64,000 nt of DNA from Heliocidaris erythrogramma (lineage: Eukaryota; Echinodermata; Echinoidea; Camarodonta; Echinometridae), in the NCBI GenBank assembly GCA_025617745.1, contig CM046868.1:20819108-20883107 (forward strand), given 5' to 3'. Under the pieces are notes generated by a model that saw only the letters and a list, made by a program, of their open reading frames with translations, searched no databases and had not been told where the DNA came from. How positions within the stretch are numbered: position 1 is the stretch's first letter; each line of letters opens with the position of its first letter. This document shows positions 1 to 64,000 of the stretch, piece after piece. The position numbers and the translations under genes were made by a program.

Positions 1-189
1 CTACAACTTTTATTGCCTTGTGTGTGTGTGTGGGGGGGGGGGGATAGGGGGAATATACAATAGATAGGGTTTCTAAATGTTGAGAAACATTGCGTCTATC
101 AATATAGTCGGGACCATAGTGACAGAGTGCGATTTTTTAATATTTTAAATATTGAAGGTTTGCATGATTATCAAATCACTGACTTGGAT
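1..189. other. Intergenic edge with GT and poly-G tract
   Basis: There is a short (GT)n run followed by a G tract near position 40. No coding or RNA feature is visible. Confidence 0.6.
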
Positions 190-405
190 TTTGAATGTAC
201 AGTAGAGTTATTTCGAACTCATCCCATTCCCAGACAGGTTCCCATCCAGCCATGTGCAGTTTTTGCGAGTTTTGCGAGTTTTCTACATTTTTCGTCACCG
301 GACGGCGCTGCTAGCGCAAAAACGAGTGCATGGACCCCTTTAAAAAAACTTTCTCCTTGTACAGTATATAATTCTCTACGAATCTGGAAAAATTAGGAAT
401 CTGAC
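190..405 (+). repeat. Left direct repeat flanking an L2-like LINE
   Basis: This ~215 bp sequence recurs at 1337-1555. Shared blocks include TTTTGAATGTACAGTAG, CATCCCATTCC, CCGGACGGCGCTGCTAGC and GAGTGCATGGACCCC, with the same order and spacing. Both copies end in TGACATGGAT. A weaker third relative at about 1600-1780 keeps the GCACATGGACC and TGACATGGATTTG parts. Confidence 0.8.
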
Positions 406-417
406 ATGGATAGCGAA

Positions 418-1336
418 TAGCGAAATGTCAGCTTTATCCCGTCTTGAAGCATGCATAGCTAACATGGCAGCTTGGATGGCGACAAACAAGCTGAAACTGA
501 ATGAATGTAAATCTGATTTTCTTGTTATATCTGCTAAGTTTCAAAAGCCCCTTATTCACACTCAAAGAATCACTATTGCTAAAGAATGTATTACTCCTTC
601 CACGTCTGTGCGTAACCTTGGCGTAATTTTTGATGAATCCATGTGTATGGAGAATCATGTGAAGAGTATCTGTAAATCTACGGTTTTTCAATCTTCACAA
701 TGCGAAAAGTTTTAGACGAAAAGTCTACTGCGACGCTGGTTCATGCCTTTGTTTTTTCTCGACTTGATAATTATGTGCAATTCACTCCTGTATAATATTC
801 CAGATCGTCTCATTGCTAAGCTTCAACTTGCTTTGAATGCTGCAGCACGGGTTTTGACTAAATCATCCAAATATAACCATATTACTCCAATTTTGGAACA
901 ACTTCACTGGCTTCCTGTAAAACAACGAATTCACTATAAAATAATCTTAATGACATGGAAAATTGTACATAACCTGTCTCCTGTCTATCTGAAAGAGTTA
1001 TTGAATGCGTATACCCCTCAGCGATCTTTGAGATCATCTGGTCAAAAATTATTGGACGTTCCAAGAACCAGGGTTCAATATGGGGATAGATCTTTTTCAG
1101 TTGCAGCACCAGTTCTGTGGAATGATTTGCCTCTTAAACTAAAATCTATTGATTCATTGGAGTCTTTTAAAAAGCAACTTAAAACATACTTATTTTCTCA
1201 AGCTTTTGGCAATTAATGATTATTTTGACTTTCTTTTGTTCCTTTTCTCTTTTTTCTCGTATTTCACAGCGCCTCGGAATAGTTTACTAGATTGATGGCG
1301 CTTTACAAATGCTTGTTTATTATTATTATTATTATT
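418..1336 (+). mobile_element. L2-like non-LTR retrotransposon, 3' fragment
   Basis: This is the 3' end of a LINE: the reverse-transcriptase thumb and C-terminal region, then a short 3' UTR ending in GGCGCTTTACAAATGCTTG and a (TTA)n tail. That tail style (GCGCT..A followed by TTATTATT) is typical of L2-type elements. All upstream domains, including the RT catalytic motifs and the endonuclease, are missing, so the copy is 5'-truncated and inactive. It sits exactly between two copies of a 215 bp repeat. Confidence 0.85.
425..1216 (+). pseudogene. L2-like reverse transcriptase C-terminal remnant
   Basis: The first part reads as RT palm-thumb sequence: WMATNKLKLNECKSDFLVI, then SVRNLGVIFDESM. 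The second carries the familiar LINE C-terminal signature with NAAARVLTK, HITPILEQLHWLPVKQRI, GDRSFSVAAPVLWNDLP and SFKKQLKTYLF. Between about 690 and 775 the similarity moves to another frame (RKVLDEKSTATLVHAFVFSR) and then returns, so at least two compensating indels and a stop at 713-715 have broken it. It once encoded target-primed reverse transcription; it is now a relic. Confidence 0.85.
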
Positions 1337-1555
1337 TTGAATGTACAGTAGTCTTTTCGAACCCATCCCATTCCGAGACAGGTTCCCAGCCAGCCATGCA
1401 CAGTTTTTGCGAGTTTTCTACATTTTCCGTTACCGGACGGCGCTGCTAGCACAAAAACGAGTGCATGGACCCCCAGTTTTAAAACTTTCTCCTCCTTCAG
1501 TATACTTTTCTCTACATATCTGGAAAGGTTGACGAATATGACATGGATTTTGACA
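1337..1555 (+). repeat. Right direct repeat flanking the L2-like LINE
   Basis: This is the second copy of the 190-405 sequence, diverged at scattered positions and with small indels. It begins directly after the (TTA)n tail of the LINE fragment. Confidence 0.8.
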
Positions 1556-4029
1556 GAATAATGGGGATTTGTATATTACATTGGGAATTATGAGGCCTAT
1601 ATATCAATGGCCAAAAACCTGCGATGACGTCATTCTACCTGACACCCAATCATGGCACAGTTCAGTGTCCCATAGCAAAAAAGTAAGCACATGGACCTAT
1701 AATTTTCTGTGAGTATTTGGGCCTCTCATGGACCAAAGTAACTGCATGCAAAGTTTGGTGAAAATGACATGGATTTGACTTTAACTGTGGAACGTCCTCA
1801 AAACCTTTTTGTTAAAAAGTTACGCCATTTTGCTTTAGGGGGAACTTACTTTTTTTGTTGTTTATATATTGGTCGTACATGTATTTTGCTCAAAATTTAA
1901 TGTCTTTTCTTCAATCCAAATATCATTTTTGATAAAGTGCCCACTAGCAATTAGATTTCATAACTTCAATTTGAGTCCAAAGTTGTAAACTATGGAATCA
2001 AATCAGAATACAACCGCCTCACTCTCACTATTACATAAATACGCTTTTCGACAGTTAAAACAGAAGAATGATTTTTAATGAAGGTATTTTCCATTTCCCT
2101 TATTAACATTATTTGATAAGATTTTTTTCACCCAAAGAAGAGATTCATATACCTGAATTTAGAGATAAAACTACAACCCCCCCCCCCCCCGTATTCAGAT
2201 TTGCTTTGGACGGGGTGTGCGGCTGAAGCCTTCAAATATTCTAAATTTGAAGGGTGGTTATTTTCCAGAAAAATGGTACCCATTATTTAAAAGGGACTTC
2301 CATTCAGAACGCAACCCATGCTGAAAATAATAATTTTGCATCTGGGATTTGCGGCACATCCACGTATACAGTATTAGGCGAGTACCCCCCCCCCCCCACA
2401 CCCCCTGGCAAAATTATTTTAGAAAACTTTTAGATTTGAGTTTGCTAAGGGTAAATCAGAAATTCTGCTCCATAATCAGCAACTGCCAAACAGGCAAACT
2501 AAAGTATATAATTATACATGTACACTATTATTCAGATAATGCGCAAAGTCAACCATTAACGGGTTTTTACATTAGGGTAAATGCTTTATGTACAAAATAA
2601 GCCCCGTTTAAATTCTGTCACTGCACATGCCATCTCTCATCTACAAACAGAGACTGAATAAAACTAACGGAAAACGAGTAGGAATGCATGTATGTAAAGT
2701 GATTTATTTCCGCTACATGCCATTTATGTTTTTATACAGCAGAATACATTTTTAAAATCTACGTATTATGACAGTGTCATGATCAGATGTTTATTGCACG
2801 AAATAAAGTTGAAATATTCCTTAGTATGAGTATAATAATGAAATACAAGTAGATTATCATCCACAACCCCCCCCCCCCCTTATTAAATGCATAATACATG
2901 TACATTGTTTTCCGTAAAAATCCCATTATATAAGACAATGAAGGGATATGAAAAGAAATATGATGTGCATTAGTTTCGACTGCTCGATATTTGAATTTTC
3001 TATTATTTTTTCTGAAGATAAATCAAACGGGACCAATCGATGTAAAACTATATTTTTATAGAAGAGTAAACTTTTCCTTCATTTACTTGATACACATAAA
3101 GTTCTGCGATGGAGATTAAATATAGAGAGAGACACAGAATATATATATATGAAAGAGGCAGACTGGGAGAGGAAGGTGGGAAAGGGGACGGGGATCAGGG
3201 CAACAGTGATAGAGAGGAGAGGGAGTTAAAAAGAAGCTCAACACAGAAGTATATTATGGTTGAATAAGCTCATCTTGTTCGATGAAGTCCCCTTCCAATG
3301 CATACGAGAATATTGTAGGTTCATAGGCTTCGAGGAAGTCTACTTCTATGAAAGACGAAAATCTTTCAAAAAAATGTTGATTCTACATGTATGCCTATAC
3401 TTCTGAGGAGTTAAACATTACACAGAATGTGAAATACCGCACTTGCAAAAAGCTATTATTGCTTAGAAACTCTGAAAATTGTCCATTCAGTGGTAAAAAC
3501 TATGTGGAATGGTTGCATATTGGCTTTTGAGACTATCCAAATATCCGGAGTCCCGAATAATCTGAATGAAGGATATTCCTAGTTGACTTCAAATAAGCAA
3601 TAAAGGAACATAAAGCTGCTATTTTTTGTTATAGAAATGCTTAATAATACCCTATTATAATTACAAATTCCTCCTCCAATGGGTTCTATCATTTCTAGCA
3701 AAAAAGCCACTTTAAGGCCCAGCCAGAGTCGTTGAATAACCCATACTCAAAAAGATAGCAACAATATTAACAATATCAAACTTATAAAAAAATGATATAA
3801 TGATGTAATATATAATGATGTAACATATAATTATCTTGTAAAGACTAAAGCTGTTAATATGAGGTGTATTTAGTGTACCGGATGTACATGACATGGCATC
3901 AGGCCAGGCATGTCAGAAAGAGAGTAATTTATTTTAGATAATTATACTAAGTATTTGACGAGTTTTCGTAGCCAGTACTAAGAGATTTTCTACATTTATC
4001 GATGGGACTTTAAGGACCAACGTAATTCT
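1556..4029. other. Gene-free stretch with C tracts
   Basis: I see no gene here. The stretch is AT-rich with homopolymer C runs near 2177, 2386 and 2867, short AT microsatellites near 3145, and a diverged third copy of the flanking repeat near 1600-1780. Short open frames lack splice signals or recognisable motifs. Confidence 0.5.
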
Positions 4030-4032
4030 TAA

Positions 4033-4767
4033 TGCCTAGTTCACATTTGGCTTGCGATGTGTCTACGGAGCCCGTAAACTGCCCGTATCCCCCTTTCCGC
4101 GCTGCCTCCGCGCGGAGGCTGTAAGATTTTCGTGCGGATTCACGGGCTCCGCAGCCTCTACGATTTGTTATCGAGAAGAGTTTGACGAATTTTAAAAAAT
4201 CGTTAAGACCGTAGCCCGTAGACATGTCGTAGGTGACATCGCACAATCCTCCCACCGGCACCGTGCAATGGCCAAGCGTGATCGTGCAGCAAACGCACGA
4301 TTTTTGGTGGACATGGGGCAAAAAAGAAATCGTAAGGAGATTGTACATTCTCATGGCCCTCGCACAGCTATCGCAAGGTTGCCGCTTGCTGCCCGTGCAG
4401 TACCTGTAAAATATGAAATATGTACACATAATCCCTATTGCTGGGAATTGGGATCCTCAAACGGCACGGCGACTGCACAGTCACCGCACCACCTCCGTGA
4501 AGCCTCGCCAAAGGAGCCGTGTGGGCTCCGTACGATTTCCTCATGGAGGTTGTGGAGACTGTACGGCAACTGCATTGACATCGCACAATGCCCGTACGGA
4601 ATTTAGACGGGTCGCCCCCGAGGCCCCGAAGAACAAATTGCACGGGGCCCGTAGACAATGTGAACACAAATGCCGAAGCCCTTAGCGACGTACGATGCCC
4701 ACAAAATCGCACGGAAAATCGTAGACACTTTTATCGCACGGCGTCCGCGGCAAATGTGAACTAGGCA
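4033..4767. mobile_element. Harbinger-like MITE, 735 bp
   Basis: The element begins TGCCTAGTTCACATTTG and ends CAAATGTGAACTAGGCA, a 17-bp perfect terminal inverted repeat. TAA stands immediately outside both ends (4030-4032 and 4768-4770), the 3-bp target duplication expected for PIF/Harbinger transposition. The interior is unusually GC-rich for the window and carries many short inverted CGTACGG/CCGTAGAC-type blocks, so the whole unit can fold back. No transposase frame is present, making it non-autonomous. Open frames inside are by-products of the GC-rich palindromes. Confidence 0.85.
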
Positions 4768-5081
4768 TAATGCGTGAACTTTCAGAGTGATTCAACATGA
4801 TCGCACAGACTTTCGTAAAAATCAACCTGAGGCAATTTCAATAGCTTTTAAAGGTCCATTACATTTTGAAATGTCCAAGCGTTAAAATGACGATTACGTA
4901 ATGAAACCATGACTTGTATGGGAAATACAATAGGGTATGATATTGTCCTTGAGTTGATTTGTTGATCGTTTACTCGTATAGAAAGAAACAGTGTTCTCTT
5001 GCATCTTTGTCAAAGCATGGACCTACTACATTGTTAAAGTCGTAGGCCGCAACAACGACGTAGGTAATCATGAATAAATAA

Positions 5082-5087
5082 TTTATT
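5082..5087 (-). promoter_or_regulatory. Candidate poly(A) signal of gene A
   Basis: AATAAA lies on the minus strand about 26 bases past the stop codon of the gene A terminal exon. That would give a short 3' UTR. It is in an AT-rich run, so it could be chance. Confidence 0.4.
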
Positions 5088-5112
5088 TGCTTTAATAAAT
5101 GGCCAGCATTGA

Positions 5113-5486
5113 TCAATATATAACGGCCGGTCCTCTGTGCATCGGATTTCGGACAGCCTCCGCCTGCCAAAATTTTTCCGCCACATACTTCTCTCTCACG
5201 TAGTACAGCGGATAAGTGTCCCACACGCTCAACACGTGATTCCTATGACCTTGAAGATGACCTTGAGGATGACCTTGAGGATGACCTTGAGGATGACTTT
5301 GTATATTCTTTCGTGCGTGACTATAGCTGTGTTGGCTTCCAGGCAAGCTCTCCTCGTCACCGATATACTCGCCGTCCTCCTCGTCCTCCTCACGATGGAT
5401 CCGTTTACAGTACGCGAATAAGAACACGAAAGCGACACAGAAGATAAATATGAGACTGCAAAATGCCGTGATAGCGATGACGAACT
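5113..5486 (-). CDS. Gene A terminal exon: membrane helix and tail
   Basis: This exon starts after a splice acceptor (CT-rich tract, then CACATACAG) and contributes two bases that complete a GAG codon with the upstream exon. It opens with a strongly hydrophobic segment of about 26 residues (FVIAITAFCSLIFIFCV through FLFAY), followed by basic CKR, an acidic cluster REEDEEDGEY, and four imperfect QGH(P/L) repeats encoded by a 12-bp DNA tandem repeat. It ends in PAVIY, a possible class II PDZ ligand. It is therefore the transmembrane segment and cytoplasmic tail of a single-pass protein. I do not recognise the family. The exons at 13826-13885 and 25618-25639 match it in strand and phase. Confidence 0.65.
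5229..5300. repeat. 12-bp coding tandem repeat (GATGACCTTGAG)
   Basis: Four tandem copies of a GATGACCTTGAG/A unit lie between about 5248 and 5297, inside the gene A terminal exon. On the minus strand they encode QGHP, QGHP, QGHP and QGHL. The 12-bp period preserves the reading frame, so copy number could vary without breaking the gene. Confidence 0.85.
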
Positions 5487-5500
5487 CTGTATGTGATCAG

Positions 5501-5580
5501 GGAGAGAGAGAGAGAGAGAGAGATAGAGAGATTGTGTGAGGGTGTGTGTGTGTGTGCGCGAGAGAGAGAGAGAGAGAGAG
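5501..5580. repeat. (GA)n / (GT)n compound microsatellite
   Basis: Two (GA)n runs flank a (GT)n run. On the minus strand the left GA run reads (CT)n immediately before the gene A acceptor and so forms its polypyrimidine tract. Confidence 0.85.
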
Positions 5581-5639
5581 AACGATTACAATTTAATGGT
5601 TTCAAATACTGAAATTGTAATATCTCAACTGCTTTCATT

Positions 5640-6389
5640 TAAGGCTGAAAGTAAAACAAGTTTTCTTTAAAGCTGAAAATTTTTAAATAAATTATATTCA
5701 ATCTAGCCGATTTTAAGTATCGAAATTTTCTGGACAACAGAATCAATAATAAGCCTCTATTATCATATAGCGACTCGAGTGGAGAATCGTTATCACCATC
5801 ACATGCTGGTAATTTTATAAGCGACTTCAATAGGCGCGGCCTTAAAGTGCGTATTATCATGGAACATATCATGGAACATATCATGGAACGAAAAATCGAT
5901 AACTTGTTGCCAAGTTTCAGACCTGTATTAAAAACAACCTTCGTCTTGTATGTTAATGAGTTCAGAGAAAAGTGTCCTTTTTTCAAAGATATATCCTACG
6001 AAAAAAACTGTTGTGAAGCCAGGGATAGTGGCACTGGTTTTAAAACGTCTCTATAACAATCTTATTTTTGTTACAATGTATATCATAATGAACATAAGAT
6101 GCTTATGTTGTCTTTAGATATCATTAAATCTCCACATGGTGGAAAAGTAAACTAAATATAGAGATAAAAAAATCGGTCTCTCGAATAAAGCGAATGGGTC
6201 GGACTAAAAAAATAATAATATGGAACAGTTTACTGTATAAATTACGTTCTAGTACCTCTCTACAATTATTTAAGTAGTATCTTAAAACATATCACGATAA
6301 TTTAAATTGTAGTTTACTGTTAGGTATATTTTTTAGAGTTTACATGTATGTATTAATCTGTCGGGAAAGTGCTTTGATCAGTTTTAAAT
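5640..6389. other. Intron of gene A, no further feature
   Basis: AT-rich DNA with a 3x TCATGGAACATA tandem near 5858-5887. No exon or element end is evident. Confidence 0.4.
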
Positions 6390-6421
6390 CAGATATAGCG
6401 CTATAAAACAAGCATTAATAA

Positions 6422-6453
<32 letters not shown>

Positions 6454-6479
6454 CTATTATAATTATTCTTATTAGTGTA

Positions 6480-6514
<35 letters not shown>

Positions 6515-6515
6515 A
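6390..6515 (+). repeat. L2-type LINE 3' end with (ATT)n tail
   Basis: ATATAGCGCTATAAAACAAG is followed by (ATC/ATT)n, the same 3'-end style as the L2-like fragment near position 1290. Upstream sequence is not recognisable as coding, so only the tail survives. Confidence 0.55.
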
Positions 6516-7499
6516 GAAAAAATATCAGTGTCATGCTACCAAGAGTAAGGCAAGATCGAACACTGAAAAAATTGTTTCTGTATCCGTGCATCCTTGCGAT
6601 CTGAAATGGGACGACGCACTTGTCTTAAAGAATAAAGCAACGAATACTGAGTATATCATTAAATATTCATATGACGTGCATAACCTCAAATTTGTCCCTT
6701 TCCCTTTTTCAACGGAATGTATTTCGCAGTTCACAAAAACTCCTTCAGACAAAGTAAATCTCTTGAGCAAATATGCAAAGTCCTCTTCGGATCCTGTCCA
6801 TGCTAGTCTGTCATCATTCTTCAGCTTTGCCCGTTTTTTAAGTTGACTTCTTTCTCGTCATAGTATGGGCACAGAGTAGCGAGCAGGATCCAGTGTGTTT
6901 TTTTTTTTTTGGGGGGGGGGTGGGCATAATTCCGCATAATCTGACAAAGCTTCAGGTGCATTTTGTGTCGAAATTTTGAAGGGGCTGACACATTGTTCCA
7001 TTGTATATACTTAAGGTCAGGCCTATATTTGGGTTTTAAAGGCGGCGAAAATGATCAACAGTGCAAACATAGTTGAACAAGTAAAGGAATTGATAAACTC
7101 AAAGAATGTTTACTTATGTATATAGGGGAGTTTTGAATCAAGAGGAGTGAGGGTATTATCTCTTATTTATGCACACTCTGAGTTTACCCGATACCTTTAC
7201 ACAAAAAAATGCATAGTACTGTCAATGTGCCTTTGTGTAGAAGACTGTATATACTGTTTATGTTATACATGCATAATTATATGTTTCTGTATTTCAACAA
7301 TTTCTGTATTCTGCTTTTAAAGCAAATAAAGAACAAATGAAATGAAATTAAATTGCGTTGAGTATGTGGTTCCAATATCAAATTATTTCATGAGTTTATA
7401 ATTATGTTCATGTCTGGTAAATGAATGCAATGAATTCATTATATGCAAGATGCTTTGATTGGTTAAACGTTGCTTTCTGGAAAAAGGAGGGGTGGGGGT

Positions 7500-7539
<40 letters not shown>

Positions 7540-8231
7540 AAAAAAAACCCGTTTTGTCTGGATACGTGGTACGACAGTGTATCACAGAAAGTGAAGGTTG
7601 GTGACCAGGGGGTTGTGCCATCAAACCGTCATAACAAGCTCAGCGACATCTCGACGCTGTCGCTCAACTTGTCCACTAACTGATTCACAAAGCCGTCTTT
7701 GCCAAGACCAGCGACAACTTCCCTGACTGTACTCCAACCTATCATATCTTTTTAGAACGCCATCACAAGCCAGCTTTTAGTTAGTCTATGGGATGCGAAA
7801 AAATGCACTCTCCGAAAAGATTTCACGTTGGTTCAAATATGAACATACCAACTGTTGGTTAAAAAAAAACAGTTTCCCTCCATAATTCGCTGACAAAAAA
7901 AAATCATTCTAAAAGGGGGGTGGGGCACAATCGACAAAAAGACGGATCCTCTATGGTCAAAATGCATACTTTTCTTCCAAGGGGGGGGGGGGCGGGGGGA
8001 AGGGCCGGAAGTGCCCCCCGCTGGATCCGTCAATGATTTATGATTATGTTTGTAATCTTTACCATGTAAACAACGAATTTCCATATATGAATGGACAATA
8101 AATGAACCTATACCTATTTTATTTGTCCTCACATTCGTCTACCATAGAAGCAGCGTCGAAACGGAAGTCTGTATCTACAGACCCATGTGAAAGACGACAA
8201 TTTATCATGTAATGTATTTTCCCTATATTTT
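6516..8231. other. Gene-free stretch with low-complexity tracts
   Basis: It contains a T/G tract near 6900, a possible LINE 3' UTR with AAATAAAG at about 7180-7350, a (GA)n microsatellite at 7500-7535 and a G tract near 7981. Open frames at 6531-6846 overlap on both strands without splice signals or motifs and are not called. Confidence 0.45.
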
Positions 8232-8599
8232 GCCTTTTTAACGCAGTACTTTGATGTAAATTATATTAAATGTATTTTCTTAAAATAAAACATTAAAAAT
8301 TGGGTCATAAGATATTTTAATTCAATTATTTTCTCTAAAGTTAACACGATATGGGTCTTCATTCCATAATTATTCAATTATGGTATCCTCTTACTTACAA
8401 ATCTAGATTCGTACATCACAAACGCATCCTAGAGCTTTCACAATGTATAAATTCTAGCCCATCTTTCCATGTAAACCGAAATATGTTTGTATCATCAGTA
8501 CTATTTTTCGCTGCCATTTTTGATATCTTGGAACAGTATGGGAAAACTGAGCCTCAAAATATGTTTAGGTAATTGACGATAAATCTGATGGATTGTGAT

Positions 8600-9480
8600 A
8601 AAGGCTATGTTTTAGCCGATGAGCATCGATATCATTGAGTTGTCGTTTATCATGCCTTTGTGAAACAGTTTGTCAGGTCCATGACATTTCCGTAGATCGC
8701 CGACAAGAGTTATGACTGTCATGGAGCTGGTTTGATGAAACGATCCCCTGGTTGGTGAACAAAACAATGGAAAGTGCATGGCGGAATCCATGGATAGTGG
8801 AAAGAGATCTACCCTTATCAAATAAGGAGATCAGAAATTCTGCAATCGTGCCTACGGAAGCCTCACGGGGTGAAACCCCGAGGTCTTCACACCAAACTGA
8901 AAAGGCCTCCAGACGGGAGTTTAAAGAGATCTCGTGGAATCTCTACGAATATCAACTGAGAGGCTCTAGAGAGTCCCGAAGCCCTAGCGTCTGCCCCGAA
9001 AACAGCCAAGTGGTCAAGTGAAGGACTTCGGGCCGATGATGGAGGATCCCGGATAGAGGCTGAGACACCAGGTCTGACCTCAGCGGGAATGGAAACGGCT
9101 GTCCATCCTGGAGGGACAGGAGTAGGGGAAACCAAGGTCCCCTCGGCCAGCGCGGGGCTACTAACAGGACCCACGCTCGACCCTCCTTGATCTTTCTCAG
9201 GACCTGAGGGATCAAAGAAGACAGAGGGAAAGCTTACCCCCGAAAATGTCCCCAGTAAATCATGGAGAGCGAAGGCATCGGGTGCCCAACCTCCGGGTCC
9301 CGTACCCGAGAGCAGTACCTCGGAAGACGGTGGTTGAGAGCGGTCAAACAAGATCATCTCTAGCGGCGCCCAAGGCGCGCGGAGAAGATCGAAAACCTCA
9401 TGATGGAGGGACCACTCGGGAGACACTTGTCCCGGGACAGAAAGTCTGGTATAAGATTTTCTTGTCCGGGAGGCTAAATT
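8600..9480 (-). pseudogene. DIRS retroelement pol remnant, copy 1 (linker and YR N-terminus)
   Basis: Read on the minus strand, the segment after the RNase H domain of a DIRS-type pol appears in pieces: VPGQVSPEWSLHHEVFDLL, then in another frame VLLVAPRWPRGPWFPLLL and GILHHRPEVLHLTTWLFSG, then FKLPSGGLFSLV. These are followed by the N-terminal helical domain of a tyrosine recombinase (ASVGTIAEFLISLFDKGRS, LSTIHGFRHALSIVL). The order RNase H, linker, tyrosine recombinase is specific to DIRS-like elements. Frameshifts separate the blocks and the recombinase catalytic region is absent, so it is dead. Confidence 0.8.
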
Positions 9481-9680
9481 TTTTTCCAACGAACTTGTTG
9501 TCCCTGATCCTTTCCGCTCTAAATCAATTTCGCGATCATAGGGTTTATTCCGTAAGCGATATAATGACGGTTGCTCCCAGCGTCTTGCTCTGGCGAGATG
9601 CGTTAGCCTTCGGACATTTAACCTGAGGTATGTGGGTTCGACTCTCAGTTTGGACATTACAAAATAACGTCTTGTATTTG
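9480..9680 (+). mobile_element. Possible tRNA-derived SINE, copy 1
   Basis: Plus-strand sequence from about 9570 resembles a tRNA-type Pol III promoter region. GTGGGTTCGACTCTCAG matches a B box, with CTGGCGAGATGCGTTAG about 40 bases upstream in A-box position, though its fit is imperfect. It ends in a T-rich tail. It interrupts the DIRS pol between RNase H and the linker, in the opposite orientation. Confidence 0.4.
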
Positions 9681-9695
9681 TATTTTTTTTTTTTT

Positions 9696-11143
9696 GCCTT
9701 TTTAACGCAGTACTTTGATGTAAATTATAATAAATGTATTTCCTTAAAATAAAACATTAAAACTTGGGTCATAAGATATTTTAATTCAATTATTTTCTCT
9801 AAAGTGAACACGATTTGGGTCTTCATTCCATAATTAGTCAATTATGGTATCCTCTTACTTACAATCTAGATTCGTACATCACAAACGCATCCTAGAGCTT
9901 TCACAATGTATAAATTCTAGCCCATCTTTCCATGTAAACCGAAATATGTTTGTATCATCAGTACTATTTTTCGCTGCCATTTTTGATATCTTGGAACACT
10001 CTGGGAAAACTGAGCCTCAAAATATGTTTAGGTAATTGACGATAAATCTGATGGATTGTGATAAAGGCTATGATTTTTAGCCGATGAGTATCGATATCAT
10101 TGAGTTGTCGTTTATCATGCCTTTGTGAAACAGTTTGTCAGGTCCATGACATTTCCGTAGATCGCCGACAAGAGTTATGACTGTCATGGAGCTGGTTTGA
10201 TGAAACGATCCCCTGGTTGGTGAACAAAACAATGGAAAGTGCATGGCGGAATCCATGGATAGTGGAAAGAGATCTACCCTTATCAAATAAGGAGATCAGA
10301 AATTCTGCAATCGTGCCTACGGAAGCTTCACGGGGTGAAACCCGAGGTCTTCACACCAAACTGAAAAGGCCTCCAGACGGGAGTTTAAAGAGATCTCGTG
10401 GAATCTCTACGAATATCAACTGAGAGGCTCTAGAGAGTCCCGAAGCCCTAGCGTCTGCCCCGAAAACAGCCAAGTGGTCAAGTGAAGGACTTCGGGCCGA
10501 TGATGGAGGATCCCGGATAGAGGCTGAGACACCAGGTCTGACCTCAGCGGGAATGGAAACGGCTGTCCATCCTGGAGGGACAGGAGTAGGGGAAACCAAG
10601 GTCCCCTCGGCCAGCGCGGGGCTACTAACAGGACCCACGCTCGACCCTCCTTGATCTTTCTCAGGACCTGAGGGATCAAAGAAGACAGAGGGAAAGCTTA
10701 CCCCCGAAAATGTCCCCAGTAAATCATGGAGAGCGAAGGCATCGGGTGCCCAACCTCCGGGTCCCGTACCCGAGAGCAGTACCTCGGAAGACGGTGGTTG
10801 AGAGCGGTCAAACAAGATCATCTCTAGCGGCGCCCAAGGCGCGCGGAGAAGATCGAAAACCTCATGATGGAGGGACCACTCGGGAGACACTTGTCCCGGG
10901 ACAGAAAGTCTGGTATAAGATTTTCTTGTCCGGGAGGCTAAATTTTTTTCCAACGAACTTGTTGTCCCTGATCCTTTCCGCTCTAAATCAATTTCGCGAT
11001 CATAGGGTTTATTCCGTAAGCGATATAATGACGGTTGCTCCCAGCGTCTTGCTCTGGCGAGATGCGTTAGCCTTCGGACATTTAACCTGAGGTATGTGGG
11101 TTCGACTCTCAGTTTGGACATTACAAAATAACGTCTTGTATTT
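9696..11143. repeat. Tandem duplication, copy 2
   Basis: This is the second unit of the 1464-bp-offset duplication. Unlike copy 1 it continues past the SINE-like tail into the RNase H part of the DIRS element, so copy 2 preserves the original junction and copy 1 is the added unit. Confidence 0.9.
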
Positions 11144-11448
11144 TTATTTTTATTTTTATTAAAAGTAGGATGAAACTTTGAAACTCCATCCAAAGTTGCG
11201 CATGCGTCAAGGACGATAAGTTCGTGGGAAAAAAGTTCGCGTCCGGGAATGTAGGAGGCTGTCAGGACAATGTCGTTCTTCCGACACCACCACCATAACT
11301 GAGCGGTAAGAGAATTCAGGGAAACTGAACGAGTTCCACCCTGACGATTGATGTACATGTAGGCAGCAACCGTGGTGTTGTCCGTAAGGATAAACACGGA
11401 GTGCCCACAATCGTGCTTTTGAAATGGCGGAGCCGACATGAATACCAC
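10065..11448 (-). pseudogene. DIRS retroelement pol remnant, copy 2 with RNase H
   Basis: The minus strand starts with a DIRS RNase H block: SVFILTDNTTVAAYMYINRQ, GGTRSVSLNSLTAQLWWWCR and DIVLTASYIPGRE, the TDN..A, QGGT and IPG landmarks of this domain. A SINE-like insert follows, then the same linker and tyrosine-recombinase N-terminus as in copy 1. One open frame runs from the RNase H through the insert by chance. The 5' side stops at about 11450, where a foldback begins. No RT catalytic domain is present. Confidence 0.8.
10934..11160 (+). mobile_element. Possible tRNA-derived SINE, copy 2
   Basis: Same insert as in copy 1, with a B box near 11096-11106 and a (TATTTTT)n tail that here is intact and ends at AAAAGTAGG. 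Confidence 0.4.
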
Positions 11449-11461
11449 ATGTGACTATCAC

Positions 11462-11700
11462 TATGAACATGGCAAACAAAGAAGCGGACAAAATATACAG
11501 CTCCTCATTGTACCTTCCACACTTGCTCTGGTAGATAAAAGAATATCCCTTCATTGCTATTATGTAAGATTATGTAGAGCAGGTGTCACACGTTCTACTT
11601 ATTTTACATAATAGCAAGGATGTTCTTTTGTCTACCAGAACAATTGTGGAGGGTACAATGAGGAGCTGTATATTTTGTCCGCTCTCTTTTGTCATCGTGT
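11462..11700. repeat. Foldback element, ~100-bp arms
   Basis: The left arm (about 11465-11566) and right arm (about 11604-11697) are inverted copies sharing GCGGACAAAATATACAGCTC, CTCATTGTACC and CTGGTAGA.AAAAGAA. A ~38-bp loop separates them. It abuts the truncated end of the DIRS fragment. No coding capacity or TSD was identified. Confidence 0.8.
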
Positions 11701-12327
11701 TCCTAGTGTATAGGAAGGCGTCATACGGGGGTGGGGCGTGTACGAATGTGAATTTTTAGTTTCTCGATAGTAGCGTAGTTTGGACCAAACTAGCAATAAT
11801 AGGTAGATACATTAATTTATTGTAGTAAATAGCTGAACCAAATATCTTCACACAAATAGGTTATGCCAGGATAAAAGTATCTTCATTTGAATGTACAAAA
11901 CTACAAAAATGGTTTATTATGAGAAACTCCAGTGTCACGAATTCCACAGGTGATCAAGAGTGTCATCGTAGCTAGTGTACAGGTCAGTGGGTATCTCACA
12001 AATACAACTGCTCCGACATTACTTTGTAAAGAAAATGACAGCCCCACATGGGATAATGCCTAGCAAGGAAACTGCAACTTTTGGAGACAATGTTCTCCTT
12101 CTTAAATAACCAAATAGGAGTAATTCAAGATATTTGTAATATAGGCTGACAATTAGCTACATGATTATAGGCTGTTTGTTGCCTTTCATTCCCCTTTACG
12201 GACATCATTTTTTTTACCCCGGAATATGAAATTGATAGTATATGCCACCTCTCACAGGCTCACTCATGAGAAGGGGCGAGGGTGATATTTTCATATCGGG
12301 TGTATCTATGAGAGCTGTATTTCATCA
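11701..12327. other. Intron of gene A, no feature seen
   Basis: AT-rich DNA without recognisable exon, element end or RNA gene. Confidence 0.4.
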
Positions 12328-12706
12328 ACACACTTAGAAATAAAGGTACAATTTGGCACCCTTCAAATGCAACACTGGCAGCACCTTTTGGGGTGCAACT
12401 TTGCACCCTAAGAAGCTTTTTGCACCTTTAAGGGTGCAGTTAGCTACAATTTGCACCCTTAAAGGGTGCAGAATTGTACCCTTTCGAAAAAGGTACAAAT
12501 TTGCACCCTTTTGGATGCAAACGTTCTGCACCCTTATAGGTGCAAAGTTGCATCTTTTAGGGTGCAAACGGGCATTAAAGGGTGCAAACAAGAACAAAAA
12601 GGTACAATTTTGCACCCTTTTCATGTAGGGTGCAAGATTGCACCCAAAAAGGTGCTGCCAGTGTTGTATTTAGGGTGCAAACCTGAACCTTTTTTTTCTA
12701 AGTGTG
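12328..12706. mobile_element. GGGTGCA-rich foldback MITE, ~379 bp
   Basis: Inverted ends ACACTTAGAAA and TTTCTAAGTGT are followed inward by AAGGT and by inverted AACACTGGCAGCACCTTTT / AAAAGGTGCTGCCAGTGTT. The interior is a dense mix of GGGTGCA and TGCACCC units in alternating orientation, so it can form many alternative hairpins. Open frames exist on both strands because of this repetition and are not genes. Confidence 0.85.
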
Positions 12707-13825
12707 AAGAAGTAAGTAATATTAAAACTATATCTTACACTTCTGAAGTGATCAAATAAATTCCAAAAACAAAATCGGAAAACGTCAAAATGGTAACGAG
12801 CTTATTTCTTTCATTTCAGAGGTTAGACTAACAACTTCACTGTGTTTGCTCGGTAGCGATTCGTCAACAGACTGTCCATGTTGTTTGAACGTGATGTTAT
12901 CAATTAAACAACTGTTATCTTACTTTTGTCCTGTATTATAATCACATTATTTACGCTCTACTTCTTGCAAATTTGATCAATATGAGGAGAAAAAAATATC
13001 ACGAGACCGTTCTGAAGTTCGGAAAGAAATTAATGTTTATCTCAGTGTTATATAATTATGAGGATACATTATTTACCTGGGATAAATTATGAAGTGTGTA
13101 TTTATAATTACAGGAGTAGTTAGAATGATTTGTTTTGAAGTATGGTTCAGTATCAGAACTGCATATTGCATAATGCTGTTTTTATTTTTAATGTTATTTC
13201 ATATGTCATATCATCAAAGAAGCGAAATGTGTTTCGACTGCCGGACAATGCATGTGATAGGTTCCTTCCTGGTTAATGACTTTAACATGCTACGTTTTAT
13301 AAGTTCAAGGATCTTAAATTCTCATATTCTGACTTGAAATGAAGCTCGGTCTTTTATACTCCTGTACGATCACTCCTTAAAAATTCAGGTGTCTTAAGAA
13401 TTTTTGAAATCAATTAATTGATTATAACAATCTTTGGATGAAGCTGAATTGTTTTGGAACCAAAATCTTGACCCCCATAGGATCAGTGGACAAAGACCAT
13501 CAAACTAACTTCAATCTTCGGTGTGCGAAACTGAAATTTGATTACTCATACACGTCATGCTGCAGCTCTATACGATTGGTCTGTTTCTACAGAAGGTCAT
13601 TGCTCTATGTAGTATGTTTTGGGACCAAACTCATATTTTATGTCCAGATTTTTATTTACTTTCCACTTTATGGATGTGTCATTTTTGTTACCATTGGAAA
13701 TAGTGCGATCATAAAAAAAAGAAAAGAAATAGACATTTGATAAAAGTAGATGTATATAGCATGTTTGAGAACCGAACTCTTCATCTTTCAAATCATACTT
13801 TCTCCATTATAGAAGACAATATTAC
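12707..13825. other. Intron of gene A, no feature seen
   Basis: AT-rich sequence lying between gene A exon 2 and the MITE. Open frames near 13089-13740 lack splice support or motifs. Confidence 0.4.
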
Positions 13826-13885
13826 CTGTCATAACAGTTTGTTCACTGGTTAATGCCTCTCCTTCCACCGGAAGAGACGCCGACA
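13826..13885 (-). CDS. Gene A internal exon (60 bp)
   Basis: On the minus strand a pyrimidine-rich tract ending TTTTCTCCAG precedes the exon and ACAG|GTAATATT follows it. Of the three frames only one is open. It takes two bases to finish a codon, reads SASLPVEGEALTSEQTVMT, and leaves one base. That phase fits both the exon at 25618 (ending in one base, G) and the terminal exon at 5486 (beginning with two, AG). The residues are Ser/Thr/Glu-rich, as in a membrane-proximal stalk. I do not recognise a domain. Confidence 0.6.
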
Positions 13886-14187
13886 CTGGAGAAAAGAAAA
13901 GAACAGAGAAACCAAAATGATGATACGCAAATTTGGCTGGGACATTTTATCCATACATATTTTGAAAGTTAATTTTTTTAATGAAGTTTCCCTAAATTCA
14001 AACATTTTTGATGCCTGGGTGAAAGAGAAGGAATGAAATAAAATTGCTATCCGACTTACAAAATTGATGGAAGGTCTAAAGTAATGGATGCTCGGAATAC
14101 GCAGATAATTTTTCGATCACCATCTTTTGTTTTAAATGTTTTACGAAGAAAAAATAAGTGCGTTTAACATTTTCCGTAAACTTTTCT

Positions 14188-15829
14188 GTCACATCCGAAA
14201 CATCCAACAAGTGGTGATAATTATCTTCGTAATATTTTTTAGAGATTTGCCTTACCCTCCTTATTGTTCATTTCAAGTACGATTTTTTTTCTCGAGAAAT
14301 TATTTTTTTGTAGCCAATAAACCTTTTCCGTTAACACCTGTCACATCCGAAACAGAGGTCACATCCGAAATAGACTTTTAGACAATTCCTCATCAAACTC
14401 GATCATGCTCGAATTTTAAGCCTGATTACCACATGTTAGTTATACAGCCCACCTCAATGACCATAAAAATGTGAATTACGAAGAATGCACGCCAGAATTC
14501 TTTTTCTTATAAGGGCATTTTATGAAAAATAGTGTTTTGGATGTGACATATGTTAACAAATGATTCATATTTTCTGTGTTATGCATGCATAAATATCACT
14601 TCTCAATATAATCATACATATTATTTCAAATTTGTACAAATAACCAAGTTATCCACAATAACCAAGGTTGCACGACAATTTTGTGCAATTATGCATGTTA
14701 AGAGACTCAATCTCTCAATTTTTTTAATCGCAAAGGGCTGTTTGGTGCATGCCCCCATTCTTTAAACAGGAATATCGCAACTCCCTCTTGTAAAATATTC
14801 TACAGTATGTGGCAACACTGTTTGGCATGGTATGCATCCACCTCATGTTAGTCACACAGGATACTGGCATTACGTATTAATATTAGTATTTCAAAATATG
14901 AGAAATGGTGTTTCGGATGTGACACATTAATGTTAACATGGAAAGACCTAGTCATAAAAGGCCTTGCAAATAGAAATTCTGTGGATACTGAACTGGTCAA
15001 TACTTTTCCACATTTGTAGTCACTACAGTACAATGCTTATTAAAATAATTTTTCAGTCTAAATAATTGATATAAATAAAAACAAAAGAGAAGTGGGTATA
15101 TGTACATGTAAAAACATATTCTGATCAAAGTTATAATTTATATGTACACGTATATCCATTCTTCACTAAAATTTTCCATTTTCTGGTTTAAATGGACGAC
15201 AGCTATTTTACTTGCATTCCTGCAAATGATGGTTTCTGCAATTCAAAATTCATAAAGAGGACAAAAAATGGGTGTTTTGATTGTGAAATCCTGCGTATGA
15301 AGGATTAATTATCAGGTCTTGCATTACTATTTTGAATTATGAGTAAACAAAGTGAGAAGCGAAATGTAGTACCCTCTAAACCGTTAAAATTCCCCCTAGT
15401 TAATAAAAAAGTTTCCAAAATTTCGCCCAATAACTATTTATGAGAGGAAAAGGATTTAAGATTCGAAGTACAGGGTTTATATGTGGTACATTGGCATATA
15501 TTTGCTTAAATCATACCCTTATATGTGTACATGTATGCCCAAAAGTTTAAGAGAATTCCTGTAAATTCAAAGTAGAGACATTATATTTGCATTTCCATAT
15601 AAATTCTTTCGAAAACAAAGTAAAGCAAAGTAAAGGGATCAAAGTGCCCTGTATAGTCACCCTTGAGGCCATCTGCTACACCCATCTCCTGTGCCCATCA
15701 CCTCTGCTAAATATTTAACGTCATCAACAATGCTCATATTGCATTTTAAATGATGTAATTTTCAAGAACTCAAAGGAACTTAACCTATTTCCATTTTATT
15801 ACACAGCATATTAACGTCACATCCGAAAC
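14188..15829. repeat. Zone with recurrent GTCACATCCGAAAC motif
   Basis: The motif occurs at 14188, 14340, 14358 (last base changed) and 15816 on the plus strand, and inverted at 14910 and, with one change, at 14534. A trimmed GATCCGAAAC lies near 16331. The DNA between copies is AT-rich and not obviously repeated. Confidence 0.75.
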
Positions 15830-16600
15830 AAGCTCAAATTATTACATTATGAAAAAATATATATTCTTAATTCTTATTTTCATGACTGTACCGTTTTCTG
15901 TTTATGTAAGCATTCATATTCTTATTATATTTAAAGCCCCAACACGCATGTTTAACTATGAAAAAAATGAAAATGTAGTTGTCAATTTCTGAAAACTGTC
16001 AATTTTTCATGAAAATGATGTAAAAGTAGAAAAAAAAAATCAACATTTTCTCCAATTTTTTTCGTCTTATTTTGAAACATATATAACAAGCATTAGAAAA
16101 TGAAATGAACAATTAAAAAAGTTACTCTTAGATTGACCTCAGGACTCTAATTTGAAGTACACAATTCAATTTCAAATTCAGTTTTTCTGAAGTTTGCTGC
16201 CCTCTACCAATCAAACTAAAAATGTTTTAGCTCGGCCACTACTTGAACCCTAGGCAACATTTCTGCAAAGGTTTCAAAGTGAAAATGTAATTCTAAAATT
16301 TTGTCATTTTGTCCACCTAGTTATACCACTGATCCGAAACAGAGCCTATGTACTTTTTTTTTCAAATGTTTTTATTGATTTCATCAACATAGAATTAACA
16401 AAACATGTAAAATTTATTTTTCTTATAACAATTTTCATATATAAACATAACATGTATAATGTACTAACAAACATTTACAAAAAGCAATGAAATATATTAT
16501 AAAGATGAGATCCCCCCCCCCCCCGTCTCCGAGAAAAGAGGATACAGAAGTATTGAGAGGGTAATTACGTTTGCTAGAACCACACACATTAAAAAAAAAA
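15830..16600. other. Intron of gene A, no feature beyond a C tract
   Basis: AT-rich DNA with a C run near 16512. No gene or element boundary is visible. Confidence 0.4.
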
Positions 16601-17599
16601 ATGTACACACACACACACACACCCAGCTTTACATTGCTTTACTTCCGTCGACGGAATAAAGCACAAATTCATTGTTCGAGGACTATTGTCCGGCTTCCGA
16701 GGACCATTGTTCTCATGATTTTTTTTGTTCTCTGTCCGAAAATGTCCTCGGACATACTGCTAAACAGACCCACACACACACACATACTTGTGTGTCTTTC
16801 CCTTTGTTCTCTCTATTGTTCAAATAGCCACACAAGACTGACGGAATAAAGGAATCTATTGTCTTTGACTGTCCAATTAGTCACACAAGTTTACCCCTGT
16901 TGGTACACACACACACGCACGCACACCCTTTTTTTTTGGGGGGGGGGTCTTTTCATAAATTTTTATTCCTTGATTCAGATTTTCAAAATGGATATTACAA
17001 ATTAAACATTGATTACACAATATAATTCAACATGGCAATAAACAATACAAATAATATAATTATTACACACGCACACAAACACACACACCCTTATGCATTC
17101 AATATGTTTTTCAAATGAATCCTTTTCTCGTTAGCTGTACAGAAAATGGGTGTGCCAGATCATGAATATGCTTTCTCATTGATCAGTAAACCATAAACAT
17201 GATAAACAACGACCCGGGAAGCCTCGCGCTTGACTTTGCTTTAACTCCATGCAAGAATAGGAAAAATGCATTAAAAATCAAACGATTTATTGTCACATGC
17301 TGCTAAACTTGCGGTGAAGATAAATAAATGGAAGTTTGTTCAAACAGGCAATATTTTGTATGATTGTGAATACTAATTGCCAGGTCCGATATTTACCTTA
17401 ACCATTAGTATGATATATATTCAGAATGCTTACATACAACTGCATGCACTTAATCATGAATCATAATACAGCTATACATAAATCTGAGTGGTACCACCCC
17501 AACAATACTGCTAATTACAATGTCGAGTTCCGCCAAATGAGCAAGTGTTAAGCTAACGCGTACAAGGATATAATTGAACCAGATTGAATGTATATATAG
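16601..17599. repeat. (CA)n-rich zone with CGAGGAC-type repeats
   Basis: Several (CA)n runs (near 16604, 16770, 16908, 17065) alternate with related sequence containing CGAGGAC, ATTGTCCGG, GAGGACCATTGTTCTCATGA and TGTCCTCGG. The same CGAGGAC/GTCCTCG vocabulary appears in the larger repeats at 17600 and 30689, suggesting fragments of one family. Confidence 0.5.
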
Positions 17600-17968
17600 G
17601 TGCACTTGTGTTCACCGGCAACCGTGGGACACTAATATGAAAACGCACCTTCGAGGACACACACGAGACAGAGAGAGAGGACCGTCCTCGTCTTGATTTA
17701 CAGTTACGAGCATAAATGCGCAGAGTCCACGTTTGGGCGGTAGTGAAATTTTTCGTGTGTAAATTTTTTATTTAATTTTTTTGGCTTACGCACTCTATCC
17801 AACAGACGGGCACGCCCGGAAATTGAACGGGATTTATTTTTAGTCTTCCAGGATTATTCTCTTCAAAAACAAAATAACTGAATAGTTAATTATGAATAAG
17901 TCCACGGTTGGGTAATGTTGACACACAGTCCTCGTTTTCCGGTGGAAACACGTATGTGTGTATGTATG
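17600..17968 (+). repeat. Dispersed ~370-bp repeat, copy 1
   Basis: It begins GTGCACTTGTGTTCACCGGC and ends CACGTATGTGTGTATG. A second copy in the same orientation lies at 30689-31096. Shared blocks include CAGAGTCCACGTTTGGGCGG, TTGGCTTACGCACTCTATCC and GGGCACGCCCGGAAATTG. Copy 1 lacks ~41 bp that copy 2 has after TTGATTTACAGT. No coding frame is shared. Confidence 0.85.
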
Positions 17969-18448
17969 TATATAAATGAATAAATATATATAAACATACA
18001 CACACACACACACACACACACGTATATATATCCATGCTACATTCATAAATAATAATAATCAGAATATCCCCAAAATGAAGCAACCTACATGTAGATCTAG
18101 AATTTGGAAAGGATTCCACGACATCTACACCCGAATTATCGCCACCCGGACCCCCATTCCCTAGGACAAATAATCCCTAGAGCAATAACCTCCCATAAGC
18201 TAACATGACACAGGTTAATTTTCCGCATTATTATAACTGTCAAAAGGGGGCAGTTTTCTGGAGGATAGATATTCCGGTGATAGATGTCCGGGTGTTGTTC
18301 TCGGGAAGTAGCTATCCGGAGGGTACTTCTCTGGAGGATATAGATATCTGGGCTGTCCTATGATAGGATATTGTCCGGTGTGTTAGCCCATATGGGATAG
18401 TCGTCTAAGAATCATAATCTGCTTTTTAAACTAATATCGACATAATCA

Positions 18449-20159
18449 ACAGGCCCGTAACTAGGATTTTTGCGGGGGTGGGGGGGGGGGGGGGGGGGGG
18501 GTGGTTCAACATTTGAAAAAGTGGACCTTTCTGCGCCAAGCGACCGAGTAGGGGTGACGGGTGGCGGGATCAGGGGGCGTGCCTCTCCAATGGTATGGGC
18601 ACGCGCGTATATCATATAAAATAGCTTTGGCAGAGAATAATGGTTGCGGAACTTAAATCAAAGTTCCCCAGAGCTGTCCATGGCGATAGGGCAGTGACGT
18701 GCCTGAAAATTGTCATAACATTGAATATTCATGGACCTCGGAGTCGCTGCATGGAACTATCCGGTTTATAAGGTTTACGAGTGAGCGAAGCGAGCGAGGA
18801 AAAATGCTCTTTACTTTGCTGCTAATTTCAATAAAGAAAGTGGACCTAACGAGTATTCGGGTGCTATGGCGATAGGGCAGCGACGTACCTGAATATTGCA
18901 GTAGCATCCTATGGAAATATTCATGCACCTCTCTGCCTGCAACTAATTTCTAAGATTTGCGAGCGAGCGAAGCGAGCGAAGAAAAAATGAACTTTAATTT
19001 GCTGTGGCTAATTTCAATATAGAAAGTAGCTTAACCCTAATATCTCGGCGCTATAATAAGGCCATGGCGATAATAAGGTAGTGACGTGCCCGAATATTGT
19101 CATAACATTGAACATTCATGGACATATCACAATAAATACTGTGGAAATATTCATGGTCCTCGCTACCTGAAACTATTTCAAAGTTTTTTGATTAAAGCGA
19201 AGGAAAACGTATTTTACTATCTCCCAAATAATATTTCCAAAACACCCCAAGTGTTATATTGGGATATCTTGTTATTTCTCATTATAGTTTCCAAGAAGTC
19301 GATGTTTTATAAAATACTCACATGGCACTTCGGTTGAACAGGCTATATTATAGGTCCATAATTAAAGGGCCTGAATGACTTGACCGAGTCCGCCTGGAGT
19401 ACTCCATGCAAACTTGAGAGCGGGAAAATTTTCAATTTTGAAGTGAACAGACAATAAAAAATACCCATCTCTCCATTTTCCAGTATGGTTTCTATATTTC
19501 ACTATTATATTCCATTACCACAGATATAATTTGAGTCTTAGCATGCTTATCACGGCTTATCTTCCCATGTTATCTTTGTAAGACGTTTAAAGCAATCTAC
19601 ATGTATCTCATTGTATTGTAAGGATTTCCTCTCCAATCTAGCACTTTTTAAAGATCAAAATGCATCATTGAGCACTTAAGTTTCGTCCTATAGTCTGATA
19701 AGAATCAATAATGATCCAAGTCGATTTCAAGAAATGGTCATTCAAATTTGTCACATAGACAAGACCTTACAACGACCGGGTGACGATTTTGAATACTTCT
19801 TTGAACTCTTTCAGTCTTTGACAAAACCGATATCAAAAGAAAAAATAAATTCCGAAAAGAATGGCCAAAGACGTATATTGATTCGGCCTTATAAATGGCT
19901 GTGCAATGTTATGAAGTTGCAGGACAAAGCAAATAAAATTGACTGGAAACCCTATTATCTCACATTATTCTCCACATTCTTTCCGCTCTCCCCTTTCAAG
20001 TGACCCCTTGTGCGCCCCTCCCCTATCTAAGCAAGTTGGTATGGAAATATTTTTAAAAACTTAACCTAAACATCACTATTCTGATGTCACTTTTGATTTT
20101 TTTTTAATATTCAAACCTTCTGACCCCCCCCCCCCCCCCCCCCTCCGTTACAGGCCTGT
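18449..20159. mobile_element. Probable element with G-tract/C-tract ends
   Basis: The left end ACAGGCCCGTAAC runs into a 22-base G tract (18480-18501). The right end has a 20-base C tract (20124-20143) followed by GTTACAGGCCTGT, the inverted match of the left end. The interior carries a three-unit tandem array (18677-19180). Treating it as one unit is inference from the matching inverted ends. Confidence 0.5.
18677..19180. repeat. Tandem array, three ~190-bp units
   Basis: Units start at about 18677, 18866 and 19060. Each has ATGGCGATA...GGCAG.GACGT, CTGAATATTG, ATATTCATG and, in the first two, GCGAGCGAGCGAAGCGAGCG-type sequence followed by TTTGCTG..CTAATTTCAAT. The third is more diverged. 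The lead-in (18633-18680) with AATCAAAGTTCCCCAGAGCT also occurs at 45474-45505. Confidence 0.8.
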
Positions 20160-21087
20160 CATGGACCTACTAGAAATAATTCTTCGAATGACGCTTTGAA
20201 AAAAAATCGATTGCAACATGGTATAACGGACAAAATTCGAAAATGAATGGTGAAAGACGACATTAATTATAGAATTGCCACATTGGGAAGATACGGGACA
20301 AAATCGAAATGAAATGTATTAAAATAGACATGAAGATCGATATCTTATCACGTTATTTTCCCTTTCCATCACCTCTCCTCTCGCTTGTTCTTTATTTTTT
20401 AAATCTTTTTTTTTTCTCAAGCGGACCTCTGCTCGCCAACGGGGGGGGGGGGGGGTATTCGGGGGGGGTTCGTTCGAACGAGCCTGATCAAAACACTTAA
20501 TCATACAACTGTTCCTATGTATACAATCATGTACGCGTACTCATATCTCCCCTGTTTTGCAGTCGCTACACTAGCCTCTAATCGAGGGGATGTGCTGCTC
20601 TATTGATCCCCTTTTCGATCCTCGAAATCACCCGCGGAATCATCCTCCGATTATTACACGGGAAGTCTTGCTCAGCACATATCATCTACGCACCGTCAAC
20701 GTTACTTGTTGTTTTCTTATGTTTAACTTTGAAATCTTTCGTCAATTTTCTACGAAAATCTTTCATGAATAATTCAGTTCCTAGTAGAGAAAATGAACCA
20801 ATCAATAGCTTCCGTGACGTGGCGTGAAGGACCGCTCAGCTGATTCCAAACATGGGGAAAGTAAAAATTTGTTATGGTTTTACATCCTTAAATTTCATGT
20901 TTTGTATAAGTTTACTTCTTGAAATTTTCAACATTACTTCTTTGCTGATCATTTTACACATTGATATCAAATAATTTTGAATTTAAGGGTTTTGAAATGT
21001 GTAATTAATGCGAAATTCAACAGAAGTATTTGCGATCAACTCTCTGGGCTCACTCCGTCGCAATTTTCTGCCAATGCCGAGTTCGAC
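20160..21087. other. Intron of gene A, no gene seen
   Basis: It contains a G tract near 20441. Short open frames overlap on both strands. No exon is supported. Confidence 0.4.
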
Positions 21088-21447
21088 CTTCTTCTTCTTC
21101 TTCTTCCATAATCTTCAAAGGGCTTTACAGCCTATCACGAAGATGAACTATCAGTTGGGATGTGCAGGTGTACCACTACACCGGGGTTTCCCCCTACTCT
21201 TATTCGAATAGTGCAGTGGGTTCTTAACGTGCAAAGGTGGTGACTTTCCTCTACACGGGACCTCCACTTAACGTCCTATCCGAGGGACGGAGTGTTTTCC
21301 ACTGTAACATAGCCTGCGTCTATGAAACAAGAGAGGGGGCACGTTAACACACAACGCAGGCTTCAGTCATCCGCCCGGGGTGGATTCGAACCCACGATCA
21401 TTGGTTCGACAGGTAGACGCTTTACCGACTGAGCCAACTCGCCTCCC
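21088..21447 (-). mobile_element. tRNA-derived SINE with (GAA)n tail
   Basis: On the minus strand the head reads like a tRNA gene: GAGTTGGCTCAGTCGGTAAA provides the A box region and GTGGGTTCGAATCCACCC a clean B box, spaced as in a tRNA. A ~280-bp body follows and the element ends in (GAA)n (plus-strand CTTCTTCTT at 21088-21107). It would be transcribed by RNA polymerase III and mobilised by a partner LINE. It is full length as far as can be seen and in the same orientation as gene A. Confidence 0.85.
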
Positions 21448-23646
21448 AAGTGCCAAGTGCCGAGTTAGCCAGGATCCTTTATTTACATACCAACTTCTAA
21501 AACTTTTGACTACTTTGTTCATAAAATTTGAACTCTTTCTTTTATTTTTCAAAAAAAAACCCTCTCAGCACCCCTCAACCATCTAAAATAATGTTACAGG
21601 GCGTATATTCTTTGTCATTATAAACCCCGTGCCCTTGTGCATAGACCATCATCTATTGTATTTTAGTTCCTAGATTCTATGGAAGCTATACGTGTGCTGA
21701 TATCGATATGCACATGAAATGACATTAATCTAAATTCTATTATAAAGGTTAGGTCGAGCGTTCGAATGCATATTTTCCCCGTTGATATAATAAGCCTGTT
21801 TCTATAAATGTAAATCGTGTATACAACTGACGTCACGTGCATTTGAATAGCGTATCGCTGCCCAAGGGTGTCGGATGTAATGCTTGGTTTTACATCATGT
21901 ATGTCGAGTCGAGATATCATCCTTTAATACAATCTCACTTCGTATGGAGAGTGAAATCAATGGTTTCATTGCTACGGGGAGAGTGGTCACGTCACATTTC
22001 TCATCGAGACATCAGAGAAATAACTTGTCATGTCACCTATTTCATTCCCACAGCAATTTAATGTGATTAACTCAATTTATCATTACGTACGTATTTTGTT
22101 TTCCCCAATACATGTATGTAAGAACTATGATAAGTTGTTTTTAGCACCCAATAAATATTCTCACATCGTATTTACAACGAAATTTGTCCGTGGCCCCGCC
22201 TTTTGCTGGATATCTCACTGCTACTTAGGCCCTGCCCTATGTAGGTGATGGAGCTTTCCAGAAAGTTTTCGTATTGGAGTTTACATGCTACACGTCCAAA
22301 CAACTATATCATGCGACTCATTTAATTGCCTTCAAATGGCGTGTGTATGTGTGTGTGTGGGGGGGGGGGTACACTGTTTCAGCCCTAAGCTGTTTCACAC
22401 CTCTGTGAAATACGTTCATAAGTATAATAGTTTTCAGACAGAACTTGAGAAGTTCGTTTTCTTTTCAGTTTTGGTTTATATTTCACAGGTGTAAACAAAT
22501 CTATATGGTACGTGAGAAATAGTAATGTCGTAGAAAATCTAAATGGACACTTATACAGTCATGTAGTTACCCAACCTGGTATACGGTCCCTAAACGTGCT
22601 ATATCAGTGGTTATTTTGGCGGCGAAATAACACACGGAAACTTTAACAGCGACCCCACCCAATAAGTGTAAACAATAAATAACTGAAGAATAGATACGAA
22701 GGCCTTTCATGCAATTTCTTACGATTTTGAATGGTTGGTAAAATGCATTGAACCGACGTAAATGCAGAATTACTATGCAGTTTCGTTTGGTAAGGCAAGC
22801 ATAATATTATACACGTCCCACGCGATTCCTTTTAAAAATATGGACAGAGCCGACTTTTTATTCAATACCTCATGATTACACTTCATACCCATGAATCCTA
22901 GCTGGCCTAGAAATAAAAAGGGCAGATTTTTTTCCCCGTCAACTAGTATTATTCTATCATAAAAGGATGGAAAAGGATGGAAATGAATAGAGTGACTCTG
23001 TGCATTGCCGTCTGATCTTTCCACTTGTACTTCAAATCCGTGTCTGATAAATGAAAAATAATTTGATCATGTTCAAAATTTGCAGCTGCGGCATGTCTCG
23101 CTTTATCATTAGTTTCACGTAAATGAAAAATCAGTGTCACCTGTTAAAAAATGCAACTACATTTTCGTCTATAATCTAATCTTTTTGAATGTATTTGTAA
23201 TGTTGTACAAATGAGATGTAGGACCCAGATGGGCTTAAAAAAACTCAAACTGTCACACTTGTCCTACGTTATATCTATCTACCTCTCATGCAGGTTCGGA
23301 TATTGATTGCAACGTTTTCCACACGTTCATGTTTTTGTTTTTGTTTTGTTTTGTCTTTCACTCTTGCGTTCTGGCTAAACCCAACTTTACTTTGTCTTTT
23401 ACCCAAATTCATTAAGAGACTTTCCCGTTGTTATATAAACAACAAGTTCTGCTCGGAGATAAGTAATATCAAAAAGAGAAGTAAATAAAACTCCGTGAGA
23501 TCGATATTTGAGATAACGAATTTTCGCCCATATAGGACTTTGTCAAGTTATGACAAGACTTTCATTTTGCATGAAAACAAAATATCTGAAGAAGCGTCAA
23601 AATAAAGTGCGCATCCAAGTAAGGCCATAGAGTAAGCGAAGGTGCA
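21448..23646. other. Intron of gene A, no feature seen
   Basis: AT-rich with a (GT)n/G tract near 22350. I found no exon, RNA gene or element boundary. Confidence 0.4.
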
Positions 23647-23950
23647 AAAATAGAAACACGTCATAAAGGAAACAAAAAGAAGACAAAAGAAGAGAGGGGG
23701 AAAGGGGAGAAAGGCGGTGGTAGGAGAAAAGAGAGTCGGAAGCTTTTTTCCGGTAGCATTTTCCCCTCCTTTTTTCTCTCTATCTTGTTTTTTCTCTCCT
23801 TTTCTCTCTTTCTTGTTTTTTTTCCCCTTTTCTTGTTTCCTTTCTCTGTTTGCATTTTCTTTTGTCTCTTTCTCTCTGTCTCTCTCTCCCTTCTCCCTTC
23901 CTCTCTTCGCCCCCTTTTCTCTTTCCACCTTTCTTCCCTTTTCCCCTTTT
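23647..23950. repeat. Polypurine then polypyrimidine tract
   Basis: About 100 bases of nearly pure purine (GAAACAAAAAGAAG...GAGAGGGGGAAAGGGG) are followed by ~190 bases of nearly pure pyrimidine on the same strand, so the two halves are roughly inverted. Low-complexity open frames on both strands come from this composition. Confidence 0.8.
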
Positions 23951-24084
23951 CGATGGTTCCAAAGGCTGAAAGACAGTCCTATTTTGTCAATAAAAGTGCA
24001 GTTAATCGTATCCGCGTGATATTTTAGATTTATACTAGACCTTAGTTCATGTTTATTGAGTTTTAAACTTATATGTGCATTATG

Positions 24085-24790
24085 TGTTACTGCAGCAGTC
24101 TACAGTGAGAACTTAGTAGCCATAATTCATACAGTTTCCATAGTTTGTAGATTTTCTGTGTATACTTCATTTCTTGGACTCTTGTTCATTTTATATATGT
24201 CTTAATCTTTTTGTACATGCATAGAAGGTGTCATGTGCTATAGTATATGATGGGAAGATAGGTACATGAACTAAGTTGTAAAGCACACAGTATATAAACA
24301 CCCTTTATTGTTTAAGATTGAATAGATTGGTCAAGTTCATTGTCCGCTAATAGTTAGTACCCAGCCAGTATCAGCACCTTTAAGAAGAAAAACAATAAGC
24401 AATATAAGAATGCTTTAGAACAGTAAACTCAGTGGTCCAGCTTCTATGTGCTTTGTAGAGAGAGAAAAGGCTAGAAGAGGTCAGTTCTGTTATAAAGTTT
24501 CCAGAGAAAGAGTATAAGAGTCAGAGACAGAGATAGAACTTGGACGTCAGGGAAGTTTGTTTTATAGTTTGCACGGGTACGAGTGTGCTAAGGTGTAGAC
24601 TGCTTATGAAGCCTCCAACTCTATTTTATCGTAGAACTTAGAACTTAGCACTTGGAACGTGGGAATTAGAATGACGAATAAAAGTTATTTCGCACAAGCC
24701 AACACCGGCTCTACGAATATATTTCTCTTGGAGTTTATATGAGTTTGAAACTCCGGCCTGTTTACCGAGTGGTGCAGGGCGGCAGTCACA
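24085..24790 (+). mobile_element. Probable solo LTR, ~706 bp
   Basis: Ends are TGTTACTGC and GCAGTCACA, an imperfect inverted pair of the TG...CA type. The interior has LTR-like signals in order: TATATAAA at about 24291 and AATAAA at about 24679. ATG lies just outside both ends. No primer-binding site or internal coding follows, so if it is an LTR it is solo. The flanks look like one interrupted LINE 3' UTR. The superfamily cannot be named. Confidence 0.45.
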
Positions 24791-24910
24791 ATGTCTATGT
24801 ATTTTATTATTATATCTTACATTGTTTTACATATATCTTTCTGTATTGTATTGTAAATATGGTGTGCTCTCATACCCCTGAAGGGGTCGATAGAGTCAAA
24901 TAAAACTAAA
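24791..24910 (+). repeat. LINE 3' UTR end
   Basis: CCCCTGAAGGGGTCGATAGA followed by GTCAAATAAAACTAAAAC has the form of a non-LTR retrotransposon 3' end: a small hairpin, a poly(A)-like signal and a short tail. No coding part is attached. Confidence 0.45.
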
Positions 24911-25617
24911 ACAAGTTCATTGATATTATTTTTTTTTCAATGCAACTCGCAGAGTTTTGTGCAAACTTAAATTTGAAGAACACATCTTTCTGTCTCCTGT
25001 ACGACATATGATAATTGCAGCTCTGTCTTATACCATAAGAAAATTGATAGTTGGTTGTTATGGTTACATCTTCATAGGGCCCCAGGCACTCATAGGTCCT
25101 TGCCTATGTGGCACTGTGTCCAGCATTTACTGTTAAAGCAGTAAAAAACAGACAACAAAATTGCTCAAAGCAAGATTTAATGTTCTTAAATTTGCTAAAT
25201 CACCTGATTCAGGGACTCTTCAACTATTGCTGTGCCACAGATTTGGGGTTTCAGAGCCAAAGTGAAATTTTAAATAATTATTTTCCTCTCATGTACATGT
25301 ATGAATGCTCTAGACTGGAAAAAAGCCACAAAAGCTATTGCAGCCTATTCACCCGTGAAAAATATTGTGGAGTACAAGCTTATCTTCAGATAAGCTTGTA
25401 CAAGTGGGCGCCAGGCAGTACTTTGATATTACCATAAAACAAAACTTCACTTCTGATTCCTTTTCTTTCATGACTAGAACGTGTCTAAATGTCCTGTACG
25501 CAGGTACGTACGACATATATACGGAATCGCCCAGATAATGTCATAGAAGAAATGAGTAAAATCTTGTTAAATATTTCGGTGATAAAATTATATTGATCGC
25601 TCAAATCAGACACTCAC

Positions 25618-25639
25618 CTGGCGAAAGACTCGCCGCCAT
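25618..25639 (-). CDS. Gene A first coding exon
   Basis: ATG in a strong context (G at -3, G at +4) begins MAASLSP and ends with one base before a consensus donor, CGCCAG|GTGAGTGT. The single base G plus TG of the next exon makes GTG, keeping frame into SASLPVEG. The frame stays open for 31 codons upstream of this ATG until TAA, so either this is the start after a 5' UTR, or the exon is internal (acceptor AAATGCAG at about 25681) and adds QEFGGTDCNRGGA. No signal peptide is visible, implying a signal-anchor protein. Together the three exons give 456 bp, 151 codons plus stop. Confidence 0.55.
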
Positions 25640-25993
25640 CGCCCCTCCTCGATTACAGTCAGTACCACCGAACTCCTGGTCTGCATTTAACAAGACGTTC
25701 TCGTAGCCGCCATCACGAAAGAAAAAGCGACATTATTTTAGATACAAATGGCGAAGAAAATGGAAAGGAAGAGAGTACACACTACACACCTACATTCATG
25801 TATTATATGATATTCTCGAATTCAAACTATGTGTACTGTAGTAGTGCAGTATGATTACTGCGTGGGGTCCGTGTGGGCGAACGTGTGGTGGGCAAACTCA
25901 CTCAGACAATGCATGCTACAGGTAACCTTTTGTCAAACAGAGGCTTTCAATATTGTTGTGCAAGCGCACTGAAGCGAAATACGTTTTCAAGAT

Positions 25994-26135
25994 CTGGGGA
26001 GCGTTTCATGAAAGGAAGTTGTCAGATATTTTATCCGACAACTGTTATAAGCTACTGAAATCCTTGCATCTGATTGGCTGAGAGCAAATTTGTCTGATAA
26101 AATATCTGACAAGTCCTTTCATGAAACGCCCCCAG
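25994..26135. mobile_element. 142-bp CTGGGG MITE, copy 1
   Basis: Ends CTGGGGAGCGTTTCATGAAA and its near inverse (TTTCATGAAACGCCCCCAG), inner inverted blocks around TGTCAGATA/TATCTGACA, and a core with CTTGCATCTGATTGGCTGAG. A second copy of identical length is at 60775-60916. It lies just upstream of the gene A first exon. Confidence 0.9.
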
Positions 26136-26239
26136 GACAGGAATGCGCATAAAAGCGATGTCGAGATGTTGTTATATCGTATTGTTGGTTGGGTATATCA
26201 TTTAGACATTATTAATGAAAAGCATGAGTTCTTGACCCT

Positions 26240-27000
26240 CTCCATCTTCAGGCCTCTGGGAAGTCTACTTGGTCCCTTATTATTTTTAATATACATAAAT
26301 GACATTTATAAATCCTCAGATGTGTTATCATTTATTCTATTTGCAGACGATTCAAACTTATTTTATTCTCATTCTAACCTTAATACCCTTCTTTCCACAA
26401 TAAACATAGAACTTTTAAGTTCTTTGTTTAAAAATGCATAGTAGAATGGGTAAAAGCAAACAAGTTATCACTTAATACTAAAGACACATTTTATGCTGTT
26501 TAGTAACACCCTGCAAAACTTACCTGGAAATATGTTTTTGGACAACGCGCCGCTGGATAGGGTATCATCAACAAAATTTCTAGGGCTTACGATTGACGAT
26601 AAACTAAACTGGAACATGCACATACAAAATATATCCAAAATTATTTCCCGGAATATTGGAATAATGAATAAACTTAAATATTTCATTCCAAGGACAACAC
26701 TTTTCACACTATATATTTCATTGATATGACCTTATCTTAATTATGGAATAATATTAAAAAGTAAATAAAAATGAACTGCCACACGCTTTCATTAACATGT
26801 TCACAAGAAATAGTTCCATACATATATACATACCCAACAAGATAGAAGGTCAAATACTGTACAACTTTGCTTTCGTGCAATAAATTGCTTCTCATCTAAC
26901 CCTACCCCTTATACTTTGGAATATCTAAAGACGATTTTTCCATTACCTCAAGTGCCAAAATTATGTGTTCTTGCTTTCATGCAGTGAAGCCCCCCAAAAA
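26240..27000 (+). pseudogene. CR1/L2-group LINE reverse transcriptase fragment
   Basis: Reverse-transcriptase blocks appear in order: GSLLGPLLFLIYINDIYKSS, the catalytic FADDSNLFYSH, then in other frames WVKANKLSLNTKDTF, STKFLGLTIDDKLNW, and PRTTLFTLYISLI followed by PYLNYGII. A faint C-terminal part (LPHAFINMFTRNSS) runs to about 26850. Stops and shifts at about 26438 and 26727 and the absence of upstream and endonuclease domains make it a dead 5'-truncated copy. Confidence 0.8.
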
Positions 27001-27170
27001 AGTTTATATGAAATAATTATATTGGCACTATTCGCGACTTTCCTTAAAAGCAGCTTTTAGCTAATATATTTATAATAATATACATTTATATATTATATGA
27101 ATTCAAAGTCAAACTAAAAGTTCTAAACTCCTTCAAACTAGAAAAAAAAATGAAAAATAGGAATGTCTTA

Positions 27171-27419
27171 ACACATTAAGGATGGTGTTGTAAATCAGCA
27201 AATACAAGATAGTAACGAAATACACTATTTTTCAACATAATTATACACTTTTAACTTCTAAACTCCCCCATGTTGTGAAGAATCGACTCGTGTCGGTCTC
27301 GTGAGCCCTCGGCCTCCGATAAGTTTTTAGAAGGTCCAAAAGAGTGCAAGACCGTCTTATAATAGCCTATGCTGTTGGTCTTATATGAGCTGTAAGCCTC
27401 TCAAGCCATGCAAGCTATA
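27171..27419. other. Spacer between LINE relic and satellite
   Basis: No feature recognised. Confidence 0.4.
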
Positions 27420-28640
27420 CCCAGTTTCTCATGCAGTTTCGAAACTATCTTGCATTTTGTCACAGTTATTGCATACAATTGGAAGGTGTAAAAACATTCT
27501 AAGATTCTTTATACACCTTCAAGACATTTTCAGTCTCTCTTTGAAAGTTTCAAGACGATTCTAGTTTTCTTTTTGATAGTTTCAAGACGTGTTCAATATT
27601 CCTTTTGATAAATATATTTCCAGTTTTTATTTCAATAGTTTTAAGACAATCCTACACTCTTAAAAAATTTGGTAAATTTTGTTGGGCAACACATTGTTGG
27701 TTAGAGTTTTGCCCAAAACTGCGCAAATCATGCCCAAACATGGTCAAGATCAATTGACCAATTTGTGTAAAGCAAATGTTGCTCAACTGTTGGTTATATT
27801 CTTACCAACAGTTGTGGTCAAATTGATGTTGGGCAAAATTTACCTTTACATTTGATAAATTCTTTATAATCTTGGGGAAACTTAACCACATGTGTGTTAA
27901 CCGTCGCCCAATAATGTGTGCGGACGTATTTCACAATACAAGACGCTGGGCAATTATTGGTCAAAGAGAAACAACACATGTTGGGTAATTTTCACTTACC
28001 CAAAATTAGGTAATTCTATTGACCAACACAGTTTGGGCAATAAATGCCCAAATGTTTAATGGACAGCATACGACCCAACGTTGGTTAAGAATTGGTTTAA
28101 AAAAATGACCAACCATTTTAAGAGTGTAGTTTTTCCTTTCCTGTAGTTTCACGACATTTTCGGCTTTAGTTTTTCATAGTTTCAAAACACTCTGTCTTTT
28201 TCAGGACATTATCTGATCTGATTTTTAAAGTTGAAATTCTCGTATTATTCTTTTTAATAATTCTTAGATTCCCCTTTTCATAAACATTTGAAGACACTTT
28301 CAATTTTCTTAGTTTTCCTTTTGTGGTTTCGAAGCATTCTCATGTCTCATTATTAACAGTTTAACGATAATCTCGTTTTTTCAGTTTTCCTTCTTCAAAT
28401 AGTTTTACGACAGTTTCACTTTTTTTCAGTGTGATTTGAGGCATTCTCAGTTAATTTTATATAGTTTCAAGACATTTTAAACTCTCTTCCCAATATAAAT
28501 CAGTTGAATATGTACTTTTTTTAGAGATTCTCAGATTTCGTATTTAAAATAAAATCATGGACGTCTCAAACTTTCCTTCTCATACGAGTTTCAAAATGAT
28601 TTGCAGTATTCCTTTCAGTTTCATTTAACGTGATGGATCG
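27420..28640. repeat. Degenerate ~32-bp satellite
   Basis: Variants of AGTTTCAAGAC followed by a T-rich spacer (TTCTAGTTTTCTTTTTGAT) recur through the interval at roughly 30-50 bp spacing, heavily diverged. The array is split by a MITE at 27653-28128. Confidence 0.65.
27653..28128. mobile_element. TACACTCTTAAAA MITE, 476 bp
   Basis: Ends TACACTCTTAAAA and TTTTAAGAGTGTA are perfect inverts, continued inward by TTGGT / ACCAA. The interior is built from TTGGGCAA, TGACCAA and CCCAACATG-like words in both orientations. The ends resemble those of the 42317-42535 MITE (TACACTCTAAAAAC). No clear target duplication. Confidence 0.85.
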
Positions 28641-29350
28641 TTCTATAATTATGCCCCCTTTTTCACGGTGGCTTGAACTGAAGGACTTCCAATCTTTTGT
28701 GTCGTCTCCCAGTCATAGCAAAAAATACCACATGCTTGTGAAGATGGTCCATTCTCCTATAACTCAGCTAATTGAATGACTGAACGAGGCCAAGGTTTGT
28801 TTATGATGAATGACTCATTATACTGAAGCCTGAGCTTGAAAACAATTATTGTTCTTTTGAAGAAAAACGTTCTGGGCATAATGCTGTGATAAAAACAGAG
28901 CAATGGATGCATTCAAGTAATAAAATGCAACTATAATATATACTTGCGTTTTATATTTTTTTATTTTAATTCTTGAAGAGATATTGTTTACAGTTTATTT
29001 ATTTAGAATGTAAACTGAAGCGTTGAGATGGTTGTTTTAGAATGAGCATGTTTTCTAACAAAATCATGATAATTTGTCTTAAAGTGTGAATTTTACGACA
29101 AATCACTTTTGTTACTTATGTCGTCTGTAAGTTTCAAGTCATGCCATATTACCTTAGGTTTCATTTTAGTGATGTCTCGACATGCTGCCTGCTTTCATGA
29201 GTTAGAAAGAAATGGTATAGTATTGTAAATACACGAAAATGCTTCCGCTAGCTCAATAAGATTGAAAAATGAAGATTTTAAAGTTTATGAATTATTACTA
29301 TTAAACTATTAAAAGGAGATAATTTATTTTAAAAACAAATGGTTGATCAT
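28641..29350. other. Gene-free stretch
   Basis: AT-rich, no feature recognised. Confidence 0.4.
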
Positions 29351-29504
29351 GGCGGATCCAGGATTTTGTAAAAGAGGGACTGGAGCCGGAAAGGTACACA
29401 ATTAAGGAGGCTTTTTGTTATTGTGTACTTAAGGTATGCCAGTTGGGTTTCAAAGGGGGGGGGGGGCGGCGGCTGTTTCGCCTCCCCCCTCCCCTGAATC
29501 CGCC
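29351..29504. mobile_element. Short G-tract element with inverted ends
   Basis: GGCGGATCCAGG at the left and CCTGAATCCGCC at the right are imperfect inverts. Just inside lie a G tract near 29457 and a C-rich run (CCTCCCCCCTCCCC). Confidence 0.6.
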
Positions 29505-30688
29505 CCTGTGTGTACATGCGTCTATGCGTCTATTTGAGACATCTGGAAATCTACAGGAGCCAGAAATGTGTGTCAGACAATAGATTCAATATTCAAATAT
29601 TGAAAAGGTGGAGACACATTTACATGGTTTATTATATTTCAATGAAAATAGCGTCGTTTTTGTTTCACTCTGTTCAATAAAATCAATTCATAGATTAAAA
29701 TTGATCATTATTATAAAATGATTATTAATTAAAAGTTTTTTATGTGATTTTTAACCAAGCGTAAAGAGAGACTATGCTTATGATAAATGTTCTTCTTTTA
29801 TGGTTATTAATAAATGTTTGACTTGTATCAGAAAATTGTTCTGTAGCGGTGGTTATAATTTTTGCTCCATTTAAGGTCATGGATGTTGATTCCAGACATG
29901 ACCAACTAGCTTAGTTAAAAAACTTATAAATATAGTTTTCATTTTACCACAAACACAGCGACAGTTAAACGAGAGTCAATGTTTCTATTTTAGTGGTTTG
30001 TGGTTACGTTTTTCCTCAACCATTTGTTAAAACAAATAACAGAATTAAACATTTAAATCATTCTTCAAATAAACATAGATTAATAAAAATAAAAAAAAAA
30101 AATAAATAAATGAATGAATAAATAAATGAATAAATGAATAAAAAAAATCAACATGTAAATCAATAAGAACAGGGAGGGAGAAAAGAGAGAGAGAGGGGGG
30201 GAGAAAGTGGTGCAGACACAATATTAAGTGTTGAATTGTATTATTGAAGTGAAAAATATAAATTAATGGTTAAGCGTCATTGATTGAAGATGAAACCAAT
30301 AATTATCTAAGAGGAAAAAATACATGCATCACATTTATTTTATAAATACCTCCTCTACCCCATTCATTGTACGATCACAGAGCGATGAACACTTCAGTTT
30401 CATTGAATACATGTCCATTATTAGCTTGTGCTAGTCAGGGAGAAAACTGATATTCATATCTGCCAGTTAATCCAACCACACCCTTAATGGGCTTACAGTT
30501 CACCCGTGCATAATAAATGACCCGGTTTTTTAACCCTCCCTAGCATTCTGTATACACAAAGAAATACGATCTATTCAGTTTTTGAAGTTCATATCTTTGG
30601 AATGATTTTCAGTATTAAATGCGACATGTTTTTCTTTTCGAGTGATGTTGTATAGCGTCTTCTAAAAAAGTACTTGCGGTGCATGTGT
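29505..30688. other. Gene-free stretch with simple repeats
   Basis: It contains (AATA/ATGA)n near 30090-30145 and a GA-rich run near 30175-30200. No gene is visible. Confidence 0.4.
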
Positions 30689-31096
30689 GTGCACTTGTGT
30701 TCACCGGCAACCGTGGAACACTAATATGAAAACACACCTTCGAACCGAGGACACACACGAAACCGAGGACCGTCCTCGTTTTGATTTACAGTTTGTTGAT
30801 TTTATTTTTAGCTTCTAAATACGCTGTTGACCTTACGAGCATAAATGCGCAGAGTCCACGTTTGGGCGGTAGTGAAACTTTTCGTGTTTTTTCTTTTTTT
30901 TTGGCTTACGCACTCTATCCAACAGACGGGCACGCCCGGAAATTGAACGGGATTTATTTTTAGTCTTCCAGGATTATTTTCTTCAAAAACAATTGAAAAA
31001 TAACTTTGAATATATAGTTAATTATGAATAAGTCCACGGTTGGGTAATGTTGACACACAGTCCTCGTTTTCGGGTGGAAACACGTATGTGTGTGTG
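30689..31096 (+). repeat. Dispersed ~400-bp repeat, copy 2
   Basis: Same orientation and boundaries as the copy at 17600, including the terminal CACGTATGTGTG that runs into (GT)n. It carries an additional ~41 bp (TTGTTGATTTTATTTTTAGC and following) between ACAGT and TACGAGC. Confidence 0.85.
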
Positions 31097-31690
31097 TGTG
31101 TGTGTGTGTAGGGGGGGGGGTCATGTCACAACTTTGTCCAGTTTTTGTACCCTTTTTGTGGGTACATTTGAGACTCTGTCAATAGACGGTAAAATTTTCT
31201 GTTATGCCCAGCGTATTATATTTTGTATTCATACCTTTTCCATAACCAGTAATTCTAAACCATCCTCAAAGCAGCTGCAGATATAAGACAACTGAGTTAG
31301 GATTTTATTTTCCGCCTTTCATGGATAATAAATTATTTTGCATCAAGATTATTGAATATTGATAATAATGTTTTAATAGTAAGTTTTAAAGATACCATTT
31401 ATTAAGAAGTGTTTAAATGTGAAGATAGGCTGTGCGGATAAGACTCTCTCGATATACTCGGAAATTAAATTAAATTAAATTGCTAAAATTGTGGTTGAAG
31501 TTCGAAAGTTGTGGGAACCAGACTGTGCACTTTGGAATATCTTTTCTATTGGAGGATTTACAGGGTAAGCAAACATTTTGTGGGCTTTTTAAGCACCCAG
31601 CACCCTATCCATTGATAGGTACGTCTATATTGCACGGTATAGGTCCCCCACTAACGTTTAAATTTCCCGCTCTTTACAAGAAAGCCAATC

Positions 31691-32662
31691 ATGGCGACGG
31701 GGCCGGCCTCAGAACCGGAACCCACTATTACGAGTGATGATGATGAAGGTATGTGGATAGTCAGACAAAGGTCTTATCGCAAAAAAAGTAATTTTCATCA
31801 ACCAGAGAAAAGAAAGAGAGAAAAAAGTGATGAATTTACAGTAGAAAACATAAATCAACATGAATCAACTTCTGATTCAGACATGAATACTACCATATAT
31901 CGTACCCCCACACAAAATTCGAGATCACTTCAAACAGACTTTAAGATTTTCATTGCACCAATAGACAAACAAAAGAACTTGAAAAATGTCAACCCTTTGA
32001 AAATTGCGAAAGCTATTAGAGATGTGTGTATTCAACCAGTGGAGTTTATCAAACCCATAAGTACAGGCTTGTTGGTGAAGTGCAAGAACGCCAAACAGAT
32101 GAAAGCGGTCTCACAGATCCAAACCATAGGTAATATACCTGTAAGGGCCACAGAAAGTAAAAGAGGAACAAAAGGGGTGATATATGGGGTTCCTATTGAA
32201 ATGTCAGAAGAAGAAATACTTGAAGAATTAAGAGCTCAGAATGTAACGGCAGTGAAAAGAATGGTGAAAAAAGACTGGAGAAACAAGAATGACAATGAAA
32301 CAGATCTAGAGGGGGCGGGAATAAGCCAGCCGTCACACATTCCACTGAGAAGTGTTATACTTACCTTCAATACAGATCTTCCCGAAAATGTAAACCTTTG
32401 TTACCAGTTTTTTGCAGTAAAGCAGTATATTCCTCAGGTAGCAAGATGCTACAAATGCCAAAGATTTGGTCATACTGCAAATATATGCAGATCAAAGCTC
32501 AGATGCGTCAGATGTGGAGAGCAGCACACATTTGACCAATGTAAAAAGAAATTAACACCAATATGTGTAAACTGTGGAGGGGAGCATTCGGCGGCATTCT
32601 ATGGATGTGAACAAGCAAAGAAGGCAAAAAAGTTCAGGAAATCAGAATCACTAAAAAGCTAA
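31691..32662 (+). CDS. LINE ORF1 protein, part 1 (zinc-knuckle nucleic-acid-binding)
   Basis: ORF1 of the LINE, an RNA-binding protein that packages element RNA. It starts MATGPASEPEP, has a basic region, and ends in three CCHC-type knuckles at about residues 252-315: CYKCQRFGHTANIC, CVRCGEQHTFDQC and CVNCGGEHSAAFYGC. The frame ends early after KKAKKFRKSESLKS. Shifting one base at the A6 run in GCAAAAAAGTTC (about 32625-32635) restores VQEIRITKKLTYAEASQIL and joins the segment at 32686, so this stop is secondary. Confidence 0.8.
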   Translation: MATGPASEPEPTITSDDDEGMWIVRQRSYRKKSNFHQPEKRKREKSDEFTVENINQHESTSDSDMNTTIYRTPTQNSRSLQTDFKIFIAPIDKQKNLKNVNPLKIAKAIRDVCIQPVEFIKPISTGLLVKCKNAKQMKAVSQIQTIGNIPVRATESKRGTKGVIYGVPIEMSEEEILEELRAQNVTAVKRMVKKDWRNKNDNETDLEGAGISQPSHIPLRSVILTFNTDLPENVNLCYQFFAVKQYIPQVARCYKCQRFGHTANICRSKLRCVRCGEQHTFDQCKKKLTPICVNCGGEHSAAFYGCEQAKKAKKFRKSESLKS

Positions 32663-33159
32663 CTTATGCAGAAGCTTCTCAAATATTGAAAACACAACAA
32701 ACCCAGAAACAGGCCATGCAGACTGAAGATACCATGGAAATTTCAAAACCGGAACCAAATTTAAAAGAACAAGATGGCCAAAAGCCTAATGAGAACAAAG
32801 CCCAAAATACTTCAAATGTTTGGCCTCAATTACAGGTAGCAACGCCTTCAAACTCGGCACCTACCATCTTAACCGCCGACTGCCCAAACCATATTGCACA
32901 TCCACCGTCTGAATTACCTAGCCAGGCTACCACTTCAATCAGAAGTAATACAGAAACAAGCCAAAAACCCACACCTAACATAAACTTTATAGCTACAGCA
33001 AATGACGAACAAATTATTGATTTCATATGTAAACTAATCCTTTCTTTTACAGAGGGGAAAACAGAGGAAGATATTAATGCCTTGATTTTGGCAGCAGCAA
33101 AAAAAATCGCTGCAACAAAAAAGAGAGCACTTAGTACAACATGGCAGGGATTAAATTAA
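32640..33159 (+). CDS. LINE ORF1 protein, C-terminal part after frameshift
   Basis: This segment continues ORF1 in another frame from the A6 run: YAEASQILKTQQTQKQ, then a long Gln/Asn/Pro/Ser-rich tail, then a helical C-terminus (DEQIIDFICKLILSFTEG and INALILAAAKKIA). It has no start of its own in the conserved part. It overlaps the first codons of ORF2, as is common in LINEs. Confidence 0.7.
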
Positions 33160-36100
33160 TTATGGCTATACTTTCCATTCTTCAATGGAATTCCCAAGGT
33201 TTACTAGGACACGGCAATGAACTCCTCAACCATTTGAATAATAATAAAGAATATGATATATTATGTGTTCAGGAAACATGGTTTTCCGAATATAGTACAC
33301 TATGTATTCCTGAATATACATGTCTTTCAAGAAATAGAGAAGGTCAGCGTAGAGGTGGTTGTGCCATATATGTGCATGATAATATTAATTACGAATGTCC
33401 AATTAACCATTTAAACTTAGAATTACAACAAGTGAACATTTATGTTGCTAATGAAAAAGTATCCATTATAAACTTTTACAATCCTTGTAAGAGATTGAAT
33501 CAATCAATTTTAAATGAATTACTGAAGAATGTAAATAAAAAGGATAAAGTGATAATTATAGGAGATTTCAATGCACATAGTACCCTTTGGGGCAGCGAGA
33601 AAACAGACAAAAATGGACACGCCATTGAGCAATTTATAAATGAGAACAATTTGATAGTTTTTAATGATAAAACAGGCACCAGATTGGACCCATGTACTGG
33701 AAAATTATCGTGCTTAGATTTATGTATTTCCTCCCCATCACTGGCCAGTAAGGCGATGTGGAAGGTCATGGACAATTCTTTTGGAAGTGATCACTTTCCA
33801 ATCAGTATTCAAATAGCACTTGGAAAAAATGGAAAACAAGGTAAAAATCATATTAATATGGAAAATATATCAGATGGTCATTTGTCTTTCAAGAATATAA
33901 ACTGGTCTAAATTTGCATATAAATGTGAAACTATCATGAAAGATCAATTAATTCATACTGAGGACGATGTAAAGAAGTCTTATGAATTATTTATGAAATA
34001 TTTGAAAAAATGTATTTATGAAACGATTCCGAAAAAAAGAAACTTGGAACGGAATCCAGTTCCCTGGTGGAACAAAGAATGTTCTGAAAAAATAAAAGAA
34101 AGAAATAGATTAAGTAATAACCTTTCAAGAAATATTACGTTCGACAAAATTGTTGAATTTAAGAAAAAGAAGGCAGAAGCCCAAAGAGTTCTTCGGCAAG
34201 CAGAAAGGGATTACTGGCAAGCTTTCTGCAATAAATTAGACCGATACATGCCAGAGACAAAGATTTGGGCATGTATCAAACGTTTAAATGGAGTGCCAGT
34301 TAAAAAAATACAAAACATGCCTATATTGGTTGAGAACGGGAAAGACATCTCTTCAGTACCAGAGAAAGTAGAGATCTTTGGGAAATTTTTCCAATCTTTG
34401 GGAGTAAAAGATAAAGAAATTAACAAAAAATTGACTTTGGCACCAAAGAGAAATTCTTCTGTTTTTCAAACCGAGCATGTTATCAATGAACCGTTTTCTA
34501 TTAATGAATTTGAAAAGGCAGTAAAAACCACTAAGTGGACTGCTCCAGGAAAAGATAATATCCCATATATTGTATACGAAAATATGCCAAAGGCTACAAA
34601 AGAAATTATGTTAGATATCATTAATAAGATATGGGAAACGGGAAATATTCCACGCCCTCTAAAACATTCTATATTGGTGCCAATCTTAAAACATGGTAAG
34701 GATCAAAAAATTGTCTCTTCCTACAGACCAATATCACTCACATCATGTTTTGCCAAAGTTATTGAGCGTATGATAAAAGAAAGATTACAATGGTATATAG
34801 AAAAGAATAGTTTATTGCCTAACTTCCTTAGTGGGTTTAGAAAAGGGCGTAGTACCACCGATAATATCGTTTTACTGGAAAATGACATTCAAAAAACTAT
34901 TAACTGCAGTGAACACACACTAGCAGTTTTCTTGGATGTCGAAAAGGCTTATGATAGCCTTTGGATTAAAGGATTGTTAATTAAACTTAATCAGTGTGGT
35001 ATACAAGGGAATATGTTAAATTTTTTAGAAAACTTTTTAACGGAACGTACTTTCCAGGTTAGAATTGCAAACATAGAATCCGAAACATATAAAATGCACA
35101 ATGGACTCCCTCAAGGGAGTGTTCTGAGCCCCCTCTTATATAATATAATGATGAGAGATACCCCAACGGACCCAGAAGTAATAATATCTATGTATGCCGA
35201 TGACTGTGCAATATGGACATCAGGTAAAAATGTTGACAATATTGGGATGAAAATACAAACATACTTAGACACATTATCTTCCTGGTTTAAAGAGTGGGGT
35301 TTTAAGCTTTCCATCCAGAAAACCGCACCAATATTATTTACTAAAAGTACAAATGTCTCCCCACCTGTAATAAAGTTGGAAGGAAGTATATTGACATATA
35401 AAAACACCCACCGTTTCTTAGGAATGATATTGGATAGCAAACTGACCTGGCATCCCCATATAGAAAATGTAGTTACAAGAAGTAAACGAAAATTAAATAT
35501 ACTACGAAGTTTGACAGGAACAAAATGGGGAAGTGCGTCAAAATCCTTATTAATTGTATACAGGGCAATCATAAGATCCCTCCTTGATTATGGATGTCAA
35601 GCATATGATAGTGCAGCTGAAACTACAAAGAAGATGCTAGACTCAGTGCAATATCAATCACTTAGGATATGCGCTGGTGGTCTGCCTTTAACATCACTAG
35701 CTTCACTGCAGGTGGAAATGGGAGAACTCCCACTAGATTTAAGAAGACAGATATTATCAAGTAAGTATAGACAAAACATTGAAAGACACACCAATCATCC
35801 ATTGATAAAACATATTGAACCATGCTGGCAATTCGAATATCTTAAAGGTAAGAATGTAAGTAAACCTTTCGGATATAGGCTCCAGTGCAAGATAGGGAAA
35901 GAAAGTATGGAAAAGATAAGTCCTCCAGCTTTTCCCCCATGGTTATTCTGCCCACCAATAATATCTACCGAATTAAGCTCACAAATAAAGAAATCAGATC
36001 ACCCAATTCAATTACAACAATACAGTTTAGAATTGATACACACAAAGTGGTCAAACCAACTTCACATATACACTGATGGATCCAAAGTACCCGAAAAGGG

Positions 36101-36836
36101 GATCAGTTCAGCTGCTTTTTATGTACCTTATTTCTCGATATACCAAGGAAAAAGATTATCTAACTTTACCTCTTCTTATAGGGCAGAATTGGCAGCGATT
36201 GTTCTTGCACTGGAATGGGTAGAAGATATAAACATATACACAGGCGTTGTTATATTCAGTGACTCACTAAGTGCACTCTTATCCTTACATCGACAAAATG
36301 ACGAACCCATTATTACAGAAATTCTAACTATTATTACTAGGCTTAAATATAAAGGAATTGACATATATTTTGAATGGATCCCAGGACACTGTGGAATAGT
36401 AGGAAATGAAATAGCAGACTCTTGTGCAAAAGTAGCTTTATCAAATAGAATAGAAATACATAATAAATTAACATTATCAGAAATTAAGCAACTTATATTA
36501 CAAAGTTCCAAGATACTTTGGCAAGAAAGATGGAATCAAACAAACTCGGCCTTGAAAGGATTACAACCATCGGTGACATCTCCATATATATGTAATCTGG
36601 GAAGGCAAGAAACTAGTACACTCCATCGTCTCCGCGTAGGAGTTATCGGTCTTAATCAAGATCTTTTAAGATTGGGTATTCATCCAACAGGTTTTTGTGA
36701 CAGATGCTCTGAGGTAGAAACAGTCAGACATTACCTTATAGTATGTCCGAAATATATTATTGAGAGAGCAATGCTTCTAACAGAATTAAATGAATCTCAA
36801 TCAGGGCAAATAATGGAGTATTTAAAAAAAAAGTGA
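33141..36836 (+). CDS. LINE ORF2 polyprotein: endonuclease, RT, RNase H
   Basis: 1231 codons, uninterrupted. Residues ~10-222 form an apurinic-type endonuclease (ILQWNSQGL, CVQETW, IIGDFNAHSTLWG, GSDHFPISI). RT spans ~500-760 with YRPISLTSCFAKVIERM, FLDVEKAYDSLW, LPQGSVLSPLLYNI and the catalytic YADD at about 684. RNase H spans ~970-1095 with TDGSK, YRAELAA, FSDSLSALL and GNEIADSCA, giving the D-E-D-D acids. A C-terminal CDRCSEVETVRHYLIVCP gives a CCHC motif. The protein nicks DNA and reverse transcribes element RNA there. ATG at 33141 overlaps ORF1; ATG at 33162 is an alternative start. Confidence 0.9.
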   Translation: MAGIKLIMAILSILQWNSQGLLGHGNELLNHLNNNKEYDILCVQETWFSEYSTLCIPEYTCLSRNREGQRRGGCAIYVHDNINYECPINHLNLELQQVNIYVANEKVSIINFYNPCKRLNQSILNELLKNVNKKDKVIIIGDFNAHSTLWGSEKTDKNGHAIEQFINENNLIVFNDKTGTRLDPCTGKLSCLDLCISSPSLASKAMWKVMDNSFGSDHFPISIQIALGKNGKQGKNHINMENISDGHLSFKNINWSKFAYKCETIMKDQLIHTEDDVKKSYELFMKYLKKCIYETIPKKRNLERNPVPWWNKECSEKIKERNRLSNNLSRNITFDKIVEFKKKKAEAQRVLRQAERDYWQAFCNKLDRYMPETKIWACIKRLNGVPVKKIQNMPILVENGKDISSVPEKVEIFGKFFQSLGVKDKEINKKLTLAPKRNSSVFQTEHVINEPFSINEFEKAVKTTKWTAPGKDNIPYIVYENMPKATKEIMLDIINKIWETGNIPRPLKHSILVPILKHGKDQKIVSSYRPISLTSCFAKVIERMIKERLQWYIEKNSLLPNFLSGFRKGRSTTDNIVLLENDIQKTINCSEHTLAVFLDVEKAYDSLWIKGLLIKLNQCGIQGNMLNFLENFLTERTFQVRIANIESETYKMHNGLPQGSVLSPLLYNIMMRDTPTDPEVIISMYADDCAIWTSGKNVDNIGMKIQTYLDTLSSWFKEWGFKLSIQKTAPILFTKSTNVSPPVIKLEGSILTYKNTHRFLGMILDSKLTWHPHIENVVTRSKRKLNILRSLTGTKWGSASKSLLIVYRAIIRSLLDYGCQAYDSAAETTKKMLDSVQYQSLRICAGGLPLTSLASLQVEMGELPLDLRRQILSSKYRQNIERHTNHPLIKHIEPCWQFEYLKGKNVSKPFGYRLQCKIGKESMEKISPPAFPPWLFCPPIISTELSSQIKKSDHPIQLQQYSLELIHTKWSNQLHIYTDGSKVPEKGISSAAFYVPYFSIYQGKRLSNFTSSYRAELAAIVLALEWVEDINIYTGVVIFSDSLSALLSLHRQNDEPIITEILTIITRLKYKGIDIYFEWIPGHCGIVGNEIADSCAKVALSNRIEIHNKLTLSEIKQLILQSSKILWQERWNQTNSALKGLQPSVTSPYICNLGRQETSTLHRLRVGVIGLNQDLLRLGIHPTGFCDRCSEVETVRHYLIVCPKYIIERAMLLTELNESQSGQIMEYLKKK

Positions 36837-37337
36837 CCCAGGAATACAAAAAGCTATACTACGTTTCGTTTCCAGAACGAAACGTTTCAGTAAAGAATAG
36901 GTAATCTACCATTATTGTATAGGCCTACATGTATGTGTTTTGTGTGTAGGTATGTTTAAAAGTATTTTGTGTGAATTAAAAAATTTGATTTTTTGATGCT
37001 TGAGTTACCTAGGTTTGACCGAAAAATTGGCGCGACGTACTGCGCCGACCCGGTAAGATTGCATCTTGGAAAGGGCAGGGCAAGTGCCGTTGGAACTGTG
37101 CTGAAGATAGCGGTTGTTTTTTCGGGCTTTTCAGTGTAAATCTAGCGAAAAAAAGAAATAAAATTTTCTTTTATTTTAGCAGGGAAAAAAAGAAACAAAT
37201 AAGAAAGATAAAATTATAGAAAATATATGTAAATAATATCCTTAACAGAGAGAAGGAGGGGAAAAAAAAAGTCATTGGCGACAATAGTCAAATATGACTG
37301 ATTGCCAATTAACATTAACGAAAGAAGAAGAAGAAGG

Positions 37338-38759
37338 TTACGGGAAGCAATATTGATATGGCAACAAAGGTATCGAACTATTTTGAATTTACTCTTCTGT
37401 CAGACTTACCATGATGATTTTAGGGTTATTCTTACCGCTATACGAATATGTTATTCTTAATGAAAATTTAAAAACCCTTCCTAAATGTTGATAATTTTTA
37501 CCCTTCCTAAGTGTTGATAATTTAAAACCCCTTCCTAAATGTTGCTAATTTTTTGTAAACTTTCAGGGACGGTTTTCCTTTGGCTTATATGCTGGGCAAA
37601 ATTGCCTTCAAATTTAGGTAAATTACTGTTGCATATTATCTTTGTCAGGTTTATTGAGGGCTGAGCACATTTTTTCGGTCATCTCCATCATGTTCCTGGA
37701 CAAACTACCAGGGGCATCGATCCGTTTTTCGGATGGGGGGGGGGGGGGGCAATGAAGGTATACCTATTTTATTGACACTATAATCATTACAGTCTTAGAA
37801 TTGGCAACGCAGTGTAAAATATATAGGCCCAATCACTATTCTGGTGTAAAACAAATGACAATTTTCTGTTAGATTTTGAAATTCTCATTCACACTGGTTC
37901 ATTTGATAAACATTCGTTCTTATTTTAAATTTTTTTCCAACTATGTAGGAGTGAAATAAGATAACTGCTGCCAATTTAAGGAGGGAAAGCTGATATAAGA
38001 TTTCTTACGTAGATATCAGTCGAAAAGACCACATGTTTTGATCACAAGTCATGTTCGACATGCGTAGACTATGCGAAAACTGTATGCGTAACAAGCGCGC
38101 AGATTTGAGCAACTTATTCGTGAACTACTAATAGTCGTGAGTTAGTACGGAACATACGCGTCACTTTGCCGATGCCACGCACTAGCACGCACTGACACGG
38201 CTAGGCTGCGACTATGTTGCGTAAAGTTCACGGGGTGTTCACAAATGTTGCCCAAAAATTTTGTCGTGCCAAAAAATTAAACATGTTTGATTTTCTGCCA
38301 CGCATTTCAAGCACTGGCCCGCATCCTCCAGCATCCTCCCGCACGCTGCCACAAATGATGCCCGCATTGACACGGACGATGCGCAAACTATGCGAAAACA
38401 AAATTCGGGAAAGTGTAAATGGGGCATTATTCTGTTACTTATACTATGGTACAAACAACAATTTCGTACAATGACACATAAGAGTGAGAGGAAAAGCCAG
38501 GCAACGACAGATGGAAACAGAAAAATGTTATACATTAAAAAATATGAGTCTTTATTTCTTGCGTTACTCTTACAATTGCATGCTTCACACATCAAGTTTT
38601 CGATTTGATCAAACAAAACAAAGTTTACATGCATGTAATATATTCCATAAAAAATTATAGTGCTTTTATAAAGAAAATGTAATCAGTCAACAAAAAGAGT
38701 ATTTTATTCGAGTTCTGCTAATCACTGATGATAACTGGCTATTTAGTGATAGGAAATAA
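37338..38759. other. Intergenic, small tandem repeat and G tract
   Basis: A ~28-bp unit (CCCTTCCTAA.TGTTGATAATTT) is repeated three times at about 37473-37555. A CAGGGGCATCGATCC...G-tract half-element sits at 37710-37750. The 38160-38400 part is GC-richer with GCACGC/GCATGC-like words. No gene is supported. Confidence 0.5.
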
Positions 38760-38845
38760 AGCCAGGGTAATATTGGAGCGCCTTGAGCACCATTGGTGGA
38801 TACGAGCGCTATATAAATACCCAATATTATTAATATTATTATCTA
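38760..38845 (+). mobile_element. SINE 3' tail fragment
   Basis: GAGCGCCTTGAGCACCATTG and GAGCGCTATATAAATA followed by ATTATT match the inverted 3' part of the SINE at 42905-43175. Only the tail is present. Confidence 0.65.
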
Positions 38846-38904
38846 TCTTTGCGTGTCAGCCAGCATATTAGCATTAAGAAATATAGTGGTACAGGGTTCC
38901 TATA

Positions 38905-39885
38905 CAGTGCGTTCCAGAATAAAAGTTAGCAGTTGGGAAAGGTCTCCCCAAATAGATAATTCAAAATATTAGTACGAAGTTTCAATAACGATGGATAGCT
39001 TAGGGTCTTTTCTATCAAAATAATGGCACCCCAAAATCTGACGATATTTTAAGTTCGAGTGAGCAAAGCGACTTTTACAAAAGGGTGCAAAATCGAAACT
39101 TGACAAAAATTGGTATATGTTTTGTCTGGTATTAACATATTTGAGAACCGTTCAGAGTCGAAAGTATGATAAAGTCTACCCAATTGAACATATCAAAATA
39201 TTGAAATTGAAATTGAAATGGTATTTAATAAAATCCACATGGCAGCCAAAGGGCTGAATTACATGGAATGTACAAAAAAAAAGAAAATGGAAATAATATG
39301 CGATACCAATCTTGAAAAGGCTTATAATTTTCCATATTCTGATCATTGAAAGGCAATTTATGATAATAGGCTTTGTTTTATGTATGTCCTGACATACCCC
39401 ATCAAAACTTTATGGCTGAGAAAGCTATAGCTTGAATTAAAAACTCGCCAAAATCAATATTTCAAAACACTCGACAAAGTAGTTAATTGTTCACTGAAGC
39501 ATAAACATTTTCATGAGATACATAAAAGAACAGAACAAAACCTGTTTTTTATTGTGTATTAAATATCTAAATATGAAACTTTTAAAGGTCTTTCATGACT
39601 CTCAACTTTGCTGATACCAGCCAGAACAAATACAAATTCTTGTCAAATCTGGATTTTGCATCTTTTCATAAAAGTGGCCTTTGCTCATCCGGGCTTAAAA
39701 TATCGCCAGATCTTTAGGTGTAATTTAATAGAAGAGATTTTAAGCTATCCACCGGTATGAAAGTTGGCTTCAAATCTTTTTAAATATTCATTTGGGTAGA
39801 CTTTCTGCCTGTTAACTCTTTTCTGGAAGTTTGCTTCAAATATTTTGAAATATTTATATGGAGAGACTTTTTTCTGGACGCACAG
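38905..39885. mobile_element. Tc1/mariner-like non-autonomous element, 981 bp
   Basis: The left end CAGTGCGTTCCAGAA and right end (inverse CTGTGCGTCCAGAAAA) are flanked by TA on both sides. Inward the arms keep pairing for about 75 bp (AAAGTCTCTCC / GGAAAGGTCTCCCC, TTCAAAATATT). No transposase remains. A LINE tail is nested inside. Confidence 0.75.
39205..39290 (-). repeat. Nested LINE 3' end with (TTTCAA)n tail
   Basis: On the minus strand, TGGCTGCCATGTGGATTTTA and TTAAATACC are followed by (ATTTCA)n, in the style of a CR1-like LINE 3' end. It interrupts the surrounding Tc1/mariner-like element. Confidence 0.55.
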
Positions 39886-41030
39886 TAGTACAATAATCTG
39901 TTTCTAAAACATTGATGAGCTTATACATGCACGTAGGCGATCGGTTTCGTTTGAAAAAAAATATTTTCAGAATTAGGAAAACCGTGATAAAATTGGATTA
40001 ATAAGATTTAATGTCTTACTATTTGAACTTCAAATGAATACCATATTACATTTCAGATACAACAGTTCCATGCATATATATATACAATTAATAAATTTTG
40101 AGGTGCAATATATCCAAGGAATTGATTTATCCTTTAACATACAACATAAACTGTGCAAGCTTATACCGTTAACTTGGAATATCTTGAAAGACAAATGGAA
40201 CACACATACACAATTTGAAGGAAATAAATAAATAGAGGGTATATATTCTGTCTGTGATATATAAGATGTGCTTAAGTTTCCATTTCCATTTCTTTTCTTC
40301 CTAGTTAAATATGGTTCTGTGAACTTTGTCCATTTCAGACTAAATATTATCACGTGTCTATCCCGCAGTGATTTTGAACGCTTTTGTGAAAATGAATAAC
40401 TATCCACCTCCATAAAATACAATTCGCCATATACATGCACCTCCATTACATTGACAAATGCATCCAACACATATACAACATGAACATAAATTTTCAAGCA
40501 TAACACTTTGAAATGACATAAAACACATGACGAGACACAGTGCACGTAAATGATAAAAATGTATTGCAAATAGAGAAAGACATTGCGGGTTGCCAGGTCA
40601 TATATCATTCATGTCAATAATCTAAAACCTAGAGGAGCTCTATTACTAACGACTAAAAATAACCGTGACGTAAAGTCATTCAGTCGTCATACTCATATCG
40701 TTTAAATTTGTTTCTATTACCAATCGTTTGTAAAAAGATTGCAAGCACATTATAGAACAATTTGAGAAAGCACAGGAATATTGTCTAGTTTGCTAATAGT
40801 TTATATTCGATTCTGGGAGGGGCGGAGCGATGTCTGACGTTATTCAATCGACAAGTTCGGCGACAGGAAAGCAAAATTGCTCGCCAAAAAAGTGAATGAA
40901 ATGGTGATAAAAACTTTTACAAAACTGTAGGAAAACATCAACCAAAATATTTTTAATCCTGTACATAAGCGATATAATCCAATGATTGGTACTTTTTATT
41001 TCATACAATTTCAGTTTCGAAGTTCATTAA
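39886..41030. other. Intergenic, no gene called
   Basis: AT-rich. A 192-codon minus-strand frame (40030-40608) is rich in hydrophobic residues but has no recognisable motif or supported splice site. Confidence 0.4.
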
Positions 41031-41602
41031 AGTACAATCCAACCTTTGTAATAAATTTAATTTGTGTGAAAGCAGAACAAATCAGAGAAGCAGATTGGTG
41101 AAGGTTTTAACAAAATCGAACAAACAATAGGAAAGTTGTGATTTTTAAAAAGTTGTTCAGCTTGGCGGAATCGGTATGGTTACTGATGTAGCGTCTATGA
41201 AATTTCCTATTCGCTACAACAGTGCCCACAAAATGACTACAAATTTTCAAAATGTATAACTTTGTAGGATCTGTTTTTTAACGACCTATAATAATCTCCT
41301 ATCTACAATTTATATTTTGAGTACTGCCCCGAGGGAAAAGGCCAACAAGAGAAAAATGGAATTTAATGATACGTTGGTGTACGACAAATGGGACAATAAC
41401 CATGCATACGTCACAATTGATTCACGAAATTGCCAATTTGAGATTCGCATAGATGTAGTGATCTCATTTTTCAAACATTTATAAACTTTCTTATTCTTTG
41501 TATGATTTCTTTTAAACTTTTACCATCCTGTTTCTCTTAATGTCCGCTTTCACACAAATCAGCCGTTTTTTAAATATTTTTGTACAAAAGTGGGGTTGCC
41601 CT
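41031..41602. mobile_element. TTAA-flanked piggyBac-like MITE, copy 1
   Basis: TTAA stands at 41027-41030 and 41603-41606. Ends AGTACAATCCAACC and GGTTGCCCT are inverted, and long inner arms share TCGGACAAACAATAAGAAAG-like sequence. The core TTTTGAGTACTGCCCC and CATAGATGTAGTGATCTCAT are shared with the copy at 58611-59149. No transposase. Confidence 0.8.
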
Positions 41603-42316
41603 TTAACAGCGGATATGCGAATTCGTTTTTTGTGTACTCCGTTTAACATCAACGTCGCCTTTATGGTATACTCTTTCCAGAATTACAAAATTACCCTAAT
41701 ATGAAGGTTACCCAAACATTGCCCATTGAAAAATGATTATTGACTTAATTTAATATGAAATTTAATATGAAAGAGTTACCCATAGTCCTTCTTCACGTTC
41801 ATAGAATGCATATTGTCACATATAGCAAAATCGTGTTGTACGAGGTGCGTAATTGGGCCACTGAGCTGTTTGAAGCTGTCACAATATCACAAATGATTTG
41901 CCTATTGTAAATCACATCAATATCGATACTGACAATCAAGTATCGTAAAATAAAATAAAAGATCTAAATTTCCTGTATACTTGGGGAACAAGTAAGCAAA
42001 ATATGATACACAAGTCATGTGGACCAAGTACGTGTTCATTTGAAAATGAGAAACGCCTCATCAATATCTCCTGGACAACTCTAGTGAAATTAAGGAATTA
42101 ACAAACAATATACAATCAATTTGGCACGGAAAATACAGTGTCAATGATGGATATAGCAGCGACTTATCTTAACAAACATGCATGGGGCGAAATCCTCTCA
42201 AGAGACGGGAGGATGGGTAATAACTCTTCATGAGTGAATACTGCTACTGCATAAGATGGGTTACAATCAAAAGTTTAAGCGAACGCATACACATTAAAAT
42301 TATACATGGATGATTA

Positions 42317-42535
42317 TACACTCTAAAAACTAAAGTGTTAAAATCACAATTGAAAAGGGCCGAGGAGTGACCACTTGTTCAAAATGGCACATTTTAACAC
42401 TTTAACATGCTGGATTCAGCATTTATAGTGTTGCATCCAGCATGTTAAAAGTGTTAATCTACCATTTTAAAAAAAAAAGTGGTCACTCCTCGGCCCTTTT
42501 AAATGGTGATTTAACACTTTAGTTTTTAGAGTGTA
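42317..42535. mobile_element. TACACTCTAAAAAC MITE, 219 bp, TTA duplication
   Basis: Ends TACACTCTAAAAACTAAAG and CTTTAGTTTTTAGAGTGTA are perfect inverts flanked by TTA on both sides. Pairing continues inward through AGGGCCGAGGAGTGACCACT and its inverse, then CATGCTGGATTCAGC / GCATCCAGCATG, so nearly the whole unit is a hairpin. A 3-bp TTA duplication suits PIF/Harbinger-type movement. Confidence 0.9.
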
Positions 42536-42904
42536 TTATGCACATAATAATAGCCCATGAGGGAACATATTGTATAGACGTACATGCAGCTGAAGTCCCT
42601 TTCGTTGCCTGCATAAAAGTACAATTTTGTAGCATTCCAAACCATTAATATATGTTTTAAAAGAATAATGAGCACTCTTTGTCGTGGGAATTCAACATTG
42701 CTTAATGACGCATACCAAAATCACTGAATAGAAAACCGGCATTTCTAGTGGCCTCCATGCATGAAATGCATTGTGGTTCATTTACGAACATAATAGAAGT
42801 ACATAATTGTGAAAGCAACCCTTGACAAATAGACCACTTCGGTAATGTATGCAAATGTTATACTACGTTGTTCTTGATAAACTGAAAGCTTGCCGGACAT
42901 AATA

Positions 42905-43175
42905 ATATTGGGTAGTTTTAAAGCGCGCATATCCACCACGTATAAGGTGCTCAAGGCGCTTCAATATTACCCCGGCTCTAGCTAGGCTACCGAATTCGGT
43001 GCTCACAGCATTCAAGGAATTCCTTCCTACCGGTACCCATTTAACACCTGGTTTGAGAGTGGCAAATGTAGATTAATGTCTTGCCAAAGAACACTAGTGC
43101 CGTGCCGGGGTTCGAACCCACGACCTTTGCATCTCCAGTCAGGTGTTTAAACCACTCGACTACGACACCTCTACA
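42905..43175 (-). mobile_element. tRNA-derived SINE, ~270 bp
   Basis: Minus-strand head: GTCGTAGTCGAGTGGTTTAA (A-box region) and GTCGTGGGTTCGAACCCCGG (B box), spaced like a tRNA of the long-variable-arm type. The body ends GGTGCTCAAGG... at the junction seen at 38760 and finishes with GCGCGC..TTTAAA..CTACCCAATATTATTAT. Apparently full length. Confidence 0.85.
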
Positions 43176-44023
43176 TAGCAACAAGTAATGTATATGCAAA
43201 CTGCATTCCAAGCATAGAGGCCCATATAATATATATAACAAGCAGGTTAATGGATAGCTCGTCACTAGGTGCTCAGAGAAAATTATGTCCATAAATTTGT
43301 ATACAGAACCGGTCTACTAGTATTGTACGTCTCCTTTGTAGGGTGAATAACCTTCCTGCATGTTGTTTTAACGTGTAAGTATTTTAGGCAGAGAGAGAGA
43401 GAGAGAGAGAGCAGGGGGGGGGGGGGGCAAAAATACGGGAGAAAAACTTTGAACTTACAAATTTCCCTGTATCAGTGGCAGATATCAAAATCTTCATTAT
43501 CGGATGAATAGAGTGAGAAGTTAACGTGTAAGCATATTTCTTAATTTAGCTGGTTGCTCATATTTTGAAAGCAGTTGCAATCACTAATTATTTTCTTACA
43601 TGCTTTAATCGCTTTACACTTCTTTTAAAAATTTAACATCATACCCATATCTAAAACATACAAGATTTCTACAAGTCTGATATTACTTTTTCTAAAAAAA
43701 TCATCGAACCTTATTCCAATATAACTGCAAAAAATATGCACCAGTGAGTTGTCATTTTTTTATACAGATAGCATAATCTATAGCTTCATTATATTGCTTT
43801 ACGAAATCTAGTTGTACAGATATGACCAATAAAAATATATAGGCCTGTTGCACTTGATATAACTCTGTCTAAAACGGCAGAGCTCGGCTTCCTTACGTCC
43901 ACGCAAAGGCACATACAGTCAAATGTTCCAATGTGCGCCGTAAAATCCGATAGTCAGTGTATATAACCAGCATTACTAGAACTCCTTCACTCACTTCAGT
44001 CCAAACGAACATCAACAAGAATT
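43176..44023. other. Intergenic, downstream of gene B
   Basis: (GA)n and a G tract occur near 43390-43430. Otherwise AT-rich with no gene. Confidence 0.4.
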
Positions 44024-44286
44024 CTAAACGATATTCGATTCTGGTAGAGCAATTTTCCGAATTCCGGGAACAATTCTATCCGTCGATGTTGAGGGTTGAA
44101 CGTCTATCGTCGTAACTGTTCTTTTGTTTTGACTACCAGAAGGTTTGGTCGCGGGTTTCGATCGCTTAACCGATGAAGTCATGTTGGCGTAGTGGTCATT
44201 GCAGTAGAGCTCACGTAGGATATAGATGACCACCGCTGCTAGCACGAAGATGACGATGCCTCCAGCTATGCTGATCGAGATTACAG
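44024..44286 (-). CDS. Gene B terminal exon: membrane helix and tail
   Basis: Preceded by acceptor ATTTTTAG. The exon begins with two bases, CT, which join the G of exon 1 to give Ala. A hydrophobic helix of ~23 residues follows (VISISIAGGIVIFVLAAVVI then YIL), then RELYCNDHY and a basic, Ser/Thr-rich tail (SSVKRSKPATKPSGSQNKR) ending ESNIV. The layout (phase-1 intron, helix at the exon start, tail to stop) is the same as in gene A, but the sequences are not obviously alike. No family recognised. Confidence 0.7.
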
Positions 44287-44656
44287 CTAAAAATATAAAT
44301 GAAAAACGATTTATGGGTCTGTAATGACTGTAAATGTATAGAGCTGTCGACAAATTGTTCTTACAAGATTGATTATACCATAATAATTGCACCTGCATGC
44401 CGAAATTGATTTTAAAGATATAAATCAAGTGTTACACTTTCAGCCAATACAAAGTTCTACATAATTTTTTTAAAAAAAAAATTGATTGCTCTATGAGGAG
44501 TTTGAAGGATACATTTCCCACAAGGATATTGTAGTTTTCAAAATTTCGAGTTTTCCTTTTCACATATCCTAGAATTTATAGTTTCTGTGCGTATCAAATT
44601 TCTGAGATATCTGAAAATACAATTACAGCTTCATGTATGTATATATTATATATATA

Positions 44657-45018
44657 CAGTGTGAGTCAGAAAAAATGTTACACTTTTTTAATTGAGTATT
44701 GTTTTAAAAATGTGGGTTTAAGTTAACGCAGTAGTTTTTAGCATATATGGATGGATGATTTATTCCTTTGTTGTTTTCAATGTTGCTGTTACGGTTGAGT
44801 GCACAACAGCCATTGTTTTGATAGATAGTCCAAACTCATTTGCGCCAAGTCGTATGATTACCTGCTGAAACAGAGACAACATTCAAACAAACAATGAGCG
44901 TGAAGTTTATGGATATGTTCAATCATGACAAATGAACATGAGAACCAATCAATAAATGAATAGATAAATAAGTGATCTTCACTGAAAAACAGTGTAACAT
45001 TTTTTCTAACTCGCACTC
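44657..45018. mobile_element. Tc1/mariner-like MITE, ~362 bp, in gene B intron
   Basis: The left end CAGTGTGAGTCAGAAAAAAT preceded by TA is matched by the inverted right end (ATTTTTTCTAACTCGCACTC). Inverted arms run ~28 bp (through TGTTACACT). The right TA appears mutated to AA. No transposase. Confidence 0.75.
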
Positions 45019-45353
45019 AAAATAAAAGAAGGCCTATACATTATTGGACCAAACCCAAACTCAACCAACAGGTGTGCAATTACCAAATATTGCTTTCCAT
45101 TTAACTGTATTGTTCAGCCAGGTCCTTCACCAGACAGGTCCCCCACCCCATTAAGTACATTTTAACACATCTTATATTGTTAACGTTTATGTTATTTAGT
45201 ATTATTTAATCTGAAAGTATATATAGCACCGCTTAATTGTTGTACAAAAATCAGGATGATGATGGAGTATGACTTCGAAACATGTTCCGTTTTAAAACTT
45301 ATGTCTTCTTTGTCGTCTTTATTTTTAAGTTATGGCGTGTCGTTCTTTTGGAA

Positions 45354-45360
<7 letters not shown>

Positions 45361-45384
<24 letters not shown>
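45361..45384. repeat. (AT)n microsatellite
   Basis: Pure AT dinucleotide repeat; another stands near 45548-45560. Both are in the gene B intron. Confidence 0.85.
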
Positions 45385-45434
45385 ATTGTAAGGAAATAAC
45401 ATATACAACAGCTTTGGCAACTCTCGTGGAAATA

Positions 45435-45547
45435 AATACAATGTGAAAGGAAATGAGAGAATAATAGTTGCGTTACTTAAATCAAAGTTCCCCAGAGCTG
45501 TCCTCCCAAAACGGAACCATTATTCTCTCATTTCCTTTCACATTAAA
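45435..45547. repeat. Inverted repeat with ~29-bp arms
   Basis: AATGTGAAAGGAAATGAGAG with AATAATAGTT pairs with AACCATTATT and CTCTCATTTCCTTTCACATT across a ~55-bp loop. The loop TTAAATCAAAGTTCCCCAGA also occurs at 18655-18680. Confidence 0.8.
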
Positions 45548-45594
45548 TATATATATATATAATCAATTGAAGTATATGCTATATGTTTGTATTA

Positions 45595-45720
45595 TCATCT
45601 TCAGAAACCGAAGAAGGCCGTGAAGGCCGAAAGCTTGATCCAAGAAAGTTGAAGTTCAGCTACGTCCTTTGTCCCCTGTCTCATCAATCCTCACACTATA
45701 CAATTTACCGAGACGCCGTC
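45595..45720 (+). repeat. Possible Penelope-like element fragment with hammerhead-like core
   Basis: CCGAAGA, a GGCC...GGCC stem and GAAAGCTTG resemble the hammerhead-type core carried in the terminal repeats of Penelope-like retroelements. C stands where the catalytic core has U (CUGANGA). No RT or GIY-YIG sequence is attached. Confidence 0.35.
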
Positions 45721-45954
45721 GAAATGTTAAAGTTGGGTATCTTCGCATATCGCATACACTCGATAATGTTACGATTATAATATTATGATATAATATGTGG
45801 ATAATTGTTGAGCATGAGGTGTAACTGAACATGCTTATATCATTAAATATATTTCAATATGTTCAAATTCAATATAAAAAAAAAGGAATTAAAATGGTGT
45901 ACCCCTTCCCGTCTCTCTCACTCTAAAAAAAAAGACATACCGCGAGACACTTAC

Positions 45955-45988
45955 CTCCCTTTTCCACACTTTCCATGGGTTCATCCAT
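45955..45988 (-). CDS. Gene B first coding exon
   Basis: ATG in a strong context (A at -3, G at +4) begins MDEPMESVEKG and ends in one base before a near-perfect donor, GGGAG|GTAAGTGT. An in-frame TGA lies five codons upstream (ACATGAACT) with no acceptor between, so this ATG is the true start in this frame. Joined to 44286-44024 across a 1668-bp intron it gives 98 codons plus stop, an acidic 11-residue N-terminus without a signal peptide, then the helix. That predicts a small signal-anchored membrane protein. Unidentified. Confidence 0.6.
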
Positions 45989-47654
45989 AGTGCGAATAGT
46001 TCATGTAATATCTATCGGTGTGTATACAGTTGGACAATGTTAATGTTCCATGCGAAATTGAACTCCTCAGGTTTCACCAGGCAAAGACGCCAAAATGCAC
46101 TTCACTCTGTAAGATCCATTCCCGTAAACAGTTTAATTTACACGTTCAGTTGGAAAGTTGGAATCTACTTCTGATATCAAAGATTTTGGTATTCGTCTTT
46201 ATGTAGTTATACACCACCGTGTATTACACACACACACACACACGCAAACATATATATTAAGTAACCGCTCAGCATTTGGTAAGTCGTGTTCTTGGTGGTA
46301 TGTACACACAGCTGACTTCTCTGTGACACGTTGAATGTATTTTATTGATTCGTAGACTGATTCCGAAGGGGGTGCACGCACGTATACGTACAATTCCGTT
46401 TATGATTTCACTAAAACTGTTCAGGCCTGCCTCAAAACTTTGCTGAAATACTCTGTCAAATCCGGCTTTTGAGTTGCATCCTCCTTGAAAAGTGACCCCT
46501 GGTCACGTTTTAGCGTCGGACCCCTGTGGTCTACCCGCGCACCAAAAAAGCAGTGTGGGATTTGAAGTTGGCCACTTCCCTTGCGTGCAAATACCCCCGA
46601 TACGGCTGTGTTCATTTCACCGTGGCCCTCCGATCCCCTCTTTCATGTAAATTCCCCTATGCTTTGTTCCCTCTGATGGGTGAATACAATTCGATGGCAA
46701 ACACAGTCTAAGCTCATGTCTGTTCAAGGTGGAATCGAATAATTGGCAGTTGAATAGCGTGACCGCACCCGAGACAATTAATCAAAGGGTTATTATATGA
46801 ATCTAACGAGAACTGCGCCCGGACTCGAACCGGTACCAGGCTCTGCCAGGGTAGGCTTAACTTGTGGCACCATATCTATTTCAGTCCATGATAATCTTTC
46901 TCTGATTCTCATTTTGTTTATTAATTGTATTGTAATACATGGGGTACAGATTAGGAATGGCTACCCCCTTTCCCGCACACATGTAGGCGGAAAACAAAGT
47001 TCCAATTTTCATTTGAGTAGGGCCTACTTCCTCAGACAAAGCCTTTAAATAGGTGTGGGTTGTAGGCCTACTTGTAGGGAATCAGTCATGACTTTCCCGT
47101 GACAACAAAATAAATAGATAAATACAGAATCACATCATATAAATAATCAAAATCATATAAATTATAACTGCACTTTTTAATGGGGGGGGGGGGGGGGGGC
47201 ATTATTAGAATTCATTTGAACAAAATTCCATATAAATACATTACAAATAAAGAAGATCCACTGAAAAGCTGGGCTTGTTGTGTAGGCCCTTCCAATGTTA
47301 CGTATACTGTGCGCCGTTATGAATATACAAAATAAATAGAATGCATATTTACATAATTTTATACAGTTGCCTCACATCAAAGGCATTTCTTTCATGTACA
47401 TCAAAATATAAGCCATCACAAAGTGGAGACCTTTCTGATCATGTAAGAAAACGGTTTTAAAGTCAGAGACATGTAATCATAAAAGGACTGGCCAGCGGCC
47501 ATGTTGCGCCCTCCGAAAATGTGATTAATTTCAGATTTGCAGATCTCGTCAAACAACTTCATGCATATTTTCTTATAGTTTTGCGGCATCTTTTAATACA
47601 TTTGCGTATGTATAGCTTCGGCAGTTATGGTGTTACGTAATACTTAAACATCAC
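45989..47654. other. Upstream region of gene B
   Basis: The 5' UTR and promoter of gene B must lie here but no TATA element is convincing. (CA)n is near 46227. A B-box-like CCGGTTCGAGTCCGGGC (minus strand, about 46810-46835) may be a SINE or tRNA relic. A G tract is near 47182. Open frames near 46421-46615 lack motifs. Confidence 0.4.
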
Positions 47655-48110
47655 ATCCTCTTCTTCGATTATGAATAGCGCCCCTCTTCTCCGATTATGA
47701 ATAACGACCCTCTTCTTCGATTATGAATAGCGACCCTCTTCTTCGATTATGAATAGCGATCCTTTTCTTCGATTATGAAAAGCAACCCTTATGAATATTG
47801 ACCTTTATGAATAGAGACCCTCTTCTCCTATTATGAAGAGCGATCCTCTTCTTCATTTATGAGTAGCGACCCCTGTGACTTATTATGAATAGCGGTCCTC
47901 ATGAGTAATGACCCTTTTCTTTGATTATGAATAGCGACCCTCTTCTATTATGAAGAGCAATTCCTATGAATAATGGTCCTTATGAGATTATGAATAGTGA
48001 CCCCCTTTTCGCTTCATGAATAGCGACCGTTCAGGTATAGGAAATTACACGTTATGAATAGTGGTCCTCACGAATAGCGATCCTTGTGACTAGCGATGTT
48101 ACCCCACCAC
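47655..48110 (+). repeat. Minisatellite of TATGAATAGCGACCCT type
   Basis: About 18 degenerate units carry TATGAATAGCGACCCTCTTC with or without the TTCGAT linker (full unit ~26 bp, short unit ~16 bp). Both unit lengths interleave. Confidence 0.85.
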
Positions 48111-48329
48111 TACATCTACAAAAATGATATTTAGCACACAGCTTCGTACTTTGCCGAAGATGGTAGCAGACCACTTACGGATTCGGCAAACCGCTGGCAT
48201 TTCCGTTCACCGTCGAAGGAACAAATAAGATAGCTGAGATTAAATGTTTCTTGTATGATCTAAAATATTCTATAATGCACTTTATACAGTGTTTCCATCA
48301 AAATAGGACAATCTCTTATGTGGGGAATG

Positions 48330-48720
48330 GTTGGAAGGGGGGCGGGGGGGCAGGCCCCTCGGAGCCGGGGTGCTGGGGTGCTGCAGCACCCCCAAGATTG
48401 TTTCAGGAGGTGAAGACTAAGGATGCTGGGGGGGGGGGGGGGTGGGGGTGCTGTAGATAAAAATTAGGGTTTTTTTTTTTGCTTGTCATAGATATTTGGA
48501 CTTAAAAGGAGACCCCAAAATGCTGAGGACCTTTTTTTTTGCTCACAGCATCCACAGTAACAAAATCGTTCGTTTTTTTTGTGTGTTTTTTGTTTTGGCT
48601 TGTCAGAGATTCTTGCACTTAAAAAGAGACCCATAAATGCTGACGACCTTTTTCAGCTCATAGCACCCCCAGTAACAAAATCGTTCCCAGGTGCCGGGGG
48701 GAAGGGGTAGCACAAACCTG
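48330..48720. repeat. CAGCACCCCC-containing repeat with internal duplication
   Basis: A GGGGTGCTGCAGCACCCCC hairpin is followed by two ~125-bp units sharing GCTTGTCA.AGAT, AGGAGACCC-like, ATGCTGA.GACCTTTTT and CAGTAACAAAATCGTTC. Confidence 0.7.
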
Positions 48721-48839
48721 AGCCTCATACTTTCTTATTCTGTAGTCTTGCTCCCAGAAGCTGCCCCCATAACGAAGCAATAATGTCACTATCATTCAAA
48801 AGAGAATGTAATGAAAGAAAAGAAGGGAAGAGAAATGGG

Positions 48840-48995
48840 GTAACCTCGCTATTCATAAGGACCGTTATCCATAACGCGTGACTAAATGAATAGCGGTTTT
48901 GTATGAATAGCGGTCCTTCTAAATAACGAGCAAAACCATCGACAAATTACCTCACTATTCATAAGGACCTCCATTCATAAAGACCACTATTCATC
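48840..48995 (-). repeat. Same minisatellite in inverted orientation
   Basis: CGCTATTCATAAGGACC, AGCGGTCCTT and CACTATTCATAAGGACC are mixed-orientation relatives of the 47655 array. Confidence 0.75.
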
Positions 48996-49005
48996 AGAGA
49001 TGTAT

Positions 49006-49200
49006 GCAAGTCATTTTTTGCAAGTCCAAGTCAAGTCTCAATTAGTCATTTGTTGGAAGTCCAAGTCAAGTCAGAAGTCCAAGTCAAGTCACAAGTCTTT
49101 TGGCCATAGGGCAAGTCAAGTCAAGCCGCAAGTCATTTCAACTCCTGTCAAGTCAAGTCACAAGTCATCACAGGTCAAGTCAAGTCAAGTCAAGTCACTA
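49006..49200 (+). repeat. (CAAGT)n-based satellite
   Basis: CAAGTCAAGTC and longer CAAGTCCAAGTCAAGTCA combinations fill the interval. Low-complexity; not protein-coding. Confidence 0.85.
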
Positions 49201-49369
49201 TTTAAGTTATCATTACCACACAATGTCTGGTTAGCATGCATAAATATGGCACGCTATTACGGAATTAAATATAATTGATCAACATCAATACAAAATATAT
49301 CTCACTTTAACAAATATATATATATCTTTTACAAAACCATTTCACTCCAGCCAATATGTATTTTACTCT

Positions 49370-49680
49370 TAACAATACTTTTCACTTTTAACAAAATTTC
49401 ATTTCACATTTTCACAAATTTTCATGTCACGTTTTCACAAAAATCCTTTTCACTTTTAACAAAAATTCATTTCACATTTTATAAAATTGCATTTCACTTT
49501 TAACAAAATTTCATTTCACTTTTTCACAAAAATCCTTTTCATTTTTAACAAAATTTCATTTCACTTTTCTAAAAAATACATTTCACTTTTCACAAAATTT
49601 CATTTCACTTTTCATAAAAAGTCATTTCACTTTTCACAAAAATTCATTTCACTTTCAAGAGGAAATAAATTCCACTTTAA
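49370..49680 (+). repeat. CATTTCACTTTTAACAAAA minisatellite
   Basis: Roughly a dozen units of 22-24 bp with variations in CATTTCAC, TTTT and ACAAAA. It ends just left of the long palindrome, whose outer arm also contains CCATTTCACTCTGACAAAAA. Confidence 0.85.
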
Positions 49681-49974
49681 AAGAAAAATGCATTCCATTT
49701 ATAAGGCTATTGTCTCGAAACAACTTTGCTTGTCGTGCATCTAGGCCCCGATCTAGACGTGCGTGAACATTCCTCTCGTATAATATACATGTGCGTAGAA
49801 ATCATTCCTCTTTCACTCTAACCATTTCACTCTGACAAAAAAATACGTTCTTCTTTTTTTCTCGGCCTAAAGGTGGCGATATACTAGTATAGCAAGCTAG
49901 CTCCCGCTACCACCACAGAACTCCGTCTTTGGGAGTTCTGTGGCTACCACACGTGCCCGGTGTAGCGCAATCGA

Positions 49975-50095
49975 ATGAATGAATGAATAAATGAATGAAT
50001 GAATGAATGAGTTTATTACCAAATCACAAATACATCTTGGTAAAAATCACAATAACGTCTTGGTAAAGGGAGCTAACAAATAGCATATGCTAATC
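49975..50095 (-). mobile_element. LINE 3' tail with (ATTC)n, inserted in the left arm
   Basis: On the minus strand, CCAAGATGTATTTGTGATTT and GGTAATAAACTC are followed by (ATTC)n. The matching place in the right arm lacks it, so it arrived after the arms formed. Confidence 0.65.
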
Positions 50096-51399
50096 GAGGT
50101 TAAATTGATTACATATATAACTAGTTAGTAAATTAATTGAAATATACATCTCATATATCTTCCTTTATACATATACATTATTTACAATCAATAAAAGTAG
50201 TAATAACGGTAGAACATCAATAATAACAACAATAATAACGAATATCAAGTGAGCTTAAAATAGATAAAATGAATGATAATGATCTTCCAATCCAATCCAA
50301 TCCCATCCAATTTCCGAACGCGACGTCGATGTTACTCCCCATCCTCAGGGGTGTCGCTAGAACATTTCTAATAGTGGGGGGGGGGGGGGGGGGGGGGGGG
50401 GGGGAAACACCCAAATTTGCCGACATATTCTTTGGGTGTGCAAATGCGCCATCGCTGTCGGCAAAAAAAGGAGGGGGAAAGGGGAAAGGGAAGAGGAAAG
50501 ATAAAAGGAAAAGGAGAAAAGAGAAAGGAGAAGAAAAAAAAAAAGAAAAAAGGAAAGTGAAAGAAATGAAAAAAAAAACAAAAAAAAAAACGGGAAATTA
50601 ATTATTTTTGCTCGCTCGCAATACTTTGATATTAAAGGCGTCCCCCTTCAGCAATGGGCAATTTTCAAAGTTCCGATATTCATATTCGGGTAGCAAGGTG
50701 CTAGAATGTCCAAATATTTGGGAAGCAAGGTTCCAAGATAATAATATTATGTAACTTGTGGTTGTAAATCTTGTACGTTTTCACTACGAAAAGTTAAACA
50801 AGATTTTGCTCGACCGCAAGAACACTGGAATTTTAATATTCGGGCAAAAGCGTCCCCCTTCGGCAATGGGCTGCACCCCCCCCCCCTTCCCCCGAGGATT
50901 TTCAAAAGTTCCGATATTCATATTCGAGCAGCGAGGTGCTGGAATACCCAATTTTTGTGAAGCATTGCAAGGTTCCCAGATAATGATATCATGTAAATTG
51001 TGTATACACAGGCGTAGCCAGGAGTTTTCAGTGGGAGGGGGCGGACGTGAAGGATCCAACCTCGTATCCAGGATTTCATTTAGGGGGCGGTTGTGAACGC
51101 GCAAAGCGTGCGAAATTGGTGATGAGGGTGGGTGCAGGGAGGGAGGGTTTCTCCCTCCCGTGCGAAGCGCGAAAGCTGTGACGTTTTAGAAATTTGAGAG
51201 AAAGATCCCATTGCCGTAGGGGATGGGATGTTTGCGAGCGAGCAAGCAAAATTTTAAAAAAACTTTTCGTAGTGAAAATGCACAGAAGTTTAACACACAT
51301 AGGCGTAGCCCGGAAGCCCATTAAAAATAAAGCGAGAACGAAAAAGCGGTGGAAGTGAGAGAAAAAAGTCTAAAGAGGCGCTACAAGCCGTTATCTTTC

Positions 51400-51720
51400 T
51401 CTCAAAATTTGCCAGAACGCCAAAGTTTTCCCCCCCGGAAAGGGGGGGGGGGGGACTCCCTTCCCTGCACCCATCCATGTTGCATACAGTACAATGTTTC
51501 GTCCAAATAATTGAAAAGCAGTCGGGGCGTCGAACTATAACTTTCCGCTAAAAAGAATGTTTGCTGCGAGCCGTGAACTCTCAAATTTGCTATAAAATAT
51601 AAGAGCTTTCGCGCTTCGCGTGGGAGGGAGGAAATTTCTCCTCCCTGCACCCACCTCTGTTACATACAGTGCAGTATTGCGTCCAAATAATTGAAAAGCA
51701 TCCCGGGCGTCGAGCTAGCC
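51400..51720. repeat. Direct duplication at the palindrome centre
   Basis: Two ~190-bp direct units share CCCTGCACCCA, TACATACAGT-like and GTCCAAATAATTGAAAAGCA. They make up most of the spacer between the arms. Confidence 0.75.
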
Positions 51721-52764
51721 GTTATCTTTCTCTCAAATTTGCTAAAACGTCAGAGCTTTCGCGCTTCTCGCGGGAGGGGGAAAACTTCCCCCTCCCTCCC
51801 TGCACCCACCCCTAGTCATCACCAATTTCGCAGGCTTCGCGTTCTCACAACCTGGCTACGCCGTTGGATCCTTCACGTCTGTCCCCCCCCCCCCCCCAAT
51901 GAAAAATCCTGGCTACGCCTGTGCATACACAAGTTACATAATATTAATATCTGGGAACCTTGCTTCCCAAATATTTCGATATTCTACCACCCGGGATGGG
52001 GGGGGGGGGGGGGGGGCTGCAGCCCATTGCTGAAGGGGGACGCCTTTAATATCAAAGTATTGAAATTCCAGTGTTCTTGCGAGCGAGCAAAAATAATGCC
52101 ATTTTTTGCTGAAGGGGGACGCCTTTAATATCAAAGTATTGAAATTCCAGTGTTCTTGCGAGCGAGCAAAAATAATGCCATTTTTTCCTTCTTTTTCTTT
52201 CCTTCCCTTTTCATTTCCTTATTTCCCTTTTTTTAAATTTCATTTCTTTCACTTTCCTTTTTTTCCTTTTTTTCCTTCTTTCTCTTTTCTCCTTTTCCTT
52301 TTATCTTTCCTCTTCACTTTCCCCTTTCCCCCCTCGTTTTTTACCGACAGCGGTGGCGCATTTGCCGACAAAAACTTTGAGTGGGGTGACACCCCCTCCC
52401 CCCCCCCCCCCCCCCCCAGCGACGCCCCTGTCTACATCTGCGATTTTCTTTTATTATTATCTGTGGGGGATTATTTATTGATGTAAATAATGTATATGTG
52501 TTATTAAAAAAGGAAGATATATGAGATGTATATTTCAATTAATTTGCTATTGATATATGTAATCAATTTTACGGAGCTAACCTCGATTAGCATATGCTAG
52601 CGCGAGCTAGCTTGCTATAGCGCCATCTTTAGGCTGAGAAAAAAGAAGAACGTATTTTTTTGTCAGAGTGAAATGGTTTTCGTGAAAGAGGAATGATTTC
52701 TACGCACATGTATATTATACGAGAGGAATGTACATGCACGTCTAGATCGGGGTCGGTCTCCTAT

Positions 52765-53821
52765 ATGCCTCCGCCATTAATTCAGTTGATGGCTCAAACT
52801 GTTCTTGAAATATTGTGATATTACCAGAATAAAAAGCCTATAATGATATGTTGATTGACCTCTTTGACATTTGACCTTACACCTTAGAACACAACATAGT
52901 TGAGATATGGTGATAACAAAGGTACAAAAACATTAATTTCACATACACCTGTATAATGACCTCTACATGACCTGTCACCTTTGCCCTATGTGAACAAAAA
53001 TCTAATCAGTTTGTCTCTCTAACACTTCCCTGGTCTCACTATGGTGATGCATACTACATGTAGTTCCAAGTTTGATGGATCAAATGGTTCTTGGGACATT
53101 AACATGGCTAAAACCTGCAATTTCAGAATTAACCTCTATGACCTTTGACCTACGTATCCCAAAGTCTAATCAGATCGACTTTCTATGGTGATGCATACTA
53201 CATGTAGTACCAAGTTTGAAGTTCACACCTCAAATGGTTCTTGAGATATCGTGTTAACAAGGCTAACACCTGTAATTTCAGAATCTGACCTGTGACCTTT
53301 GACCTACATACCCCAAAATCTGTTCAGATCGTCTTCCTATGGTGATACATACTAGCACCAAGTTTGAATTTCATACCTCAAATGGTTCCAGAGTTATCGC
53401 TAGAACGAGACTAATCAAAAACTCCTAAAAATCAAACGCAAGTCCTTAATGCGCACTTCTGATTGCTGAAAATAAAGTTGCGTTCAAACGCAAGTTTTGT
53501 GCAATGGGCCCCCTATGGTGATACATACTAGCACCAAGTTAGAAGTTCATACCTCAAGTGGTTCTTGAGTTATCGCTAGAATAAGGCTAACATCTGAAAG
53601 TTCAGGAATTGGTCTGTGACCTTGAATTTTGACCTATGTACCCCAAAATCTAATCAGATCGTTTTCCTATCGTGATACATAATACTATAGCACCAAGTTT
53701 GAATTTCATACCTCATGTGGTTCTTGAGTTATTGCGAGAACGATTGCGAGAAAGAGGGATGGACGGACGGACAACCTGAAAACATAATGCCTCCGGCACC
53801 ACCTTCGGTGGGCGGAGGCAT
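52765..53821. mobile_element. ATGCCTCCGCC element with internal tandem repeats
   Basis: Ends ATGCCTCCGCC and GGCGGAGGCAT are perfect inverts. Inside, ~105-190 bp units recur several times with TGACCTTTGACCTA, GATGCATACTACATGTAG, CCAAGTTTGAA and CTCAAATGGTTCTTGAG. Near the right end GGACGGACGGACAA is followed by a hairpin, TGCCTCCGGCACC with GGTGGGCGGAGGCA. Non-coding. Confidence 0.8.
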
Positions 53822-53959
53822 AAAAATGCTTTTATTAATTTCTTCTTTTTTTTCTAACTCCTTTTGGCACACAGGCATAAACAAAAAGTGGTGTAGTTAT
53901 TGTTAAGTTTATCTGGTGAGAAATATTTGCTTGTTTATCTTGCTATCCAAAAGACTTTA

Positions 53960-54231
53960 CAGGGGCGTATTCAGGATTTCCCAATAGGGGGGCACCAGGA
54001 ATTATTGATCGCCGTCATTGGGGAGGGGTCTTTGGAAAAATTTTGCTTCTGAAGAAGGGCTGAGATGCAAAATAGTGCTATATGTGACCAATTTTGAAGC
54101 CTATTTAATGAACAATATTTTCAATTGGTATGAGGATTTTTTTCATCAATATTGCTAGTTTTTTTTTTTTCGACGGCCAATAGGGGGGGGGGGGGGCGTG
54201 CGCCTGTTGCGCCCCCCTGGATACGCCACTG
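53960..54231. mobile_element. G-tract element with inverted ends
   Basis: CAGGGGCGTATTCAGGATTT at the left; CCCCCTGGATACGCCACTG at the right, with a G tract at 54183-54196 just before the right arm. Same end style as 29351-29504. Confidence 0.7.
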
Positions 54232-54519
54232 CTTTAGACTAGATTTTGGTAAAACTTTCAACATCCACAGACAGGTCAAAATAACACAAACTGTGACAAA
54301 CTATTGTATCAAAGTAATAATATTCAGATGCTTTAATGATGGGAAATGATGAGATCACCTTCAAAATGGAGCACAAACATCATTCAAAGTTGTATGAGTT
54401 TTAATGCTTTTCAAACACATCAAGAATGTTATACTGTAAAGAATGCTGCCATAACCAAATATAATTTCATGGACAGTTTATATTAAAACATTGAATAATT
54501 TGTGTGGTCCTAACACTCT

Positions 54520-54712
54520 TGAACGAAATAATATGTTATCCCATGTGTTTATATGCTCAAATACGATCACCTACTGGTACTGACATTATCTACGTGTAGT
54601 CAACACATGTTGATAATGCTCTTGAACAAAAAGATGTCCTATCCCATGTGTTTATGATATGCTCAAATGTGATCAACTACTCACATTATCTACATGTGGT
54701 CAACACATGTCC
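54520..54712 (+). repeat. Tandem duplication, ~100-bp units
   Basis: Two units share CTCTTGAAC.AAA, ATCCCATGTGTTTAT, ATGCTCAAAT and ATTATCTAC.TGT.GTCAACAC. Confidence 0.8.
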
Positions 54713-55396
54713 ATATGTGACCCTCCACCACAAAACGACCAATAAGTCGGAAATTTTGTTTTTTTAATTTCAGCACAGTTTGAAAGCTTATATTCTAAGC
54801 TTTAAAATGATATACAACTTGTCTTGTATAGACTAAGCAAACACTTATAAACTGCAATGAGAATGTCTGAGTGTCAGACCGGCTAATGACCAAAACAATA
54901 GAGAAAACGGGCTCTAAAGAAGAGTGACCATTTAAGAGCGCCTAATCTGTGTCCTATTGTTTGTCGCACAAAAGGTTGAGTCAAAACTCCAAAGCCTATA
55001 CTGTGAAGTACTCATTGGATTGGGTTGAAACTTTCCATACCTTTAGAACAGATATATTTCTTTCCTTCTGTAGATTTTGAATATCAGACACTGCAAAGTT
55101 TTTGAGTTATACCAGAAAAGCGATGTGAAGTACGATCCCAGCAAGCTGCCTCACAAAGTTTGAATGTCCATGAAAAAATGGTCATTTTTAATGAGATTAA
55201 AAACATATTTCAATAATCAATATGGTATTTTACTCCGAAATTTTGTCAGATGGTAGATTCATATCAATACTTTCAGAAAATACCAAAAACTTTAGTTTAA
55301 ATAAATATCTCCACCCCAAACAACCTTTTTCAGCTGTTTACTCTAGAACTCCCATTGCCACTTATTGGTCGTTTTGTGGTGGAGGGTCACATATGG
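54711..55396. mobile_element. MITE with ~36-bp perfect inverted ends, 686 bp
   Basis: The left end CCATATGTGACCCTCCACCA continues through CAAAACGACCAATAAGT, and the right end is its exact inverse. There is no transposase and no obvious target duplication. The long perfect arms suggest a comparatively young copy. Confidence 0.85.
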
Positions 55397-57260
55397 TCCA
55401 ATTCGTTACAGAGATATTCAAATTAGAATTATATGCAATAAAAAAGAAAATAGTCAATCAATATTACAAAAGATCCCTCAAATAAATAGGAGTACAGAGC
55501 ATAATTTGCTTCTGTTATTTTCATAATATTGAGTAAAACTTGTTGTAAATCAATGTTATTCCATATTTATTTTTGCTGCAAGAGTGGGTGTGTATATTAG
55601 TATACTGTTCAATGACAAGCAAACATATCTACAATATACAAATGATTTATGTCTTAATGAATAACTGGCATTTCCAGTTAAGATATATATCTATTGAATC
55701 CATTGTGCACACATATTTACCCAATAATGTAAGTTTGTAAACAGAGCAGCAAAAGGTAACATGTCTGCATATAAACTTTTTAGAGGACTATCTAGAGATC
55801 CAGCATATATCTTTTGTAGATCGTTTCATAAGAGTGCATGACAATTAAACATTGAATATAAGTCATGTGCATTACCAGCAAAGAGCTTGAATTGGCAAGT
55901 TATATCACATGTGGGAATGAAAAAAAAAATTCTTCATTGGGGCTTCATTGAATCAGTAATGATTGAATGACCAGAAAATTAATGTTTATTTACTGAATAA
56001 AAACAAGAAAAAAAATCATGCATTTTTCAAATTAAAGCTAGCACCGTTTCTCCCCTCATTCATAGTACAAAATAGTTCTTTGATTTACCATGCAGTCTAA
56101 TAGAATACCATGCAAGTATTCATTTAAAATGTCTTTCAATAAGAAAATATGTACAATGTCTCCATTATTCTGGAACAAGGAATAATCATTTGCACTTTGC
56201 TCCCAAACTTTTTTTTTTCTTCAGAAATACAAATCATCAGCTGAAGGATAATTCCACTAAAACATCAAATCCCAGTTTGCTCTTTGGCAAGGCATTGATC
56301 TACAAAGCCACTCCCTACCCAAGAGGGAATGAGGACAAGGGAGGCTGCCAAATACATGGTGTGATAACTCTTTAAAGCTGTCCAATAAAGCTAAACCTTG
56401 CTTAACTTAGTCCACTGAGTTCTTGAAGTCAAAGTGGAAACCGAAAATGTCTGTATAAATGACTGTAATTATGTAACAAATTAAAGAAACAAAAATACTT
56501 TGGTCATGAAATGAAAATGAGAAGTAATTTTAAAAAAGACAACTTATTTAATTTTCATTTAGTTACAGAATTAAGTTAATATTTACAGGATGAAGAAGTT
56601 GAGACTTGACACTCCAGACACTTTGACAGGGACCATTACGTTTGTCCTAACACAGTTGAAGACAGTTTCTTTTGACATTTTTTTGCAATGATTACTGGTT
56701 AAACACTGCCTATACAAAGCAGGTAGGATTTCACTTCAAAAAGTGCAGCTTTGGCCATGCATTACAAAACAGAATGTTACTCTTGTAAAACTACATGTTG
56801 TATACAAGTTTGGATCTACTGAAACACTGTAACTCTCTACATATTGCGTGATGGGACAAAATGAGGTTTTAGAACTCCATTGAAATTTCTATGAAGGGAC
56901 TATAAGGTTGTGCTATAACTGGGCATTTTTGTTTAGCATGCTATATTCAATGTTATGTCCAAGTTTCTATGCAACAACAAACTGCAGTTGAAAAATTAGA
57001 CCAAAAGCCAGAGTCATAAATTGATGACCACCAATACAACAAATTCCATATCAGGAAAACACATCTACATAAAGTGCCAAAATACTCCTCCTCCATTTTT
57101 CTCTCTCAGGCAATACATTACTTGAACATGCTTTAACTGGAAATTAAATTGGGTGACCTTTTGTGAGTTTTGTGGTAAGCTGTCACAGATTTTCCTATCA
57201 TTTGATCAATAATTGACATACAATGTAGAGGCAGCCCAATGATGTGGGGATCCTCCATAA
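55397..57260. other. Gene-free stretch
   Basis: AT-rich. CCAATAAAGC near 56381 could be a poly(A) signal but no exon is attached. No element ends recognised. Confidence 0.4.
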
Positions 57261-58048
57261 CAGTGGCATAATGAGCCAACAAATTTAAGGGGGCTGAGCC
57301 TGCAATAAGAATTGAACTATTTTCTGAAGCGCAAGGAACACCCACATTATACTCATATATAAATCCTTTGAAGGGGGGGGGGGTACATCCCCATCCCTCC
57401 TACAAATCAGAATAACTTGCATTTCGCTGTAACATTAAAATGTTGCACTTTCAGAGTCCAACGCCCTTGCTAAATTAAATATATTAAATTTTACGCTTCG
57501 TAGTTTGAAACATTGCATTTTAGACCACTTTTATGCACACAAGTACCATAATGATCAAAGTCTGAGCTTAATATCCTCCCTTTTCTTTTTTTCTCTTACG
57601 GTAGTAGAAAAAGTAGAGAAGTAGAAAAGTGTGCTGTACCATTAACTCATTCATTTCATGATAGTGTGTGAGCCTATTGTAAAGGGGCTAGTTTGGGTAT
57701 AAGAGGACAGTTCCCCTCCTATAATAAGAAAATTGGTATAAACATATTATGTCTTGCATGCAAAAGATGTATATAGAAGTGGAGATACTATAAAAAATCA
57801 GCCATTTATACGTTCTAAAAGACGTACTAATGTAATCAAAAACATACAATTTTTCTAGCCAGGTATATAAAGTTCTTTCTCTCTTCTTGCTTTCTTTCTT
57901 TTTCCTCTTTCCTTTTCTTTCTTTCCTTTTCTTCCTTTCTTTCTCCTCTCTTTTCCTTTTTCCCCTTGTTTTTCTCTGTTTGGTCGTGGAACTTTTTTTT
58001 TTGGGGGGGGGGGCTGTAGCCCCCCAAGGCCCCACCAGTACGCCAGTG
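57261..58048. mobile_element. Degenerate G-tract element
   Basis: CAGTGGCATAATGAGCC at the left and (inverse) CACTGGCGTACTGGTGG at the right, with G tracts near 57376 and 58003 and a CT-rich tract at 57880-57965. The pairing is weak, so boundaries are tentative. Confidence 0.4.
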
Positions 58049-58499
58049 CTCCATAAGTATTAAGACTTCAAAGATTACAGTTATACACCCGTTCATCAAT
58101 ATATTAAAATCTATGTTTCTATGATCTTTGTAGATGGAATCCAACATGCATACATTATTGTTGCTATATCAGGTATCATCAAGAAAGCCTCCAGGTTGTC
58201 AAGAGCAAGTTCGGTTTAAGAACTATCATAAAATTTGAATACACTAGTAAACCTGTCCGTTCAAAAGTTGAGCAAGCCTCACACCCCTTCATGGTCACCA
58301 TGTTTTGGGATAATCACAATAAATGAAGTTCAAATGCTTCGTTTTAAGTTTACCAATCACCTGAAAAAATAATTTGTGTACTGCTAGAAAGTAGTAAATC
58401 AATCTCAAAACTAGATGAAATTCTCAACTGCGTGCAGTCGAAATTTATGCTTCTGCCCTTGCCAGATCACAAATATATCGCACGTTCATGTTGATTTGT

Positions 58500-59290
58500 T
58501 TTAAATTTTGATTGAACCAGAATAACAAGCCTCTAATTAATTGACCTCTTTGACTTTTGACCTTACACCTTATAACCCAAAAGTCTGATCACTTTATAAA
58601 AAAACATTAAAGGGAAATCCAACCCTAATGGCAAGTTGCTCTGAATGAAAGAGGAAAAATCAGAGAATCAGATTGGTGAAAGTTTGAAAGAAATCGGACA
58701 AACAATAAGAAAGTTATGAATTTTTGAAAGTTGTAATTACTATACATATGGGAATTTCAAATTGGCCAATTAGGTAACATCACTGTGATGTAGTTTTGGA
58801 CAACTCCCCCATTCACTCCAACACACAAAATTAATAAAATGTCATTTTTTTTCTTTCATGAGGACCTATAATATATTTTGAGTACTGCCCCTAGGGTAAA
58901 GGCGCTTTGGAGAAAACCGCAAATTAATGATATTTTTGTGCAAGTCAAACGGGAGAGTTGTCCACAAGTATGTCACAATCGACTCACCAAATTGCCAATT
59001 TTGAGATTCGCATAGATGTAGTGATCTCATTTTTCAAACATTCATAACTTTCTTATTCCTTGTCCGATTTCTCTCAAACTTTCGCGATCCTGTTTTTCTT
59101 ATTTTTCTGCTTTCACATAAATCAACTTATCACCAAGGTTGGATTGCCCTTAATTTCACATACACCTGTATAATGACCTCTATGACCTGTCACCTTTGAC
59201 CTAAAGTGAACAAAAAGCTAATCAGTTCGTCTCATTATGGTGATGCATACTGGTTCCAAGTTTAAAGTTAATGGAACCTATAACATGCAC
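58500..59290. mobile_element. Truncated second copy of the ATGCCTCCGCC element
   Basis: 58500-58610 and 59150-59290 match consecutive parts of the 52765 element (GACCTCTTTGAC, TTGACCTTACACCTTA; AATTTCACATACACCTGTAT, AATGACCTCTA, GGTGATGCATACT). The copy is split by a MITE and lacks both ends. Confidence 0.8.
58611..59149. mobile_element. TTAA-flanked piggyBac-like MITE, copy 2 (539 bp)
   Basis: Ends AGGGAAATCCAACC and GGTTGGATTGCCC, inverted, with TTAA at 58607-58610 and 59150-59153. Arms of ~120 bp share CAATAAGAAAGTTATGAATT-like sequence. The uninterrupted target ACATTAATTTCACATACACC exists at 52930-52950 with a single TTAA, confirming the insertion boundaries. Confidence 0.9.
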
Positions 59291-60305
59291 AGCAAAATAT
59301 ATTTGGTAATTGGTACCCTTTAAATGATAAATTGGATGTGCAATACCTTCCATGGATATAACTTTCATAATATACGTTAGTGTTTATGTTTCGGGAAGAA
59401 ACATGTAGACATTCTTAGTCAAAACACATTGTTAAACATTCAAACTTCCAAAATGTACCAATCACCTGAAAAAATAATTTGTGTACTGCTAGAAAGGATA
59501 GAATGATCTCAAAGAACTTTATCTAGCATTCTAAAGGTGAACAGTTTAGGAGTACGAAGGAAACAAAAAGATAAAATGAAGGTGCGTGTGCGGAAATGAA
59601 CTCCCGAGTTGGATTCTGCGCGAGCGCGTATGGTTGCATCGAGTAGTCTACTCACGATATACTTTATAGAGAGTGTAATTAAATTTGCAATATCTCTTTA
59701 TAGAACATTTGAAGCCCATACTTTGAATATAGTATAACAACATGGAACCTCTAACATACAGAGCAAAATATTTTTTTTGTGATTGGTAGCCATTAAGAGG
59801 GATTTTCCCCCAGTGGCATGTAAGGGTTGACTTTAGGTAGAAAGTAAGACATACTTCAGCTCCTTCTCATATGGCATCCAACAAAGCACGGGTGCTTTCA
59901 TCTTTTCCTTATTTCCTTCATACTCCTTAACTTTAGCCCATGGAAGGTCGGGTAAAACGTTTTCAGGTTGGTTTTATACACTTAGTCGTAAATAAATTAT
60001 TTTTTCAGGTGATTGGTACACTTTCAATTTCACTCTTGCTTCGTGGATTAATCTATATACAGATACATTTACCATACATGTACGTCCCATGTATTTCACT
60101 GGAATTGCATGAGAAATTAAAAAGTTGATCACCCCAACCTTACATGCTGAAGAGCACAATCACAGATAGTGCCTGCATTGTACATACTCAGCACACTTTT
60201 ATATCTGTAATAAATCCTTATTTGAATATTAATGCTTTTTTATAGTGTCTTTACTGGAAAAAGAAACAGATAATCATTCAGCATTGCTCAGGGGTTCTCC
60301 ATGTG
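59291..60305. other. 3' side of gene C with ACCAATCACCTG repeats
   Basis: ACCAATCACCTGAAAAAATA occurs at about 58352 and 59458, and inverted at about 60000 (TTTTTTCAGGTGATTGGT). These may be ends of foldback elements. The 3' UTR of gene C must begin at 60305, but no poly(A) signal stands out. Confidence 0.45.
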
Positions 60306-60542
60306 TCACAATTTCTCATCTTTCTTCTGGTTACCAACTTGAAAGCTCTTTACGTTGTTGTCCTTGCTGGCATCCTCCACACTCTGTTCAAACTTCTCCT
60401 GATTAACAGCCTTCTCCTGATTAACAGCCTTCTGCCACTCGTTCTCAAAGACCTCCTTAGACTGCTGAACGGCCGTATCTCCATGGCTCTCCCGCTCCAT
60501 CTTAGTGGCAGCTCGAGCAGCGTTGTACTGCACACGCGTTAC
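60306..60542 (-). CDS. Gene C terminal exon
   Basis: A pyrimidine-rich tract and AATAATCTAG precede GTAACGCGTGTGCAG. The exon is open in phase 0: VTRVQYNAARAATKMERES, then DTAVQQSKEVFENEWQKAV, then a duplicated AVNQEK encoded by an 18-bp tandem repeat at about 60398-60433, then a charged tail ending NQKKDEKL. The composition suggests a soluble, helical, possibly coiled-coil C-terminus. It joins the 62779-62903 exon in frame. I do not recognise the family. Confidence 0.65.
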   Translation of the reverse strand, partial: VTRVQYNAARAATKMERESHGDTAVQQSKEVFENEWQKAVNQEKAVNQEKFEQSVEDASKDNNVKSFQVGNQKKDEKL

Positions 60543-60774
60543 CTAGATTATTCCACAAGAGAAGAAACAGACAAAAACTATTTCAAACCGCTCTAAAGAT
60601 CCACCTTTTGTGCAACAAGTATCTCTGATTCTAGCAAAAATCTTAAAATACCTGTAATTTCTGATTGTGCTGAAGGTGAGAAAATTTTTTCAAACATGTG
60701 TATCAAATAGATATGATTTTTTTACATCTGGGTACCAACATTTAACTTCACAAACCTATAGATGCAACTCAGTT

Positions 60775-60916
60775 CTGGGGAGCGTTTCATCAAGCGTTTT
60801 GTCAGTGCTTTTTACCGACAAATTTGCTCTCAGCCAATCAGATGCAAGGATTTCAGTAGCTTATAACAGTTGTCGGTAAAAATCACTGACAAAACGCTTG
60901 ATGAAACGCTCCCCAG
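60775..60916. mobile_element. 142-bp CTGGGG MITE, copy 2 (intron of gene C)
   Basis: Same ends as 25994-26135 (CTGGGGAGCGTTTCAT and its inverse) and identical length, but the asymmetric core (CAGCCAATCAGATGCAAGG) is in the opposite orientation. Confidence 0.9.
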
Positions 60917-61848
60917 AACAAGAGTATGTCAAATGAAGACAGAAAACTGACCTCTACACCAACCCACATCTTCATAAATAATTGGATTGAGTAAAAACTC
61001 AACATATCTTCTAATGTCCTCCAGTGAAAAGAACTGTTTGTTCCACTATGAGAATTTAGAAAAGGGATACTTTCAGTATATGGGTACAAAATAAATTAGA
61101 AAGATCTCCATCATCAGAGTTGTCAACATCATGGCCACATTTCCAATTAGAGATTCCCCATGTCATTAGTAATATCAAGGAGTTATCACAGAACTGGAGT
61201 TACAGCAGAAGCGAGCTTCTTTGAACCGGGTTTGATGCCGCGCGATAAACGCAGCGGGTGTTCTTCTGTGATTTACTACAGCTGTTTACTTGGGTTTCGT
61301 GCCGAGGCTGGATCTGCGCATGGGCATCTGTAGCCGATTGAGTAAAATGACGTCATCTCAACTTCTTGCTTTTTGTGAAAATCGCAAACGCAGAGCATAA
61401 ACACGAGGATAATTTCGCTTTAGAAGAAGAATTACCGTTCTTGTCCGAAATCGACGAAATGGGATTACAACTAGATGAACGGGATTTGGATAGAGTGGGG
61501 AGACAATTTTCGAACTTTAGATATCTTCGAAAAGAAGAGTAGACTACAGTACAGCCTGCATCGGTAGTGTAGCTCTGACAGGCTGGCTGGCTCTTTCAGC
61601 GAATGAATCCCACTTGGCAAACGACAAAAGAATTAGCAGACGAGAGTCCACTCCAAGTGAATGACCATTTTATTTGTGTATTTTCTATATGTTGACACTC
61701 GTTGACACTCTAATAACAAGGTGGGTCTTGATGAAAAAGATTTGCTCTTTCCGAAGTGATATGTTTCAAATGTTGCAGAGTTTCTGAACATATTATTACA
61801 TAAATATGAAAACTAGAATATCCCTGAAGGTGATTAATACCCCTGCCC
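60917..61848. other. Intron of gene C, no feature recognised
   Basis: A GC-richer part at 61200-61340 holds short direct words but no element ends. Confidence 0.4.
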
Positions 61849-62466
61849 CAATGTATGTGCCAAATTTCCTGAGCATTGCTCCAAAAATGAGGAAGTGGTT
61901 TGATGTGCAATAATTTCGAGTTTTATTGCCATATGTTGTTACCATGGTGGCAAGGCATTTCCGACACATTCCAAAAATACGTCTTGCACATCTTCACCAC
62001 AAGACCAATGTGTGTGCCGAATTTCATGAGCATTGCTCTAAAAATGAGGAAGTAGTTTGATCCACAAGATTTCCCACTGATTTATTGCCAAATGTTGTTA
62101 CCATGGTGGCAACGCATTTCCGATGTCTTGCACATCTTCACCACAAGACCAATGTGTGTGCCGAATTTCATGAGCATTGCTCTAAAAATGAGGAAGTAGT
62201 TCGATCTGCAAGATTTCAATCTGATTTATTGCAATAATATGCAGTTACCATGGCAACGTAGTTCCGACACATTAAAAAAAATATGTCTAGCAAATCTTCA
62301 TCTCAAGACCAATGTGTGTGGTGCATTTCATAAGCATTGCTCAAAAAATGAGGAAGTAGTTCGATGCGCAAGATTTGCAATGGACCGACGGACCGCCCGG
62401 CCGACCGACAAACCGTATGCCGATTCCTATATACCCCCTTCAAACTTTGTTTGACGGGGGTATAAT
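61849..62466. repeat. Tandem array, ~145-160 bp units, with terminal hairpin
   Basis: About 3.7 units carry CATGAGCATTGCTCTAAAAA, TGAGGAAGTAGTT, GTTACCATGG and CAAGACCAATGTGTGTG. The array ends in GGACCGACGGACCG-type sequence and a hairpin, TATACCCCCTTCAAA with GACGGGGGTATA. Confidence 0.8.
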
Positions 62467-62778
62467 AATATCTTAAAATATTGATATTTACAGAAAACAT
62501 GTCATAACTCATCCATTTCTGGACATATTTTGACAAAATAAGCATCGGTGAACTTTGAATTTTGCGGAGCTCAAGATACAACCTACTGCGCATGTATTGA
62601 GAGCAACAAACTCTACTGCGCATGGGTGAACTGATTGTTTGTTCACATTCACTGAAAAATTGAGATTTAACATTTTGAATGTGCACATCAAATGCTATTG
62701 CAAATTCCTCCAAAATTAGATCTGAGTCAGAATGAAAAGCGTGTGACGGGCTTTAGGGCTACCATTGTAATTACATAC

Positions 62779-62903
62779 CTTGATATACTGTACATTAGAG
62801 AGGATACGGACAGTGAAGTCTGGGATGTAAGCGGATGGTGGAGAGGGATTGCTGGAGCTACCTATACTCCTCACGCTGGCTCGGCTACCACTGTGCTTGT
62901 TAT
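62779..62903 (-). CDS. Gene C penultimate exon (125 bp)
   Basis: Acceptor CCTCATCTTCAG and donor ATCAAG|GTATGTAA are both good. The exon takes two bases to complete a codon, then reads NKHSGSRASVRSIGSSSNPS, PPSAYIPDFTVRILSNVQYI and K, ending at a codon boundary that matches phase 0 of the terminal exon. The Ser-rich stretch looks like a linker and FTVRILSNVQYIK like the start of a folded segment. Upstream exons must lie beyond this window or in undetected short exons. Confidence 0.65.
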
Positions 62904-64000
62904 CTGAAGATGAGGGAGGTCAACAACGCTATTCAATGTTAGAAATGTTCCACTCTACACTTCATACATGTACATTGCTAAGATAGAATTATGATACAGA
63001 ATTTGTATAGATAAAATGCATTCAAGAACTAAGTATCAAAATTGGCTAAAATTCCATAGTACTGAAGTAGAACAAGATTTACAAATCAAAATGAAACAAA
63101 ATGAAATTCAGAAGGCAGGCAGTCATTTATGTTCTTATGTACTTTCACTTCATCATGAACAATATTTTAGCCTTGGGCAATTCCATGATAAAGTGGACAT
63201 CAGGCAAAACTTTATTTTTGCTCTTTCTGAAATTCAGGTCGATTTTGGGGGTTTAAATAAATAAAGGAATTGTTTTTACAAAGGGGTTTCATACTCATCC
63301 AAAACAATTTTATTTAATATGGCCCCTTAAAGAAGAATCCGAACCATACACAAATTTAGATAGATGGGACTTCACACAGTTGTTTAGTCATGGACAGAAA
63401 TATACTGCATATTTTGTGAATTTTTCGATTAGATAATTTGTAGGGCATTTAGTCACACCAATTTAAAAGAAAGTAGGCAATAATAAGTTGTTGAAAAGGT
63501 ATAAAAATCTAAAATATGTAGTACTGGACAAACTGTAACGTGACTAACCGTAACGTTACTATTAAACCAAGGTTTTGGGCTCTACTTTAAATTGAGTGAT
63601 ACAATCTCTAAGCAATTTGGGGCAACATTTGTCATCATTTAAGAAGTAATACTGATATGGCTCCAAGTTTGAGGTACAATACAATAAGGAGGAATATTGT
63701 TTCAAAAACTTTGGAGGAATATTGTTTCAAAAACTTTGGTTTGTTTCTCATGTCCTTTTTTTGTAACGTAACTAACCGGCATAAAACTTTCATTATTCAT
63801 TTACTTTTGATTTCTTCATGTACTGTAGACCTTTGTTAGGTGAATATATATTTGCAAGAGTAGGACTTCAGATGAGAAAGCTATTGAATTACCTGTATCA
63901 AAAATATTAAAATTTGATAAAGTGTAACGTAACTAACCATGGAATTGCCCCCTTCAGATTTGGATATCTATATATTTCTATCCATCAAAAAAGAGTTTTA
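62904..64000. other. Intron or upstream region of gene C with short repeats
   Basis: GGAGGAATATTGTTTCAAAA is duplicated in tandem at about 63690-63740. TGTAACGT(G/A)ACTAACC occurs at 63534, 63762 and 63923. No exon is supported. Confidence 0.55.

Follow-up and report, generated by a model that had tools for sequence, protein, structure and literature searches.

The closest described counterparts of the gene reported here are the type III membrane proteins SMAGP (small cell adhesion glycoprotein, about 97 residues) and glycophorin C, each with one helix, no signal peptide, a short outside N-tail and a basic C-tail. In the experiments presented in PMC8249459, knock-down of EMC5 reduced insertion of four out of five type III proteins tested; SMAGP was affected and BCMA was not. 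Hemotin/Stannin (88 amino acids), described in PMC11475943, is likewise a small single-helix animal microprotein, and the same source reports that microproteins are enriched in transmembrane segments. As a further point of reference, the tail of CD28 carries a membrane-proximal YMNM sequence, and PMC11966486 presents Y-x-N-M as the CD28-type motif, which binds p85 and GRB2.

Here we examine a predicted gene, gene B, located on the minus strand of a 64,000-nucleotide stretch of DNA that is animal in character and rich in transposons (we refer to this whole stretch as the window). With a probability of roughly two in three, gene B is a real animal gene with two coding exons, specifying a 98-residue single-pass type III protein whose role would be that of an adaptor or accessory subunit in the membrane. 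The predicted product falls below the 100-residue limit of microproteins and, since these are enriched in transmembrane segments, would be of a familiar type by architecture only. The protein is likened to SMAGP and glycophorin C by architecture and to Hemotin/Stannin by size and shape, in neither case by sequence. It differs from SMAGP and glycophorin C in its N-tail, which comprises 11 residues without glycosylation sequon. With CD28 it shares a membrane-proximal Y-x-N-M, a likeness of four residues only; gene B has no predicted ectodomain and is not a member of that family. Coordinates of all features are given in Table 1.

Table 1. Features of gene B and of other elements in the 64,000-nt window; splice scores are given with ranks where available.
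Feature	Position	Strand	Remarks
Gene B exon 1, coding part	45955..45988	-	34 nt; MDEPMESVEKG and first base of codon 12
Gene B splice donor GTAAGT	45949..45954	-	phase 1; 4th best of 3,498 minus-strand GTs (score 7.69)
Gene B intron	44287..45954	-	1,668 nt; GT-AG; phase 1; 32% G+C
Gene B acceptor tract	44287..44306	-	ends TTTTTAG; 95th best of 3,290 minus-strand AGs (score 3.39)
Gene B exon 2	44024..44286	-	263 nt; predicted transmembrane helix, cytoplasmic tail and TAG; 46% G+C; Fickett 1.18
Gene B hydrophobic segment	44216..44286	-	residues 12-35; codon 12 is split, its first base belonging to exon 1
YANM	44180..44191	-	residues 44-47; compatible with the patterns Y-x-N-M and Y-x-x-phi
ATTAAA	43604..43609	-	closest candidate poly(A) signal, some 415 nt past stop; weak, single hexamer
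CNNM penultimate exon	62903-62779	-	Pfam PF25562, 27.9 bits (cut-off 27)
CNNM final exon	60542-60306	-	joined match 39.6 bits, E = 5e-10, to profile position 171 of 172
Gene A start exon	25639-25618	-	22 nt; MAASLSP; donor 25617, phase 1, top-scoring on the strand
Gene A terminal exon	5486-5113	-	phase 1; one helix and long tail; 12-bp tandem repeat, HPQG units
Non-LTR retrotransposon (LINE)	31655-36836	+	zinc-knuckle-like ORF1; 1,233-residue open ORF2
Repeat copies	8228-9173 and 9692-10637		spacing about 1.46 kb; four blocks with 97-100% identity; tyrosine-recombinase-like frames

Re-reading of the minus strand confirmed all coordinates originally given for the two exons. The spliced frame is open over 98 codons across the predicted splice 45955/44286, so that the matching phase claimed for the GT-AG intron holds. 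Donor and acceptor contexts read GAG/GTAAGT and ATATTTTTAG/C, respectively. Both sites had been called consensus; the donor is among the best on the strand, and the acceptor is good but not outstanding (scores and ranks in Table 1). The upstream in-frame stop and the strong start context were found as predicted: the start codon at 45988 is preceded by A at -3 and followed by G at +4, and an in-frame TGA (46003-46001) begins 15 nt 5´ of it. As no AG occurs between this TGA and the ATG, the 34-nt exon, if joined to exon 2 in frame, should be the initial coding exon, the only escape being an acceptor within the 34 nt themselves. A further upstream ATG, at 46004, stands in weak context and overlaps the gene B start; it could reduce gene B translation. 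The intron contains a pair of inverted repeats (44651-44689 and 44986-45024; 39 nt each, with 85% complementarity and a spacing of 296 nt), which probably represents a small DNA transposon, and a hairpin at 45432-45552.

How easily might such a structure arise by chance? Splice sites were scored with animal weight matrices and coding character with the Fickett table, for which no training set is required, and segments of the same sequence served as control. We searched for models with a donor and an acceptor scoring at least as high as those of gene B, a purine at -3 and G at +4 of the start, an intron below 5 kb and a terminal exon of at least 80 codons with a hydrophobic segment (at least 2.0) in its first 60 residues. 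Gene B was the single model on the minus strand; the plus strand had none, and 20 first-order Markov copies generated from the minus strand yielded none either, in a test made after the fact with thresholds derived from gene B itself. Setting the thresholds to 6 for the donor and 5 for the acceptor instead left no model on either strand, since the gene B acceptor scores 3.39 only. The three minus-strand donors that outscore that of gene B (25617, 26523 and 32364) all lie at least 13 kb downstream, the last of them inside the LINE.

Statistics of exon 2 point in the same direction. Its Fickett value is close to those of two CNNM exons described below (1.13 and 1.16); an exon of gene A, a second predicted gene on the same strand, has 0.91. 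The background of 2,558 same-length segments, which overlap and are thus non-independent and do not include the major transposons or the exons named here, has a mean of 0.58 (SD 0.15). No background segment reaches 1.18, nor does any of the 698 with an open frame. Positional composition of exon 2 is coding-like as well, G amounting to 29% at position 1 and 14% at position 2, and T to 16% and 32%. In a scan with 120-base segments, the top segment of the exon 2 cluster starts at residue 13, directly past the acceptor. The statistic has its limits: it gives 0.51 for ORF2 of the LINE, which is clearly coding and is thus missed, and short segments form 42 clusters at 201 nt (above 0.95) and 146 at 120 nt (above 1.0) over the whole window, 40 of each set being listed. 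It also peaks in wrong frames and on antisense strands of true exons and therefore marks coding at a place, not its frame or strand.

It could be argued that there is no gene at all and that open frame and splice sites coincide by chance. The window holds 263 stop-to-stop frames of at least 60 codons, and A+T-rich DNA yields hydrophobic segments by chance too, which counts against gene B. The codon-usage score gives exon 2 no support: 73 of the 263 frames score equal or higher and the true frame is the lowest of six. Training used 210 codons taken out of three exons, and these exons themselves rank first. Likewise, the G+C content of exon 2, higher than that of the intron, is matched by 6.8% of segments between 38 and 50 kb and by 8.8% in the whole window. 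Against these points stand the periodicity of exon 2, which tops every same-length background segment, and the joint quality of splice sites and start, met with in none of the 20 random copies. We regard a chance origin as quite improbable. Exon 2 is very probably coding and the gene B model as stated is probably real, as judged from sequence. The original prediction of a two-exon gene is thus well supported by a frame that stays open across the splice, by donor and acceptor, by the periodicity of exon 2 and by the uniqueness of the model on both strands.

Whether gene B is complete depends on what lies upstream. The nearest upstream gene on its strand to which a name could be given is a CNNM (ACDP) metal transporter gene, of which the window contains the 3´ end. 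Its two joined exons match PDB chains of CNNM2, CNNM3 and CNNM4, and both alignments shown span the exon junction. Since the joined Pfam match runs to profile position 171 of 172, the gene terminates at 60306, leaving 14.3 kb between it and gene B. The final CNNM exon carries an 18-bp tandem repeat encoding AVNQEK twice. In the preceding intron there are an open plus-strand frame with an acidic, gene-like stretch (61351-61539), without Pfam match, and four direct repeat copies spaced by 144-160 nt (61824-62392).

The 14.3 kb between the two genes could in principle hide exons of a larger type I protein, a receptor or an adhesion molecule, with exon 2 as its last exon and the 34-nt start exon unused or serving as an alternative start. 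A phase-1 intron ahead of a transmembrane exon suits modular extracellular proteins, phase-1 introns being reported to flank most shuffled extracellular modules (PMC8001218). Phase 1 also applies to the donor of the CNNM exon before 62903, as follows from the reading frame of the exon examined, and among the clusters listed there is a coding-like stretch on the same strand (57142-57378, Fickett 1.04). This stretch, however, has no Pfam match, and the CNNM penultimate exon ends in phase 0, which makes an in-frame join to exon 2 impossible. Pfam scans of 44.3-64 kb in three minus-strand frames (E up to 0.1) detected no ectodomain; CNNM was the only match, in one of six chunks. Further scans at E 0.01 extended the coverage to the whole minus strand and to the plus strand, three frames each, with the LINE (about 31.7-36.5 kb) deliberately omitted on the plus strand, and left CNNM as the sole domain; chunks with frames judged transposon-like by eye were unmatched. 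Such chunk scans are not very sensitive, the CNNM exon scoring 20.8 bits, less than its cut-off, within its chunk and 27.9 alone.

The search for other exons gave a similar picture. Among initial exons with a phase-1 donor of at least 4.0 between 60.25 kb and exon 2, the best one besides that of gene B has a donor of 4.91, compared with 7.69. Only one internal exon candidate of at least 50 nt, a weak one, joins exon 2 in phase 1 between 44.3 and 60.25 kb, at cut-offs of at least -1 for the acceptor and 2.5 for the donor; exons of poorer splice quality, or ones carrying unrecognised domains, could escape such searches. As these searches between CNNM and exon 2 yielded no Pfam domain, no initial exon with a comparable donor and no strong internal exon, a complete gene B is preferred to a receptor whose ectodomain exons stay hidden; the latter we consider unlikely. 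The gene had originally been called complete. In view of the upstream TGA and of the lack of a convincing ectodomain exon in the searches and among the clusters listed, this is likely, short of demonstrated.

Gene A follows the same plan as gene B on the same strand, with a tiny start exon, a phase-1 intron and a transmembrane terminal exon. The predicted intron is about 20 kb long, its two exons being joined on the basis of phase and donor only. The joined product (131 residues) matches no Pfam family above cut-off, and its second exon shows no detectable sequence likeness to gene B (E = 2.3). As both genes use the same phase, swaps of starts would keep the frame, and a genuine exon 2 might be a tail shared by several alternative start exons, exon 1 included. 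No second good initial exon was found between CNNM and exon 2, and this arrangement seems to us extremely unlikely. A more ambitious proposal would pair the two genes downstream of CNNM as a cluster of small start-exon-plus-helix genes, gene B being a so far undescribed, lineage-specific type III mini-receptor or adaptor that signals through nothing but its helix and a tail with a CD28-like Y-x-N-M; we hold it for very improbable.

Two further kinds of elements were noted in the window. ORF2 of the LINE contains, by eye, sequence resembling endonuclease, reverse transcriptase and RNase H. The repeat pair at 8228-10637 with tyrosine-recombinase-like frames is presumably a DIRS or Ngaro element.

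We return to gene B as a complete two-exon gene and to its predicted protein. It would consist of an acidic N-tail of 11 residues, a helix (residues 12-35) and a basic polar C-tail of 63 residues ending in SNIV. There is a single hydrophobic segment, with a 19-residue Kyte-Doolittle maximum of 2.81. According to the positive-inside rule, the basic side of a helix stays cytosolic. The residues before the helix carry a net charge of -3 and the 25 past it one of +3, which under this rule would place the N-tail outside and the C-tail in the cytosol. The single-pass topology claimed for the protein is therefore well supported as a prediction, one helix and charges fitting the N-out/C-in orientation.

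Features of the tail allow more cautious statements. A cysteine at residue 40, close to the membrane edge, is a possible palmitoylation site. YANM sits eight residues past the predicted helix end and weakly suggests recruitment of SH2 adaptors. In 100,000 shuffles of the tail, Y.NM appeared in 0.19%, Y..M in 2.9% and Y..[LIVMF] in 36%; the motif was noticed after the fact and these figures are not evidence of signalling. PDZ ligands have S or T (class I) or a hydrophobic residue (class II) at position -2. A C-terminal PDZ ligand was considered and rejected, as SNIV has N at this position and belongs to neither class.

Searches for relatives yielded no Pfam or NCBIfam match to the gene B protein above curated cut-offs, and tRNA and Rfam scans gave no matches. 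Two PDB matches with E near 1 were rejected as non-significant, and matches to DUF6724 and PRK06762 as lying under every curated cut-off. The profile of the C-terminal region of BAMBI, a TGF-beta pseudoreceptor, overlaps weakly with the helix and juxtamembrane residues (PF19337, 12.7 bits where the cut-off is 27, E = 0.11); with Pfam finding no ectodomain upstream, this candidate was rejected too. Pattern searches returned 18 matches in virus contigs and 249 in prokaryote contigs, none of them a confirmed relative, as is expected of an animal gene. The statement that the protein belongs to no known family thus stands for the collections covered, namely Pfam, NCBIfam, PDB and sets of prokaryote and virus contigs; annotated relatives may well exist beyond these.

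How might such a protein work? It would be inserted into the membrane as a type III protein without cleaved signal, its helix serving as a reverse signal anchor, and the ER membrane complex (EMC) would probably aid its insertion, like that of the majority of similarly shaped proteins tested. The helix would then pair with a larger membrane protein, while the tail, with its cysteine near the membrane edge and YANM, would dock cytosolic partners or sorting adaptors. Eleven outside residues could hardly bind a ligand by themselves. A small adaptor or accessory subunit pairing via its helix appears the likeliest role, to judge from the shape of the predicted protein only.

Gene B alone settles no open question. 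Start exons of about 30 coding bases, such as the one predicted here, mean that annotation easily skips or mis-starts the genes that bear them. If its splice junction is confirmed, gene B would add one more small membrane protein to an animal gene set and would provide a clean case for testing type III insertion.
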